Assembly (NCBI GenBank): GCA_945787325.1
Contig: CALZHP010000019.1
Location: forward strand, 1 to 41,605
DNA: 41,605 bases
Source: an uncultured Desulfobulbaceae bacterium
GTDB lineage: Bacteria; Desulfobacterota; Desulfobulbia; Desulfobulbales; BM004
Direction of reading: 5' to 3'
How positions within the stretch are numbered: the first letter of the stretch is position 1; each line of letters begins with the position of its first letter. The notes under the pieces are model-generated. The model was not told the DNA's origin. It searched no databases and saw only the letters and a program-made list of their open reading frames with translations. Positions 1-41,605 of the stretch are shown here, in pieces. Made by a program: the position numbers and the translations under genes.

Positions 1-745
1 TTTTTTCAAGAGCATAGTCCAAGTCACCAATTTCATCAAAAAAAGCCGTGCCTTCGTTGGCCATTTCGATAAGGCCGACTTTTTGATTATTTGCCCCGGT
101 GAAAGCGCCTTTTTCATATCCAAAAAGTTCACTTTCCATAAGTTCTGAGGGTATAGTTGTACAATCTATGGGAACAAAAGGCTTGTCTGCCCTGAGAGAG
201 GAGTAATGAATAGCCCTGGCTACAAGCTCTTTACCTGTGCCGGACTCGCCCAGAACAAGTATGTTTGCGTCTGTTTTGCTGACTCTCCTTATCAATGAAA
301 AGACTTCTTTCATTGCCGCAGACTTCCCTATGATGTTTAAAAACTGGTGCCGTCCGCCCACATCTGTTTCATCTGATGTTTCTTCCGGTATGAAAACATC
401 GTTGACCATTGATTCTAGCAGGTTCAGGTCAACAGGTTTAGTGAGGTACGTATAGGCTCCCTTTCGCATGGCATTGACGGCGAGCTCAATAGTTCCAAAG
501 GCTGTGAGCAGAATAAAACAGGTTTCCGGGGATAGAGTTTTTGCCTTTTCAAGCAGCTTTTCACCATTCATACCCGGCATTTTGTAATCTGAAATGATAA
601 GCTGATAAGCATCATTTTTTATCATAGAAAGAGCCTCTTCACCGGAGGTGGCCGTCTCTACCTCAAAAAGATCGCTTTGCAAAGCCGTAGAAAGTACTCG
701 AAGTGAATTGATTTCGTCGTCAACCAGCAGGATCCTATGCCGCAT
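1..745 (-). CDS. NtrC-family sigma-54 response regulator (3' end cut by window)
   Basis: The reading frame is open to the window edge; about 248 N-terminal residues are visible. A receiver domain comes first (acidic pair D9-D10, phospho-acceptor D53 in SDYKMPG, conserved Lys in TKPVD), followed by an AAA+ sigma-54 activation domain with Walker A GESGTGKE and the sigma-54 contact loop GAFTGA. The expected C-terminal Fis-type DNA-binding domain lies outside the window. The start is the ATG at 745, which overlaps the upstream kinase stop by 11 bases, so the pair is translationally coupled. It is the obvious candidate activator for the sigma-54 promoters at 2594 and 5172 and for the palindromes beside them; that link is inference. 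Family assignment is secure. Confidence 0.93.
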   Translation of the reverse strand, partial: MRHRILLVDDEINSLRVLSTALQSDLFEVETATSGEEALSMIKNDAYQLIISDYKMPGMNGEKLLEKAKTLSPETCFILLTAFGTIELAVNAMRKGAYTYLTKPVDLNLLESMVNDVFIPEETSDETDVGGRHQFLNIIGKSAAMKEVFSLIRRVSKTDANILVLGESGTGKELVARAIHYSSLRADKPFVPIDCTTIPSELMESELFGYEKGAFTGANNQKVGLIEMANEGTAFFDEIGDLDYALEK

Positions 746-2435
746 GATGTAGTTTGCCTCCTAAATGAAGAGTGAAAGTACTTCCCTTGCCCTCAATACT
801 TGTCACACTTAGGTCCCCTCCATGCTCTCTGGCAATTTTCTTGGATATGGAAAGTCCAAGCCCGGACCCTCTGGTTTTTGTAGTGAAAAACGGGTTGAAT
901 ATTTTTTTAAGATTTTCTGTACTTATACCTTTCCCGCTATCTTGAACAATTATAAGCACTTTGTCGTCTTCCTGTTTTGTTTTAATGACGACCCCACCAT
1001 TTTCGTCGATGGCATCAATAGCATTGATTACCAGATTAAGGATGATCTGTTTTATCTGGTTGTTATCACAATATACCGGCGCAAGTCCTTCTTGTAATTC
1101 TGTGCTCATTGATAAATTCTGTTCAGTGCATTCCTGCCCCAAGAGGCTTACAGATTCGTGAATGAGATTATTTATATCGCATAGATCTGGTTCAGGTTTT
1201 ACAGGCTTAGCAAAATTGAGGAGAGTAGTGGTGAGCTTATTTATACGTTTGACCTCGCTCGATATTATATCTACGAATTCTCTAATGAGACTTCCTTCTG
1301 TATTCTTGTGAATGTACGTTGCAGCGCCACCAATTGAGTTGAGGGGGTTTTTGATTTCATGAGCAAGAGTTGCTGCAAGTTCACCGGTTGCCGCCAATCT
1401 ACAGAGACGCTCCTGTTCTTCTATGGCATTACGAAGCTGAGCTATCACATCGTTGAAGGCGCCGGAAAGTTCGCCAATTTCATCATTACTGTAAATTTCA
1501 ATTTGTTTGTCCAGACCTTCATCAACGAGATGAACAACAGATTCTTTTAACTGCAGAATAGGCTTGACCAGCCGGATAATCAGACCAAGACCGAACATTA
1601 AAGCTGATACAAGTGTTACCAGCAACAACAGGAATATCAGCAACCGCTGGCCTAATATGTTTATTGGCGCAATGTTTTCATAAAAAATAACTATTCCAAA
1701 TGTGAGCAGGGGGATTGCCGACAACAGGGTGAAGGCGACCAGAGCCCTATATAGAATACTGCTATCTAACTTGGCGAACTCAGCCCTGTTCATACTCAAA
1801 AGCAAAAGCAGAAAACCAAGCGGCCTAAATATATGACCGTGAAACCAGACTGTCGAGCCAATTTCTGCGGGAAAAAAGAGAAAAATTGCAGCAATACATA
1901 TTAGAAGGTGGCCAAAAGCGGAAGCAATAAATCGTTTTTCCCTGGTACGGTAGAATATTGAAACGTACAGAATAAAGACTACACCGGACAGATAAGAGAC
2001 GACAATCCATACCAGAGGCCTGAATAGACCGAACATAGGGAAGGTTTTGTACACTTGCGGAAATAACATTACGAGCAGGGGTATGTAAAGAAGCAGGTAT
2101 TTTTTCTTGGTGGATGTTTTTTCTGCCGCAATTGCAATAATAAGGGTTATGAGCCCGAAGCAGTATCCCAGAAGAGTCTGGTATAGAAGGTTCAGGTCAA
2201 GATGGGCAGCATGAATGAAGGAGTGGGCAAGACTGCTCAGCCCCAGAATTATAAAAGCTGCACCAACAAGAAATATCCTGTTACTTTTTTCTACGCCATA
2301 AACGTCGGAAGACATTTTGGAGTTACCCATGGCCCTCCCGGCAATCACCAGGCAGATGATGCCGATCATTACCTCCTCCAAAATGTGATACGTGATCAGA
2401 ATGTTGTCTTCATTGACTAACGACGACCAGTCCAT
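735..2435 (-). CDS. Membrane sensor histidine kinase
   Basis: 566 residues. The N-terminal half is a multi-pass membrane sensor (about seven or eight hydrophobic segments between residues 15 and 290) without a large periplasmic domain. A HAMP linker (about 283-340), a HisKA domain with phospho-acceptor H359 in HEIKNPLN, and a HATPase domain with N box (NLVINAID), G1 (DSGKGIS) and G2 (GSGLGLSIS) follow. It ends on TAG overlapping the ATG of the sigma-54 response regulator, so the two form a cognate pair of the NtrB/AtoS/ZraS kind. The signal sensed is not visible. The gene is divergent from the tusA-like gene at 2662, and the shared 226-base intergenic region carries sigma-54 promoter-like elements in both directions. 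Confidence 0.94.
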   Translation of the reverse strand: MDWSSLVNEDNILITYHILEEVMIGIICLVIAGRAMGNSKMSSDVYGVEKSNRIFLVGAAFIILGLSSLAHSFIHAAHLDLNLLYQTLLGYCFGLITLIIAIAAEKTSTKKKYLLLYIPLLVMLFPQVYKTFPMFGLFRPLVWIVVSYLSGVVFILYVSIFYRTREKRFIASAFGHLLICIAAIFLFFPAEIGSTVWFHGHIFRPLGFLLLLLSMNRAEFAKLDSSILYRALVAFTLLSAIPLLTFGIVIFYENIAPINILGQRLLIFLLLLVTLVSALMFGLGLIIRLVKPILQLKESVVHLVDEGLDKQIEIYSNDEIGELSGAFNDVIAQLRNAIEEQERLCRLAATGELAATLAHEIKNPLNSIGGAATYIHKNTEGSLIREFVDIISSEVKRINKLTTTLLNFAKPVKPEPDLCDINNLIHESVSLLGQECTEQNLSMSTELQEGLAPVYCDNNQIKQIILNLVINAIDAIDENGGVVIKTKQEDDKVLIIVQDSGKGISTENLKKIFNPFFTTKTRGSGLGLSISKKIAREHGGDLSVTSIEGKGSTFTLHLGGKLHHAA

Positions 2436-2487
2436 TGCTGCTCCTTGGTCAATATTGTTGAGAGCATAAAATTATAATTCTGATTTA

Positions 2488-2503
2488 CTGCAAAAAGTGC
2501 TCC
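2488..2503 (-). promoter_or_regulatory. Possible sigma-54 promoter for the kinase/regulator pair
   Basis: Read on the minus strand, GGAGCACTTTTTGC has the GG-N10-GC spacing of a sigma-54 -24/-12 element, about 52 bases upstream of the kinase ATG. The -24 half departs from TGGCAC, so this is a weak call. If real, the pair would be autoregulated together with the divergent tusA-like gene through the palindrome at 2529. Confidence 0.35.
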
Positions 2504-2528
2504 TAAGTGGCCGAAGAGAAATCACAAT

Positions 2529-2544
2529 TGTCCCATTCAAGACA
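2529..2544. promoter_or_regulatory. TGT-N10-ACA activator-type palindrome (UAS)
   Basis: TGTCCCATTCAAGACA lies 49 bases upstream of the consensus sigma-54 promoter at 2594. It has the same half-site (TGTCCC) and spacing as the palindromes at 4503, 4992 and 5023. The TGT-N10-ACA layout is the type bound by NifA-like and other sigma-54 enhancer-binding proteins. Binding by the regulator at 1-745 is inference. Confidence 0.6.
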
Positions 2545-2593
2545 ATAACACAATAATACATAAGGGGAAATAAAGGGATGTTCAGGTTTAAGA

Positions 2594-2609
2594 TGGCACC
2601 GACTTTGCA
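2594..2609 (+). promoter_or_regulatory. Sigma-54 promoter of the tusA-like gene
   Basis: TGGCACCGACTTTGCA is a full match to the -24/-12 consensus (TGGCAC-N5-TTGC, exact GG-N10-GC spacing), 52 bases before the ATG at 2662. Confidence 0.85.
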
Positions 2610-2661
2610 CAGGAAATATATACACGTTTAAGCTTAACCGGCAGAAAAAAAGGGAAGAGAA

Positions 2662-2898
2662 ATGGGACGAAAAAATAAGGTAGACAAAGTTTTGAATGTC
2701 CGTGGGTTGCTTTGCCCCCGCCCTACTTTGATGGTCACATATACTCTGGACAAAATGAATGTTGGTGAAATTCTGGAAGTCGTCAGCAATGACAAATGCA
2801 CCCTTCAGTCTATTCCTGAACTTTGTGACACTTATCGTTATACATTGCTGGATAGTTATGAAGAAAAGGGGTTGATTTATTACGTGGTTCAAAAGTAA
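2662..2898 (+). CDS. TusA-family sulfur carrier protein
   Basis: 78 residues, the usual TusA/YeeD length. The signature LLCPRPTL carries the single conserved persulfide cysteine C18; the rest fits the two-layer alpha/beta TusA fold and ends in a short beta strand (LIYYVVQK). The role is cytoplasmic sulfane-sulfur relay from a donor (rhodanese, DsrE or transporter) to an acceptor enzyme; the partner cannot be named from sequence. The RBS AGGGAAGAGAA precedes the ATG. It is the first of three TusA-like genes in the window and has its own sigma-54 promoter, which suggests induction by the adjacent two-component system. Confidence 0.92.
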   Translation: MGRKNKVDKVLNVRGLLCPRPTLMVTYTLDKMNVGEILEVVSNDKCTLQSIPELCDTYRYTLLDSYEEKGLIYYVVQK

Positions 2899-2952
2899 GC
2901 GTCGCTCTTTTTGTCAAATATTAATGAAAAATCAGATTGTTACAGGTTGCAA

Positions 2953-4665
2953 ATGGGCGTAATACAGCAGGATATATATAATGAAATGATAAAAAGAGAT
3001 CGCCTGGACGAGATAGAAACATATCTTTTTGTCGGTTTTGCATCGCTTGCCGTTATACCTGTCCTTTATATTTTAAGGTTTCTTGACGATAACACATTGA
3101 CGAGCTGGCAATGGGTGTTCATTGGGCAGTCGCCTGGTATATTTTTTCTCCTGCTCATTCCTGTTATTTTTACCGCACTGTGCTGCTCCAGGCTGACGGT
3201 TCAGGAAAGATTTCTGCCGTGGATTCTTTTTGGATCTGGATTTCTGGTATCATCTTTTCTCTGGAGCATTCCGGAGGTTCTTTTGGACGCGTCAAGATAC
3301 TTTCTGGAAGCAAAATACCTGAAGGAATACGGGCCGGTTTTTTTCCTGAAACAATGGGGTGTGTACATTAATCCCTGGACAGACTTGCCGCTGATTCCCT
3401 TTCTTTATGGCTTACTTTTCAAGCTATTCGGTGAGGCCCGGATAGTAGCCCAGGTCTTTAATAGCGTCCTTTTTGCCACTGCAATGGTTCTTACCTACCA
3501 AGTTGGCAAAGTTCTCTGGGATAAAGAGACTGGTTTTTGGGCGGGCCTGCTGCTTTTGGGAGTACCCTATCTTCCCACCCAGGTTCCACTGCTGCTTGTA
3601 GATGTAGCCACCATGTTCTTTGTGCTGCTAGCAGTTGTTGTTTATATGAAGGTCTTACGGCATGGGGGCTTTTTATGGAGTGTTGCATCAGTAGTTTCCA
3701 TCGTCCTAGCCCTGTTGACTAAGTACTCAACATGGCCCATTCTGGCAGGTCTGCTGCCAATTATTACCCTTGTCCATATAGGTAAAATTCCGGGCCAGAT
3801 ATTAAAGCGTGCTGCTACTGTAGCAATAGGTGCAGGCTTGTTGGCTGTTGTTTTACTTTTTGCAAAATATGAGGTTTTCAGAGATCAGTTTATCATTCTG
3901 AGCACTTTTCAAAAGGAGGGATTAAAACGTTGGCAGGAAGGATATATATCAACCTTTTTTTTCCAGATCCATCCGTTTATAACTATAGCCGCTCTTTTAG
4001 GCACATTTAGAGCTATACAAAAGAAGGACCCCAGGTTTCTTGTGGCCGCCTGGTTCGCAGCCTTTGTGTTTATTCTTCATATAAAAAGAATGAGGTATAT
4101 TGTGCCTTTGTTGCCTCTTTTTGTGCTTATGGCCGCATATGGGCTGAATGTGATTAGGGACGTTCGTCACAGAAGATTTATAGGGTATTCTACAGTCTTT
4201 TCCGCCCTGCTTGTATTGTTTGGGGCTTATAAGCCATTTCTTATGCAAACCAGTATGATGAACCTTAAAGAAGCGGGTGCATATCTTGACTCCCTTCCTG
4301 AAGAATCTGTTAGTGTCCATTTGTTGCCTCAGCACGAAGCGTCAGGTAGTACAACAGCAGCCTTGCCGATTCTTGACATTTATACTGATAAAAAACTGTA
4401 CTCGTCAGTTCAAAAAACGGACCATCACACGATTAATGTGAACAAAAACACATCCCTACGTTTTACCTGGGAGCTTAGTCAGCCGTCTTTCTATTCACCT
4501 GCTGTCCCAAATGGGACAACCCGGGATATGTATATTGCCAGTCGGGATATCAGTTCAAAATATAACTCTGCATTTCAGTTGGAAAAACAAATATTAGAAA
4601 AAAAATTTCAGCGCCAGACGGGCGTCTTTCGTTACAAAACACTGGTAACGATTATGTCGCAATGA
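2953..4665 (+). CDS. GT39/ArnT-like integral membrane glycosyltransferase
   Basis: About 570 residues, with some ten or more hydrophobic segments over residues 20-430 and a shorter soluble C-terminal part, the layout of dolichyl/undecaprenyl-phosphate sugar transferases (PMT/ArnT, GT39/GT83). A luminal acidic patch near INPWTDLPLIPFLYG and the LLDVATMFF segment resemble the family's catalytic loop and following helices. The frame opens at a TTG at 2911, but the ATG at 2953 is the more likely start; neither has a strong RBS. It follows the tusA-like gene closely and probably shares its sigma-54 promoter, an odd pairing. The sugar and acceptor are unknown. A perfect TGTCCC palindrome (4503-4518) lies inside the coding sequence near the 3' end. 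Confidence 0.82.
   Translation: MGVIQQDIYNEMIKRDRLDEIETYLFVGFASLAVIPVLYILRFLDDNTLTSWQWVFIGQSPGIFFLLLIPVIFTALCCSRLTVQERFLPWILFGSGFLVSSFLWSIPEVLLDASRYFLEAKYLKEYGPVFFLKQWGVYINPWTDLPLIPFLYGLLFKLFGEARIVAQVFNSVLFATAMVLTYQVGKVLWDKETGFWAGLLLLGVPYLPTQVPLLLVDVATMFFVLLAVVVYMKVLRHGGFLWSVASVVSIVLALLTKYSTWPILAGLLPIITLVHIGKIPGQILKRAATVAIGAGLLAVVLLFAKYEVFRDQFIILSTFQKEGLKRWQEGYISTFFFQIHPFITIAALLGTFRAIQKKDPRFLVAAWFAAFVFILHIKRMRYIVPLLPLFVLMAAYGLNVIRDVRHRRFIGYSTVFSALLVLFGAYKPFLMQTSMMNLKEAGAYLDSLPEESVSVHLLPQHEASGSTTAALPILDIYTDKKLYSSVQKTDHHTINVNKNTSLRFTWELSQPSFYSPAVPNGTTRDMYIASRDISSKYNSAFQLEKQILEKKFQRQTGVFRYKTLVTIMSQ
4503..4518. promoter_or_regulatory. Intragenic TGTCCC-N4-GGGACA palindrome
   Basis: TGTCCCAAATGGGACA is a perfect 16-base palindrome inside the glycosyltransferase gene, matching the half-sites at 2529 and 4992. 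It may be a distal activator site for the sigma-54 promoter at 5172, about 650 bases downstream, or a coincidence of codon choice. Confidence 0.4.
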
Positions 4666-4834
4666 TGCAGGATTTTATTAAACAAACCGATAAAACTGTA
4701 AATATTAGTGGCAGGCTCTTACAAGTCTTAAATCCACCAGAAACAACTTTTCTTGATTCTGATTTTTGTGTGGCCAACTTATTGCTTGATATATTGTGAT
4801 TGACGCCAGGATTGTAGATTAAACGATTTTTATT

Positions 4835-4934
4835 TTACCTGGATACGTAACCCCCAGGTAATAGGAGGATGCATCTGATCGATCCTCCTTCCCTCCCACG
4901 GAGGCTCGAAAACCCCTCGGGCCTCCGTTTTTTT
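4835..4934 (+). ncRNA. Candidate structured RNA: three tandem hairpins with terminator
   Basis: Hairpin 1 is TTACCTGG/CCAGGTAA (4835-4842 with 4854-4861), hairpin 2 is AGGAGGAT/ATCCTCCT (4863-4870 with 4882-4889); both have perfect 8-bp stems and 11-base loops. A C/U-rich linker (4890-4898) leads to a terminator hairpin (4899-4905 with 4921-4927) and seven T. The first two stems are separated by one base. This looks like an independent small RNA or an elaborate 3' UTR of the glycosyltransferase transcript. The C/U-rich 3' arm and linker could pair with Shine-Dalgarno sequences. A weak promoter-like pair (TTGTGT, TATATT) lies at 4766-4795. I recognise no known RNA family. Confidence 0.5.
4899..4934 (+). 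terminator. Rho-independent terminator
   Basis: CGGAGGC (4899-4905) pairs with GCCTCCG (4921-4927) around a 15-base loop and is followed by seven T. It separates the upstream unit from the yeeE operon. Confidence 0.8.
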
Positions 4935-4991
4935 CTGAGCTAAACCCACTCAAACACAAGTTTGCCTTAGCGCAAATCAAGTTGTTGCAAC

Positions 4992-5007
4992 TGTCCCGTT
5001 TGGGACA
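4992..5007. promoter_or_regulatory. TGTCCC-N4-GGGACA activator-type palindrome
   Basis: TGTCCCGTTTGGGACA is a perfect 16-base palindrome of TGT-N10-ACA layout, about 165 bases upstream of the sigma-54 promoter at 5172, a normal enhancer distance for NtrC-type activators. A degenerate second copy starts 15 bases downstream. Confidence 0.65.
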
Positions 5008-5022
5008 ACAGGAAAGCCTATC

Positions 5023-5038
5023 TGTCTCAAACGGCACA
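5023..5038. promoter_or_regulatory. Second, degenerate TGT-N10-ACA site
   Basis: TGTCTCAAACGGCACA keeps TGT-N10-ACA and most of the flanking half-sites. Its centre lies 31 bases from that of the palindrome at 4992, about three helical turns, as expected for cooperative enhancer sites on one DNA face. Confidence 0.5.
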
Positions 5039-5170
5039 ATTTTGTATTCAATAATTTCGACTGTTTCAGGTTTCAGGTGTTGCGTTAGAGCGGTTTAATC
5101 GGTTGTAAGCCTTCCACTTCAGCGGCATATACAAAATAGATGGAGCACTACCAGTTCGTGATTAATACGC

Positions 5171-5187
5171 TTGGCATACACCTTGCA
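5171..5187 (+). promoter_or_regulatory. Sigma-54 promoter of the yeeE-tusA operon
   Basis: TTGGCATACACCTTGCA has exact GG-N10-GC spacing and both conserved halves (TTGGCA, TTGCA), about 90 bases before the GTG at 5277. Together with the two upstream palindromes it forms a complete sigma-54 control region. Confidence 0.82.
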
Positions 5188-5276
5188 AACTATACATGAC
5201 AGCTATGCAGGAACAGTGTGTAGCTCACAGTTTTGAAGTGTTAAAGATAAACAAGAGATAAAGTGGAGGTAGCCAG

Positions 5277-6716
5277 GTGGAGATAGCAATTCCTCAAAAA
5301 AATAGGATCTGGGTCTTGGTGATAGTCGGTTTTTTTGCCTTGATCAGTATCGGCACCTATGCCATACATGAATACTATATATATCTTTCTGCCTATCTCT
5401 GGTTTGGTTTCATTTACGGGATGTGCCTTCAGTATGGGCGATTCTGTTTTGCCTCGGCCTTCAGGGACCTTTTTGCGGTGGGGGTGCCGCGCATGGTAGT
5501 CGGTATCATGATTGCCACTTTGCTTTTTTCCATCACCTCTTCGCTCGTTGCATCAACAGGATGGAGCACTTTCCATGCGGCTCCCTGGAGCGTGCATGCC
5601 ATTATAGCCGGTTTGATTTTCGGCATCGGCATGGTCTTTGCCGGCGGCTGCGCTTCAGGCTCTTTGTACAAAGCCGGAGAGGGTAACGGGGTCTCCATGC
5701 TGGTTATTCTTTCAATCAGTGTTACTCAGTCATCTTTTGTAGATCTTGGTGGGTGGTTTAATAATTTAGTACCGAAATCATGGGCCGAGTCTGCATTAAC
5801 AAAAAGTATGCCCAGCTCAATCAAAGTATCTGACGGCTGGGTTGACCAGTATCTGGCCGGATATGTCTGGGACCAGCCGGTAATCACTTTTGCAAAACTT
5901 CTTGGCCTTGAGGATACAAGCCTGGTTGGCGCATTTGTAGGTAACACCTTTTTAGGTGTTTTCCTGCCTGCAATCTGTTTGTTGGCCATAGTATACACCC
6001 TCTGGTCCCGCCAGCGGTTTACTCTGGACTTTGAAGCAAGTGAAGGACACAAGCCCGGCCTGGCCGACCATGTTCGGGGATACTGGGAAATGATAGTTTC
6101 GTCCAAACGTACTGCAATTGCCGGGTTGTTTCTGGGAATAGCCTGCGGACTACAGATGTTTGTTATCGAAGGTCTGCGTATGAAGTTCGGGGTAAAAAAT
6201 GCAGGTACACTTCTGCAGCGCCTGGGGCATGATTTCGGAATTTCGGCCAAGGGCACAGTTTTTGATCCCGGCTACTGGTATGTAACGACCCAGGAAGCCC
6301 AGTGGGTTGGCTGGGTGGCCCAGAAATTGGGCTGGAACAACATGGATAATATTTATTTTGGCTGGGTGAACGGTATTCCCAACCCGGCTATTAACCCAGC
6401 CGACTGGATGTCTGTTGCCCTTATTGGCGGCGCTGCCGTTATGGCCCTGTCGAATGGTGAATTCAAGTGGAAGGCGCCGACCAAAGAGCTTGCTTTCTGG
6501 GCACTCTTAGGTGGTGCTTTTATGGGTATCGGTTCCAGGCTGGCGCTTGGCTGTAATGTTGGTGCCTTCTTTGTCAGAACTGCAAACGGAGATGTCTCCG
6601 GTTGGTCGTTCGGGTTGGGAATGGTTGGTGGCGCCTATGTGGGTGTCAAAATATTCAACTGGTATACGGAGCGGCAAATGGCCAAAGAAATGGCCAACTT
6701 AGATTTCGACCTGTAA
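5277..6716 (+). CDS. YeeE/YedE-family sulfur-compound transporter
   Basis: 479 residues, membrane throughout, with the two internally related halves of the Sulf_transp family (thiosulfate/sulfur-compound or selenium-related transport). Cysteines expected to handle the sulfur substrate are present: C57 in GRFCFASAF, C125 in FAGGCASGS and C426 in LALGCNVGAFF. It starts at GTG with RBS GGAGGT seven bases upstream. It heads a sigma-54-dependent operon, and a TusA-like partner begins 31 bases after its stop, the classic YeeE-YeeD arrangement in which imported sulfane sulfur passes to a TusA-type carrier. The substrate (thiosulfate, sulfane sulfur or polysulfide) cannot be read from sequence. Confidence 0.92.
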   Translation: MEIAIPQKNRIWVLVIVGFFALISIGTYAIHEYYIYLSAYLWFGFIYGMCLQYGRFCFASAFRDLFAVGVPRMVVGIMIATLLFSITSSLVASTGWSTFHAAPWSVHAIIAGLIFGIGMVFAGGCASGSLYKAGEGNGVSMLVILSISVTQSSFVDLGGWFNNLVPKSWAESALTKSMPSSIKVSDGWVDQYLAGYVWDQPVITFAKLLGLEDTSLVGAFVGNTFLGVFLPAICLLAIVYTLWSRQRFTLDFEASEGHKPGLADHVRGYWEMIVSSKRTAIAGLFLGIACGLQMFVIEGLRMKFGVKNAGTLLQRLGHDFGISAKGTVFDPGYWYVTTQEAQWVGWVAQKLGWNNMDNIYFGWVNGIPNPAINPADWMSVALIGGAAVMALSNGEFKWKAPTKELAFWALLGGAFMGIGSRLALGCNVGAFFVRTANGDVSGWSFGLGMVGGAYVGVKIFNWYTERQMAKEMANLDFDL

Positions 6717-6747
6717 GGGGTCTAGGAACAATAAAGGAGAAAACGTT

Positions 6748-6999
6748 ATGCCATTATCATTTTCGAAAGTTTCAGATGGACATTATCTGCTGGACGTTAC
6801 CGGTTATGTCTGTCCGCACCCCCAACTCTATACCAAAAAAACCCTGGAAAAGATGCACAGCGGTGATGAGCTGGAGCTTGTTTTTGATAACCCGTCCTCG
6901 GCGGAGTCAATATCTGCCATGTGCACAAGGGAAGGAAATCCCATTCTTGATAAACAAGCGCAGGAAGGTAAATTCATCTTCAAGATCAAAAAAGGTTAA
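6748..6999 (+). CDS. TusA/YeeD-family sulfur carrier protein
   Basis: 83 residues with the TusA signature YVCPHPQLYTKK; C22 is the persulfide-carrying residue. The CPHP variant differs from the CPRP and CPMP of the two other TusA-like proteins in the window, so the three are not recent duplicates. RBS AAAGGAG is present. It lies directly behind the YeeE/YedE transporter and probably takes sulfur from it on the cytoplasmic side. An 80-base spacer containing TGATCA twice (7040 and 7056), able to form a small hairpin, separates it from the next gene. Confidence 0.92.
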   Translation: MPLSFSKVSDGHYLLDVTGYVCPHPQLYTKKTLEKMHSGDELELVFDNPSSAESISAMCTREGNPILDKQAQEGKFIFKIKKG

Positions 7000-7079
7000 G
7001 GACCAAAGGGGTGTAAGCCTGGTTGGCCATGGTATTGGTTGATCACTGAAATAAATGATCATTTTGGAGGAGTTCAAGA

Positions 7080-7271
7080 ATGAAGAATAGCCTGTGGCTG
7101 GTGAAACTTATAGCTATTGCCTTTGTCGGATTTATGATGGGCTACGCCGTGCCGCCCTTTCTGGAAGTAGGGTTCGGTGACAACGTCGAACTGCTTGAAG
7201 AGGGTGAAGCACTGCCTGATGATATCATGAAACAGTATGAGCACTTATACCAGGATGACGAGGACGACTAG
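7080..7271 (+). CDS. Small single-pass membrane protein, YTD-type operon
   Basis: 63 residues: an N-terminal hydrophobic segment (about residues 6-25, ending MGYAVPPF), then a short acidic tail rich in E/D ending YQDDEDD. RBS GGAGGAG sits at good spacing before the ATG. I do not recognise a family. The following gene encodes a protein of the same plan (TM, GYA motif, acidic end with YxxLxQD), so the two look like diverged paralogues. The position directly after yeeE-tusA suggests an accessory subunit of the transporter or carrier; that is inference. Confidence 0.8.
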   Translation: MKNSLWLVKLIAIAFVGFMMGYAVPPFLEVGFGDNVELLEEGEALPDDIMKQYEHLYQDDEDD

Positions 7272-7279
7272 AGGGGATT

Positions 7280-7495
7280 GTGATGAAACAAATGCATTGG
7301 CTGATTCTGATATTAGTGGGATGGACTCTATCTTTTGCCGGAGGTTATGCGATTTCAGCTAACACCGGTTCTGAACCCGGTTATTTCACAGCGGTCGAGG
7401 CCGCGGGCTATGGTGGCGGCGCCGAAGAAAAAATTGAAGGCCTTACCGATGAAGTCCAAGATTATTACAAAAGTCTCCAGGATGTTGATGAATAG
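7280..7495 (+). CDS. Small single-pass membrane protein, paralogue of preceding gene
   Basis: 71 residues from GTG at 7280; the ATG three bases later is equally possible, and RBS GAGGGGA lies just upstream. A hydrophobic segment (residues 6-26, GGYAIS) is followed by a glycine-rich stretch (AAGYGGGAEE) and an acidic tail (DEVQDYYKSLQDVDE) resembling the DDIMKQYEHLYQDDED end of the previous protein. It begins 8 bases after that gene's stop, so they are co-translated. The function is unknown. The hydrophobic stretch may act as an uncleaved anchor or as a signal peptide. Confidence 0.78.
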   Translation: MMKQMHWLILILVGWTLSFAGGYAISANTGSEPGYFTAVEAAGYGGGAEEKIEGLTDEVQDYYKSLQDVDE

Positions 7496-7528
7496 AGAGT
7501 TCAGGGCTCGGTTAATTAGGAGTATTAC

Positions 7529-8008
7529 ATGAAAAAGATACTATTGGCGGTCGATGATACAAAAGGCTCCCTGCAAGTCGTAGAGATTCTCGTAAGCCTG
7601 ATGGGTGACTGCGTAAATGGAGGATGTATACCGGAAAATATAATTCTGCTGTATGTGGAACCGATCGAGGGGCGCTCCGTTATGGGTGAGATGCTTCTGA
7701 GTAATTCCGAGGTGGAGATATTAAAGGAATCACTCAAAGGGACATTGTATCAGAACAAACTGGACCAGAGGGCAGAGAAGGTCCTGGGGTACTTTAAAGA
7801 TATACTTCTAAAAAGAGGCTTTTTGGGAGTCATCCCAAAGAAGAGGTTGGGACACCCCGCCGAAGAAATATTAAAAACTGCCAAGGAAGAGGAAGTTGAA
7901 ATGATTGTAATGGGTTCCAGAGGCAAAAGGCTTCATAATTTGTGGATGGGTAGTATCAGTCGTGAGGTCGCTAATAATGCTGATATAGCAGTTCTAATTG
8001 CAAAATAA
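7529..8008 (+). CDS. Universal stress protein (UspA family)
   Basis: 159 residues with the Usp fold: an N-terminal strand ILLAVDDTKGS (Asp for nucleotide binding) and a C-terminal VEMIVMGSRGKR...WMGSISREV nucleotide-binding loop. The spacing between the second and third glycines is one residue shorter than the usual G-x2-G-x9-G(S/T), so ATP binding is likely but not certain. It is the last gene of the yeeE operon (33-base gap), with RBS TTAGGAG before the ATG. The role may be stress or energy-state control of the sulfur system; no direct evidence. Confidence 0.88.
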   Translation: MKKILLAVDDTKGSLQVVEILVSLMGDCVNGGCIPENIILLYVEPIEGRSVMGEMLLSNSEVEILKESLKGTLYQNKLDQRAEKVLGYFKDILLKRGFLGVIPKKRLGHPAEEILKTAKEEEVEMIVMGSRGKRLHNLWMGSISREVANNADIAVLIAK

Positions 8009-8117
8009 AGCGATAATTGGTTATTTCTCCGAATTTTTCGGGGGGTATAAATGATAAAAGATAAATGTCCATAATGGTGAAAGTGCCGCAAAGATGAAAA
8101 ACTAAGGAGGTTCAGTT

Positions 8118-9149
8118 ATGCAGAAAAATTTTATAGGTCTGATTATAGCAGGGGCCTTGTCACTTCTAATTTCAGGAGTTGCAGGCGCTGCCGATTGGGC
8201 GAATCCCGAATTGCTCATAACCCCGGAGGAGCTGAAGGTCAAGATTGAGAAAGAAGGCTGGGTAGCCGTGGATTCAAGAGATTTGAAAGACTATGCTAAA
8301 GGCCATATCCCCGGCGCCATCAGCTTGGGAAAACGTGTTAAAAAAGCGTTGCGGGACTCAACGTCAAGAGTGTTCAGGAATACATCAAAGTATGAAAAAC
8401 TTCTGGGCAAGGTAGGTATTGGCAATGACACCCACGTTGTTTTCTATCATGGTAATATAAAAACTCTCACTGATGCGTCCGTGGGCTTTTGGGTCATGGA
8501 GTACCTGGGCCATGACAAGGTACATTTCATGGACGGTGGTCTCGAGGCCTGGCGTAATTCCGGATTTCGTCTTGAAAAAGATCCCACAGTGCTTGAGCCA
8601 AAAACATTTAAGGCCAACGTAGTCCACAGCCGCTTAGCTTCAACGGACGAGGTTCTGGGTGTTGCTACCGGCAGGACTTCTGGTGTCCAGCTTGTGGATT
8701 CGAGATCCAAAAAAGAGCATGAAGGAAAAGATATGAGGGCCATCAGGGGAGGACATATTCCCAATACGACCCTGAATGTTTCCCATAAGGACACCATGCT
8801 CAAGGAGATGGACAAAAAAACCGACAAGATGGAAGCGACGGGATTCATGGACGTCAAAACTCTTATGGAGCATTTCTCCTCGTTGGACAAGAATAAAAGA
8901 ACTGTTGCCTACTGCCAGACGGGTACACGTTCAACCCTTACCTATCTTCAGTTCAGGCTGCTTGGATTTAATGATCCGGCTAACTGGGACGAATCCTGGC
9001 GTGTATGGGCTTCAGATCTTCACGCCTACAGGCCTGTCGAGGCTCCAAACGGAGAACAGTGGTATAACTTTGATGGTGTGAATAAGGCTATAAAGAAGCT
9101 GACAAAGAAGGTCAAAGAATTGGAAGAGGCTATGGAGGATGAAAGTTAA
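8118..9149 (+). CDS. Exported tandem-rhodanese thiosulfate sulfurtransferase
   Basis: 343 residues. An N-terminal signal peptide ends near VAGAADW, so the protein is probably periplasmic. There are two rhodanese domains: the first (about 45-155, VDSRDLKDYAKGHIPGA) lacks the active-site cysteine; the second (about 180-310) has the catalytic loop CQTGTRS with C266. This is the inactive-active tandem typical of thiosulfate/3-mercaptopyruvate sulfurtransferases. The C-terminus is a lysine/glutamate-rich helix. A strong RBS, AAGGAGG, precedes the ATG. Placed 109 bases after the yeeE operon, it could generate or move sulfane sulfur outside the membrane for the transporter. A terminator follows at 9199. 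Confidence 0.92.
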   Translation: MQKNFIGLIIAGALSLLISGVAGAADWANPELLITPEELKVKIEKEGWVAVDSRDLKDYAKGHIPGAISLGKRVKKALRDSTSRVFRNTSKYEKLLGKVGIGNDTHVVFYHGNIKTLTDASVGFWVMEYLGHDKVHFMDGGLEAWRNSGFRLEKDPTVLEPKTFKANVVHSRLASTDEVLGVATGRTSGVQLVDSRSKKEHEGKDMRAIRGGHIPNTTLNVSHKDTMLKEMDKKTDKMEATGFMDVKTLMEHFSSLDKNKRTVAYCQTGTRSTLTYLQFRLLGFNDPANWDESWRVWASDLHAYRPVEAPNGEQWYNFDGVNKAIKKLTKKVKELEEAMEDES

Positions 9150-9198
9150 GACTAATAGTCATCCTGATCCATTCAGATAATTCTTGAAGTACAAACCT

Positions 9199-9239
9199 AA
9201 AGAGCCCGGTGGAAATTTCCTTTCTGCCAGGCTCTTTTT
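9199..9239 (+). terminator. Rho-independent terminator after the rhodanese gene
   Basis: AAAGAGCC (9199-9206) pairs with GGCTCTTT, extended inside by GG/CC, and the right arm runs into TTTTT. It closes the sulfur gene block on the plus strand. Confidence 0.8.
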
Positions 9240-9296
9240 CAGTTAAAAGGGGCAAAATTAAGGGATAGTGTTTCCCATTGTTGCACGGTCAATGTT

Positions 9297-9494
9297 ATGG
9301 ATATAATAAATGAAGACACCGTTGTCAGTGAGATCATGAAAAATTATCCCCGACTTACAGATTATCTCATGGACCTTGGCCTGTGTGGTTGTGGACATGA
9401 TAGCAGCTTAAAATGGACAGTTGCCCATGTAGCTCAAAAAAAAGGTATTGGCCTCAAGGATCTACTGGAGGAGTTAAATAGCCGGAGAGGCTGA
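9297..9494 (+). CDS. DUF1858 domain protein
   Basis: 65 residues. The pattern matches DUF1858 (ScdA N-terminal-like): an initial VSEIMKNYP segment, then LMDLGLCGCGHD with a Cys-Gly-Cys, then the VAQKKGIGLKDLLEEL helix. Stand-alone DUF1858 proteins are common beside redox and Fe-S genes in anaerobes, with proposed roles in redox or metal-centre maintenance that are not established. The SD is weak (the ATG follows TCAATGTT). It lies downstream of the rhodanese terminator, so it probably has its own promoter, and it converges on the HEAT-repeat gene. Confidence 0.85.
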   Translation: MDIINEDTVVSEIMKNYPRLTDYLMDLGLCGCGHDSSLKWTVAHVAQKKGIGLKDLLEELNSRRG

Positions 9495-9556
9495 TTTGGA
9501 AAAGAACATAAATTGTACCTGACTGTCTCAATAAAATACAGAACAGACTCGCCCAA

Positions 9557-10096
9557 TTATTTTGCCGGTTGGGTGATTTGCTTAAGCGCCCATTTTGCCA
9601 GGTTCCTCACCATTTCATCTTCATCACTAAGGAGCCCTCTAAGGGCGTCGGTTGCAGCGGCACTCCTGAGCCCACCCAGAGCTCTTGCTGACATTGCCCT
9701 GACACATGGTTCGCGATCATTGAGAGTGGAAAGGAGTTTTGGCACCGTGCGTGCATCCTTTTGGCCTATTTTGGCCAAAGCCTCTATTGCATAAGTTCGG
9801 ACATAAACATTTTCGTCCCGCAATTGCTGTAAAAGAGCTTCCAGGGATATTGGATCTCGTATTTCACCAAGGGCCTGTACAGCCTTGACCCGAGTAAACG
9901 GATCAGGGTCTTTCAATTTCCTCAGGTAGTAGTCAAGACTCTCGTCCCATTTAAAATCGTCACCAAGCGAAATGCCAAGTTCATTTACATCGTCAGTTTG
10001 ACTGCTGGAAGAATGTTGTAAAGCCTTAAGAGACATAGGAAAAATGGTTACTGTTATGGTTGCTATCATTGTCAGGCATATTGTTCTGATCTTCAT
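9557..10096 (-). CDS. Exported HEAT-repeat protein
   Basis: 179 residues with a signal peptide (residues 1-25, ending near LKALQ). From about residue 60 there are four HEAT/PBS-lyase-type repeats, each of the form DPxxRVKAVQALGEIRD / LRDENVYVRTYAIEALAKIGQ. Such repeats form helical scaffolds for protein binding; there is no catalytic motif. RBS GGAGG lies at good spacing before the ATG at 10096. It converges with the DUF1858 gene. The partner is unknown. Confidence 0.87.
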   Translation of the reverse strand: MKIRTICLTMIATITVTIFPMSLKALQHSSSSQTDDVNELGISLGDDFKWDESLDYYLRKLKDPDPFTRVKAVQALGEIRDPISLEALLQQLRDENVYVRTYAIEALAKIGQKDARTVPKLLSTLNDREPCVRAMSARALGGLRSAAATDALRGLLSDEDEMVRNLAKWALKQITQPAK

Positions 10097-10844
10097 GTCA
10101 CACCTCCATCAACTGCTTGTTGCCCGACTAGCATCTTGATTTCCGATACAGCCGTTTTTTTATTATTTAAAATGAAACTATATACACTATCGCATAATTA
10201 CTTAAGAAAAATGACAGTCTGGCTTTTAGACATCCCATGAGACAAGGCGATACACAGACGTTTCCTCCTGGAGCGAATGGCAGAGAATACTGGTAACCAA
10301 AGCGAATCTTTCATGAACAGTCTTCCTCCATGGTAAATGGATCAAAAAACTTTTTTCTTTTACTTTTGCATCAGCAAGGGCCGTACCAATATGGATTTTT
10401 TCGATTAACTTATTGAAATAAAAAAGATTACGATGGTTTTCACATGAGGGGTTCTGTAGCAGAGTTGTATGGGTAATATGCAATCAATAAGTCTTATTGC
10501 TGTAGATTGCCCTAATACAGGATGATTGCAGGAAGCTGCATAGATTGTATGCATTGTGCAAAGATTGTTATCACCCTGCACTAGCAAAAAATGGTGGACA
10601 GACCAGCGATTTGCACCAGAAGTTGTAGCCGAGTCTTATTTAGAACAATTCCCTAAAAGCAAACTTCCGCAACTTAGAGTTATTAAAGGATTCGATCATA
10701 ATTGTTGTTGGATAGAAAATTGGCCGGAACTCTACCGTGGAATTAGCAATAGAAAAATTCGGCAAAAGAATGAAAGAAAGGGTTTTAATAATCAATAGTT
10801 GTGTAAAAACTGATGTTACAATAATACAATATACACTTCTTATA
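10097..10844. other. Gene-poor 750-base interval
   Basis: AT-rich, with no intact gene I can support. It holds a plausible hydrolase remnant (10586-10798, plus) and an 85-codon minus-strand frame (10226-10483) whose C-terminal half reads like real protein but lacks an RBS or any family match I recognise. This could be a decaying insertion site between the HEAT-repeat gene and the secreted hypothetical gene. Confidence 0.5.
10586..10798 (+). pseudogene. C-terminal remnant of an alpha/beta hydrolase-like gene
   Basis: The frame encodes a segment resembling the C-terminal end of alpha/beta-fold hydrolases: WWTDQRFAPEVVAESYL, where the acid residue and product-binding helix sit, then FDHNCCWIENWPELY, containing the catalytic-histidine context. 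Nothing upstream in any frame supplies the nucleophile elbow or oxyanion region. The nearest start codon (10556) has no RBS, and the tail is low-complexity and basic. I read it as a relic, but assignment rests on motif resemblance only. Confidence 0.4.
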
Positions 10845-11315
10845 TCATTTAAATGTCATAATCCTGAATACGCCAATCACTGTTTTATTGCCGCTACCAA
10901 GAGTATCATATACTTTTAAGAAAATACCACCCTCCGGCAAATTTCCGCCCACCCATGTATTTACCGTGAAGAGTTCGTTGTCTTTTGATGCAACCCATGG
11001 ATCAAACTTAAGGACATTAGATATTGTTCTGGCTTCCTTATCTAAGATATCCACTTCAAGTAAGTGGGAACCCTTATCACCTACAAGGTTCATTTTCACA
11101 TTGACTTTTACCTTAGGATTGTTGGCTTGTATTTGGTTTATTACCTTGGCAGGATGAACAGTATCACCTTCCTTCACAGGTTTATTGAAGAAATATATAT
11201 TAGTTATATAGGAAGGCTGCCTGTAGTTCGCTGCAAAAGCTACAGAGTTTAAAAATAATCCAACAAAAATCACAAAAAATACTATTTTCAGGAACTTTCC
11301 TTTATATTTCTTCAT
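10845..11315 (-). CDS. Secreted hypothetical protein
   Basis: About 156 residues from the ATG at 11315; a GTG nine bases upstream is an alternative, and GGAG lies between the two. The N-terminus is a clear signal peptide (MKKYKGKFLKIVFF..., cleavage near AFAANY). The mature part is all-beta in character, with alternating hydrophobic strands (VKVNVKMNLVG, HLLEVDILD, GIFLKVYDT), like a small periplasmic Ig-like or C2-like domain. No cysteines, metal motifs or repeats. Family not recognised. Gene-poor DNA flanks it downstream, and 160 bases of AT-rich spacer separate it from the radical SAM gene. Confidence 0.7.
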   Translation of the reverse strand: MKKYKGKFLKIVFFVIFVGLFLNSVAFAANYRQPSYITNIYFFNKPVKEGDTVHPAKVINQIQANNPKVKVNVKMNLVGDKGSHLLEVDILDKEARTISNVLKFDPWVASKDNELFTVNTWVGGNLPEGGIFLKVYDTLGSGNKTVIGVFRIMTFK

Positions 11316-11484
11316 ATTCTCCACACATCCATAAGTTTAGTAATTTCAGGTAAAAGGAAATATACAAAATCAAAACTCAGAAAAACTATTAATGAATCAT
11401 TCAATCAAATATACTGATAAAATTTTATAGTGAACATTTGTTGGAGATGTCAATGAAAAATCGGTTCAAAATTATCTGCAGACC

Positions 11485-12567
11485 CTAAATCTGTAAATAC
11501 TCTTTTAAAAGGGCAGGATACATGGCTGGGTTGAAGAGAATATTTGTCATGAAATAACATTCATGGGTGCAGTAGCACCCCTTATTTTTTATTGTCTGCA
11601 GGATTTTTTCAGCCCTTTCTGATTCTAGGAGTTTAGTCACATCATACTTGCTGTTTCTTATATTACCAAATTTCATTGTAAAAGATTCGCACGGAAAGAG
11701 ATCTCCTGTTTCAGAAAGCACAAGATTTAGACGGCCGGCGTAACAAGGAATCAGTTGTTTTTTTTCCTGGTTGGTCTGGTGTATGAGTCGACGCTGGACG
11801 ATATCCTGAGCCGCTTTCAATTTAGCTCCGCGGAAACGGTAGATTGCAGATTGTTTCTTTTTCAGGTTTTCTTCCAGAATATCAATAGCGTGCCAGTATT
11901 TATCCTGATCAACCTTTTTTAGTGATTCGTCCGGGACCTTGCCTCGGATGAGAGATATGGTGTGAGTCTTGACTTGTTCAAGCTTTGCAACACTCGCAAT
12001 TACCTCATCCATAACATCCTGGTTTTCCGAGCAGAACACGGTATTAATGCCCAATTCAAAATTCGGGTACTTTTCTATGAGTCCGCCAAGTTTTTCATAT
12101 GTTGCCAAGGTTTTCCGGTAACCGCCTGGTACGCCTCGTATGGCATCATGAATGTCTTCCGGCCCGTCTACCGAAAGTTTGACCACGATGGTACTTTTAG
12201 GACACGACTTTAGGATCTCTTCTGTCTGGGCACAGATAATTTCTGTACGAAGGCCGTTGGTGGGCAGCAAAATAAGAGCCGGTTTGTTTTTGTCATAAAA
12301 TATGCGTACTATCTGTACAAGATCTTTTCTGAGAAAAATCTCACCGCCGGATAAAGCGAGCCACATGAGATTTCCCATGGAGCCCGCGACCTTTTCTATT
12401 TCTGTGGAATTTAACTCCCGCTGATCGTATTCCGGCTCAACATCTTCTGATAGATAAAAGCAGAATCTGCATCGTGAATCACAACGCCTGGTAAGAAAAA
12501 AGGTGAGATGAATGGGAGCTTTTTTCCAGAGAATTGAATCGATATGCCGAAACGGCGAATACTTCAT
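11485..12567 (-). CDS. Radical SAM protein with SPASM-like C-terminus
   Basis: 360 residues. CDSRCRFC near residue 29 is the Cx3Cx2C motif binding the radical SAM [4Fe-4S] cluster, followed by LALSGGEIFLRKDL (the GGE SAM-binding motif). The C-terminal third has cysteines arranged like a SPASM auxiliary-cluster domain (CYAGR...GDLFPCESF...GN...CYCTHECYF). Such enzymes modify peptides, sugars or cofactors; the substrate is not evident. The ATG overlaps the stop of the GT2 gene by four bases, so the two are one translational unit and may act on the same glycan or cell-envelope product. Confidence 0.9.
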   Translation of the reverse strand: MKYSPFRHIDSILWKKAPIHLTFFLTRRCDSRCRFCFYLSEDVEPEYDQRELNSTEIEKVAGSMGNLMWLALSGGEIFLRKDLVQIVRIFYDKNKPALILLPTNGLRTEIICAQTEEILKSCPKSTIVVKLSVDGPEDIHDAIRGVPGGYRKTLATYEKLGGLIEKYPNFELGINTVFCSENQDVMDEVIASVAKLEQVKTHTISLIRGKVPDESLKKVDQDKYWHAIDILEENLKKKQSAIYRFRGAKLKAAQDIVQRRLIHQTNQEKKQLIPCYAGRLNLVLSETGDLFPCESFTMKFGNIRNSKYDVTKLLESERAEKILQTIKNKGCYCTHECYFMTNILFNPAMYPALLKEYLQI

Positions 12568-13553
12568 GGTCTGTTTCCGGTGAATGCTCGTGTCAAACCG
12601 GCTATGCCGCCAAGGCCAACAGCCAGAGGGTAAAGTGTCATATAATAAATAACCGCTTTCAACAAAAAAAACAGTCCACCATTTTCGAAATAGACCCCGA
12701 AAAGTTTTCTGTTTACAAAGACATTACATACTATAAACAGAAAAGAAGGAACAAGAAATAGGGAATTCTGTGATGCCAGTGTAAGAAGAAAAAATATGTA
12801 AGCAAAAAAACAGGCCAAAACATTAAATTTTAACTCAACAGATGCGGTACCGGAGTCAGCAAGAAGGTCATGGTTTTTCAGAGAATAGAGAGTCCAGAAT
12901 TTAGATTTCTTATAGGCGTTTCGAAGAGAAGATGACATGGAAAAGTTAAATATATGTCGTACCAGGATCTTTGGCTCCATAATAAGCCGAAATCCTTTCC
13001 TCCTAGCCCTGTGGCAAAATTCGACATCTTCCAGGATCGGCAGGAAATTTTGCGGGAATCCGCCTATTTTTTTGAAAGTATCGGTATGTACAATAAGAGC
13101 GTGCGTAGCAATATAGTCAGGAGCTTCTTTGTGTTTTACTTCTGAATAATGGATAAATATGGATTGGAAAAGGTTAAAAAATCCCGGATCATATGGCTGT
13201 TTTGTATAAGTTCCACCCACTATAGTATCAGGACCTTTTTTGGCTGCCATCGCTGCAGCTAGGGAAAGGGTGTTTTTTTCGAGAACGCAGTCCGCGTCTG
13301 TAAAAAAAAGAATGTTGCCTTTGCTTTGTTCGGCGCCTTTATTTCTGGCAGCAGATGCACCTGCGTGTTTCTCCATACAGATAAGCCTGCATGGGAATGT
13401 ATTTATGATAGAGACAGAATTGTCCTTTGAAAAATCATCAACAACGATTACTTCAAAGTTATCATAGTCAGAAGCAAAAACGGCGCTTAAGCATTTTTCA
13501 AGCGTCGCTTCTCCATTGTGGTTTGGAATGATAACGGATATGTGGTGTGCCAC
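12564..13553 (-). CDS. Membrane-anchored GT2 family glycosyltransferase
   Basis: 329 residues. The N-terminal GT-A domain shows ISVIIPNHNGEATLEKCL, VIVVDDFSKDNSV, ARNKGAEQ and the metal-binding FFTDADCVL (DxD), then ILEDVEFCHRA (the ED catalytic motif). The C-terminal 90 residues contain two or three hydrophobic segments, so the enzyme is membrane-attached, acting at the cytoplasmic face on a lipid-linked or surface glycan. The sugar donor is unknown. The start is the ATG at 13553, just downstream of a terminator. It overlaps the radical SAM gene by four bases. Confidence 0.9.
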   Translation of the reverse strand: MAHHISVIIPNHNGEATLEKCLSAVFASDYDNFEVIVVDDFSKDNSVSIINTFPCRLICMEKHAGASAARNKGAEQSKGNILFFTDADCVLEKNTLSLAAAMAAKKGPDTIVGGTYTKQPYDPGFFNLFQSIFIHYSEVKHKEAPDYIATHALIVHTDTFKKIGGFPQNFLPILEDVEFCHRARRKGFRLIMEPKILVRHIFNFSMSSSLRNAYKKSKFWTLYSLKNHDLLADSGTASVELKFNVLACFFAYIFFLLTLASQNSLFLVPSFLFIVCNVFVNRKLFGVYFENGGLFFLLKAVIYYMTLYPLAVGLGGIAGLTRAFTGNRP

Positions 13554-13574
13554 GCTGATTCCTATAGAATCAAC

Positions 13575-13607
13575 AAAAAAAGAGGCCCCGAAGAGGCCTC
13601 TTTTTTT
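13575..13607 (-). terminator. Bidirectional-type terminator after the tusA-dsrE operon
   Basis: A perfect 13-bp stem, AAAAAAAGAGGCC with GGCCTCTTTTTTT, around a 7-base loop. A and T tracts on both sides allow function in either direction. It lies between the minus-strand sulfur operon and the GT2 gene. Confidence 0.88.
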
Positions 13608-13628
13608 GCGAATCTTAAATCTAAAAAA

Positions 13629-13802
13629 TTACCACCAGCAGATTGTCTTGTCAGCATCAAATATCATGTCTACAAGCTTTTCATAATCGGGTTCACCGTC
13701 ATAAAGATTATAGCTTTCTGATTCATTGCCTTCCGATACGATATCAGCCAGTTTTTTAGTGTCGTCGTTGGGCGCGTTACGATATATGTTCAATACTTTC
13801 AC
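13629..13802 (-). CDS. Small conserved-looking protein at end of the tusA-dsrE operon
   Basis: 57 residues if translation begins at the GTG at 13802; the same frame is open up to an ATG at 13835, which would give 68 residues. It overlaps the end of the preceding DsrE-like gene in another frame. The sequence (VLNIYRNAPNDDTKKL, then SESYNLYDGEPDYEKLVDMIF, ending DADKTICWW) is acidic and soluble, with one cysteine three residues from the end. It resembles a miniature DsrE/TusB-like partner, but I cannot assign a family. No clear RBS, so it is probably translationally coupled. The operon terminator follows 22 bases downstream. Confidence 0.65.
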   Translation of the reverse strand: MKVLNIYRNAPNDDTKKLADIVSEGNESESYNLYDGEPDYEKLVDMIFDADKTICWW

Positions 13803-14136
13803 GTGTGATGATATAGTCATCTTCATCATCATCAACGAGAAGGATTTTTAATAGTTTCTCATCCATTTCTTTCATTTTCTGTCCCAGTTCTTCAAGGGTA
13901 ATGGCGGTAAAACCGTTTTTCTCGACATTGGCGGGAACGGTGGAAAACACATCACCTTCCATGTCCCTGATCCATTCAACATTTTCGGAATGGTAGTCAT
14001 TCAATGGGGCCAGCTCGGTGTTGAGAACAACGGCGTAGCCATAATGGTTGGCAACGGCAAGACCCAGAGTCGACCTGAGACCGTCAAGGGTATATTCTTC
14101 ATCGGTAGCAAAAACCAAACATACTTTCTTGGACAT
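13777..14136 (-). CDS. DsrE-like protein with receiver-like C-terminal tail
   Basis: 119 residues. Residues 1-95 fit a small DsrE/DsrF-like sulfur-transfer protein: KKVCLVFATDEEYTLDG (C6 is the only cysteine), LGLAVANHYGYAVVL, and ITLEELGQKMKEMDEKLL near the end. The last 23 residues read KILLVDDDEDDYIITRE followed by SIEHIS, which looks like the first strand and acidic pocket of a response-regulator receiver domain, cut off by the stop. A DsrE protein normally ends around the preceding helix. RBS AAGGAGG before the ATG is strong. The gene sits between a second DsrE-like gene and a small partner gene. Confidence 0.82.
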   Translation of the reverse strand: MSKKVCLVFATDEEYTLDGLRSTLGLAVANHYGYAVVLNTELAPLNDYHSENVEWIRDMEGDVFSTVPANVEKNGFTAITLEELGQKMKEMDEKLLKILLVDDDEDDYIITRESIEHIS

Positions 14137-14146
14137 GACTTCCTCC

Positions 14147-14464
14147 TTATAAAGTTACGTAACAATCGTAATCATCAATAATCATTCCGTGCTGGGCCTG
14201 GGTTGACATTTCCTTATCCGTGAGCCCTTCGGGAATATCGGTCAGGGGGTCATATCCCATTTTCTTGTAGCTGTCGGCGCAGATGGAAACTTCATCAGCC
14301 AGCTTTACCAGATCACCAAACTGAGGGTCTTTGGCAAGCAGGGTCCCTTTCCAGGAAAAAAAGACCTTAACTTTTGAACCTTTTGACTTTGCAGCTTTGG
14401 TTAATCCCATGATGTGATTCATGTTTTTGTCGTTAGTCACAAATATGCCTAAACTTTTTGCCAT
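14147..14464 (-). CDS. DsrE-family sulfur relay protein
   Basis: 105 residues from the ATG at 14464, which has RBS GGAGG at good spacing; an ATG four codons upstream lies ahead of that RBS. The DsrE/DsrF-like alpha/beta fold is indicated by SLGIFVTNDKNMNHIMGL, VKVFFSWKG, and the conserved persulfide cysteine C62 in EVSICADSYKKMGY. A second cysteine lies in the last strand (DDYDCYVTL). It is cytoplasmic and likely accepts sulfane sulfur from, or passes it to, the TusA-like protein encoded 71 bases upstream. It forms one operon with the next DsrE-like gene (10-base gap). Confidence 0.88.
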   Translation of the reverse strand: MAKSLGIFVTNDKNMNHIMGLTKAAKSKGSKVKVFFSWKGTLLAKDPQFGDLVKLADEVSICADSYKKMGYDPLTDIPEGLTDKEMSTQAQHGMIIDDYDCYVTL

Positions 14465-14535
14465 TTTGTCCTCCATTCAAAAAAAAGTAAGCCGCAACCG
14501 CATTGTCTGCGAATGCGACAATTAGCAAGGTTATG

Positions 14536-14778
14536 TTAACCTTTTTTGATTAGAAACCTGAAAAAACCGTCTCCGTCTTCAGCACCAAGATACTCATGAC
14601 CGGTACGTTCGCACCAGCCGGGCAGATCATTTTTAGAACCAGGGTCGGTTCCAAGTATTTCAAGAACCTGCCCTGAGCTAATCTGATTGATAGCTTTTTT
14701 TGTTTTCAAAAGCGGCATAGGACAGCTTAGTCCTTTGGCATCTAATGTCATATCAGCTTTAACGCCACTTAAATCCAT
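14536..14778 (-). CDS. TusA-family sulfur carrier protein, first gene of dsrE operon
   Basis: 80 residues from the ATG at 14778, preceded by a very strong RBS (GGAGGAG). An upstream in-frame ATG at 14838 would add 20 residues unlike the family and lies within about 10 bases of the predicted transcription start. The signature LSCPMPLLKTKKAI carries persulfide cysteine C19; the C-terminal strand FFRFLIKKG is typical of TusA. It heads the operon tusA-dsrE-dsrE-small protein, the sulfur-relay half of a YTD-like set; the transporter half lies at 5.3-8.0 kb on the other strand. Confidence 0.93.
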   Translation of the reverse strand: MDLSGVKADMTLDAKGLSCPMPLLKTKKAINQISSGQVLEILGTDPGSKNDLPGWCERTGHEYLGAEDGDGFFRFLIKKG

Positions 14779-14855
14779 AACTTCTCCTCCTTGTTTTCGG
14801 GGATGTGTTTTGCGCTGACCAAATGAACACTCATTCATAAATTGATTAAAAAGTC

Positions 14856-14884
14856 TCTTTACCCTTGTGGTTGGCTTTTGTCAA
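14856..14884 (-). promoter_or_regulatory. Sigma-70 promoter of the tusA-dsrE operon
   Basis: On the minus strand TTGACA (14884-14879) is followed by a 17-base spacer and TAAAGA (14861-14856). A transcript would start near 14849, about 70 bases before the tusA ATG. Unlike the yeeE operon, no sigma-54 element or TGTCCC palindrome is visible here. Confidence 0.65.
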
Positions 14885-15006
14885 GAGCTGTTCAAATAAG
14901 AATTAAGCAAACATTTTTCAGACTGTGTTTTCGGTCTCATTCAGGATCGTTATACGCGGTGAATCTTAGTTTAGGGTTGTTCATTTTTGTTGGTGTTGTC
15001 AGGTGG

Positions 15007-15034
15007 TTACACATTGTGGCACTTTTTGTATAAT
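15007..15034 (+). promoter_or_regulatory. Sigma-70 promoter upstream of the 5-formyl-THF cyclo-ligase gene
   Basis: TTACAC, a 16-base spacer and a perfect TATAAT, about 76 bases before the ATG at 15111. The same stretch contains TGGCACTTTTTGT, which only resembles a sigma-54 site because its -12 GC is missing. Confidence 0.6.
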
Positions 15035-15110
15035 AATGTATTGAGCTGATTACATTAACAGGGTAAGAATATGAAAAACGTATAAAATTTTTTCTGGAAT
15101 AAAATTTATT

Positions 15111-15695
15111 ATGGAAGCTGATTCTACTCGAAAAAAAATAAGAAAAGATATTCTCGGTAAACGAGATCAGCTTTCAGAAAAAGACCTGGCAATAAAAAGC
15201 AAGGCAATTTTTGAAAAACTATTTCAGCTGGAAAGTTTCATTCTGGCACGTAGAATTCTTTTTTATGTCAATTTTAGAAGCGAAGTAAAAACGCTTCCTA
15301 TTATTCAGAAATGTCTCTTAGAAGGAAAAAGAATATCTGTACCATTAACAGTTCCATCTAATTCCAGGCTCATTCCTTATTTAATTAAAGATCCCGTCAA
15401 AGAGCTTCGGCACGGCTATTGCGGGATTCCAGAGCCCGACCCGAAGCTTGTTCATCCAGTTTCTCCCGGTGAAATAGATGTGGCCATTGTTCCCGGCAGT
15501 GTTTTTGATGAAAATGGCGGCCGGCTTGGGTATGGCGGTGGTTATTATGACCGTTTTCTGTTAAATGATGCTCCGCAAGCCCTTCGCGTAGGTCTTGCGT
15601 TTGAATTACAGATGGTTCGCGAAGTGCCGGTCCTTCCTCATGATCAATTTTTACATTATGTGATTACCGAAAAGAGAATAATTTCTTCACTTTAA
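15111..15695 (+). CDS. 5-formyltetrahydrofolate cyclo-ligase
   Basis: 194 residues, full length for the family (MTHFS/YgfA). It converts 5-formyl-THF to 5,10-methenyl-THF with ATP. The N-terminal RKKIRKDILGKRDQLS helix supplies the ATP-binding basic residues, EVKTLPIIQKCL fits the central sheet, and VPGSVFDENGGRLGYGGGYYDRFL is the diagnostic substrate/phosphate-binding signature. No strong RBS (ATTTATT before ATG). Followed 33 bases later by the HDAC-like gene. In anaerobes it serves one-carbon folate metabolism and salvage. Confidence 0.93.
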   Translation: MEADSTRKKIRKDILGKRDQLSEKDLAIKSKAIFEKLFQLESFILARRILFYVNFRSEVKTLPIIQKCLLEGKRISVPLTVPSNSRLIPYLIKDPVKELRHGYCGIPEPDPKLVHPVSPGEIDVAIVPGSVFDENGGRLGYGGGYYDRFLLNDAPQALRVGLAFELQMVREVPVLPHDQFLHYVITEKRIISSL

Positions 15696-15728
15696 AGTGA
15701 CAATCATCATTTTCAGGGGGTGTGAGAA

Positions 15729-16769
15729 ATGAAAAAAACTGCAATTTTGAAAAATGATCTCTTTCTGGAGCATAATCCAGGGGCTTATCATGTCGAGTGT
15801 CCAGAACGGCTGGCAGTAATATATGAACAACTTAGCCGTCCCATGATAGGAGAGCAATTTATCTTTCCTGACTTTCAACCGGCATCACATGAAATGCTTG
15901 AAACCGTACACACGAATGCACATGTGGCCCATGTAGCATCAACCGCCGGGAAATCTTTTGCATCCCTCGACCCTGACACGCAAACATCTTCATTGTCTTA
16001 TGATGCTGCCTGTCTCGCGGCCGGAGCAGTGACAAAAGGGGCTGAAATGGTTATGTCAGAGGAGGCTGACAACTGTTTTGCGCTGGTACGCCCTCCCGGG
16101 CATCATGCCGAAGCAGATCGGGCCATGGGGTTTTGCCTGTTTAACAACATTGCTGTTGGTGCTCAGTACGCTCTGGACCACCTAGGCGCTAAAAGGGTGT
16201 TGATAATGGATTGGGACCTTCATCACGGCAATGGTACCCAGCACTCTTTTTATGATACCGACCAGGTTCTCTATTTTTCCACCCATCAGTTTCCACATTA
16301 TCCTGGAACGGGCTCTTTGCTTGAGGTTGGTAGTGGTGCTGGAGAGGGCTATACGATAAATGTACCTCTTCCGGGAGGCCAGGATGACAGGGATTACGGT
16401 CAGATTTTCACAAAAATTCTGGTACCAATAGTCCGTCAATATGAGCCGGATCTGATGATGATTTCCGCAGGTTTTGATATTTACCAAGGTGACCCACTTG
16501 GAGGTATGAAAGTTACAGACAAAGGCTTTGCTCTCATGACAAGAATTCTTACAGATTTGGCTGAAGAAGTATGCGATGGCCGCCTGGTTATATCTTTGGA
16601 GGGGGGATATAATCTGGAGGGATTAAGGGATGGAGCACTGGCGGTTTTAAACGAACTGCTCGGAGTAGGGTTAACGGAAGAAGAATACTCAGACCTTCTA
16701 AGTAATAATATTGAATCGCCGACAATTGATCAGGCCCGAAATATTGCAAAAAACTACTGGAAACTGTAA
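15729..16769 (+). CDS. Histone deacetylase-family (AcuC/HDAH-like) deacetylase
   Basis: 346 residues covering the whole HDAC/acetylpolyamine amidohydrolase domain. The family motifs are in order: RPPGHHAE (catalytic His pair), GFCLFNNIAVGA, DWDLHHGNGTQ (Zn-binding Asp and His), SAGFDIYQGDPLGGM (second Zn Asp region) and LEGGYNLE. It should be a Zn-dependent deacetylase of acetyl-lysine, polyamine or a small acetyl compound; bacterial members are rarely defined further. RBS AGGGGGTGTGAG precedes the ATG. It lies between the folate gene and the HD-GYP regulator. Confidence 0.93.
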   Translation: MKKTAILKNDLFLEHNPGAYHVECPERLAVIYEQLSRPMIGEQFIFPDFQPASHEMLETVHTNAHVAHVASTAGKSFASLDPDTQTSSLSYDAACLAAGAVTKGAEMVMSEEADNCFALVRPPGHHAEADRAMGFCLFNNIAVGAQYALDHLGAKRVLIMDWDLHHGNGTQHSFYDTDQVLYFSTHQFPHYPGTGSLLEVGSGAGEGYTINVPLPGGQDDRDYGQIFTKILVPIVRQYEPDLMMISAGFDIYQGDPLGGMKVTDKGFALMTRILTDLAEEVCDGRLVISLEGGYNLEGLRDGALAVLNELLGVGLTEEEYSDLLSNNIESPTIDQARNIAKNYWKL

Positions 16770-16788
16770 GTTGACTCGCAGTTATTGT

Positions 16789-16800
16789 TGAAAACGTTTT
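16789..16800. repeat. Short palindrome GAAAACGTTTTC
   Basis: A perfect 12-base palindrome in the 55-base gap before the HD-GYP regulator gene, similar in form to LacI-family operators. It may be a regulator site or chance. Confidence 0.3.
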
Positions 16801-16824
16801 CCTATTAAAGAAAAAGAAAGGCAT

Positions 16825-17880
16825 ATGACCAGGAATAAAATAATTATTGCAGATGATGACAACCTTGTAAGAGAAGCTGTCAGACAGATTCTTGATATGT
16901 TCGGTTATGACGTTACTGCTTTTGACAATGGTCAATCAGTTGTAGATCATGTTGATGATAGCTTTGATGTTATCATCCTTGATATCAACATGCCTGGAAT
17001 GGACGGGTTTGAAACCCTTAAGGCGCTCAATGACCGTAAACTTGAAATACCAGTGCTGTTTTTAACTGGCGCGGGGTCCATGGAATATGCCATAAAGGCG
17101 CTTGGTCTTGGTGCTTATGATTTTATTACCAAACCCATTGATGATCTGGAACTTTTTGAGGCAACTATAAAACGTGCCATTGAAAAAAGAAGATATGTCC
17201 TTATGGAGCATGCATACACCAGCAACCTAGAGATTAAGGTGCAGGAAAAAACGAAAGAACTTGAAGAAAATAATCGTTTGCTCGAGGAATACAGCAAAAA
17301 CCTGGAGATAGCCACTGTAAATATAATCTTATCTTTGCAGACAGCTCTGGAAGAAAAGGATATTTATACTGCCGGTCATACAAACCGGGTGACTGAATAT
17401 GCTGTGATGATTGGCCAGGATATGGGATTGTCAGAAGATGAAATGAAAGTACTTGAACGGGCTGCACAACTTCATGATATTGGCAAGCTGGTTATAGATA
17501 ATAGTGCTATCGGTAAGGCGGGTCCATTGTCCTTGGAAGAATGGGGGCTTGTCAGGAAACATCCCGAAGTTGGCAAGAATATAATCAGCCATCTGGGCTT
17601 TCTTGGTCGGGAAGGAGAGATTATAGAGAATCATCATGAGCGGCTGGACGGCAAAGGGTATCCATCCAAGCGAAATGGTTCCGATTTAGATCTTCTTACG
17701 AAGATTATTACCGTTGCCGATAGTTTTGACGCCATGACTTCGAAGCGCTGCTACAAGGAAAATAGAACAAAACGGGATGCTATAGAGGAGATGCGAAACT
17801 GCGTGGGGTCACAGTTTGATGAAAAAATCGTCAATGTTTTTGTTTCTATCCTGGAGACAATGGAAGAGCATCCTGAATAA
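16825..17880 (+). CDS. Response regulator with HD-GYP cyclic-di-GMP phosphodiesterase domain
   Basis: 351 residues. The receiver domain (1-120) has acidic residues D10-D12, phospho-acceptor D53 (ILDINMPG) and the conserved Lys in TKPID. A coiled coil (about 130-165, rich in K/E/L) links to the HD-GYP domain: HDIGKL with H217-D218, and the full signature HHERLDGKGYP at 270-280, so it should hydrolyse c-di-GMP. It probably acts downstream of an unlinked histidine kinase; no kinase adjoins it. RBS AAAGAAAGG before the ATG. Confidence 0.95.
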   Translation: MTRNKIIIADDDNLVREAVRQILDMFGYDVTAFDNGQSVVDHVDDSFDVIILDINMPGMDGFETLKALNDRKLEIPVLFLTGAGSMEYAIKALGLGAYDFITKPIDDLELFEATIKRAIEKRRYVLMEHAYTSNLEIKVQEKTKELEENNRLLEEYSKNLEIATVNIILSLQTALEEKDIYTAGHTNRVTEYAVMIGQDMGLSEDEMKVLERAAQLHDIGKLVIDNSAIGKAGPLSLEEWGLVRKHPEVGKNIISHLGFLGREGEIIENHHERLDGKGYPSKRNGSDLDLLTKIITVADSFDAMTSKRCYKENRTKRDAIEEMRNCVGSQFDEKIVNVFVSILETMEEHPE

Positions 17881-17920
17881 AATATTCAATAAGCCTCATA
17901 TCGGGCATAAGGTATAGAAA

Positions 17921-18205
17921 ATGAAAATTACACGGGAAGAACTAATTCATGTTGCCAATTTGGCAAATCTCAAACTATCGCCAGAAGAGATAGGCCCGAT
18001 GCGTGATCAGCTTGACAAGATATTAAGTTATGTCGATAAACTAAATGAGCTGGATACAAAGAATATTGCACCGACTACACACGCTATTTCCATTCAGAAC
18101 GCCTTTCGTGAAGATGTAGTCAGGGAATCGCTGGACCAGAAAGATGCTCTTTCTAACGGACCCCAACAGAATGGGGAGGCATTTGTGGTGCCAAGCGTAA
18201 TTTAA
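17921..18205 (+). CDS. gatC: Asp/Glu-tRNA amidotransferase subunit C
   Basis: 94 residues, full length. GatC pattern: VANLANLKLSPEEI at the N-terminus, LDKILSYVDKLNELDTKNIAPTTH in the middle and the C-terminal NGPQQNGEAFVVPSVI tail. It stabilises GatA in the GatCAB complex that makes Gln-tRNA(Gln) and/or Asn-tRNA(Asn) from mischarged Glu/Asp-tRNA. gatA follows after 131 bases that include a strong terminator-like hairpin; gatB is not in this window. Confidence 0.95.
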   Translation: MKITREELIHVANLANLKLSPEEIGPMRDQLDKILSYVDKLNELDTKNIAPTTHAISIQNAFREDVVRESLDQKDALSNGPQQNGEAFVVPSVI

Positions 18206-18282
18206 GGGTGAGTCATCCTTGCCTGCAGGATTATAAATAACCTTTTTGCAAAGCAAGATAGCCGGTAACTATAAATAGCTGA

Positions 18283-18313
18283 GAACGGATCGTGAAGATT
18301 CGTTCTTTTTATT
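18283..18313 (+). terminator. Terminator-like hairpin between gatC and gatA
   Basis: GAACGGATC (18283-18291) pairs with GATTCGTTC (18297-18305), nine pairs including one G-U, loop GTGAA, followed by TTTTTATTT. It would stop or attenuate transcription between two genes whose products work at 1:1 stoichiometry. Confidence 0.65.
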
Positions 18314-18336
18314 TGGTATTGTAGTGAGAGGAAATA

Positions 18337-19797
18337 ATGGAATTACATAAGCTAACCATCCATGAATTGAGGGATTTGCTTAAAAAACGGGAAGTGTCGG
18401 CAGTAGATGCAACCCGCAAAGTATTGGAGCGAATCGATTCAGTTGATGACACAATACAAGCCTTTATAACTGTCGATCACAACAAGGCTCTCAAACAGGC
18501 TGAAGAGGCTGATAAACTTCTTCAATCAGGAGAAGGTGGTGAACTGTGCGGAGTGCCTCTTTCGATAAAGGACGTGCTTTGTACTAAAGGAATTAGAACA
18601 ACTTGCGGTTCACGCATATTGGAAACATTTGTACCGCCTTATGATGCGACAGTTGTTGACAAGCTGAATAAATCCGGTGCGGTGACAGTCGGCAAAGTGG
18701 CTATGGATGAATTTGCCATGGGTTCAACATCGGAAAACTGCGCCTATAGAATACCTAAAAATCCTTGGAATCCTGAGTATATCAGTGGTGGCTCAAGTGG
18801 GGGGTCGGCAGCCTCTGTCGCGGCAGATGAATGTATAGCCTCACTTGGTACCGATACTGGCGGCTCTATTCGGCAGCCTGCTTCACATTGTGGGGTTGTC
18901 GGTATGAAACCTACATACGGTAGAGTTTCCCGGTACGGTCTTGTGGCATTTGCCTCGTCCCTTGACCAGATAGGTCCTATTACAAAGGATGTAAGGGATT
19001 GTGCCCTACTGATGAATGTCATAAGCGGATATGACCCAAAAGATTCAACCTCTGTCAAACGTGATGTGCCTGATTATTCAGCCGCACTTTCCAAAGGGTT
19101 GAAAGGTTTAAAAATAGGTATTCCCAAAGAATATTTTATTCAAGGCCTTGATGCTGAAGTAGAAAAGGCTGTTTTTAACGGAATAGATATACTTAAAGAA
19201 GCCGGGGCTGAAACCGTAGAAATTTCTTTGCCCCACAATGATTATTGCGTGGCTGTGTACTATATGATTGCGCCGGCTGAGGCAAGCTCAAACCTGGCAA
19301 GATACGATGGAGTTAAATATGGCTACCGTGATTCATCCGGAGAGTCTTTGCAGGAGATGTATAGAAACACCAGGTCAAAGGGGTTCGGAGACGAGGTAAA
19401 GAGGCGCATTGTAATAGGCACTTATGCTCTTTCCTCTGGATATTACGATGCATATTATAAAAAAGCTTCCCAGGTTCGTACTCTGATAACAGAAGACTTT
19501 TCCAAGGCTTACGAAAAGTGTGATGTGATTGTTTCTCCGGTAACACCCACTCCTGCTTGGCCTATTGGTGAAAAAATTGATGATCCGCTCAGCATGTATC
19601 TTTCTGATATATTGACTATCTCCGCCAATCTGGCAGGTATTCCGGGTATGTCGGTTCCATGTGGTTTCAGCTCCAAAGGATTGCCCATCGGTCTTCAGTT
19701 CCAGGCGGCCCACTTTCAGGAAGAAAAACTTATTACCACGGCGTTCAATTTAGAACAGCATCTGGACCTTTCCCCAAAAAGACCTGAAGGGCTGTAA
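18337..19797 (+). CDS. gatA: Asp/Glu-tRNA amidotransferase subunit A
   Basis: 486 residues, full-length amidase-signature enzyme. Visible: [17 protein letters not shown] with the catalytic Lys, and the Ser-cisSer block around [16 protein letters not shown]...[17 protein letters not shown]. It hydrolyses glutamine to supply ammonia to GatB for transamidation of Glu-tRNA(Gln)/Asp-tRNA(Asn). RBS AGAGGAAA before the ATG. The upstream gatC and downstream hisC (53-base gap) are on the same strand. The dependence on an unlinked gatB is normal in many bacteria. Confidence 0.96.
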
Positions 19798-19850
19798 TAA
19801 ATCGAGAGCTCCGCTAAAGCTTATTGCAAAATTATTAAAGGAATATAAGA

Positions 19851-20954
19851 GTGAAACTTAAAGTTGCCTCGCACATTGAATCGATGGTGCCATACCCACC
19901 TGGAAAACCTCTGGAGGAACTTGAAAGGGAGTATGGTATTACAGGCTCTATAAAACTTGCTTCAAATGAAAATCCTTGGGGGCCTTCACCAAAAGCTGTA
20001 TCTGCAATTAACCGGGCGTTATCCAATCTGCACAGATACCCGGACGGCAGCTGTTATTATTTGACAGAAGCCTTGGCGGATAAACTGAATATCAAACCGG
20101 GTGAAATTGTGCTGGGAAACGGTTCCAATGAGGTCATTGGACTGCTTGTAGACGCATTTCTGGAGCCGGGAGAAGAAGTCATTACCAGCCACCCGACATT
20201 TCTCATGTATCAGAAATTTGTCCAGGTACAGGGAGGGACAACATCAGCTGTACCCCTGAAAGACATGAACCATGACCTGGAAGCAATCCTTAATAAAATT
20301 ACTGAAAAAACCCGGATTATTTTTTTGGACTGCCCAAATAATCCATGTGGCACTGTGATTGGCAAAGAAAATTTTGATGCTTTTCTGGACAAGGTGCCGG
20401 ACCATATAATTGTGGTTCTTGATGAGGCTTATGTGGATTTTGTTGATGCTGATGAAAGGCTTGATGCCTATTCGTATATAAAAAATGATAGACCTGTAGT
20501 CGCTCTCAGAACTTTTTCCAAGGCTTATGGACTGGCGGGGCTGCGCGTAGGTTTCGGCATAATGAATGAACAGACAGCCGGGTACCTGCACAGGGTGCGA
20601 CAGCCTTTTAACGTTAACTCCCTGGCGCAGATTGGTGCTTTGGCAGCACTGGAGGATGACACGCATTATCAGAAAACCATGAAAGGCACAAAAGATGGTA
20701 TGGAGTGGCTATCCTCTGAGGTTGAAAAACTGGGGTGCCGTCCCTACCCCTCGCAAACCAATTTTTTTCTTATAGATGTCCGGGGAAACGCGAAAGAACT
20801 CTATGAAAAAATGCTGGGTAAGGGAGTAATCGTGCGACCTATGCAGGCTTACGGTTTCCCTGAGTTCATTCGGATAACCGTGGGAACCATTGAAGAGAAT
20901 GAACGTTTTGTCAACTCGCTGTCCGAGGCCTTAAGAGAACTTCAATACGTCTAG
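19851..20954 (+). CDS. hisC: Histidinol-phosphate aminotransferase
   Basis: 367 residues, fold-type I PLP aminotransferase. HisC features: SNENPWGPSPKAV at the N-terminus, GNGSNEVIGLL for cofactor binding, DCPNNPCGTV, LDEAYVDF, and FSKAYGLAGLRVG with Schiff-base K224; R-I-T-V-G near the C-terminus binds substrate carboxylate. It converts imidazole-acetol phosphate to histidinol phosphate. It starts at GTG with RBS AAAGGAA upstream. The gatA-hisC-cmk order is on one strand, but a 248-base gap precedes cmk. Confidence 0.94.
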   Translation: MKLKVASHIESMVPYPPGKPLEELEREYGITGSIKLASNENPWGPSPKAVSAINRALSNLHRYPDGSCYYLTEALADKLNIKPGEIVLGNGSNEVIGLLVDAFLEPGEEVITSHPTFLMYQKFVQVQGGTTSAVPLKDMNHDLEAILNKITEKTRIIFLDCPNNPCGTVIGKENFDAFLDKVPDHIIVVLDEAYVDFVDADERLDAYSYIKNDRPVVALRTFSKAYGLAGLRVGFGIMNEQTAGYLHRVRQPFNVNSLAQIGALAALEDDTHYQKTMKGTKDGMEWLSSEVEKLGCRPYPSQTNFFLIDVRGNAKELYEKMLGKGVIVRPMQAYGFPEFIRITVGTIEENERFVNSLSEALRELQYV

Positions 20955-20992
20955 CCTTCAATTTTCACCAGTTGAGATGCCGGGTAGGCAAA

Positions 20993-21037
20993 GTATAAGG
21001 TGTTTAGCAATACTATAGTATGCGAAAGACCTTATAC
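20993..21037. repeat. Nested inverted repeats between hisC and cmk
   Basis: GTATAAGGT (20993-21001) and ACCTTATAC (21029-21037) form a 9-bp inverted repeat enclosing a second perfect 12-base palindrome ATACTATAGTAT (21010-21021). No T-run follows, so it is not a typical terminator; it may be an operator, attenuator or small repeat element. Confidence 0.5.
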
Positions 21038-21202
21038 TGCAGAATATTCGGATATATCGACTGGCCTGGGGTTAATAATTTTGAAACAACTATTTAAAAA
21101 AATTAGCACAAACAATAACAAAGAAAACATCCTCAAAAACAGAAACTTAATCGTGTAAATAAAACATTAAGTTAATGATATTTTCAAAATTATACAGGAA
21201 AT

Positions 21203-21889
21203 ATGAAGGCTAAGAAAGGAGCAATAATAACCATAGACGGCCCATCTGGTGCAGGAAAAAGTACGATCAGCAGGATGCTTGCCGACCGCATGCACTATAC
21301 GTATCTTGATACCGGGGCAATGTACAGGGCGGTCGGTCTCAAGGTGAAACGTGAGGGATTGGACCTGGACAAAGCGGAGGATCTTGAACGACTACCTGAC
21401 CTGCTCGAGAAAATTGACCTTAAACTTGCTCCTGGCGGCGAAGATACCAGGGTTTTTCTGGATGGCGAAGAGGTAAGCCAGACAATCAGGACAGCAGAAA
21501 TGGGTATGGTCGCATCCCGGGTTTCTGCTGAGAAAGCAGTTCGTGAGAAACTAACGGAAATGCAGAGGCAACTGGGTTCGGATGGAGCTGTCGTTGCCGA
21601 GGGCCGAGATACAGGGACTGTTGTTTTTCCCAAGGCGGAATATAAGTTTTACCTGGATGCTTCCCCAGAAGAGCGGGCACATCGCCGTCAGCTGCAGTTG
21701 AAGGAAAAAGGGCAGGAAGAAGATTTTCAGGGTCTGCTTGAACAGATATTAAAAAGGGACAGGGATGATTCTTCCAGGTCCCTTGCACCTCTTAAGGCGG
21801 CAGAAGATGCCGTTATTGTTGACTCGTCGTCGATGAGTATCGTTGAAGTTGTCCGTTTTGTGATGGACAGGATAGCTTCATCTACATAG
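21203..21889 (+). CDS. cmk: Cytidylate kinase
   Basis: 228 residues, full length. The P-loop is TIDGPSGAGKSTIS at residues 9-22, followed by YLDTGAMYRAVGLKV (CMP binding). VVAEGRDTGTVVFP carries the R-D-T substrate motif and RAHRRQLQL the lid-region arginines. It phosphorylates CMP and dCMP with ATP. The ATG follows ACAGGAAAT. The long spacer from hisC suggests its own promoter, though none is convincing. It converges on the peptidase gene downstream. Confidence 0.95.
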   Translation: MKAKKGAIITIDGPSGAGKSTISRMLADRMHYTYLDTGAMYRAVGLKVKREGLDLDKAEDLERLPDLLEKIDLKLAPGGEDTRVFLDGEEVSQTIRTAEMGMVASRVSAEKAVREKLTEMQRQLGSDGAVVAEGRDTGTVVFPKAEYKFYLDASPEERAHRRQLQLKEKGQEEDFQGLLEQILKRDRDDSSRSLAPLKAAEDAVIVDSSSMSIVEVVRFVMDRIASST

Positions 21890-21987
21890 CATTACAAAAA
21901 TCCTCGTTAAATAAAAGATTTTAAAAAATTAGCGAAGTTATGGAAGGTACTTCAGGCAGGATTATGTTTGATGTGAGCAGTTGCTGC

Positions 21988-23130
21988 TTATTTTGAACCA
22001 GTGATAATTGCCAGAACCAACTCAGCTGTCCTGACCATGTCCTGAAGGTCAATAGTTTCCTCGGTTGAGTGTACTTTCGCCATGCCGGTACCTATAATGG
22101 CAGTTGCAAGACCGTGGCTGTTAAATATATTTGCATCACTTCCACCACCAGCACTTATATAATCAAGCTGCCGATCCAGAAGAAATGCAGCACTTTCTAT
22201 TCGTTTGATCACATTATCATCCAGAGAAACACTCATGACAGGATACTCTTCGGCAACCGAGAACTTTACGGTTGGTTTACCATTTGTCTCAGATGACAAG
22301 TCAGTAAAATCATCGACAACCTGATTGAAGGTTTCCTCAATCGACTCAGTAAAGGAACAAAGCTTATCCTGTGAATGACTGCGGACTTCCCCGTGAACAA
22401 TAACCTTGTCTGGAATTATGTTTGTTGCAGTGCCGCCGGAGATTAAACCGATATTAGCAGTGCTTTCATGGTCGAGCCGTCCCAGGTGGAGTTCGGAAAT
22501 GGCCTTGGATGCAATCTGAATGGCGCTTATGCCCAGCTCAGGGTTAAGTCCGGCGTGAGCTGAAACGCCATCAATCTCTATCGAGAGACGGTTGGCAGCA
22601 GGTGCCCCGATAATTACCTTGTCGGTGCCGGTTGAGTCCAGCGCGTACCCAATTTTTGACTGGAGGCGATTAAAGTCAAATGATTTTGCACCACGAAGAC
22701 CAACTTCCTCGCAGGTAGTGAAAAGGAACTCAACGGGACCATAAGCGATATTATTTTCTTTCATTAGCTGCATAACTTCGATAAAAACAGCTATTCCGGA
22801 TTTGTCATCAGCACCGAGGATGGTATCACCGGCACTGGTAAAAATATTTCCCTTGCGAAGAACCTTTACACCGATACCGGGCTGTACAGTATCCATGTGA
22901 CAATTAAAAAAAACCGGCTCCAGCTCGAGAACGTTTCCAGGAAACCTGACCAGCAGATTACCGCAGTCTGATCCTGTTTTGGAGGCAGAATCATCTTCAG
23001 AAACATCACCTCCGAGGTCTGAGAATATTTTTATGAGGTAATCAGCGACAGGTTTTTCTTTAGTGGAAGGACTGTCTATCTGGCACAGCTTTGTAAAAAT
23101 TTCTGCAAGGCGTTCGTCGTTTATCTGCAT
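21988..23130 (-). CDS. M20-family metallopeptidase, PepT-like
   Basis: 380 residues, complete M20/PepT-like layout. The Zn ligands are in order: FNCHMDTVQPG (His and catalytic Asp), GADDKSGIAVF (bridging Asp), CEEVGLRGAKSFD (catalytic Glu pair), SAGGGSDANIF and HSTEETIDL near the C-terminus (last His ligand). A dimerisation lid domain occupies about 180-290. It should be a cytoplasmic tripeptidase or related aminopeptidase. It is divergent from serA across 180 bases. The ATG lies at 23130, with no strong RBS. Confidence 0.92.
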   Translation of the reverse strand: MQINDERLAEIFTKLCQIDSPSTKEKPVADYLIKIFSDLGGDVSEDDSASKTGSDCGNLLVRFPGNVLELEPVFFNCHMDTVQPGIGVKVLRKGNIFTSAGDTILGADDKSGIAVFIEVMQLMKENNIAYGPVEFLFTTCEEVGLRGAKSFDFNRLQSKIGYALDSTGTDKVIIGAPAANRLSIEIDGVSAHAGLNPELGISAIQIASKAISELHLGRLDHESTANIGLISGGTATNIIPDKVIVHGEVRSHSQDKLCSFTESIEETFNQVVDDFTDLSSETNGKPTVKFSVAEEYPVMSVSLDDNVIKRIESAAFLLDRQLDYISAGGGSDANIFNSHGLATAIIGTGMAKVHSTEETIDLQDMVRTAELVLAIITGSK

Positions 23131-23310
23131 ATCTGGTACAAAAAAATATTAATTAATGTTAAATTTGCATGAAACTGATTTGGCGGTTTACCATTTCCGG
23201 TAGCTCTTGACAAGGGAAGACTTTCCAATATATTTCCCAAAGGAGTAATGTCATAAACAAGAACCATCGATAATGAACTGTAAAATCTCTTCCATAAGTA
23301 AAATGAACTA

Positions 23311-24507
23311 ATGCAACTTTTTCGAATAAAAACGCTCAACAAGATTGCCCCTGAAGGTCTTACGCTCTTCAAAGATAATTTTGTTGTTAATGTTGATGAA
23401 AAGAACCCTCAGGGCATACTAGTGAGAAGCGCACCTGTCGATGTTGATGATTATCCTGATTTGCTTGCAGTTGCCAGGGCAGGTGCAGGTGTTAACAATA
23501 TTACAGTAGAAAAAGCCACCGAAAAAGGAATCTGCGTTTTCAATACACCTGGTGCCAACGCAAATGCTGTTGCAGAACTTGTTTTCACCATGCTGGGAGT
23601 CAGGGAACGTAATATTCATAAAGGTATGAAGTTCTGTCAAGAACTGGTCGGTCTTGGCGACGAGGAGATTGCCCGCCAAGTGGAGGAAAAGAAATCCATA
23701 TTTCGGGGAATAGAGCTGGCCGGAAAGAATCTGGGTGTTCTCGGGCTTGGCAAGATCGGTGTATTGGTGGCAAACGGCGGCATTCAGCGGCATATGAATG
23801 TCATAGGCTTTGATCCGTCCATGGCCCTTGAAAACATTCATCTGTTGATGCCGGAAGTGACATTGGCGCGATCTCTTGAAGAAGCGATAAGCGATGTTGA
23901 CATATTGAGCCTGCATATACCGCTGAATGAAAAAACAAATTCTATTGTAGATGACGATCTTCTTAGAAAAATGAAACGCGGTACCGTTCTGGTAAACTAT
24001 GCAAGGGGACCGATAGTTGATGAGCAGGCTGTAATCAATGCCTTGCGGAAAGGGCACCTTAACGGCTTTATAACAGATTTTCCAACCGAGGCAATTCTTA
24101 AGGAAGATACGGTACTAGTTTCTCCCCACTTGGGTGCCAGTACTGAAGAGTCTGAGGAACAATGTTCCTTCATGGCGGTTAAAGAGTTGAAGAACTATCT
24201 GACGTATGGAACAATTAGTCACAGCGTTAATTTTCCCAATGCCGAGATAATTCCGACTGGTAATGTCCATACACGTTTTATTATGGTTAACAGGGATGTT
24301 CCTGGAATGATTGGTTTCGCATCACAAACAATAGGAGAGAAAGGAATAAATATCGTTAGTTATCTTAACGAAAGTAACGGTACCATAGGATATAATATTA
24401 TTGATCTTCAGTCGGCAATATCTCCGGAAGTTATAGCAGAAATTGAAGCGCATCCCGGAGTGATACGAACAAGGACAATTCGTTCTAGTAATAATGGAGA
24501 TCGATGA
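23311..24507 (+). CDS. serA: D-3-phosphoglycerate dehydrogenase
   Basis: 398 residues: N-terminal substrate domain, Rossmann NAD domain (LGVLGLGKIGVLVANGG) and C-terminal ACT domain (RDVPGMIGFASQTIGEKGINI). Catalytic residues are visible: Arg in NYARGPIVDE, the Glu region and SPHLGAST with the catalytic His. It catalyses the first step of serine synthesis from 3-phosphoglycerate; the ACT domain usually gives serine feedback. It is the short form, without the intervening ASB domain. The start ATG at 23311 has no obvious RBS. The next gene begins 3 bases after its stop. Confidence 0.93.
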   Translation: MQLFRIKTLNKIAPEGLTLFKDNFVVNVDEKNPQGILVRSAPVDVDDYPDLLAVARAGAGVNNITVEKATEKGICVFNTPGANANAVAELVFTMLGVRERNIHKGMKFCQELVGLGDEEIARQVEEKKSIFRGIELAGKNLGVLGLGKIGVLVANGGIQRHMNVIGFDPSMALENIHLLMPEVTLARSLEEAISDVDILSLHIPLNEKTNSIVDDDLLRKMKRGTVLVNYARGPIVDEQAVINALRKGHLNGFITDFPTEAILKEDTVLVSPHLGASTEESEEQCSFMAVKELKNYLTYGTISHSVNFPNAEIIPTGNVHTRFIMVNRDVPGMIGFASQTIGEKGINIVSYLNESNGTIGYNIIDLQSAISPEVIAEIEAHPGVIRTRTIRSSNNGDR

Positions 24508-24510
24508 AAT

Positions 24511-25053
24511 ATGAATTTGCATAATAATATGAAAAATATTGGATTAATGACAAAACAGATATACTTTGTCATAGTATTATTATTTGTTTTTATATACACA
24601 CCGCAAAATCTTATGGCCGCAAGAGGCGTGACCATAGCAGAGGACTTTGTTCTCGAAACAGAAACGGAAGGTTTGTTTGCAGTGCCTTTCAAGCCAACAG
24701 ATAAACAGCAGGCCTTTATCAGCGGTTCGCAGGAGCAAGTTGTTGCCTGGGAAAAAAGACAAGGGTGGCAATCTAGCTTCTGGCCACTTTTGAGGTCACG
24801 TAAGATAAATTCACATTATGGTGTAATATCATTCTCCGGAGTCAGCAGGCGTGGAGAGGAAAAATATACTACTCCAGTTGTGTTTGCCTTGCTGATGGAG
24901 CTTAGAAAGTCTGGGACCATCGAATTCACAGGAACATACCTGGTTTGGGAGGGTGAAAAGGAAATTGAAACCTTTGAATCTGCAGGTCCTGACATGATTT
25001 GCAGGGTTTTCCGTAAAGAAGCCAAAGTCGATCTTGGCCCTGTAGAATATTAA
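24511..25053 (+). CDS. Exported hypothetical protein
   Basis: 180 residues. The N-terminal hydrophobic stretch (about residues 14-32, ending LMAARG) is a signal peptide or anchor. The rest is soluble and probably all-beta: GVISFSGVSRRGEEK, TIEFTGTYLVWEGEKE, DMICRVFRKEAKVDL. No cysteine pairs or metal motifs; family not recognised. GGAG near 24497 serves as RBS, and translation is nearly coupled to serA (ATG 3 bases after its TGA). The membrane-murein lytic transglycosylase gene follows 23 bases later, so an envelope role is plausible but unproven. Confidence 0.72.
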   Translation: MNLHNNMKNIGLMTKQIYFVIVLLFVFIYTPQNLMAARGVTIAEDFVLETETEGLFAVPFKPTDKQQAFISGSQEQVVAWEKRQGWQSSFWPLLRSRKINSHYGVISFSGVSRRGEEKYTTPVVFALLMELRKSGTIEFTGTYLVWEGEKEIETFESAGPDMICRVFRKEAKVDLGPVEY

Positions 25054-25076
25054 CTTAAGAAGATGCTAGGAGATAA

Positions 25077-26177
25077 ATGTTGAGAATATTCGCGCATGTT
25101 TTACTGCTTTTTTGCCTTGTCGTACCATCCACTGCATTAGCTGAAGAGGAACCACTTTTCGGACCTCCGCCAGCTACGCTGCCAGAACTAATTTCCTCAC
25201 TCAGGTTTGACAAACCCCTGAACTTCTGTGGTGAAGAGGTGCCATTGGATTTGCCGGATGTCAGAGAGCGATTCGAAAAGGAGTTCCTGCTGGCATTATG
25301 GGACAGAGCCCAGGTTATACTCTGGCTTAAGAGGGCCGGCAAGTACATGCCTTATATTGAAGAGATGTTAAAAGAGAACAACCTTCCTGATGATCTTAAA
25401 TATATTGCTGTAATAGAAAGCGCTCTCCTCCCTCATGTGGGTTCATCAAAGGGTGCCGTTGGTTTCTGGCAATTTATCAGGGGAACAGGTCGTCGATATG
25501 GTTTGAAAATCAACTCCGAACGGGATGAGAGGCGAAATATATTTTATTCAACGAATGCTGCAATCGAATATCTCAAAGCGCTCCACAAAATATTCGGCTC
25601 CTGGACGCTGACGGCAGCAGGATATAACATGGGAGAGTCTAGGTTAAAGTCGCAGATTGAAAGACAGGGTGTTTCAGATTATTACATGCTTTACCTGCCA
25701 CTGGAAACGCAACGCTACGTGTTTAAAATTATAACAGCCAAGATGATTTTCTCCGATCCTGCAAAATACGGCTTTGAACTGAATGATGATGACCTGTATC
25801 CTCCGGAAGAATTCGACCGTATAAAAATTAAGTGTAAAAATTCGACGCCACTCAGTGTTGTTGCTGAAGCAGCTGGATGTTATCTCAAGGAAATTAAGGA
25901 TCTTAACCCGGAGCTTCGCGGTTATGAGCTTTCAAGGGGCACACACGAAATTGCAGTGCCAAAAGGATCTGAAGCACAGTTTCAGAAGAGATATGAAAAA
26001 CTGATAAGCGAATGGGTAGCTAAAAACAGAAAAAAAACTTATGTCGTGAAAAAAGGTGACAACCTGAATGCAATCGCCAAGCGTTTTGATGTATCAGTAC
26101 CCGCACTCGTGCGCTGGAATAATCTGAGCCTCAATAAGCATATCCATCCAGGCAAAAAGCTCGTTATCTACCGGTAA
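25077..26177 (+). CDS. MltD-like lytic murein transglycosylase with LysM domain
   Basis: 366 residues. A signal peptide (1-22, ending ALAEEE) is followed by an SLT goose-lysozyme-type domain at about 85-220 with catalytic E114 in IESALLPH, the family block SSKGAVGFWQFI, and AGYNMGESRL. A C-terminal LysM peptidoglycan-binding module occupies about 320-364 (YVVKKGDNLNAIAKRF...WNNL...IHPGKKLVIY). It cleaves glycan strands with 1,6-anhydro ring formation in the periplasm. RBS AGGAGA precedes the ATG. Shorter than E. coli MltD, with only one clear LysM. Confidence 0.93.
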   Translation: MLRIFAHVLLLFCLVVPSTALAEEEPLFGPPPATLPELISSLRFDKPLNFCGEEVPLDLPDVRERFEKEFLLALWDRAQVILWLKRAGKYMPYIEEMLKENNLPDDLKYIAVIESALLPHVGSSKGAVGFWQFIRGTGRRYGLKINSERDERRNIFYSTNAAIEYLKALHKIFGSWTLTAAGYNMGESRLKSQIERQGVSDYYMLYLPLETQRYVFKIITAKMIFSDPAKYGFELNDDDLYPPEEFDRIKIKCKNSTPLSVVAEAAGCYLKEIKDLNPELRGYELSRGTHEIAVPKGSEAQFQKRYEKLISEWVAKNRKKTYVVKKGDNLNAIAKRFDVSVPALVRWNNLSLNKHIHPGKKLVIYR

Positions 26178-26221
26178 TTAACTTAATTAACTGCAATTGA
26201 AAAAATGGAGGCACAGGCTCA

Positions 26222-27148
26222 ATGGCGCCCAAAATAACCGAAAAATGTTTCCCGTCTGCCAGTGAAGACGCGAAATCCTCCGAAGTGTGTGTTGTTTCAC
26301 CACAAACAAAATCCGATGCCTACAAGCTCGCTTTTCAGGACTCTGATTTTCTGCTCCGTGATGAGTCCAGGCCGATACGGCTTCAGTTGGAACTCATGAA
26401 GCCAGAGCTAATATTACAGGAGCATGGTGTGGATGCGACTATAGTAATGTTTGGCGGATCGAGGATCCCAGATCGTGTGCAGGCCATTAAGAACTTGGAA
26501 GAAGCGGAGATGGCGGTAAAAAGAGAACCCCTTAATCCTGCAGCAGAAAAACACGTTGCCATCGCAAGAAGGGTCCTGGAAAAAGCAAATTATTATGAGG
26601 AGGCAAAAAATCTCGCCAGGTTGATATCTGAAAACTGTGAAAATGACAACGGCTGTAGTTTTATGGTGGCGACTGGTGGTGGACCGGGAATTATGGAGGC
26701 GGCAAACCGTGGCGCTCATGAATCGGGTGCCAAAAGTATCGGCCTTAATATAGTCCTTCCGCATGAACAAGCGCCCAACCCATATATTACCCCGGAGCTT
26801 TGTTTTCAGTTCCATTATTTCGCACTTCGAAAAATGCATTTTTTGATGCGTGCAAAGGCTTTAGTGGCTTTTCCAGGTGGCTATGGCACCATGGATGAGC
26901 TCTTTGAAACGCTGACCATGATTCAGACAAAAAAAATAAAGCCCTTGCCCGTTTTGCTTTTCGGAAAAGACTTCTGGACTAAGGCTGTAAATTTTGAATT
27001 TCTATTAGATGAAGGTGTGATTGGAACCGAAGACCTTGATATATTTATGTTTGTAGAAACCGCGGGGGAGGCATGGGAGAAAATAAGCGATTTTTACAAC
27101 AGTAATCATAACAGTGACGATACGAACTCAGATCAGAAGAGCGTATAA
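26222..27148 (+). CDS. LOG-family protein
   Basis: 308 residues. The Rossmann-like LOG domain has the signature GGGPGIMEAANRGA and the downstream PGGYGTMDELFETLT, which together bind and cleave nucleoside 5'-monophosphates in characterised members (cytokinin-type phosphoribohydrolases) and in related nucleosidases. An N-terminal extension of about 60 residues precedes the fold. The substrate here is unknown; old annotations of 'lysine decarboxylase' are not supported. RBS GGAGGCA before the ATG. It converges with the DUF4438 gene across an inverted repeat. Confidence 0.92.
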   Translation: MAPKITEKCFPSASEDAKSSEVCVVSPQTKSDAYKLAFQDSDFLLRDESRPIRLQLELMKPELILQEHGVDATIVMFGGSRIPDRVQAIKNLEEAEMAVKREPLNPAAEKHVAIARRVLEKANYYEEAKNLARLISENCENDNGCSFMVATGGGPGIMEAANRGAHESGAKSIGLNIVLPHEQAPNPYITPELCFQFHYFALRKMHFLMRAKALVAFPGGYGTMDELFETLTMIQTKKIKPLPVLLFGKDFWTKAVNFEFLLDEGVIGTEDLDIFMFVETAGEAWEKISDFYNSNHNSDDTNSDQKSV

Positions 27149-27174
27149 CGTGTTTTCTATTTCAGAAAATACGT
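27148..27174. terminator. Inverted repeat between convergent genes
   Basis: ACGTGTTTTCT (27148-27158) and AGAAAATACGT (27164-27174) pair over 11 positions, one of them G-U, around a 5-base loop, exactly in the gap between the convergent LOG and DUF4438 genes. No clean T-run; a weak bidirectional terminator is likely. Confidence 0.4.
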
Positions 27175-27188
27175 TGAGCTTTGATAGA

Positions 27189-28079
27189 CTATACCGGGCC
27201 CATTTTTGAAAAATAATGTTTCAGATTGGCACGTTTACTGATCACTGGTTGAATTTCACCTTTCTTGGATGACATAATAACCATCACACCTGGTCCGTGC
27301 CCCGCAAGAACACAGTCCGAATGAACAACAATGCCGATAACAACACCGCCGGTTTTATATATGCGGCCGAAAGTAGCGTCGGCGTCTGTAATTGCCACAA
27401 TATCTCCAAGCCGAAGGTCCTCAAGCCCATACTCACTTACAGTTGGCTCGTCGAATAGCTGGATGTCATAATCACCAGTGTTGCTGTGTGATGACCCTAT
27501 ACCCGAACCCATTATTTTCGCCGGCACAGTGTGGGTTACCTGTACTTCCAATCCTCTTTGTTTTGCCTTCTTTATATTCATCGCTCCAAGCAAGGCCGGG
27601 TCGATGTTCAAAACCTTCACAGAAGAAAATTCCGAGAGCTGCAAACCGCAACCCATTGCCTTTATCTGAATTTTATCACCAATGACAAGGTCATCGAGAA
27701 TATCCTGTGCAAAGTCTATCAACACATGCTCTATACCACCATGCTTGCCAACTACTCTGCCCGTTTTTCCTTTGGCATCCCCGGAAATGATTTTCGCGGC
27801 GTTACCGGCGCAGGAAAAGAGATTCAGGGCACGGTTTGGTCCTGGTTGACCCTGAAACTTTGTAAAATTGCTGATACTAACGCCCGGTTCCACGTGGTCG
27901 GCAAACATACCACAGGCGGGATCGCCAATGCGAACATTATACGTTATCCCTCCAACTCCTGGATAAACGTCAGATTGACCATCCGGGTTAATCCGATAGG
28001 GGTTAACACCTCCCAGTGGAGAGGTAATTTCACCGATTACTGATTGACAGACCAGCTGTTTTTTATTGGTTGTGATCAT
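27189..28079 (-). CDS. DUF4438 domain protein
   Basis: 296 residues from the ATG at 28079, which has RBS AGGAAGA; an upstream frame start at 28112 is less likely. It matches DUF4438 by its start (SVIGEITSPLGGVNPYRI), the glycine-rich VYPGVGGITYNV, GDPACGMFADHVEPG, and the C-terminal TFGRIYKTGGVVIGIVVHSDC and GHGPGVMVIM. The family has no established function. The protein is cytoplasmic and glycine-rich, with conserved Asp/His/Cys residues suggesting an enzyme. It is divergent from the sirtuin gene. Confidence 0.85.
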   Translation of the reverse strand: MITTNKKQLVCQSVIGEITSPLGGVNPYRINPDGQSDVYPGVGGITYNVRIGDPACGMFADHVEPGVSISNFTKFQGQPGPNRALNLFSCAGNAAKIISGDAKGKTGRVVGKHGGIEHVLIDFAQDILDDLVIGDKIQIKAMGCGLQLSEFSSVKVLNIDPALLGAMNIKKAKQRGLEVQVTHTVPAKIMGSGIGSSHSNTGDYDIQLFDEPTVSEYGLEDLRLGDIVAITDADATFGRIYKTGGVVIGIVVHSDCVLAGHGPGVMVIMSSKKGEIQPVISKRANLKHYFSKMGPV

Positions 28080-28256
28080 TTTTTCTTCCTGAAAGTTAAC
28101 TGATAAAGACAAGCAACGATTTTGTCATTCACTGCCTGCAGGATTGTTTGTTACGAAAGAGTACCCGTAAACATATTTTTTTCCCGTACTATTTTCAATT
28201 TAAAAAGAGAGTATTTTTTCTTGTCTGCAAGCTTTAGAGAGCATATTGTTAAAATA

Positions 28257-28988
28257 ATGGAGATTACACAGACCGAAAAAGCCGCTGATATCCTGCAAAC
28301 AAGCAGGAAAACTATAGCCCTCACTGGGGCAGGTGTCAGCACAGAAAGCGGTATACCGGATTTCAGAAGTGCCGGTGGCCTCTGGTCCCGCTATGACCCT
28401 TATGAGTATGGCACCATACATGCCTTCAAGCGAGATCCTGAAAAAGTCTGGCAAATGCTTGCAGAGTTGATGAAAATTGCAGATGCCAAGCCCAACGCAG
28501 GCCATAGGGTTATGGCCCGCCTTGAGGAGAAGGGTCTGCTTAAAGGGGTTATAACCCAGAACATTGATATGCTCCACCAGAAAGCCGGCAGCCATAATGT
28601 TGTCGAGTTTCACGGGGCTGTCAAAACCCTCACTTGCCTTTCTTGTGGCAAACAATACCCAAACACTTTTGTTACCCCAGAAAATATGCCGCCTCGATGT
28701 ATGGACTGTGAATCAATAATCAAACCGGATGTTGTTTTCTTTGATGAACAAATACCGAACGACTCTCTTTTCGGTGCGGAAGAACTGATGGCGGATGCTG
28801 ATGTAATACTTGTGGCAGGTACTTCATGCCAGGTGGCTCCGGCATCTTATATTCCTCAAAGATTGTATGAACAGGGCGGCAGGATTATTGAGCTTAACCT
28901 AGAGCCTGCTCTCGAGGCAATAGCGTCTGTTACTCTTGCCGGGGGTTTTTCCGAACAGATGGAGAAACTGGAGCGGCAGTTACATTGA
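28257..28988 (+). CDS. Sir2-family NAD-dependent protein deacylase
   Basis: 243 residues from the ATG at 28257; an upstream start in frame at 28122 would add 45 residues foreign to the family. NAD-binding GAGVSTESGIPDFRS, catalytic His in EFHGAVK after QNIDMLHQKAGS, a Zn-binding CLSCGKQYP...CMDC pair, and KPDVVFFDEQIP are all present. It removes acetyl or other acyl groups from protein lysines, consuming NAD. RBS weak. With the HDAC-like protein at 15.7 kb, the window encodes two unrelated deacetylases. Confidence 0.92.
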   Translation: MEITQTEKAADILQTSRKTIALTGAGVSTESGIPDFRSAGGLWSRYDPYEYGTIHAFKRDPEKVWQMLAELMKIADAKPNAGHRVMARLEEKGLLKGVITQNIDMLHQKAGSHNVVEFHGAVKTLTCLSCGKQYPNTFVTPENMPPRCMDCESIIKPDVVFFDEQIPNDSLFGAEELMADADVILVAGTSCQVAPASYIPQRLYEQGGRIIELNLEPALEAIASVTLAGGFSEQMEKLERQLH

Positions 28989-29090
28989 AATTGTCTGAAT
29001 AGTTCATTTTAAAGCTTAGTATTTTCGAGAAAGCGATGCACAATTCTAATAATGACAAAGATCCTAGATAACAAGAACTGGAGACGAGAT

Positions 29091-29651
29091 ATGAAAATTT
29101 TTTATCAATTGTTGATTGTTGTCTCTTGTGTCCTTCTGCCTGCGCTAACTTATGCCACCCCTGGGATATTGAAAAAGTTTATTTCCACATACCCAGGTTC
29201 TACTGGTACACAGCTTGAAAGCTGTAGAACGTGCCATTTACCAGCACTTCAAAATTGTCTGAATCCATATGCACTTGCATTAAAGGAAAGCACCCTGGAT
29301 TTTGTTACCGTTGAAAAGGCCGATTCAGACGGTGATGGAGTTATGAATATCGAGGAAATTAATTCCGGGCAACTTCCTGGATCTCAGGCCCAGGCTGATG
29401 AGGTTTTCCTGTTTACCAGCCGCATTGGGAACATTACATTCAATCACGAAAAACATTCACTGGAAGATACATACCTCTCGAGTGGAAAGTGTGCCAATTG
29501 TCACAGCCCTGAAACATTCCCCAGACAGTTTGTCGATACTGAATCTTGGCAGAAAGTGGCTCATAAAATATGTAAAGACTGCCACAAGAAATCTGGCAGC
29601 TCTAATGCACCGAAAAGGTGCTGGGGGTGCCATTACAAGGAAGACAAATAA
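29091..29651 (+). CDS. Periplasmic tetrahaem c-type cytochrome
   Basis: 186 residues from the ATG at 29091, which has RBS GGAGACGAG; the frame extends upstream to 29052. A signal peptide ends near LTYATP. There are four CxxCH haem sites: CRTCH at about residue 46, then CANCH, CKDCH and CWGCH in the last 55 residues. Between them is an EF-hand-like calcium loop (DSDGDGVMNIEE). The C-terminal part, with FNHEKH ahead of three haems, resembles class III (c3/c7) cytochromes. It should carry electrons in the periplasm; partners are not encoded nearby. The Bpt gene follows 27 bases downstream. Confidence 0.9.
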   Translation: MKIFYQLLIVVSCVLLPALTYATPGILKKFISTYPGSTGTQLESCRTCHLPALQNCLNPYALALKESTLDFVTVEKADSDGDGVMNIEEINSGQLPGSQAQADEVFLFTSRIGNITFNHEKHSLEDTYLSSGKCANCHSPETFPRQFVDTESWQKVAHKICKDCHKKSGSSNAPKRCWGCHYKEDK

Positions 29652-29678
29652 TATGTTTGTTACAGCAGGAAAAGTATT

Positions 29679-30416
29679 ATGACCAAGCACGACGAAGATA
29701 TTCTTAATGAATTTCAAAGGATCAGCAAGGATCTGGAGAAATTCTTTTATGCAGTTAGTACCAGTTGTCCATATGGGTTGCCTTTTTTGGCTGTGTATAA
29801 GCAGTGTTACTTCGGAGCGTTGTCTGATCAGGTTATGGAGATGTTCCTTGCATCCGGATATCGTCGCAACGGTAATATTCTATATACAATGAATTGCCGG
29901 GGCTGCAGGTCTTGCGTGCCAATAAGAATTTCATCGGAGGAATTTTCGCTAAACCGGAGCCAAAAAAGGGTTATACGATATAATGAAGATGTCTCAGTCG
30001 AAATGGGACCGCTAGAGATTACGGAAGAAAAGCTTACCCTTTGCGATAAATTTCTGAAGTCGAGATATCCTGATCAGAACAGTTCGGGCCGGGACTCCTA
30101 TTCAGCATTTTTTATCAACTCCGTGACAAATACCTGTGAGGTTCGATACAGAATTGGTAATCGGCTGCTTGGTGTTGCTATTGTAGACTACAGTGATAAT
30201 TGGATGAATGCAGTCTATTTTTTCTTTGATCCCGAAGAAGAAAAGCGCAGCCCAGGGGTGTTTAATATTTTACACCTTATCGATTTTTGTATGAAAAAGC
30301 AGATTGATTACCTGTATCTTGGCTATTGGATTAATGAAGTTTCAGCTATGAACTATAAAGCACGATTCAAGCCTCATCAGGTCCTCACCGAAGGTAGCTG
30401 GACTCCTGTGATATAA
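29679..30416 (+). CDS. bpt: Aspartate/glutamate leucyltransferase (arginyltransferase family)
   Basis: 245 residues, full-length bacterial R-transferase (Bpt/Ate1) layout. The N-terminal CPYGLP block replaces the eukaryotic cysteine cluster, LSDQVMEMFLASGYRRNGNILY follows, then the diagnostic CRGCRSCVPIRI, and the C-terminal YLGYWINEVSAMNYKARFKP. It attaches leucine (or arginine) from tRNA to N-terminal Asp/Glu of proteins, marking them for ClpAP degradation. RBS AGGAAA before the ATG. It lies directly behind the cytochrome gene. Confidence 0.93.
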   Translation: MTKHDEDILNEFQRISKDLEKFFYAVSTSCPYGLPFLAVYKQCYFGALSDQVMEMFLASGYRRNGNILYTMNCRGCRSCVPIRISSEEFSLNRSQKRVIRYNEDVSVEMGPLEITEEKLTLCDKFLKSRYPDQNSSGRDSYSAFFINSVTNTCEVRYRIGNRLLGVAIVDYSDNWMNAVYFFFDPEEEKRSPGVFNILHLIDFCMKKQIDYLYLGYWINEVSAMNYKARFKPHQVLTEGSWTPVI

Positions 30417-30464
30417 ATATATTTTGATATGGAATTAAAAACATTTCTTTTCTTTAAGGACAGC

Positions 30465-31283
30465 CTAGCCGACACCTTGCAGCAAACCAACAAACCTTTC
30501 TGCCATGCGCTCGGCTGAAAAGAGCAGTGATTCTATATCAAGAAAATCCAGGGCATGATGGTCAAACAGGACTTTCACTTTGGCATCAAAACCATCCTCC
30601 GGCTCCTCTTCCCAGTAAAGCACATACTGCGGCAGCATCGGTAGAACCTTTATGACAAAACCGACAGCAGCTGATGCATCACTATCAATTGACCCACCAA
30701 GTTTATGAGCCGCTGAATTCAATTCTACTGTTTTTCTGCTTGTAAATTCCCGCGCCAGTTTTTCTTCGCAATAAGTAGCCAGGGTTTTCACCTTGGATAT
30801 GGAGTTAGGCATGCTCTCCATTCCGATCCATGTACCGTCGGGTTGTTTGCCTCCTCCGAGGTTGATATAATTATACAGAAGAATCTGGTCTCTTGGATCG
30901 GCGGGCTGGTCGTTGTTTATGAGAATACCTGACTTAGCAAGTGTAACCTGTTGCCCAAGGTATGAGAAAATTAGGGTGTCTGGTTTATCAACGTTGTAGT
31001 TGGCCCCCAGTGGCCCGGCAAGTAATGAAAAATCAAGGTCAGCAATCTCACCTTTCAGATGCTGGACCAGGGCCAGGTCGTGTTCCGTTGCCAATCCTTC
31101 GGCGGTTTTTGGCTGACTCGGTTCAAGTTCGAGTCCTTCTTTATCAAGAAAAGGACAGAGTCCGGGGTCGCCGCCAAGCCGCGTTACCGCGGCGGCGAAA
31201 GCCAGGCAGGAAGGATGGCCGCATTTTCCGCAGTTATCACCTGGAGTTCTGCGGACAATATCCATCGGGTTAGCGGGGCTCAT
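30465..31283 (-). CDS. Fe-S cluster/DUF3786 protein
   Basis: 272 residues. The first 50 hold a four-cysteine Fe-S motif (DNCGKCGHPSCLAFAAAV...GLCPFL) like the [4Fe-4S] domain of acetyl-CoA synthase/corrinoid proteins (FeS, Pfam PF04060 type). The remainder matches DUF3786: LIFSYLGQQVTLAKSG, LLYNYINLGGG, AVGFVIKVLPMLPQYVLYWEEE. Found in strict anaerobes; the function is undefined, possibly in cobamide- or folate-linked one-carbon metabolism. The ATG at 31283 follows a weak AGGAT. Confidence 0.88.
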   Translation of the reverse strand: MSPANPMDIVRRTPGDNCGKCGHPSCLAFAAAVTRLGGDPGLCPFLDKEGLELEPSQPKTAEGLATEHDLALVQHLKGEIADLDFSLLAGPLGANYNVDKPDTLIFSYLGQQVTLAKSGILINNDQPADPRDQILLYNYINLGGGKQPDGTWIGMESMPNSISKVKTLATYCEEKLAREFTSRKTVELNSAAHKLGGSIDSDASAAVGFVIKVLPMLPQYVLYWEEEPEDGFDAKVKVLFDHHALDFLDIESLLFSAERMAERFVGLLQGVG

Positions 31284-31456
31284 TGATAGTATCCTTTATT
31301 TTACACCTGAGGTTGCTCCAACTGTTTATAATGTTTACTCATTAAAATCGTTTTTCTCCGCCTCAGGCGGACTGCTCAGCTTCGTGAAATTGCGTTATTT
31401 AAAACATGATACTATGAAAAACAAACACCATTATCCTTGAAAACTTTTTATAATAA

Positions 31457-31621
31457 TTACGTGTATAGATCCTGTTGAAGGCCTCTTTCATAGATACTTT
31501 CCGGTATTGCCGAGGCGCCGGTTCCATGACGGCTGCGGTTGCCTCCATAAAACAGGGTATACAGCATGGCCAGCAGCATCAGTATAAAAGCCAGCAGAAT
31601 GAAAAAATCCTCTTTTTTCAT
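31457..31621 (-). CDS. Small membrane protein, 54 residues
   Basis: Begins MKKEDFFILLAFIL and has one transmembrane helix (about residues 6-25), then a short hydrophilic tail (YGGNRSRHGTGASAIPESIY...). The start ATG lies 21 bases after the stop of the DUF438 gene, so it is probably co-transcribed. No classic RBS. Single-pass proteins of this size beside hemerythrin or redox genes are often unannotated. Function unknown. Confidence 0.6.
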   Translation of the reverse strand: MKKEDFFILLAFILMLLAMLYTLFYGGNRSRHGTGASAIPESIYERGLQQDLYT

Positions 31622-31642
31622 GTGTTATGACAGTAGAAAATT

Positions 31643-32602
31643 TTAGTCCAACAGCCGTTTCTGTCCCTCAAGCTTCTGGATCTCTCCTATGGCTTGTGTA
31701 ACCTCCAGCACGCCCATGTATTCATCAGTATCACCATATACGGGAAAGTAGCGAATCAGGACCTTGTCACCTTTGAAATCAATCCAGAATTCTGCTATGT
31801 CCATGGTGCGGTTCTTGAAACCTTCTACAATTTTACGCACAGTATCGACACTATGTTCAGGGTGACACTTTTCAACTTTTCTGCCTATGACCGAGCGTGT
31901 TCTGGGGAACAGTTTTTCCCTGTCCAGCCTGTTGAAATATGCAACAGTATCTTCCGCATCCACAAAGGTTACTTCAAAGGGCATGGCCTCCATAATGGCG
32001 TTCAACTGTTCATACGAGAGGCCTTCAATCAGCTTCTTTTTATCGGTGCTGCCCTTTTCGGCCTCTTTAACCATTTCGGTGAAGAGTTCCTTGGCCCGTG
32101 GACCGTATGCCTGTTCACTTACTTTGTGGAATTCAAACAGCAGCAAGTTCTCATCCTTTTCTGATAGAACCTTCCGGGCCATGGGGTACAAGATGTCATT
32201 TTCCTTCCAGATGTGTTCGGCCCGGATTGTCAGATAGGTAAGACCTTCTTCCTTGAATTTATTTATTTCCTCAGCAGATGCAGAAGCAATACCGGACACC
32301 TGGGTAAGCATTTTCTGGAGCAGCTCCCGTTCAGCTTCGTGTTCCTGAAGCATAACCCCAATTGGGCCGCCCTCTGCAGGAATACCTCTTTCCTTCATAA
32401 AAGGGAAAAGGAAATTCTCCTCTTTTTTATTATGAATCTTATCGCCGAACTCGTAGAGAAAATCCAGAGACCGCTGCATCTTCAGTGGGTCATGTTCAGG
32501 AGTGTCGATATTTTCCAGACAAATTTTCAGAACCGCCATGCAGCGTTCAATCAATTCATGTTCAGCAATCAGGTAATCATCCCAGCGTTCCGGTTTGTCC
32601 AT
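31643..32602 (-). CDS. DUF438/hemerythrin-domain protein with PAS
   Basis: 319 residues from the ATG at 32602 (RBS GGGAG); a TTG five codons upstream also opens the frame. The N-terminal HHE hemerythrin-like four-helix bundle spans about 1-150, with ligand His/Glu residues in EHELIERC, HNKKEENFLFP, QEHEAERELL and AEHIWKENDILYP. The C-terminal PAS-like domain (about 195-310) contains NAIMEAMPFEVTFVDAEDTVAYFNR and VEKCHPEHSVDTVRKIVEGF, as in DUF438 proteins. It likely senses or scavenges O2 or NO. The cupin gene lies upstream on the same strand. Confidence 0.92.
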   Translation of the reverse strand: MDKPERWDDYLIAEHELIERCMAVLKICLENIDTPEHDPLKMQRSLDFLYEFGDKIHNKKEENFLFPFMKERGIPAEGGPIGVMLQEHEAERELLQKMLTQVSGIASASAEEINKFKEEGLTYLTIRAEHIWKENDILYPMARKVLSEKDENLLLFEFHKVSEQAYGPRAKELFTEMVKEAEKGSTDKKKLIEGLSYEQLNAIMEAMPFEVTFVDAEDTVAYFNRLDREKLFPRTRSVIGRKVEKCHPEHSVDTVRKIVEGFKNRTMDIAEFWIDFKGDKVLIRYFPVYGDTDEYMGVLEVTQAIGEIQKLEGQKRLLD

Positions 32603-32681
32603 AATAATATCTCCCAAAGCATTTCAATCAGCATTGTGCCGATTATTTAAAATTTTTCATTATTCATTATCAAATATTCAT

Positions 32682-33002
32682 TTAAATAGGCGGTGCAATA
32701 GTAACCAGTATTCGCATATCACTTTCAGCGCGAACGCCGTGCGGCTCGCTGATGTCCGAAACTAATATGTCGCCCAGCTTGGCAGGGATGGACAAATCAT
32801 CTTTACCAAGAAAATGGCCATTTCCTTCAATTACCACAATGCTGAGCTGGCCTTCTATATCATGTGAATGTACAGGGAAAGTATGCCCTGCCTTGATATT
32901 GAAATTAATTATTTTAAAATAAGGAGAGTCTGCCACCAGGTGGAAAATCTTGATACCTTTGTCATCAAAAATTCTTGTCTTGCCCAATTCTATTTTCTTC
33001 AT
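32682..33002 (-). CDS. Single-domain cupin protein
   Basis: 106 residues forming one cupin beta-barrel. Motif 1 is GHTFPVHSHDIEGQLSIVVIEG (H-x-H with E) and motif 2 is LGDILVSDISEPHGVRAES (final His), so metal binding is expected. The substrate is unknown; it could be a sensor, isomerase or dioxygenase-like protein. RBS AGGAGG precedes the ATG at 33002. Upstream is a TTGAT-N4-GTCAA box (33080), suggesting FNR/CRP-family control. The hemerythrin gene lies 79 bases downstream. Confidence 0.88.
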   Translation of the reverse strand: MKKIELGKTRIFDDKGIKIFHLVADSPYFKIINFNIKAGHTFPVHSHDIEGQLSIVVIEGNGHFLGKDDLSIPAKLGDILVSDISEPHGVRAESDMRILVTIAPPI

Positions 33003-33079
33003 GTGTTTCCTCCTTGAAAACTTTATATATGGTTTCTGTACTGTTGATAACAGTATCGCAGGAAAAACCTGAACAATCC

Positions 33080-33093
33080 TTGATCTGTGTCAA
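33080..33093. promoter_or_regulatory. FNR-like box upstream of the cupin gene
   Basis: TTGATCTGTGTCAA differs from the FNR consensus TTGAT-N4-ATCAA at one base. It lies 78 bases upstream of the cupin ATG. It fits redox or NO control of the cupin and hemerythrin genes. A second inverted repeat, TACTGTTGATAACAGTA, lies closer to the gene (about 33038-33054). Confidence 0.5.
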
Positions 33094-33256
33094 TTATCGT
33101 ATATTTTTTGAGGCTGGATATTTTCCCATGACAGGATATAATAAACCAATAATCAATCTGCCGGGGGTTTGCTATACATATTGTTTCTGAAATACCTATG
33201 ACTATTTTATAATACGCGATGGCATAAACTGATTAACGGCAGCTAACTGTGGCTGG

Positions 33257-33288
33257 CCTGTGAAGCACTTAAGCTTCTCAGGTTTTTT
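33257..33288 (+). terminator. Terminator-like hairpin in the leader of the DUF255 gene
   Basis: CCTG-T-GAAGC (33257-33266) pairs with GCTTC-T-CAGG (33273-33282) around ACTTAA, then six T (33283-33288), ending 21 bases before the ATG at 33310. A TATAAT lies at 33208. The rest of the 307-base gap holds only the FNR-like box and short inverted repeats. Confidence 0.6.
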
Positions 33289-33309
33289 ATTCAATTATGA
33301 TAAATAGAT

Positions 33310-35574
33310 ATGAAAAATCTTTTAAAGGCGAATTTAACAAATAACAAATTGAAGATGCATATTTTTTCAGGAATTTTATTGGCTTTTTTTCTGCTGATTT
33401 GTGGTGTTTATTCAGTTGCAGCTGAAGACGAAAAAACTGCAAACCGCCTGGCCAATGAGAAAAGTCCCTACCTTCTGAAGCACGCCACAAACCCTGTCGA
33501 CTGGTACCCCTGGGGCGAAGAAGCATTTGAAAAAGCCCGTGCTGATGACAAACCCATATTTCTTTCCATTGGCTACAGTACTTGTCACTGGTGCAACGTC
33601 ATGGAAGAGGAATCTTTCTCTGATGCTACTGTAGCGAAAGCTCTTAACGAAGTTTTTATCCCCATTAAAGTGGACCGCGAAGAAAGGCCGGACATTGACC
33701 AGATATACATGTCTGTCTGCCAGATTTTTACTGAAAACTGCGGTTGGCCGTTGACTATTTTTCTAACACCGGACAAGCGTCCTTTTTTTGCCGGTACATA
33801 CTTCCCAAAGAAAAGCCGGTTTGGCCGGCCCGGTCTATTGAACCTTATTGATCATGCAAAAAATCTATGGAGCAGAGACAGGGAGCGCGTGCTTCAGGCC
33901 GCAGATGAAATTAAGGATTCCCTGGAAAGAAGCGCCAGCTTTCAAGAGGGTGAAGGACTCAGCATTACACACCTGAAAAATGCGTATGAATTGTTCAATG
34001 CCCGATTTGATGAATTGCGCGGCGGCTTTGGTTCAGGAATAAAGTTTCCGAAACCGCATGTTTTATCGTATCTACTGCGATACTGGAAACGAAGTGGGGA
34101 GAAAGATAGCCTTAGAATGGCAGAGGAAACACTCACTGCTATGCGGCACGGCGGTATTTACGATCACCTGGGCTACGGGTTTCATCGTTACTCTACAGAT
34201 CCATGGTGGCGGGTACCTCATTTTGAAAAAATGCTTTATGACCAGGCACTGCATGCTATTGCCTATCTTGAGGCATATCAGGCAACGAAAAATGAACAAT
34301 ATGCCAACACCGCACGAGAAATTCTACAATATGTTCTTCGTGACATGACCTCTTCGCAAGGGGGATTTTATTCTGCGGAAAGCGCTGACAGTGAAGGTGA
34401 AGAGGGGAAGTTTTACATTTGGAAACAGAAAGAGCTGATAGGTCTGCTTGGGAAAAAAACGGCCAATGAGATTCTTGATTATTATCACATAGAACCAGAC
34501 GGTAACTTCGTCGACCCCGTGTTCAGTCAGAAAAGTGGTGAAAATATTCTCTACACAACGGAAGGTATAGAAAAACCAGCAAATTTAGAAGCCATCAGAC
34601 GTATTTTATATAATGCCCGTAATAAACGCATAAGGCCGGACAAGGATGATAAAGTGCTGGCCGATTGGAATGGTTTAATGATAGCAGCACTGGCCCGGGC
34701 CGCACAGGTTTTTAACGAACCCGAATACGGTGAGGCTGCGGCAAAGGCGGCGGATTTTGTTCTTACGAATATGATGTCGCCGCAGGGTAAGCTGCTGCAT
34801 CGGTGGCGCGATGGCCAGAGTGGGTTACCGGCAACAGCGGCTGACTATGCTTATTTTACCTGGGGCCTTATAGAACTTTATGAATGGAGCTTTAATGTAA
34901 AGCGATTGGATGTCGCTCTCAGGTTGAAAAATGAATTGATTAAAGATTTCTGGGATAACAAGGCAGGTGGCTTTTTCCTTACGGGCAGCCAAAGTGAAAC
35001 GGTATTGGTGCGTATGAAGGATGTTTATGATCGGGCCCTGCCTTCTTCCAATTCCGTAGCAATGCTGAACCTTCTCAGATTGGGACGCCTCACCGGAAAG
35101 GCGGATTTTGAAGAAAAGGCCGCCATGCTCGCCAAAACATTTTCCAATAGAGTTCAGGAATCGCTCCCGGACCACTCCATGCTTCTGAATGCGCTTGATT
35201 TTGGTGAAGGACCATCGCATGAAATAGTCATAGTCGGAAAACCCGGTGCAGAAGACACCATGAATATGCTGCGTGCTATTCGTAGAAGTTTTCTGCCGAA
35301 CGCTGTCGTCATATTAAAGCCTATGAGTGAAGAGTCCCCCTCAATCAGTCGGTTGGCTTCTTTTGTAGAGTATATGACGGCTCGGGATAATAAGGCGACT
35401 GCGTATGTATGTACAAATTTCAAATGTGAATTTCCGACGAACAAAGTCGATGAAATGCTAGGCCTGTTGAATATTAAACCTGGAAAGCTTTCGGAAAATA
35501 AACCTGAAAAACAAATGGAAGGTTCATCCTTGCAACCTTTAGACGAGCTTCAGATTAAGGATCGTTTTCAGTGA
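33310..35574 (+). CDS. DUF255/YyaL-type thioredoxin-domain protein, exported
   Basis: 754 residues. After a hydrophobic N-terminal segment (about 17-37, ending VAAED), the DUF255 thioredoxin-like domain shows [20 protein letters not shown] and [14 protein letters not shown] with C92 and C95. A long (alpha/alpha)6-barrel follows (about 210-640), including [18 protein letters not shown]. This is the architecture of YyaL/SPATA20 proteins, related to AGE-type epimerase folds; biochemical function is not established. Most homologues are cytoplasmic, so the signal-like N-terminus is unusual. The last 60 residues (after [15 protein letters not shown]) are a loose tail. Confidence 0.9.
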
Positions 35575-35588
35575 AGCGTGAATGATTT

Positions 35589-35936
35589 TCAGCACGTCAG
35601 GTGAAAGCAGCCGCCGACCTTCTGTTTTTCCTGTAGTTTGTTATAGGTATCTTTAGCAGTTGAAGTGGGTTGGCATATTAACTTTATACCAAGATCGGCC
35701 AGTTGGCCTGCCAAGTCATCGTCGGGTCGCATGAACCCGCTCGCACCCATACCCGCCACGATTACTTCCGGCTCCGATGCAATCAACTCTTCAATATCTT
35801 CTTTGATCAACCGGTGCCCTTTTCGGCGCCACCAAGAGTCCTGAATACGCCCATCCGGGTAGATTATCAGGTCAGCAGAAAAGTTTTGCTCCCCAATAGT
35901 CATTTTACCGAAGTTATATGTTTTGATTATACTCAT
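35589..35936 (-). CDS. Mth938-like (DUF498/NDUFAF3-family) protein
   Basis: 115 residues from the ATG at 35936; a start eight codons upstream is possible. The pattern is typical: IIYPDGRIQDSWWRRKGH, then IASEPEVIVAGMGASGFM, then LICQPTSTAKDTYNKL and the C-terminal GGCFHLTC. Archaeal and bacterial members are uncharacterised; the mitochondrial relative NDUFAF3 assists complex I assembly. The stop TGA directly follows the terminal Cys codon, as in Cys-ending homologues, so I do not read it as selenocysteine. It is divergent from the Mut7-C gene. Confidence 0.87.
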   Translation of the reverse strand: MSIIKTYNFGKMTIGEQNFSADLIIYPDGRIQDSWWRRKGHRLIKEDIEELIASEPEVIVAGMGASGFMRPDDDLAGQLADLGIKLICQPTSTAKDTYNKLQEKQKVGGCFHLTC

Positions 35937-36012
35937 ACTTTTTATCCCGGCTTGATGCATAAAGTCATCGATGATTATTGAACAGAATTTAGATTAACAG
36001 TATAAAATTTTT

Positions 36013-36759
36013 ATGGATGACGTATCAATAACATTTTTCGAAAATCTTCAAAAGTTGCTGAAAGTAAGTGCAGATGAAAGCGGCTTAGTCAAATATGTGC
36101 TCACCCGTAGTGCCTCTATAAAAGATATTGTTGAGTCATTGGGTGTTCCTCATACTGAAATTGGAGAACTTAGGGTAAATTCTCGAGAAGTATCCTTTGG
36201 GTATCTGGTTGAGAACAGGGATGAAATTGAGGTAAGGCCGCAAGTTCCTCCAGTTGATGTCCTGTCATCTACAATACTTCGCCCCACACCGCTTGAAGGC
36301 CATCGTTTCCTGGTGGATGTGAACGTTGCCAAACTTGCGCCACTGTTGAGAATGGCAGGATTTGATACCCGATACGAGAATCATTTGCGTGATGCAGAGC
36401 TTGCCGAAATTGCAGCAGGCGAAAAGCGTATTCTACTGACACGGGACCGTGCTTTGCTCAAAAGAAAGCAAGTTGAATTCGGACACCTTATACTGGCGAT
36501 TATGCCTGATAAACAACTTGCCGAAGTAATTGATTTCTACGGGTTACGTGACAAAGTTCAGCCATTTATTCGTTGTATGGTCTGCAATGGTCTGCTGGCT
36601 TCTGTTGATAAAAAAGATATCCTGCACCGCCTGGAACCGTTGACGAAAAAATATTACGACTCCTTCCAGATCTGCAGCAGCTGTGATAAAATCTATTGGC
36701 AGGGCACTCATAAGGACAATATGCAGAAGTATTTTTCGTTGTTATTCCAAGAGCTTTAA
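36013..36759 (+). CDS. Mut7-C RNase-domain protein with ubiquitin-like N-terminus
   Basis: 248 residues. The N-terminal 80 (SIKDIVESLGVPHTEIGEL...VENRDEIEVRP) form the Mut7-C ubiquitin/ThiS-like domain. The middle, about 95-175, is a PIN-like Mut7-C RNase domain with conserved acids in FLVDVNVAKLAPLLRMAGFD and LLTRDRALLK. A C-terminal zinc ribbon is built from CMVC and CSSC. It is predicted to be a metal-dependent nuclease; the biological substrate is unknown. The ATG at 36013 has no strong RBS. Confidence 0.9.
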   Translation: MDDVSITFFENLQKLLKVSADESGLVKYVLTRSASIKDIVESLGVPHTEIGELRVNSREVSFGYLVENRDEIEVRPQVPPVDVLSSTILRPTPLEGHRFLVDVNVAKLAPLLRMAGFDTRYENHLRDAELAEIAAGEKRILLTRDRALLKRKQVEFGHLILAIMPDKQLAEVIDFYGLRDKVQPFIRCMVCNGLLASVDKKDILHRLEPLTKKYYDSFQICSSCDKIYWQGTHKDNMQKYFSLLFQEL

Positions 36760-36855
36760 ATGCCTGTCAAAAAGATTTATTTTATGGCATTGCATAGAGT
36801 ATAAATATCTTTATAAGCTCCAGACAAACTGAAAAATAATTGCAAAAAGAATGAT

Positions 36856-37056
36856 ATGAGAAAGATAATAATTATTATTGGCCTCGCATTTGTCGTGGCT
36901 GGTCTTTTCTGGCCCTGGCTAGTTAAAATCCCCTTGGGCCGTTTGCCTGGTGATATAATTATAAACCGACCCAGCATAAAAATTTATATCCCCATTACCA
37001 GCATGATAATTGTCAGCCTGATTATCACACTACTGATGTGGCTTTTCCGGAAATAA
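36856..37056 (+). CDS. DUF2905 small membrane protein
   Basis: 66 residues with two transmembrane helices (about 4-21 and 43-62) and the family signature LGRLPGDIIINRPSIKIYIPI between them. Function unknown; the family is widespread in bacteria as a short inner-membrane protein. The ATG at 36856 has a poor RBS (AAAAAGAATGAT). Confidence 0.85.
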   Translation: MRKIIIIIGLAFVVAGLFWPWLVKIPLGRLPGDIIINRPSIKIYIPITSMIIVSLIITLLMWLFRK

Positions 37057-37105
37057 AAGGTATTACTACAAGCCTTACATAATGAAAAATGAAGGGAGGA
37101 GACTA

Positions 37106-38167
37106 ATGTACCTGGTCACAAACCGAAATGTTACCGGCTCTCAAGATGATTTGAAAAAACTCGGCCCTAAGCCGAACCCGAAAGGGCCGAACGAACTGCG
37201 GCTTGCCAGGGCCACAAAGAAGGCCACAGGTTGGAAGGTCGAAGTTCTTCGGGACAAGCTCGATAATAAAATGAAAAAAGAAGTGGGGATTAAGTCTGAT
37301 AAAACTTTCTATGCCAGCCACTATGTTGCACGCAAACTGATCAAAGACCTGCAGAAAAAGAAACGCAACCTTCTCTTTTTTGTACATGGCTTTAATAACG
37401 ACCTGAAAGCGGTGCTGGACAGGGCCCATAAGTTGGAGAAAAATTTTAATGTTGAAGTGGTCCCCTTCAGCTGGCCGGCAAATGGTGGTGGAGTGAAGGG
37501 TATCGCCAGTTATAAAAGTGATAAGAGAGATGCCAGGGCTTCTGTAGGTGCATTAGATCGCTGCTTTGGCAAGTTGTTTGGTTATCTGGAGGCTTTTAAC
37601 GAGGAACGCGTTAGGAGGGTCTGTGACGAGGCGGAAAAAAAATATCCGGACAATATTGAATTGCGTGATTCATACATAACGGAAGAATGCGACAGGGGCT
37701 GTCCATTTACAGTCAATATGCTGTTGCACAGCATGGGTAATTATCTGTTCAAGCATGTTCTTAAATCATCCGTATATCGGGGCAACCGTCTGCTGTTTGA
37801 TAACGTTATCCTGGCGTCGGCTGATACCAACAACAAAGACCATGTTGAGTGGGTCAACAGAATTCAGGCCAGAAGGCGGGTATATATAACCATTAATGAA
37901 GACGATTCTGTCCTGATGGCATCCAGGATGAAAGCGGGCCAGGAACAACTTGCCCGTTTGGGACATTATCGATACAACTTACATTCGAACCAGGTCGCTT
38001 ATGTAAGCTTCACCGGCAGCAAACATGTGGGAAACTCCCATGCATATTTTGAAGACGCTTTAAAAAACCCCCAGGTAAAGAAATTTTTTCAACTTGCCAT
38101 AAACGGTAAAAGAACGGAGGATATATTGATTTATGATCCGTCCGGAAACTTGTTCAGGTTTTCATAA
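37106..38167 (+). CDS. DUF900-type alpha/beta hydrolase
   Basis: 353 residues from the ATG at 37106, which has RBS GGGAGGAG; an ATG at 37082 is in frame but precedes that RBS. FVHGFNND is the oxyanion-hole region, LLHSMGNYL the nucleophile elbow with catalytic Ser, and LASADTNN the acid region; a His in TGSKHVGNSHAYF could complete the triad. No signal peptide, so it is cytoplasmic. DUF900 members are serine hydrolases of unknown substrate. GAPDH follows 50 bases later. Confidence 0.87.
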   Translation: MYLVTNRNVTGSQDDLKKLGPKPNPKGPNELRLARATKKATGWKVEVLRDKLDNKMKKEVGIKSDKTFYASHYVARKLIKDLQKKKRNLLFFVHGFNNDLKAVLDRAHKLEKNFNVEVVPFSWPANGGGVKGIASYKSDKRDARASVGALDRCFGKLFGYLEAFNEERVRRVCDEAEKKYPDNIELRDSYITEECDRGCPFTVNMLLHSMGNYLFKHVLKSSVYRGNRLLFDNVILASADTNNKDHVEWVNRIQARRRVYITINEDDSVLMASRMKAGQEQLARLGHYRYNLHSNQVAYVSFTGSKHVGNSHAYFEDALKNPQVKKFFQLAINGKRTEDILIYDPSGNLFRFS

Positions 38168-38217
38168 ATCTGGCGGAATAACACGAAACATCTTTTCTCC
38201 ATCAAAGGGAGGGCAAA

Positions 38218-39222
38218 ATGAAGAAAATAGCAATCAACGGATTAGGACGAATTGGTCGCATGATAGTACGCCATTGCATTGACAATCCCCCCAAAAATAT
38301 TGAGATTGCCGCTATAAACGACCTGACGCCCCTGGATGAACTGGCATATCTCGTGCGGTATGATTCGGTGCATGGCAGGGCGTCATTTGCCGTTGAAGCC
38401 GGGCCTGGTTGTCTTAGTGTGAATGGGAAGAACATTCCAGTTTATAATGAAAAAGATCCAGTTAAGCTCCCCTGGAAGGACGACGGAATTGAATTCGTGA
38501 TGGAATGTACCGGTTTTTTCAAGGAAAAAAAAGATGCCTCTAAACATATAAGTGCAGGTGCCTCAAAAGTCATTGTCAGCGCTCCTTCAAAAACCGCCGA
38601 TTTGACGATGGTTATGGGAGTTAATGAAAAGCTGTATGACTCCGAATCGCATGAAATTGTATCCAACGCCTCCTGTACAACCAATTCCCTTGCCCCGGTT
38701 GCCAAGCTTTTAAATGATACTTTTGGCATTGAATATCTTATGGCGACGACTGTGCACGCTTATACAGGCACCCAGGCACTGGTTGACAAAGCTGCACGTA
38801 AACGAAGAAGAGGCCGTGCCGCAGCTGTTTCTCTGGTTCCCTCATCTACAGGGGCTGCCAAAGCGACGGCTCTTGTAATTCCAGAACTGAAGGGCAAAAT
38901 GGACGCAGTCGCTGTGCGGACACCGGTACCGGATGGCGCTATTACAGACATCGTTGCCCACTTGGGAACTGACGTGACTGTAGAAAGTGTCAACAAAGTA
39001 TTACTGGAAGCTGCCAAAGGCAAACTAAAAGGCATACTGGATTACAACAATGATGAAATCGTATCAGCAGATATTATAGGTAATTCACATTCAGGCACAG
39101 TGGACGCGCCCTCTACAAGGGTTGTGAAGAAAAGGGTAGTGAAAGTGCTAATCTGGTACGATAACGAATATGGATATGCCAGGCGTATGGTTGATATGGC
39201 GGACTATATGGCTGGTTTTTAG
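38218..39222 (+). CDS. gap: Glyceraldehyde-3-phosphate dehydrogenase, type I
   Basis: 334 residues, full length. The Rossmann start is AINGLGRIGRM, the NAD adenine-ribose position is Asp in AINDLTPLDELAYL (favouring NAD over NADP), catalytic C153 sits in SNASCTTNSLAPV, and the catalytic His is in TTVHAYTGTQ. AVRTPVPDGAITD and YDNEYGYARRMVDM complete the family pattern. It interconverts glyceraldehyde-3-phosphate and 1,3-bisphosphoglycerate. RBS GGGAGGG lies well placed before the ATG. Confidence 0.96.
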   Translation: MKKIAINGLGRIGRMIVRHCIDNPPKNIEIAAINDLTPLDELAYLVRYDSVHGRASFAVEAGPGCLSVNGKNIPVYNEKDPVKLPWKDDGIEFVMECTGFFKEKKDASKHISAGASKVIVSAPSKTADLTMVMGVNEKLYDSESHEIVSNASCTTNSLAPVAKLLNDTFGIEYLMATTVHAYTGTQALVDKAARKRRRGRAAAVSLVPSSTGAAKATALVIPELKGKMDAVAVRTPVPDGAITDIVAHLGTDVTVESVNKVLLEAAKGKLKGILDYNNDEIVSADIIGNSHSGTVDAPSTRVVKKRVVKVLIWYDNEYGYARRMVDMADYMAGF

Positions 39223-39528
39223 CTTCAAAAAAAAGGAGGAGGATTGAATAATACGGGTAGTGTTATGTCATGCCCATAAAATTGTGTAAGCGTATCAGGT
39301 TGTTTCTTATTTTAAGAGTTATGAAACTTGACTTTGGTATGTATGATATTTACCAATTTTATAATGTAGAAGTATTCAAACTAAATCTTATTTTTGGAAC
39401 AACAATAATGGAAGAAAGCGTTCTAAAATTTATTTTCTATGCCCTCAGAAGGGACTACGTATCCTTTTGGGGGCGTTTGCGTTTTCAATATATGAAAGAT
39501 AATGAACTGTATATTATGGAGGATGCAA

Positions 39529-39942
39529 ATGACAAGTCATAAGATTGCAGAAATAGAAGGAATCGGTGCATCATATGCCAAAAAGCTGGGAAAAGCAGGG
39601 ATTCTAAGCGTCAATGGTTTACTTAAAGAGGGAGCAACAAAAAAAGGACGGAAAAATATCAGCCAGACAACAGGCATTGACGAGTCCCTCATCCTGAAGT
39701 GGGTTAACATGGCAGATCTTTTCCGGGTCAGAGGTGTTGGAAGTGAATATGCCGAACTGTTGGAAAAAGCGGGTGTCGATACCGTCAAGGAGCTTCGCAA
39801 CCGCAATGCAAAAAACCTAACAACTAAAATGGCGGAGGTTAATGCTTCCGGCCGTGCTCTGGTACGTGCACTACCAGGTGAAAAAAGGGTGTCATCCTGG
39901 ATAAATGAGGCAAGCAAGCTCGATCCCATGGTAACTTTTTAA
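39529..39942 (+). CDS. DUF4332 helix-hairpin-helix protein
   Basis: 137 residues from the ATG at 39529, preceded by GGAGG. Two helix-hairpin-helix-type repeats: IEGIGASYAKKLGKAGILSV and VRGVGSEYAELLEKAGVDTV, each followed by NLTTKMAEVN-like helices, which match DUF4332. It resembles non-specific DNA-binding HhH modules without a nuclease domain. Function unknown. A very strong terminator follows at 39959. Confidence 0.87.
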   Translation: MTSHKIAEIEGIGASYAKKLGKAGILSVNGLLKEGATKKGRKNISQTTGIDESLILKWVNMADLFRVRGVGSEYAELLEKAGVDTVKELRNRNAKNLTTKMAEVNASGRALVRALPGEKRVSSWINEASKLDPMVTF

Positions 39943-39958
39943 TATATTCTGTTTGCAT

Positions 39959-40014
39959 ACCGAACTGTTTTACACCGTGAGTTATTGAGTAAAACAGTTC
40001 GGTAATTTTTTTTG
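39959..40014 (+). terminator. Strong rho-independent terminator
   Basis: A perfect 15-bp stem, ACCGAACTGTTTTAC (39959-39973) with GTAAAACAGTTCGGT (39989-40003), a 15-base loop, followed by AATTTTTTTT. It isolates the DUF3179 selenoprotein gene from the DUF4332 gene. Confidence 0.88.
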
Positions 40015-40037
40015 CTCTTATGGGCAGAGGTTTTAAA

Positions 40038-40946
40038 ATGAAAAGGGCTATATATACTGCTCTTGTAATAGCAGCATTTTTTTCGTTTTCAGCCTTCAAT
40101 CTGGAAAATTCACTTGTACCACAAGATGAAATTCTCTCTGGTGGACCACCAAAAGACGGCATTCCGGCAATTCTGAAGCCTAATTTCATTAAAGCAAGCG
40201 AGGCAAATTTCCTGAAACCGGATGATCGGGTAATCGGTGTTCGGATAAATGGAGAGGCAAGGGCCTATCCCATAAAAATTCTTAACCTGCACGAGGCAGT
40301 AAACGATACCCTGAGTGGCCAGCCATTCGTGGTAACCTTCTGACCTCTTACTCAAACGGGAGCGGTCTTCTCCCGGAAAATCAAAGGAAAAGAACATACT
40401 TTCGGGATAAGTGGTCGTCTCTACAAGAGCAACGTACTTCTTTATGACCACCAGACAGAAAGCTTGTGGTCGCAATTATTGTCTAAAGCGATTTCAGGAC
40501 GGCAGGCAGGGATGAAGCTTACCAAGCTACCTTCTGTAAGGACATCTTGGAAGACATGGAAGAAGAGAAACCCGAAAACACTAGTTCTGTCAACCGACAC
40601 AGGGTATCAGCGCAATTATGACAGAGACCCCTATAAAGGTTATTACAGAGTAGGAACTATCTGGTTTCCTGTTGGCAAGGTGCGCAAGGACCTGTCTCCC
40701 AAAGAACAGGTGCTTGGCATTGAAATAGAAGGAGTAGCAAAGGCCTATCCCCTTACTCTGCTGCAAAAGAGCCCAGGGCTTGTCAAGGATACTGTTAACG
40801 GTAAGGAAATATCGATAGAGGTAACCGCTGAAGGAGAAATTGTTGCGGTTCGTGATGATGAAGGCAAAACCCTAACCCGATTGTTTTCATACTGGTTTGC
40901 GTGGCAGGCTTTCCACCCGCAAACAACTGTATTTACAAAAGAATAG
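40038..40946 (+). CDS. Exported DUF3179 protein with in-frame UGA: probable selenoprotein
   Basis: 302 residues if the TGA at 40341-40343 (codon 102) is read as selenocysteine. The start ATG at 40038 has RBS GAGG, and a signal peptide (residues 1-20, IYTALVIAAFFSFSAF) sends it across the membrane. Upstream of the TGA are the DUF3179 blocks VIGVRINGEARAYPI and LHEAVNDTLSGQPFVVTF; the same frame continues with PLTQTGAVF, HTFGISGRLYKSNVLLYD, TESLWSQ, LSTDTGYQRNYDRDPYKGY, and ends normally. DUF3179 proteins usually have Cys exactly at the TGA position (TYCPLTGT-like). No indel or other stop is needed. A SECIS-like hairpin follows (40357-40375). Biochemical role of the family is unknown. Alternative: a recent nonsense mutation. 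Confidence 0.8.
40357..40375 (+). promoter_or_regulatory. Bacterial SECIS-like hairpin
   Basis: CGGGAG (40357-40362) and CTCCCG (40370-40375) form a perfect 6-bp stem with loop CGGTCTT, starting 13 bases after the TGA. The loop contains GGTCT, as in the E. coli fdhF SECIS, whose stem-loop starts 11 bases after its UGA; SelB recognises the loop GU there. Position, size and loop all fit selenocysteine insertion. Confidence 0.75.
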
Positions 40947-41090
40947 AAGGCTGAAAAATTATCTACCTGTATTTATTAAGGAAATATTTGGGTAAATATA
41001 TTGCCTTCAAAAGCCGATAAAATTGTATAGGAGGCAATGCAAACAGATAACAGATTTTAGTACTTTAGTACGGCATTTGGAGGGCGGAAT

Positions 41091-41420
41091 ATGATAGGAA
41101 ACGCTATAGTAGAATTTTTTGGATACATTTGTCCGCTGGCATCATTCATGTTTCTTCCCGCCCTGTTCACCTTTTCATACCACCTTGATAAAAAACAGAA
41201 TTACGGTGAATCAGACGAGGACAAACTATACGAGATGTCCAAGTTTGAAAGATGCAGTGAATTTGATATCTTTTGCACTGCTGCCGAGAAGTGGCATATC
41301 CCGATAATGCGTGTTGAAGATGATTTTGGTTTCTATCTGGCCAATTGCACAATTCCCTTTTATGTGAGGGATTATATCCGGTCAAAGCCATTCTATAGCA
41401 CTAAACAAAACAAAAAGTAA
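41091..41420 (+). CDS. Hypothetical protein with N-terminal membrane segment
   Basis: 109 residues. One hydrophobic segment (about 4-32, including FFGYICPLASFMFLPALFTF) is followed by an acidic soluble part with four cysteines spread through it (KFERCSEFDIFC; the rest in CPLA and ANCTIP). Family not recognised. The RBS GGAGGG before ATG is good and codon use looks genuine. It is convergent with the zinc-ribbon gene at the window end. Confidence 0.7.
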   Translation: MIGNAIVEFFGYICPLASFMFLPALFTFSYHLDKKQNYGESDEDKLYEMSKFERCSEFDIFCTAAEKWHIPIMRVEDDFGFYLANCTIPFYVRDYIRSKPFYSTKQNKK

Positions 41421-41438
41421 AACGGCCTTAGCTGGAAA

Positions 41439-41605
41439 TCACTTTTTGTTGTTACCGGATGTCGGGGGGTGTTGATTACCGTTCTTTTCCTGATGCTCGT
41501 TCTCTTCGTCCTCTGTGAAAAGATACCCAAGCCCCGCACATTCCGGGCACTCTTCACTGGATAGAAGAAACCTGCTTACACCTTTAAAAAAACTTATCTG
41601 GCCTG
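41439..41605 (-). CDS. C-terminal part of a zinc-ribbon-like protein (cut by window)
   Basis: The frame is open from the window edge to TGA at 41439, giving 54 C-terminal residues. It contains SSEECPECAGLGYLFTED, a CxxC half of a zinc ribbon or DnaJ-type zinc motif, then a hydrophilic tail rich in E, N and Q. The domain to which it belongs lies outside the window. Confidence 0.6.
   Translation of the reverse strand, partial: GQISFFKGVSRFLLSSEECPECAGLGYLFTEDEENEHQEKNGNQHPPTSGNNKK

Follow-up and report, generated by a model that had tools for sequence, protein, structure and literature searches.

A DUF3179 gene with an in-frame UGA, very probably decoded as selenocysteine, in an uncultured Desulfobulbaceae bacterium

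The 41,605-nucleotide stretch of DNA that was analyzed here as a whole (hereafter the window) comes from the draft genome of an uncultured Desulfobulbaceae bacterium (2.78 Mb, 90% complete, 144 contigs). Near its end, on the forward strand, lies a gene of the DUF3179 family (40038..40946), and a scan of its frame from the ATG at 40038 to the terminal TAG at 40944-40946 finds a single stop triplet in between, the TGA at 40341-40343. A first-pass annotation had described this one frame broken only by the TGA, the splitting of the locus into two ORFs by automated calling, and the presence of the family peptides LSGQPFVVTF, PLTQTGAVF and TESLWSQ; all of this is borne out. Translation table 11 yields two ORFs (40020-40343 and 40464-40946), the next stop after the TGA is indeed the TAG at 40944, and the three peptides are found in the translation. 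With the TGA translated as selenocysteine (Sec), the product of 302 residues, in which Sec is residue 102, matches the Pfam profile PF11376 across the UGA and over its full length (E 7.7e-90; 301.7 bits against a curated cut-off of 27 bits; residues 39-296, profile positions 1-292 of 292), a result that confirms the proposed membership in the DUF3179 family. This is the only DUF3179 match in the source genome. The unprocessed product has a predicted mass of 33.9 kDa, and Sec102 is its sole Cys or Sec. Pfam assigns no function to DUF3179, and the NCBIfam models gave no match to the window protein.

The hydrophobic N-terminal stretch of the protein (40038..40094, forward strand), part of which forms a helix in the structure model (residues 2-18), is probably a signal peptide; it has no lipobox, because it contains no Cys. 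Seven nucleotides before the ATG there is an AGAGG (40026..40030, forward strand), which we take to be a Shine-Dalgarno-like motif. Farther upstream on the same strand, folding predicts a terminator-like element (39958..40013) that consists of a hairpin with a 16-bp stem and a 15-nt loop (39958-40004; -22.9 kcal/mol, z -4.88, none of 200 shuffles equally stable) followed by ATTTTTTTT. Since this hairpin sits between the upstream gene for a DUF4332 protein (39502-39942) and the DUF3179 gene, the latter probably forms a transcription unit of its own and looks like a single-gene unit. A promoter scan returned sites no more numerous than in shuffled sequence, its sole terminator-like site being within the coding region, and an Rfam search around the gene gave nothing above the gathering score. 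The other neighbors are a GAPDH gene upstream (38218-39222) and a small downstream ORF with no Pfam match (41091-41420); the window's own neighbors offer no hint of a redox function and include no VTT or disulfide-reductase gene. Eighteen other UGA-joined frames in the window were considered as candidates for a second selenoprotein and were rejected, by eye, as antisense or end-of-gene noise.

The locus had first been presented as a probable new selenoprotein, of a family not known to be among those commonly listed for bacteria. The reading of the locus as a selenoprotein of the DUF3179 family, with Sec taking the place of a conserved Cys, is upheld by the evidence given below, but the novelty is not: the family is entered in the selenoprotein tables of two papers, in one as DUF3179, UxxC/T, MBW1804167.1 (PMC9312934) and in the other as PF11376, UxxC/T, MDJ0986319.1, with credit given to Zhang and Gladyshev 2007 (PMC13188914). 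A text search turned up the name DUF3179 in three papers, the third of which mentions it a single time, in a table (PMC9230427). The window gene adds a member to this known family; it has the same Pfam domain, its U-P-L-T motif fits the UxxT of the tables, and it differs in belonging to another genome, where table 11 splits it in two, no further difference having been found. The 2007 work reportedly dealt with the Delta 1 symbiont of Olavius algarvensis, and a record from the Delta 3 symbiont of the same host worm (L055) is one of the ten best matches to the window protein.

These matches were obtained by searching a genome collection with a nine-row alignment (A1). The best 80 of 581 confirmed relatives were read; having been chosen as the most similar to the window, they are not a random sample. 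At the column of the UGA, 64 of these best 80 of 581 have Cys, 16 have UGA and none has anything else, in agreement with the earlier expectation, drawn from family knowledge, that the residue is normally Cys. The top ten are all UGA forms (58-70% identity), and others rank lower, among them those of Geothermobacter hydrogeniphilus HR-1 (L079) and Bacterium HR10 (L123). The domain was detected in 24 of 257 genomes in a search of the class and in 45 of 395 in a sample of the phylum; the phylum loci that were read (n=29, from organisms partly shared with the best-80 set) comprise 15 Cys and 14 UGA forms. Cys DUF3179 proteins from Gamma- and Betaproteobacteria, Nitrospirota and other groups are 43-51% identical to the window protein over nearly the full length and have the same invariant residues, but they carry Cys, mostly in CPLC, where the window has Sec in UPLT. 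The CPLC motif occurs in 63 of the 64 Cys loci among the best 80 of 581 and in 4 of the 15 Cys loci of the phylum set, whereas the UGA loci read UPLT, UPLA or UPLS, the second Cys being T, A or S in all except L123 and L136, which have UPLC.

The AlphaFold2 model of the protein (80 rows) is confident, with a pLDDT of 94.6 and a pTM of 0.90. The protein contains two half-domains that are homologous to each other (hhalign probability 98.4%, 56 columns). The first (approximately residues 63-137; 40224..40448, forward strand) bears His85, Glu86, Asp90, Sec102 and Asp137, and the second (approximately residues 221-288; 40698..40901, forward strand) is a degenerate copy of it without Cys or Sec. All five positions, with Cys or Sec at 102, are among the invariant columns of an 80-row alignment made without L052 (second stop), L056 (partial match) and L089; when more distant forms are included, in a set of 14 rows, invariance is limited to four columns, read as Ala76, Cys/Sec102, Asp137 and Pro179. 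Searches for solved structures by sequence gave 3vus with the single protein (E 0.82) and 8ti9 with the profile (E 0.018), both patchy and neither credible. Of the readings that compete with ours, the one that fares best, though we still think it improbable, concerns this fold: the half-domain would be a degenerate Rieske-type [2Fe-2S] domain in which the C/U-P-L-C motif is the second ligand loop. The structure model does show a weak Foldseek likeness to such proteins (3c0d_C, probability 0.85, TM by target 0.57, and several others), but no PDB entry matched it at E<=0.001, and hhalign against 30 Rieske domains gave probabilities of 0.3% to at most 1.2%. Moreover, the second Cys is variable (UPLT, CPITGT, CPLAAS), so the full Rieske set of Cys and His ligands is missing, and homology to this fold was rejected on these grounds.

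Downstream of the UGA lies the putative bacterial SECIS element (40357..40375, forward strand), a hairpin with a 6-bp stem (CGGGAG/CTCCCG) and a 7-nt loop (CGGUCUU) that begins exactly 13 nt after the TGA, just as the first-pass annotation had noted. The published limits for such elements are a loop of 3-9 nt, a stem of 4-16 bp, a G in the first two loop positions, a UGA-to-loop spacing of 16-37 nt and an MFE of at most -7.5 (PMC13188914); checked by hand against these figures, the window hairpin lies within them (loop 7 nt, stem 6 bp, G as second loop base, spacing 19 nt, and -9.6 kcal/mol for the 40-nt stretch that contains it). The likeness to the E. coli fdhF SECIS in position and loop also holds, since in both a hairpin with GGUCU at its tip follows shortly after the UGA, while the stems differ in sequence and length; among the 18 UGA loci aligned, six have the GGUCU loop. 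In a simplified scan of both strands of the window, comparable hairpins were found after 26 of 1612 TGA triplets, and 19 of these matched or exceeded the window hairpin in stability; the hairpin alone is therefore no proof of recoding.

Stability against dinucleotide shuffles was unremarkable in the four stretches folded (z -0.06 to -0.80). As plain shuffles do not single out the hairpin, we turned to a test in which the peptide is kept fixed and the sequence is compared with synonymous recodings weighted by local codon use. By this measure the window hairpin stands out (z -3.39, p 0.003), and so do those of the UGA loci in general (p<=0.05 in 13 of 18, mean z -2.39; the exceptions are L048, L053, L056, L092 and L123), whereas the Cys loci show no signal as a group (4 of 63, mean z -0.16; L089 was omitted, its first 48 nt being identical to those of L085). 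Covariation points the same way: when the stem is extended to 7 bp, 92.1% of its cells across the 18 UGA loci are paired and there are eight double changes, a result reached by none of 500 shuffles, and the best version with a slid partner is paired in 54.0%. The seventh pair, present in 17 of the 18, is absent from the window hairpin (C23 against U29). Loop positions G25 and U26 do not vary among the 18 UGA loci, but these two bases also open a conserved Val codon. Taken with the published limits, the recoding test and the covariation bear out the SECIS-like character that had been proposed for the hairpin.

To follow the inheritance of the UGA, a quick LG+G4 tree was computed from 111 rows with the Sec columns removed; it excludes L089, duplicate rows, rows that lack the UGA column and rows with fewer than 200 aligned residues. 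The UGA is present in 28 of the 111 rows and is clustered: two changes of state suffice to explain it, compared with a mean of 25 when the labels are shuffled (0 of 500 shuffles as low), and the window falls within an all-UGA clade of 13 rows with an SH-aLRT of 99. This distribution indicates that the UGA is inherited. The isolated UGA rows L123 and L136 take places that the tree does not resolve. In two Cys forms, L141 and L147, the motif CPLTASAVV recalls the context of the Sec forms; both lie outside the UGA clades, the genome of L141 has SelA above cut-off, and a return from Sec to Cys is possible in their case. Two UGA forms, L052 and L135, contain a second in-frame stop (TAG in L135) and could be broken copies or, possibly, could carry a pyrrolysine codon.

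The same comparisons bear on the suspicion, natural for a draft assembly in 144 contigs and for a triplet one base away from TGC and TGT, that the TGA is a nonsense mutation in a broken gene or a misread Cys codon. In the 300 nt after the hairpin, nine UGA relatives diverge at 58-74% of third codon positions but at only 12-25% of second positions, with 64-78% amino-acid identity, a pattern much like that upstream of the UGA; the region 3' of the UGA is, by this pattern, translated. Such protein-like conservation past the triplet, its recurrence at the same column in clustered rows of the tree, the hairpin signal confined as a group to the UGA loci, and the UPLT, UPLA or UPLS context in place of CPLC all argue against a lesion or an error, which we regard as very unlikely.

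We consider it just as unlikely that the UGA serves as an ordinary stop between two polypeptides, or that its read-through is a regulatory switch. An ORF with a TTG start does exist at 40464-40946; in addition, termination at the UGA when selenium is low would be normal for any selenoprotein gene. Nevertheless, two separate polypeptides would leave 40344-40463 untranslated although it bears conserved blocks of the family, and the 64 Cys loci among the best 80 of 581 relatives have no stop in the aligned stretch.

The source genome has the complete machinery for Sec insertion that had been sought in it, all above cut-off: tRNA-Sec (contig C53, 75.3 bits; ARAGORN type SeC, anticodon tca), SelB (C37, 373.5 bits), SelA (C76, 614 bits) and SelD (C2, 333.5 bits). 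In 14 control genomes, tRNA-Sec was above cut-off in 5, selB in 2, selA in 1 and selD in 2. Given this machinery, the third reading of the triplet, a variant code in which the in-frame UGA means Trp or another residue, is the least likely of all, because TGA is the terminal codon of 6 out of 31 ORFs picked by eye in the window and the homologues that were read have Cys at the column and never Trp. The SelD gene itself has an in-frame TGA (1528-1530 of L019) in the context CGUAAK, so that SelD is probably a selenoprotein too. A second selB fragment (L012, on contig C113) shares its order of genes with the full-length selB (L010, on C37), both copies standing beside what is presumably an hflX-like gene; it probably stems from a contaminating relative in the assembly, whose reported contamination is 3.4%, or from a duplication.

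A survey of SelA covered 73 genome entries (31 UGA, 42 Cys), with 50 loci from the best-80 set and the others from the genome searches; it did not extend to L135 or the other Cys loci. SelA was above cut-off in 27 of the 31 UGA entries as opposed to just 12 of the 42 Cys entries; because three genomes occur twice (G281/L047, G358/L051 and G551/L079), the count of distinct UGA genomes is 24 of 28. Of the four UGA entries without SelA above cut-off, L052 and G547 have SelB and L102 has tRNA-Sec above cut-off. In genome G447, listed as 100% complete, none of SelA, SelB and tRNA-Sec is above cut-off; its locus, L136, is a UGA form with a fuller second half, and either the contig with this UGA may be foreign or the triplet may not encode Sec. 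The genome of G. hydrogeniphilus HR-1, by comparison, combines the UGA form with selA, selB and tRNA-Sec above cut-off.

On the strength of the hairpin, the inherited column and the machinery, we are highly confident that the window gene belongs to the already listed DUF3179 Sec family and that its UGA at 40341 is decoded as Sec by way of the hairpin. SelB and a Sec-tRNA with the anticodon UCA would insert the residue, steered by the structure at 40357-40375, and the product would probably then be exported by means of its N-terminal signal. The first of the two related half-domains would hold a single selenol, that of Sec102, together with the invariant His85-Glu86 pair and Asp137. From the invariance of its position we infer that Sec102 is the catalytic residue. 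As it has no Cys partner in the protein, an internal Se-S bond is not possible, and with no further Cys or Sec available, a redox cycle, if there is one, would need a thiol or reductant from outside the protein to resolve it. The suggestion made at the outset of a periplasmic selenol redox or sulfur-handling enzyme is plausible; within it, our favored best guess is a one-selenol periplasmic reductase or peroxidase with Sec102 in place of a catalytic Cys. A selenoprotein gene that ordinary ORF calling cuts in two can help to correct the genomes of its group, and the family offers a usable test set: relatives of both the UGA and the Cys kind, a SECIS that shows covariation, a structure modeled with confidence and, in HR-1, a named strain.

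The searches also uncovered a half-length form of about 211 residues that covers approximately positions 26-148 of PF11376, at seven loci in the class search and five in the phylum search (L038-L043, L046 and L192-L196). All 12 copies have TGA at the Cys column and no Cys copy was seen; in nine of the 12 the hairpin is significant against synonymous recodings (p<=0.05), and this SECIS-like structure is shifted by a few bases relative to that of the long form. The weakest hairpin of the 12 belongs to L043, an incomplete copy. When the phylum was searched with the half-length form, further partial matches appeared in G494 and G570 that do not cover the UGA column. The NCBIfam models gave no match to six half-length members, and no description of the form was found in the literature, which was searched under DUF3179 and selenoprotein terms rather than by the form itself. 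We put forward only tentatively, as an idea that may well fail, that one half-domain with an N-terminal region of its own constitutes a Sec-only branch, the smallest form of DUF3179, itself a fold with no recognized relative in the PDB; if true, such a branch would suggest chemistry for which a selenol is required. Two divergent DUF3179 loci, L036 and L037, have the UGA in TYUGMANLG, and a related Cys form, L035, has AYCVLSNLP.

The genomic surroundings of the relatives (699 flanking ORFs at 81 loci) yielded clusters that span nine loci at most: one is ABC-transporter-like by eye, and another consists of FAD disulfide oxidoreductases and VTT-domain proteins. Ten neighbor ORFs were run against Pfam. 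Within 300 nt and on the same strand as the DUF3179 gene, a VTT-domain membrane protein (PF09335) is encoded at 4 of the 81 loci (L060, L064, L069, L077) and an FAD pyridine nucleotide-disulfide oxidoreductase (PF07992, PF02852) at 2 of the 81 (L062, L075). One of them, L069, is a UGA form in which the oxidoreductase, the VTT protein and DUF3179 follow one another on a single strand (3057-6099); at L060, L062, L064, L075 and L077 such genes adjoin Cys forms. At L060 the VTT gene is directly downstream and a reductase lies 1.1 kb upstream, a sigma-70-family gene standing between the reductase and DUF3179; sigma factor genes of this type occur near DUF3179 at 6 of the 81 loci, up to 3.5 kb away. 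As a weak lead, drawn from few relatives, the VTT and reductase neighbors would fit a thiol or selenol redox role served by an outside reductase.

Elsewhere in the window, at 5277-9149, there is a sulfur-related cluster composed of a Sulf_transp gene, which we take to be of the YeeE/YedE type, a short frame (6748-6999), presumably TusA-like, a universal stress protein gene and a tandem rhodanese gene. YedE is named as possibly selenium-related in one of the papers that tabulate DUF3179 (PMC9312934).
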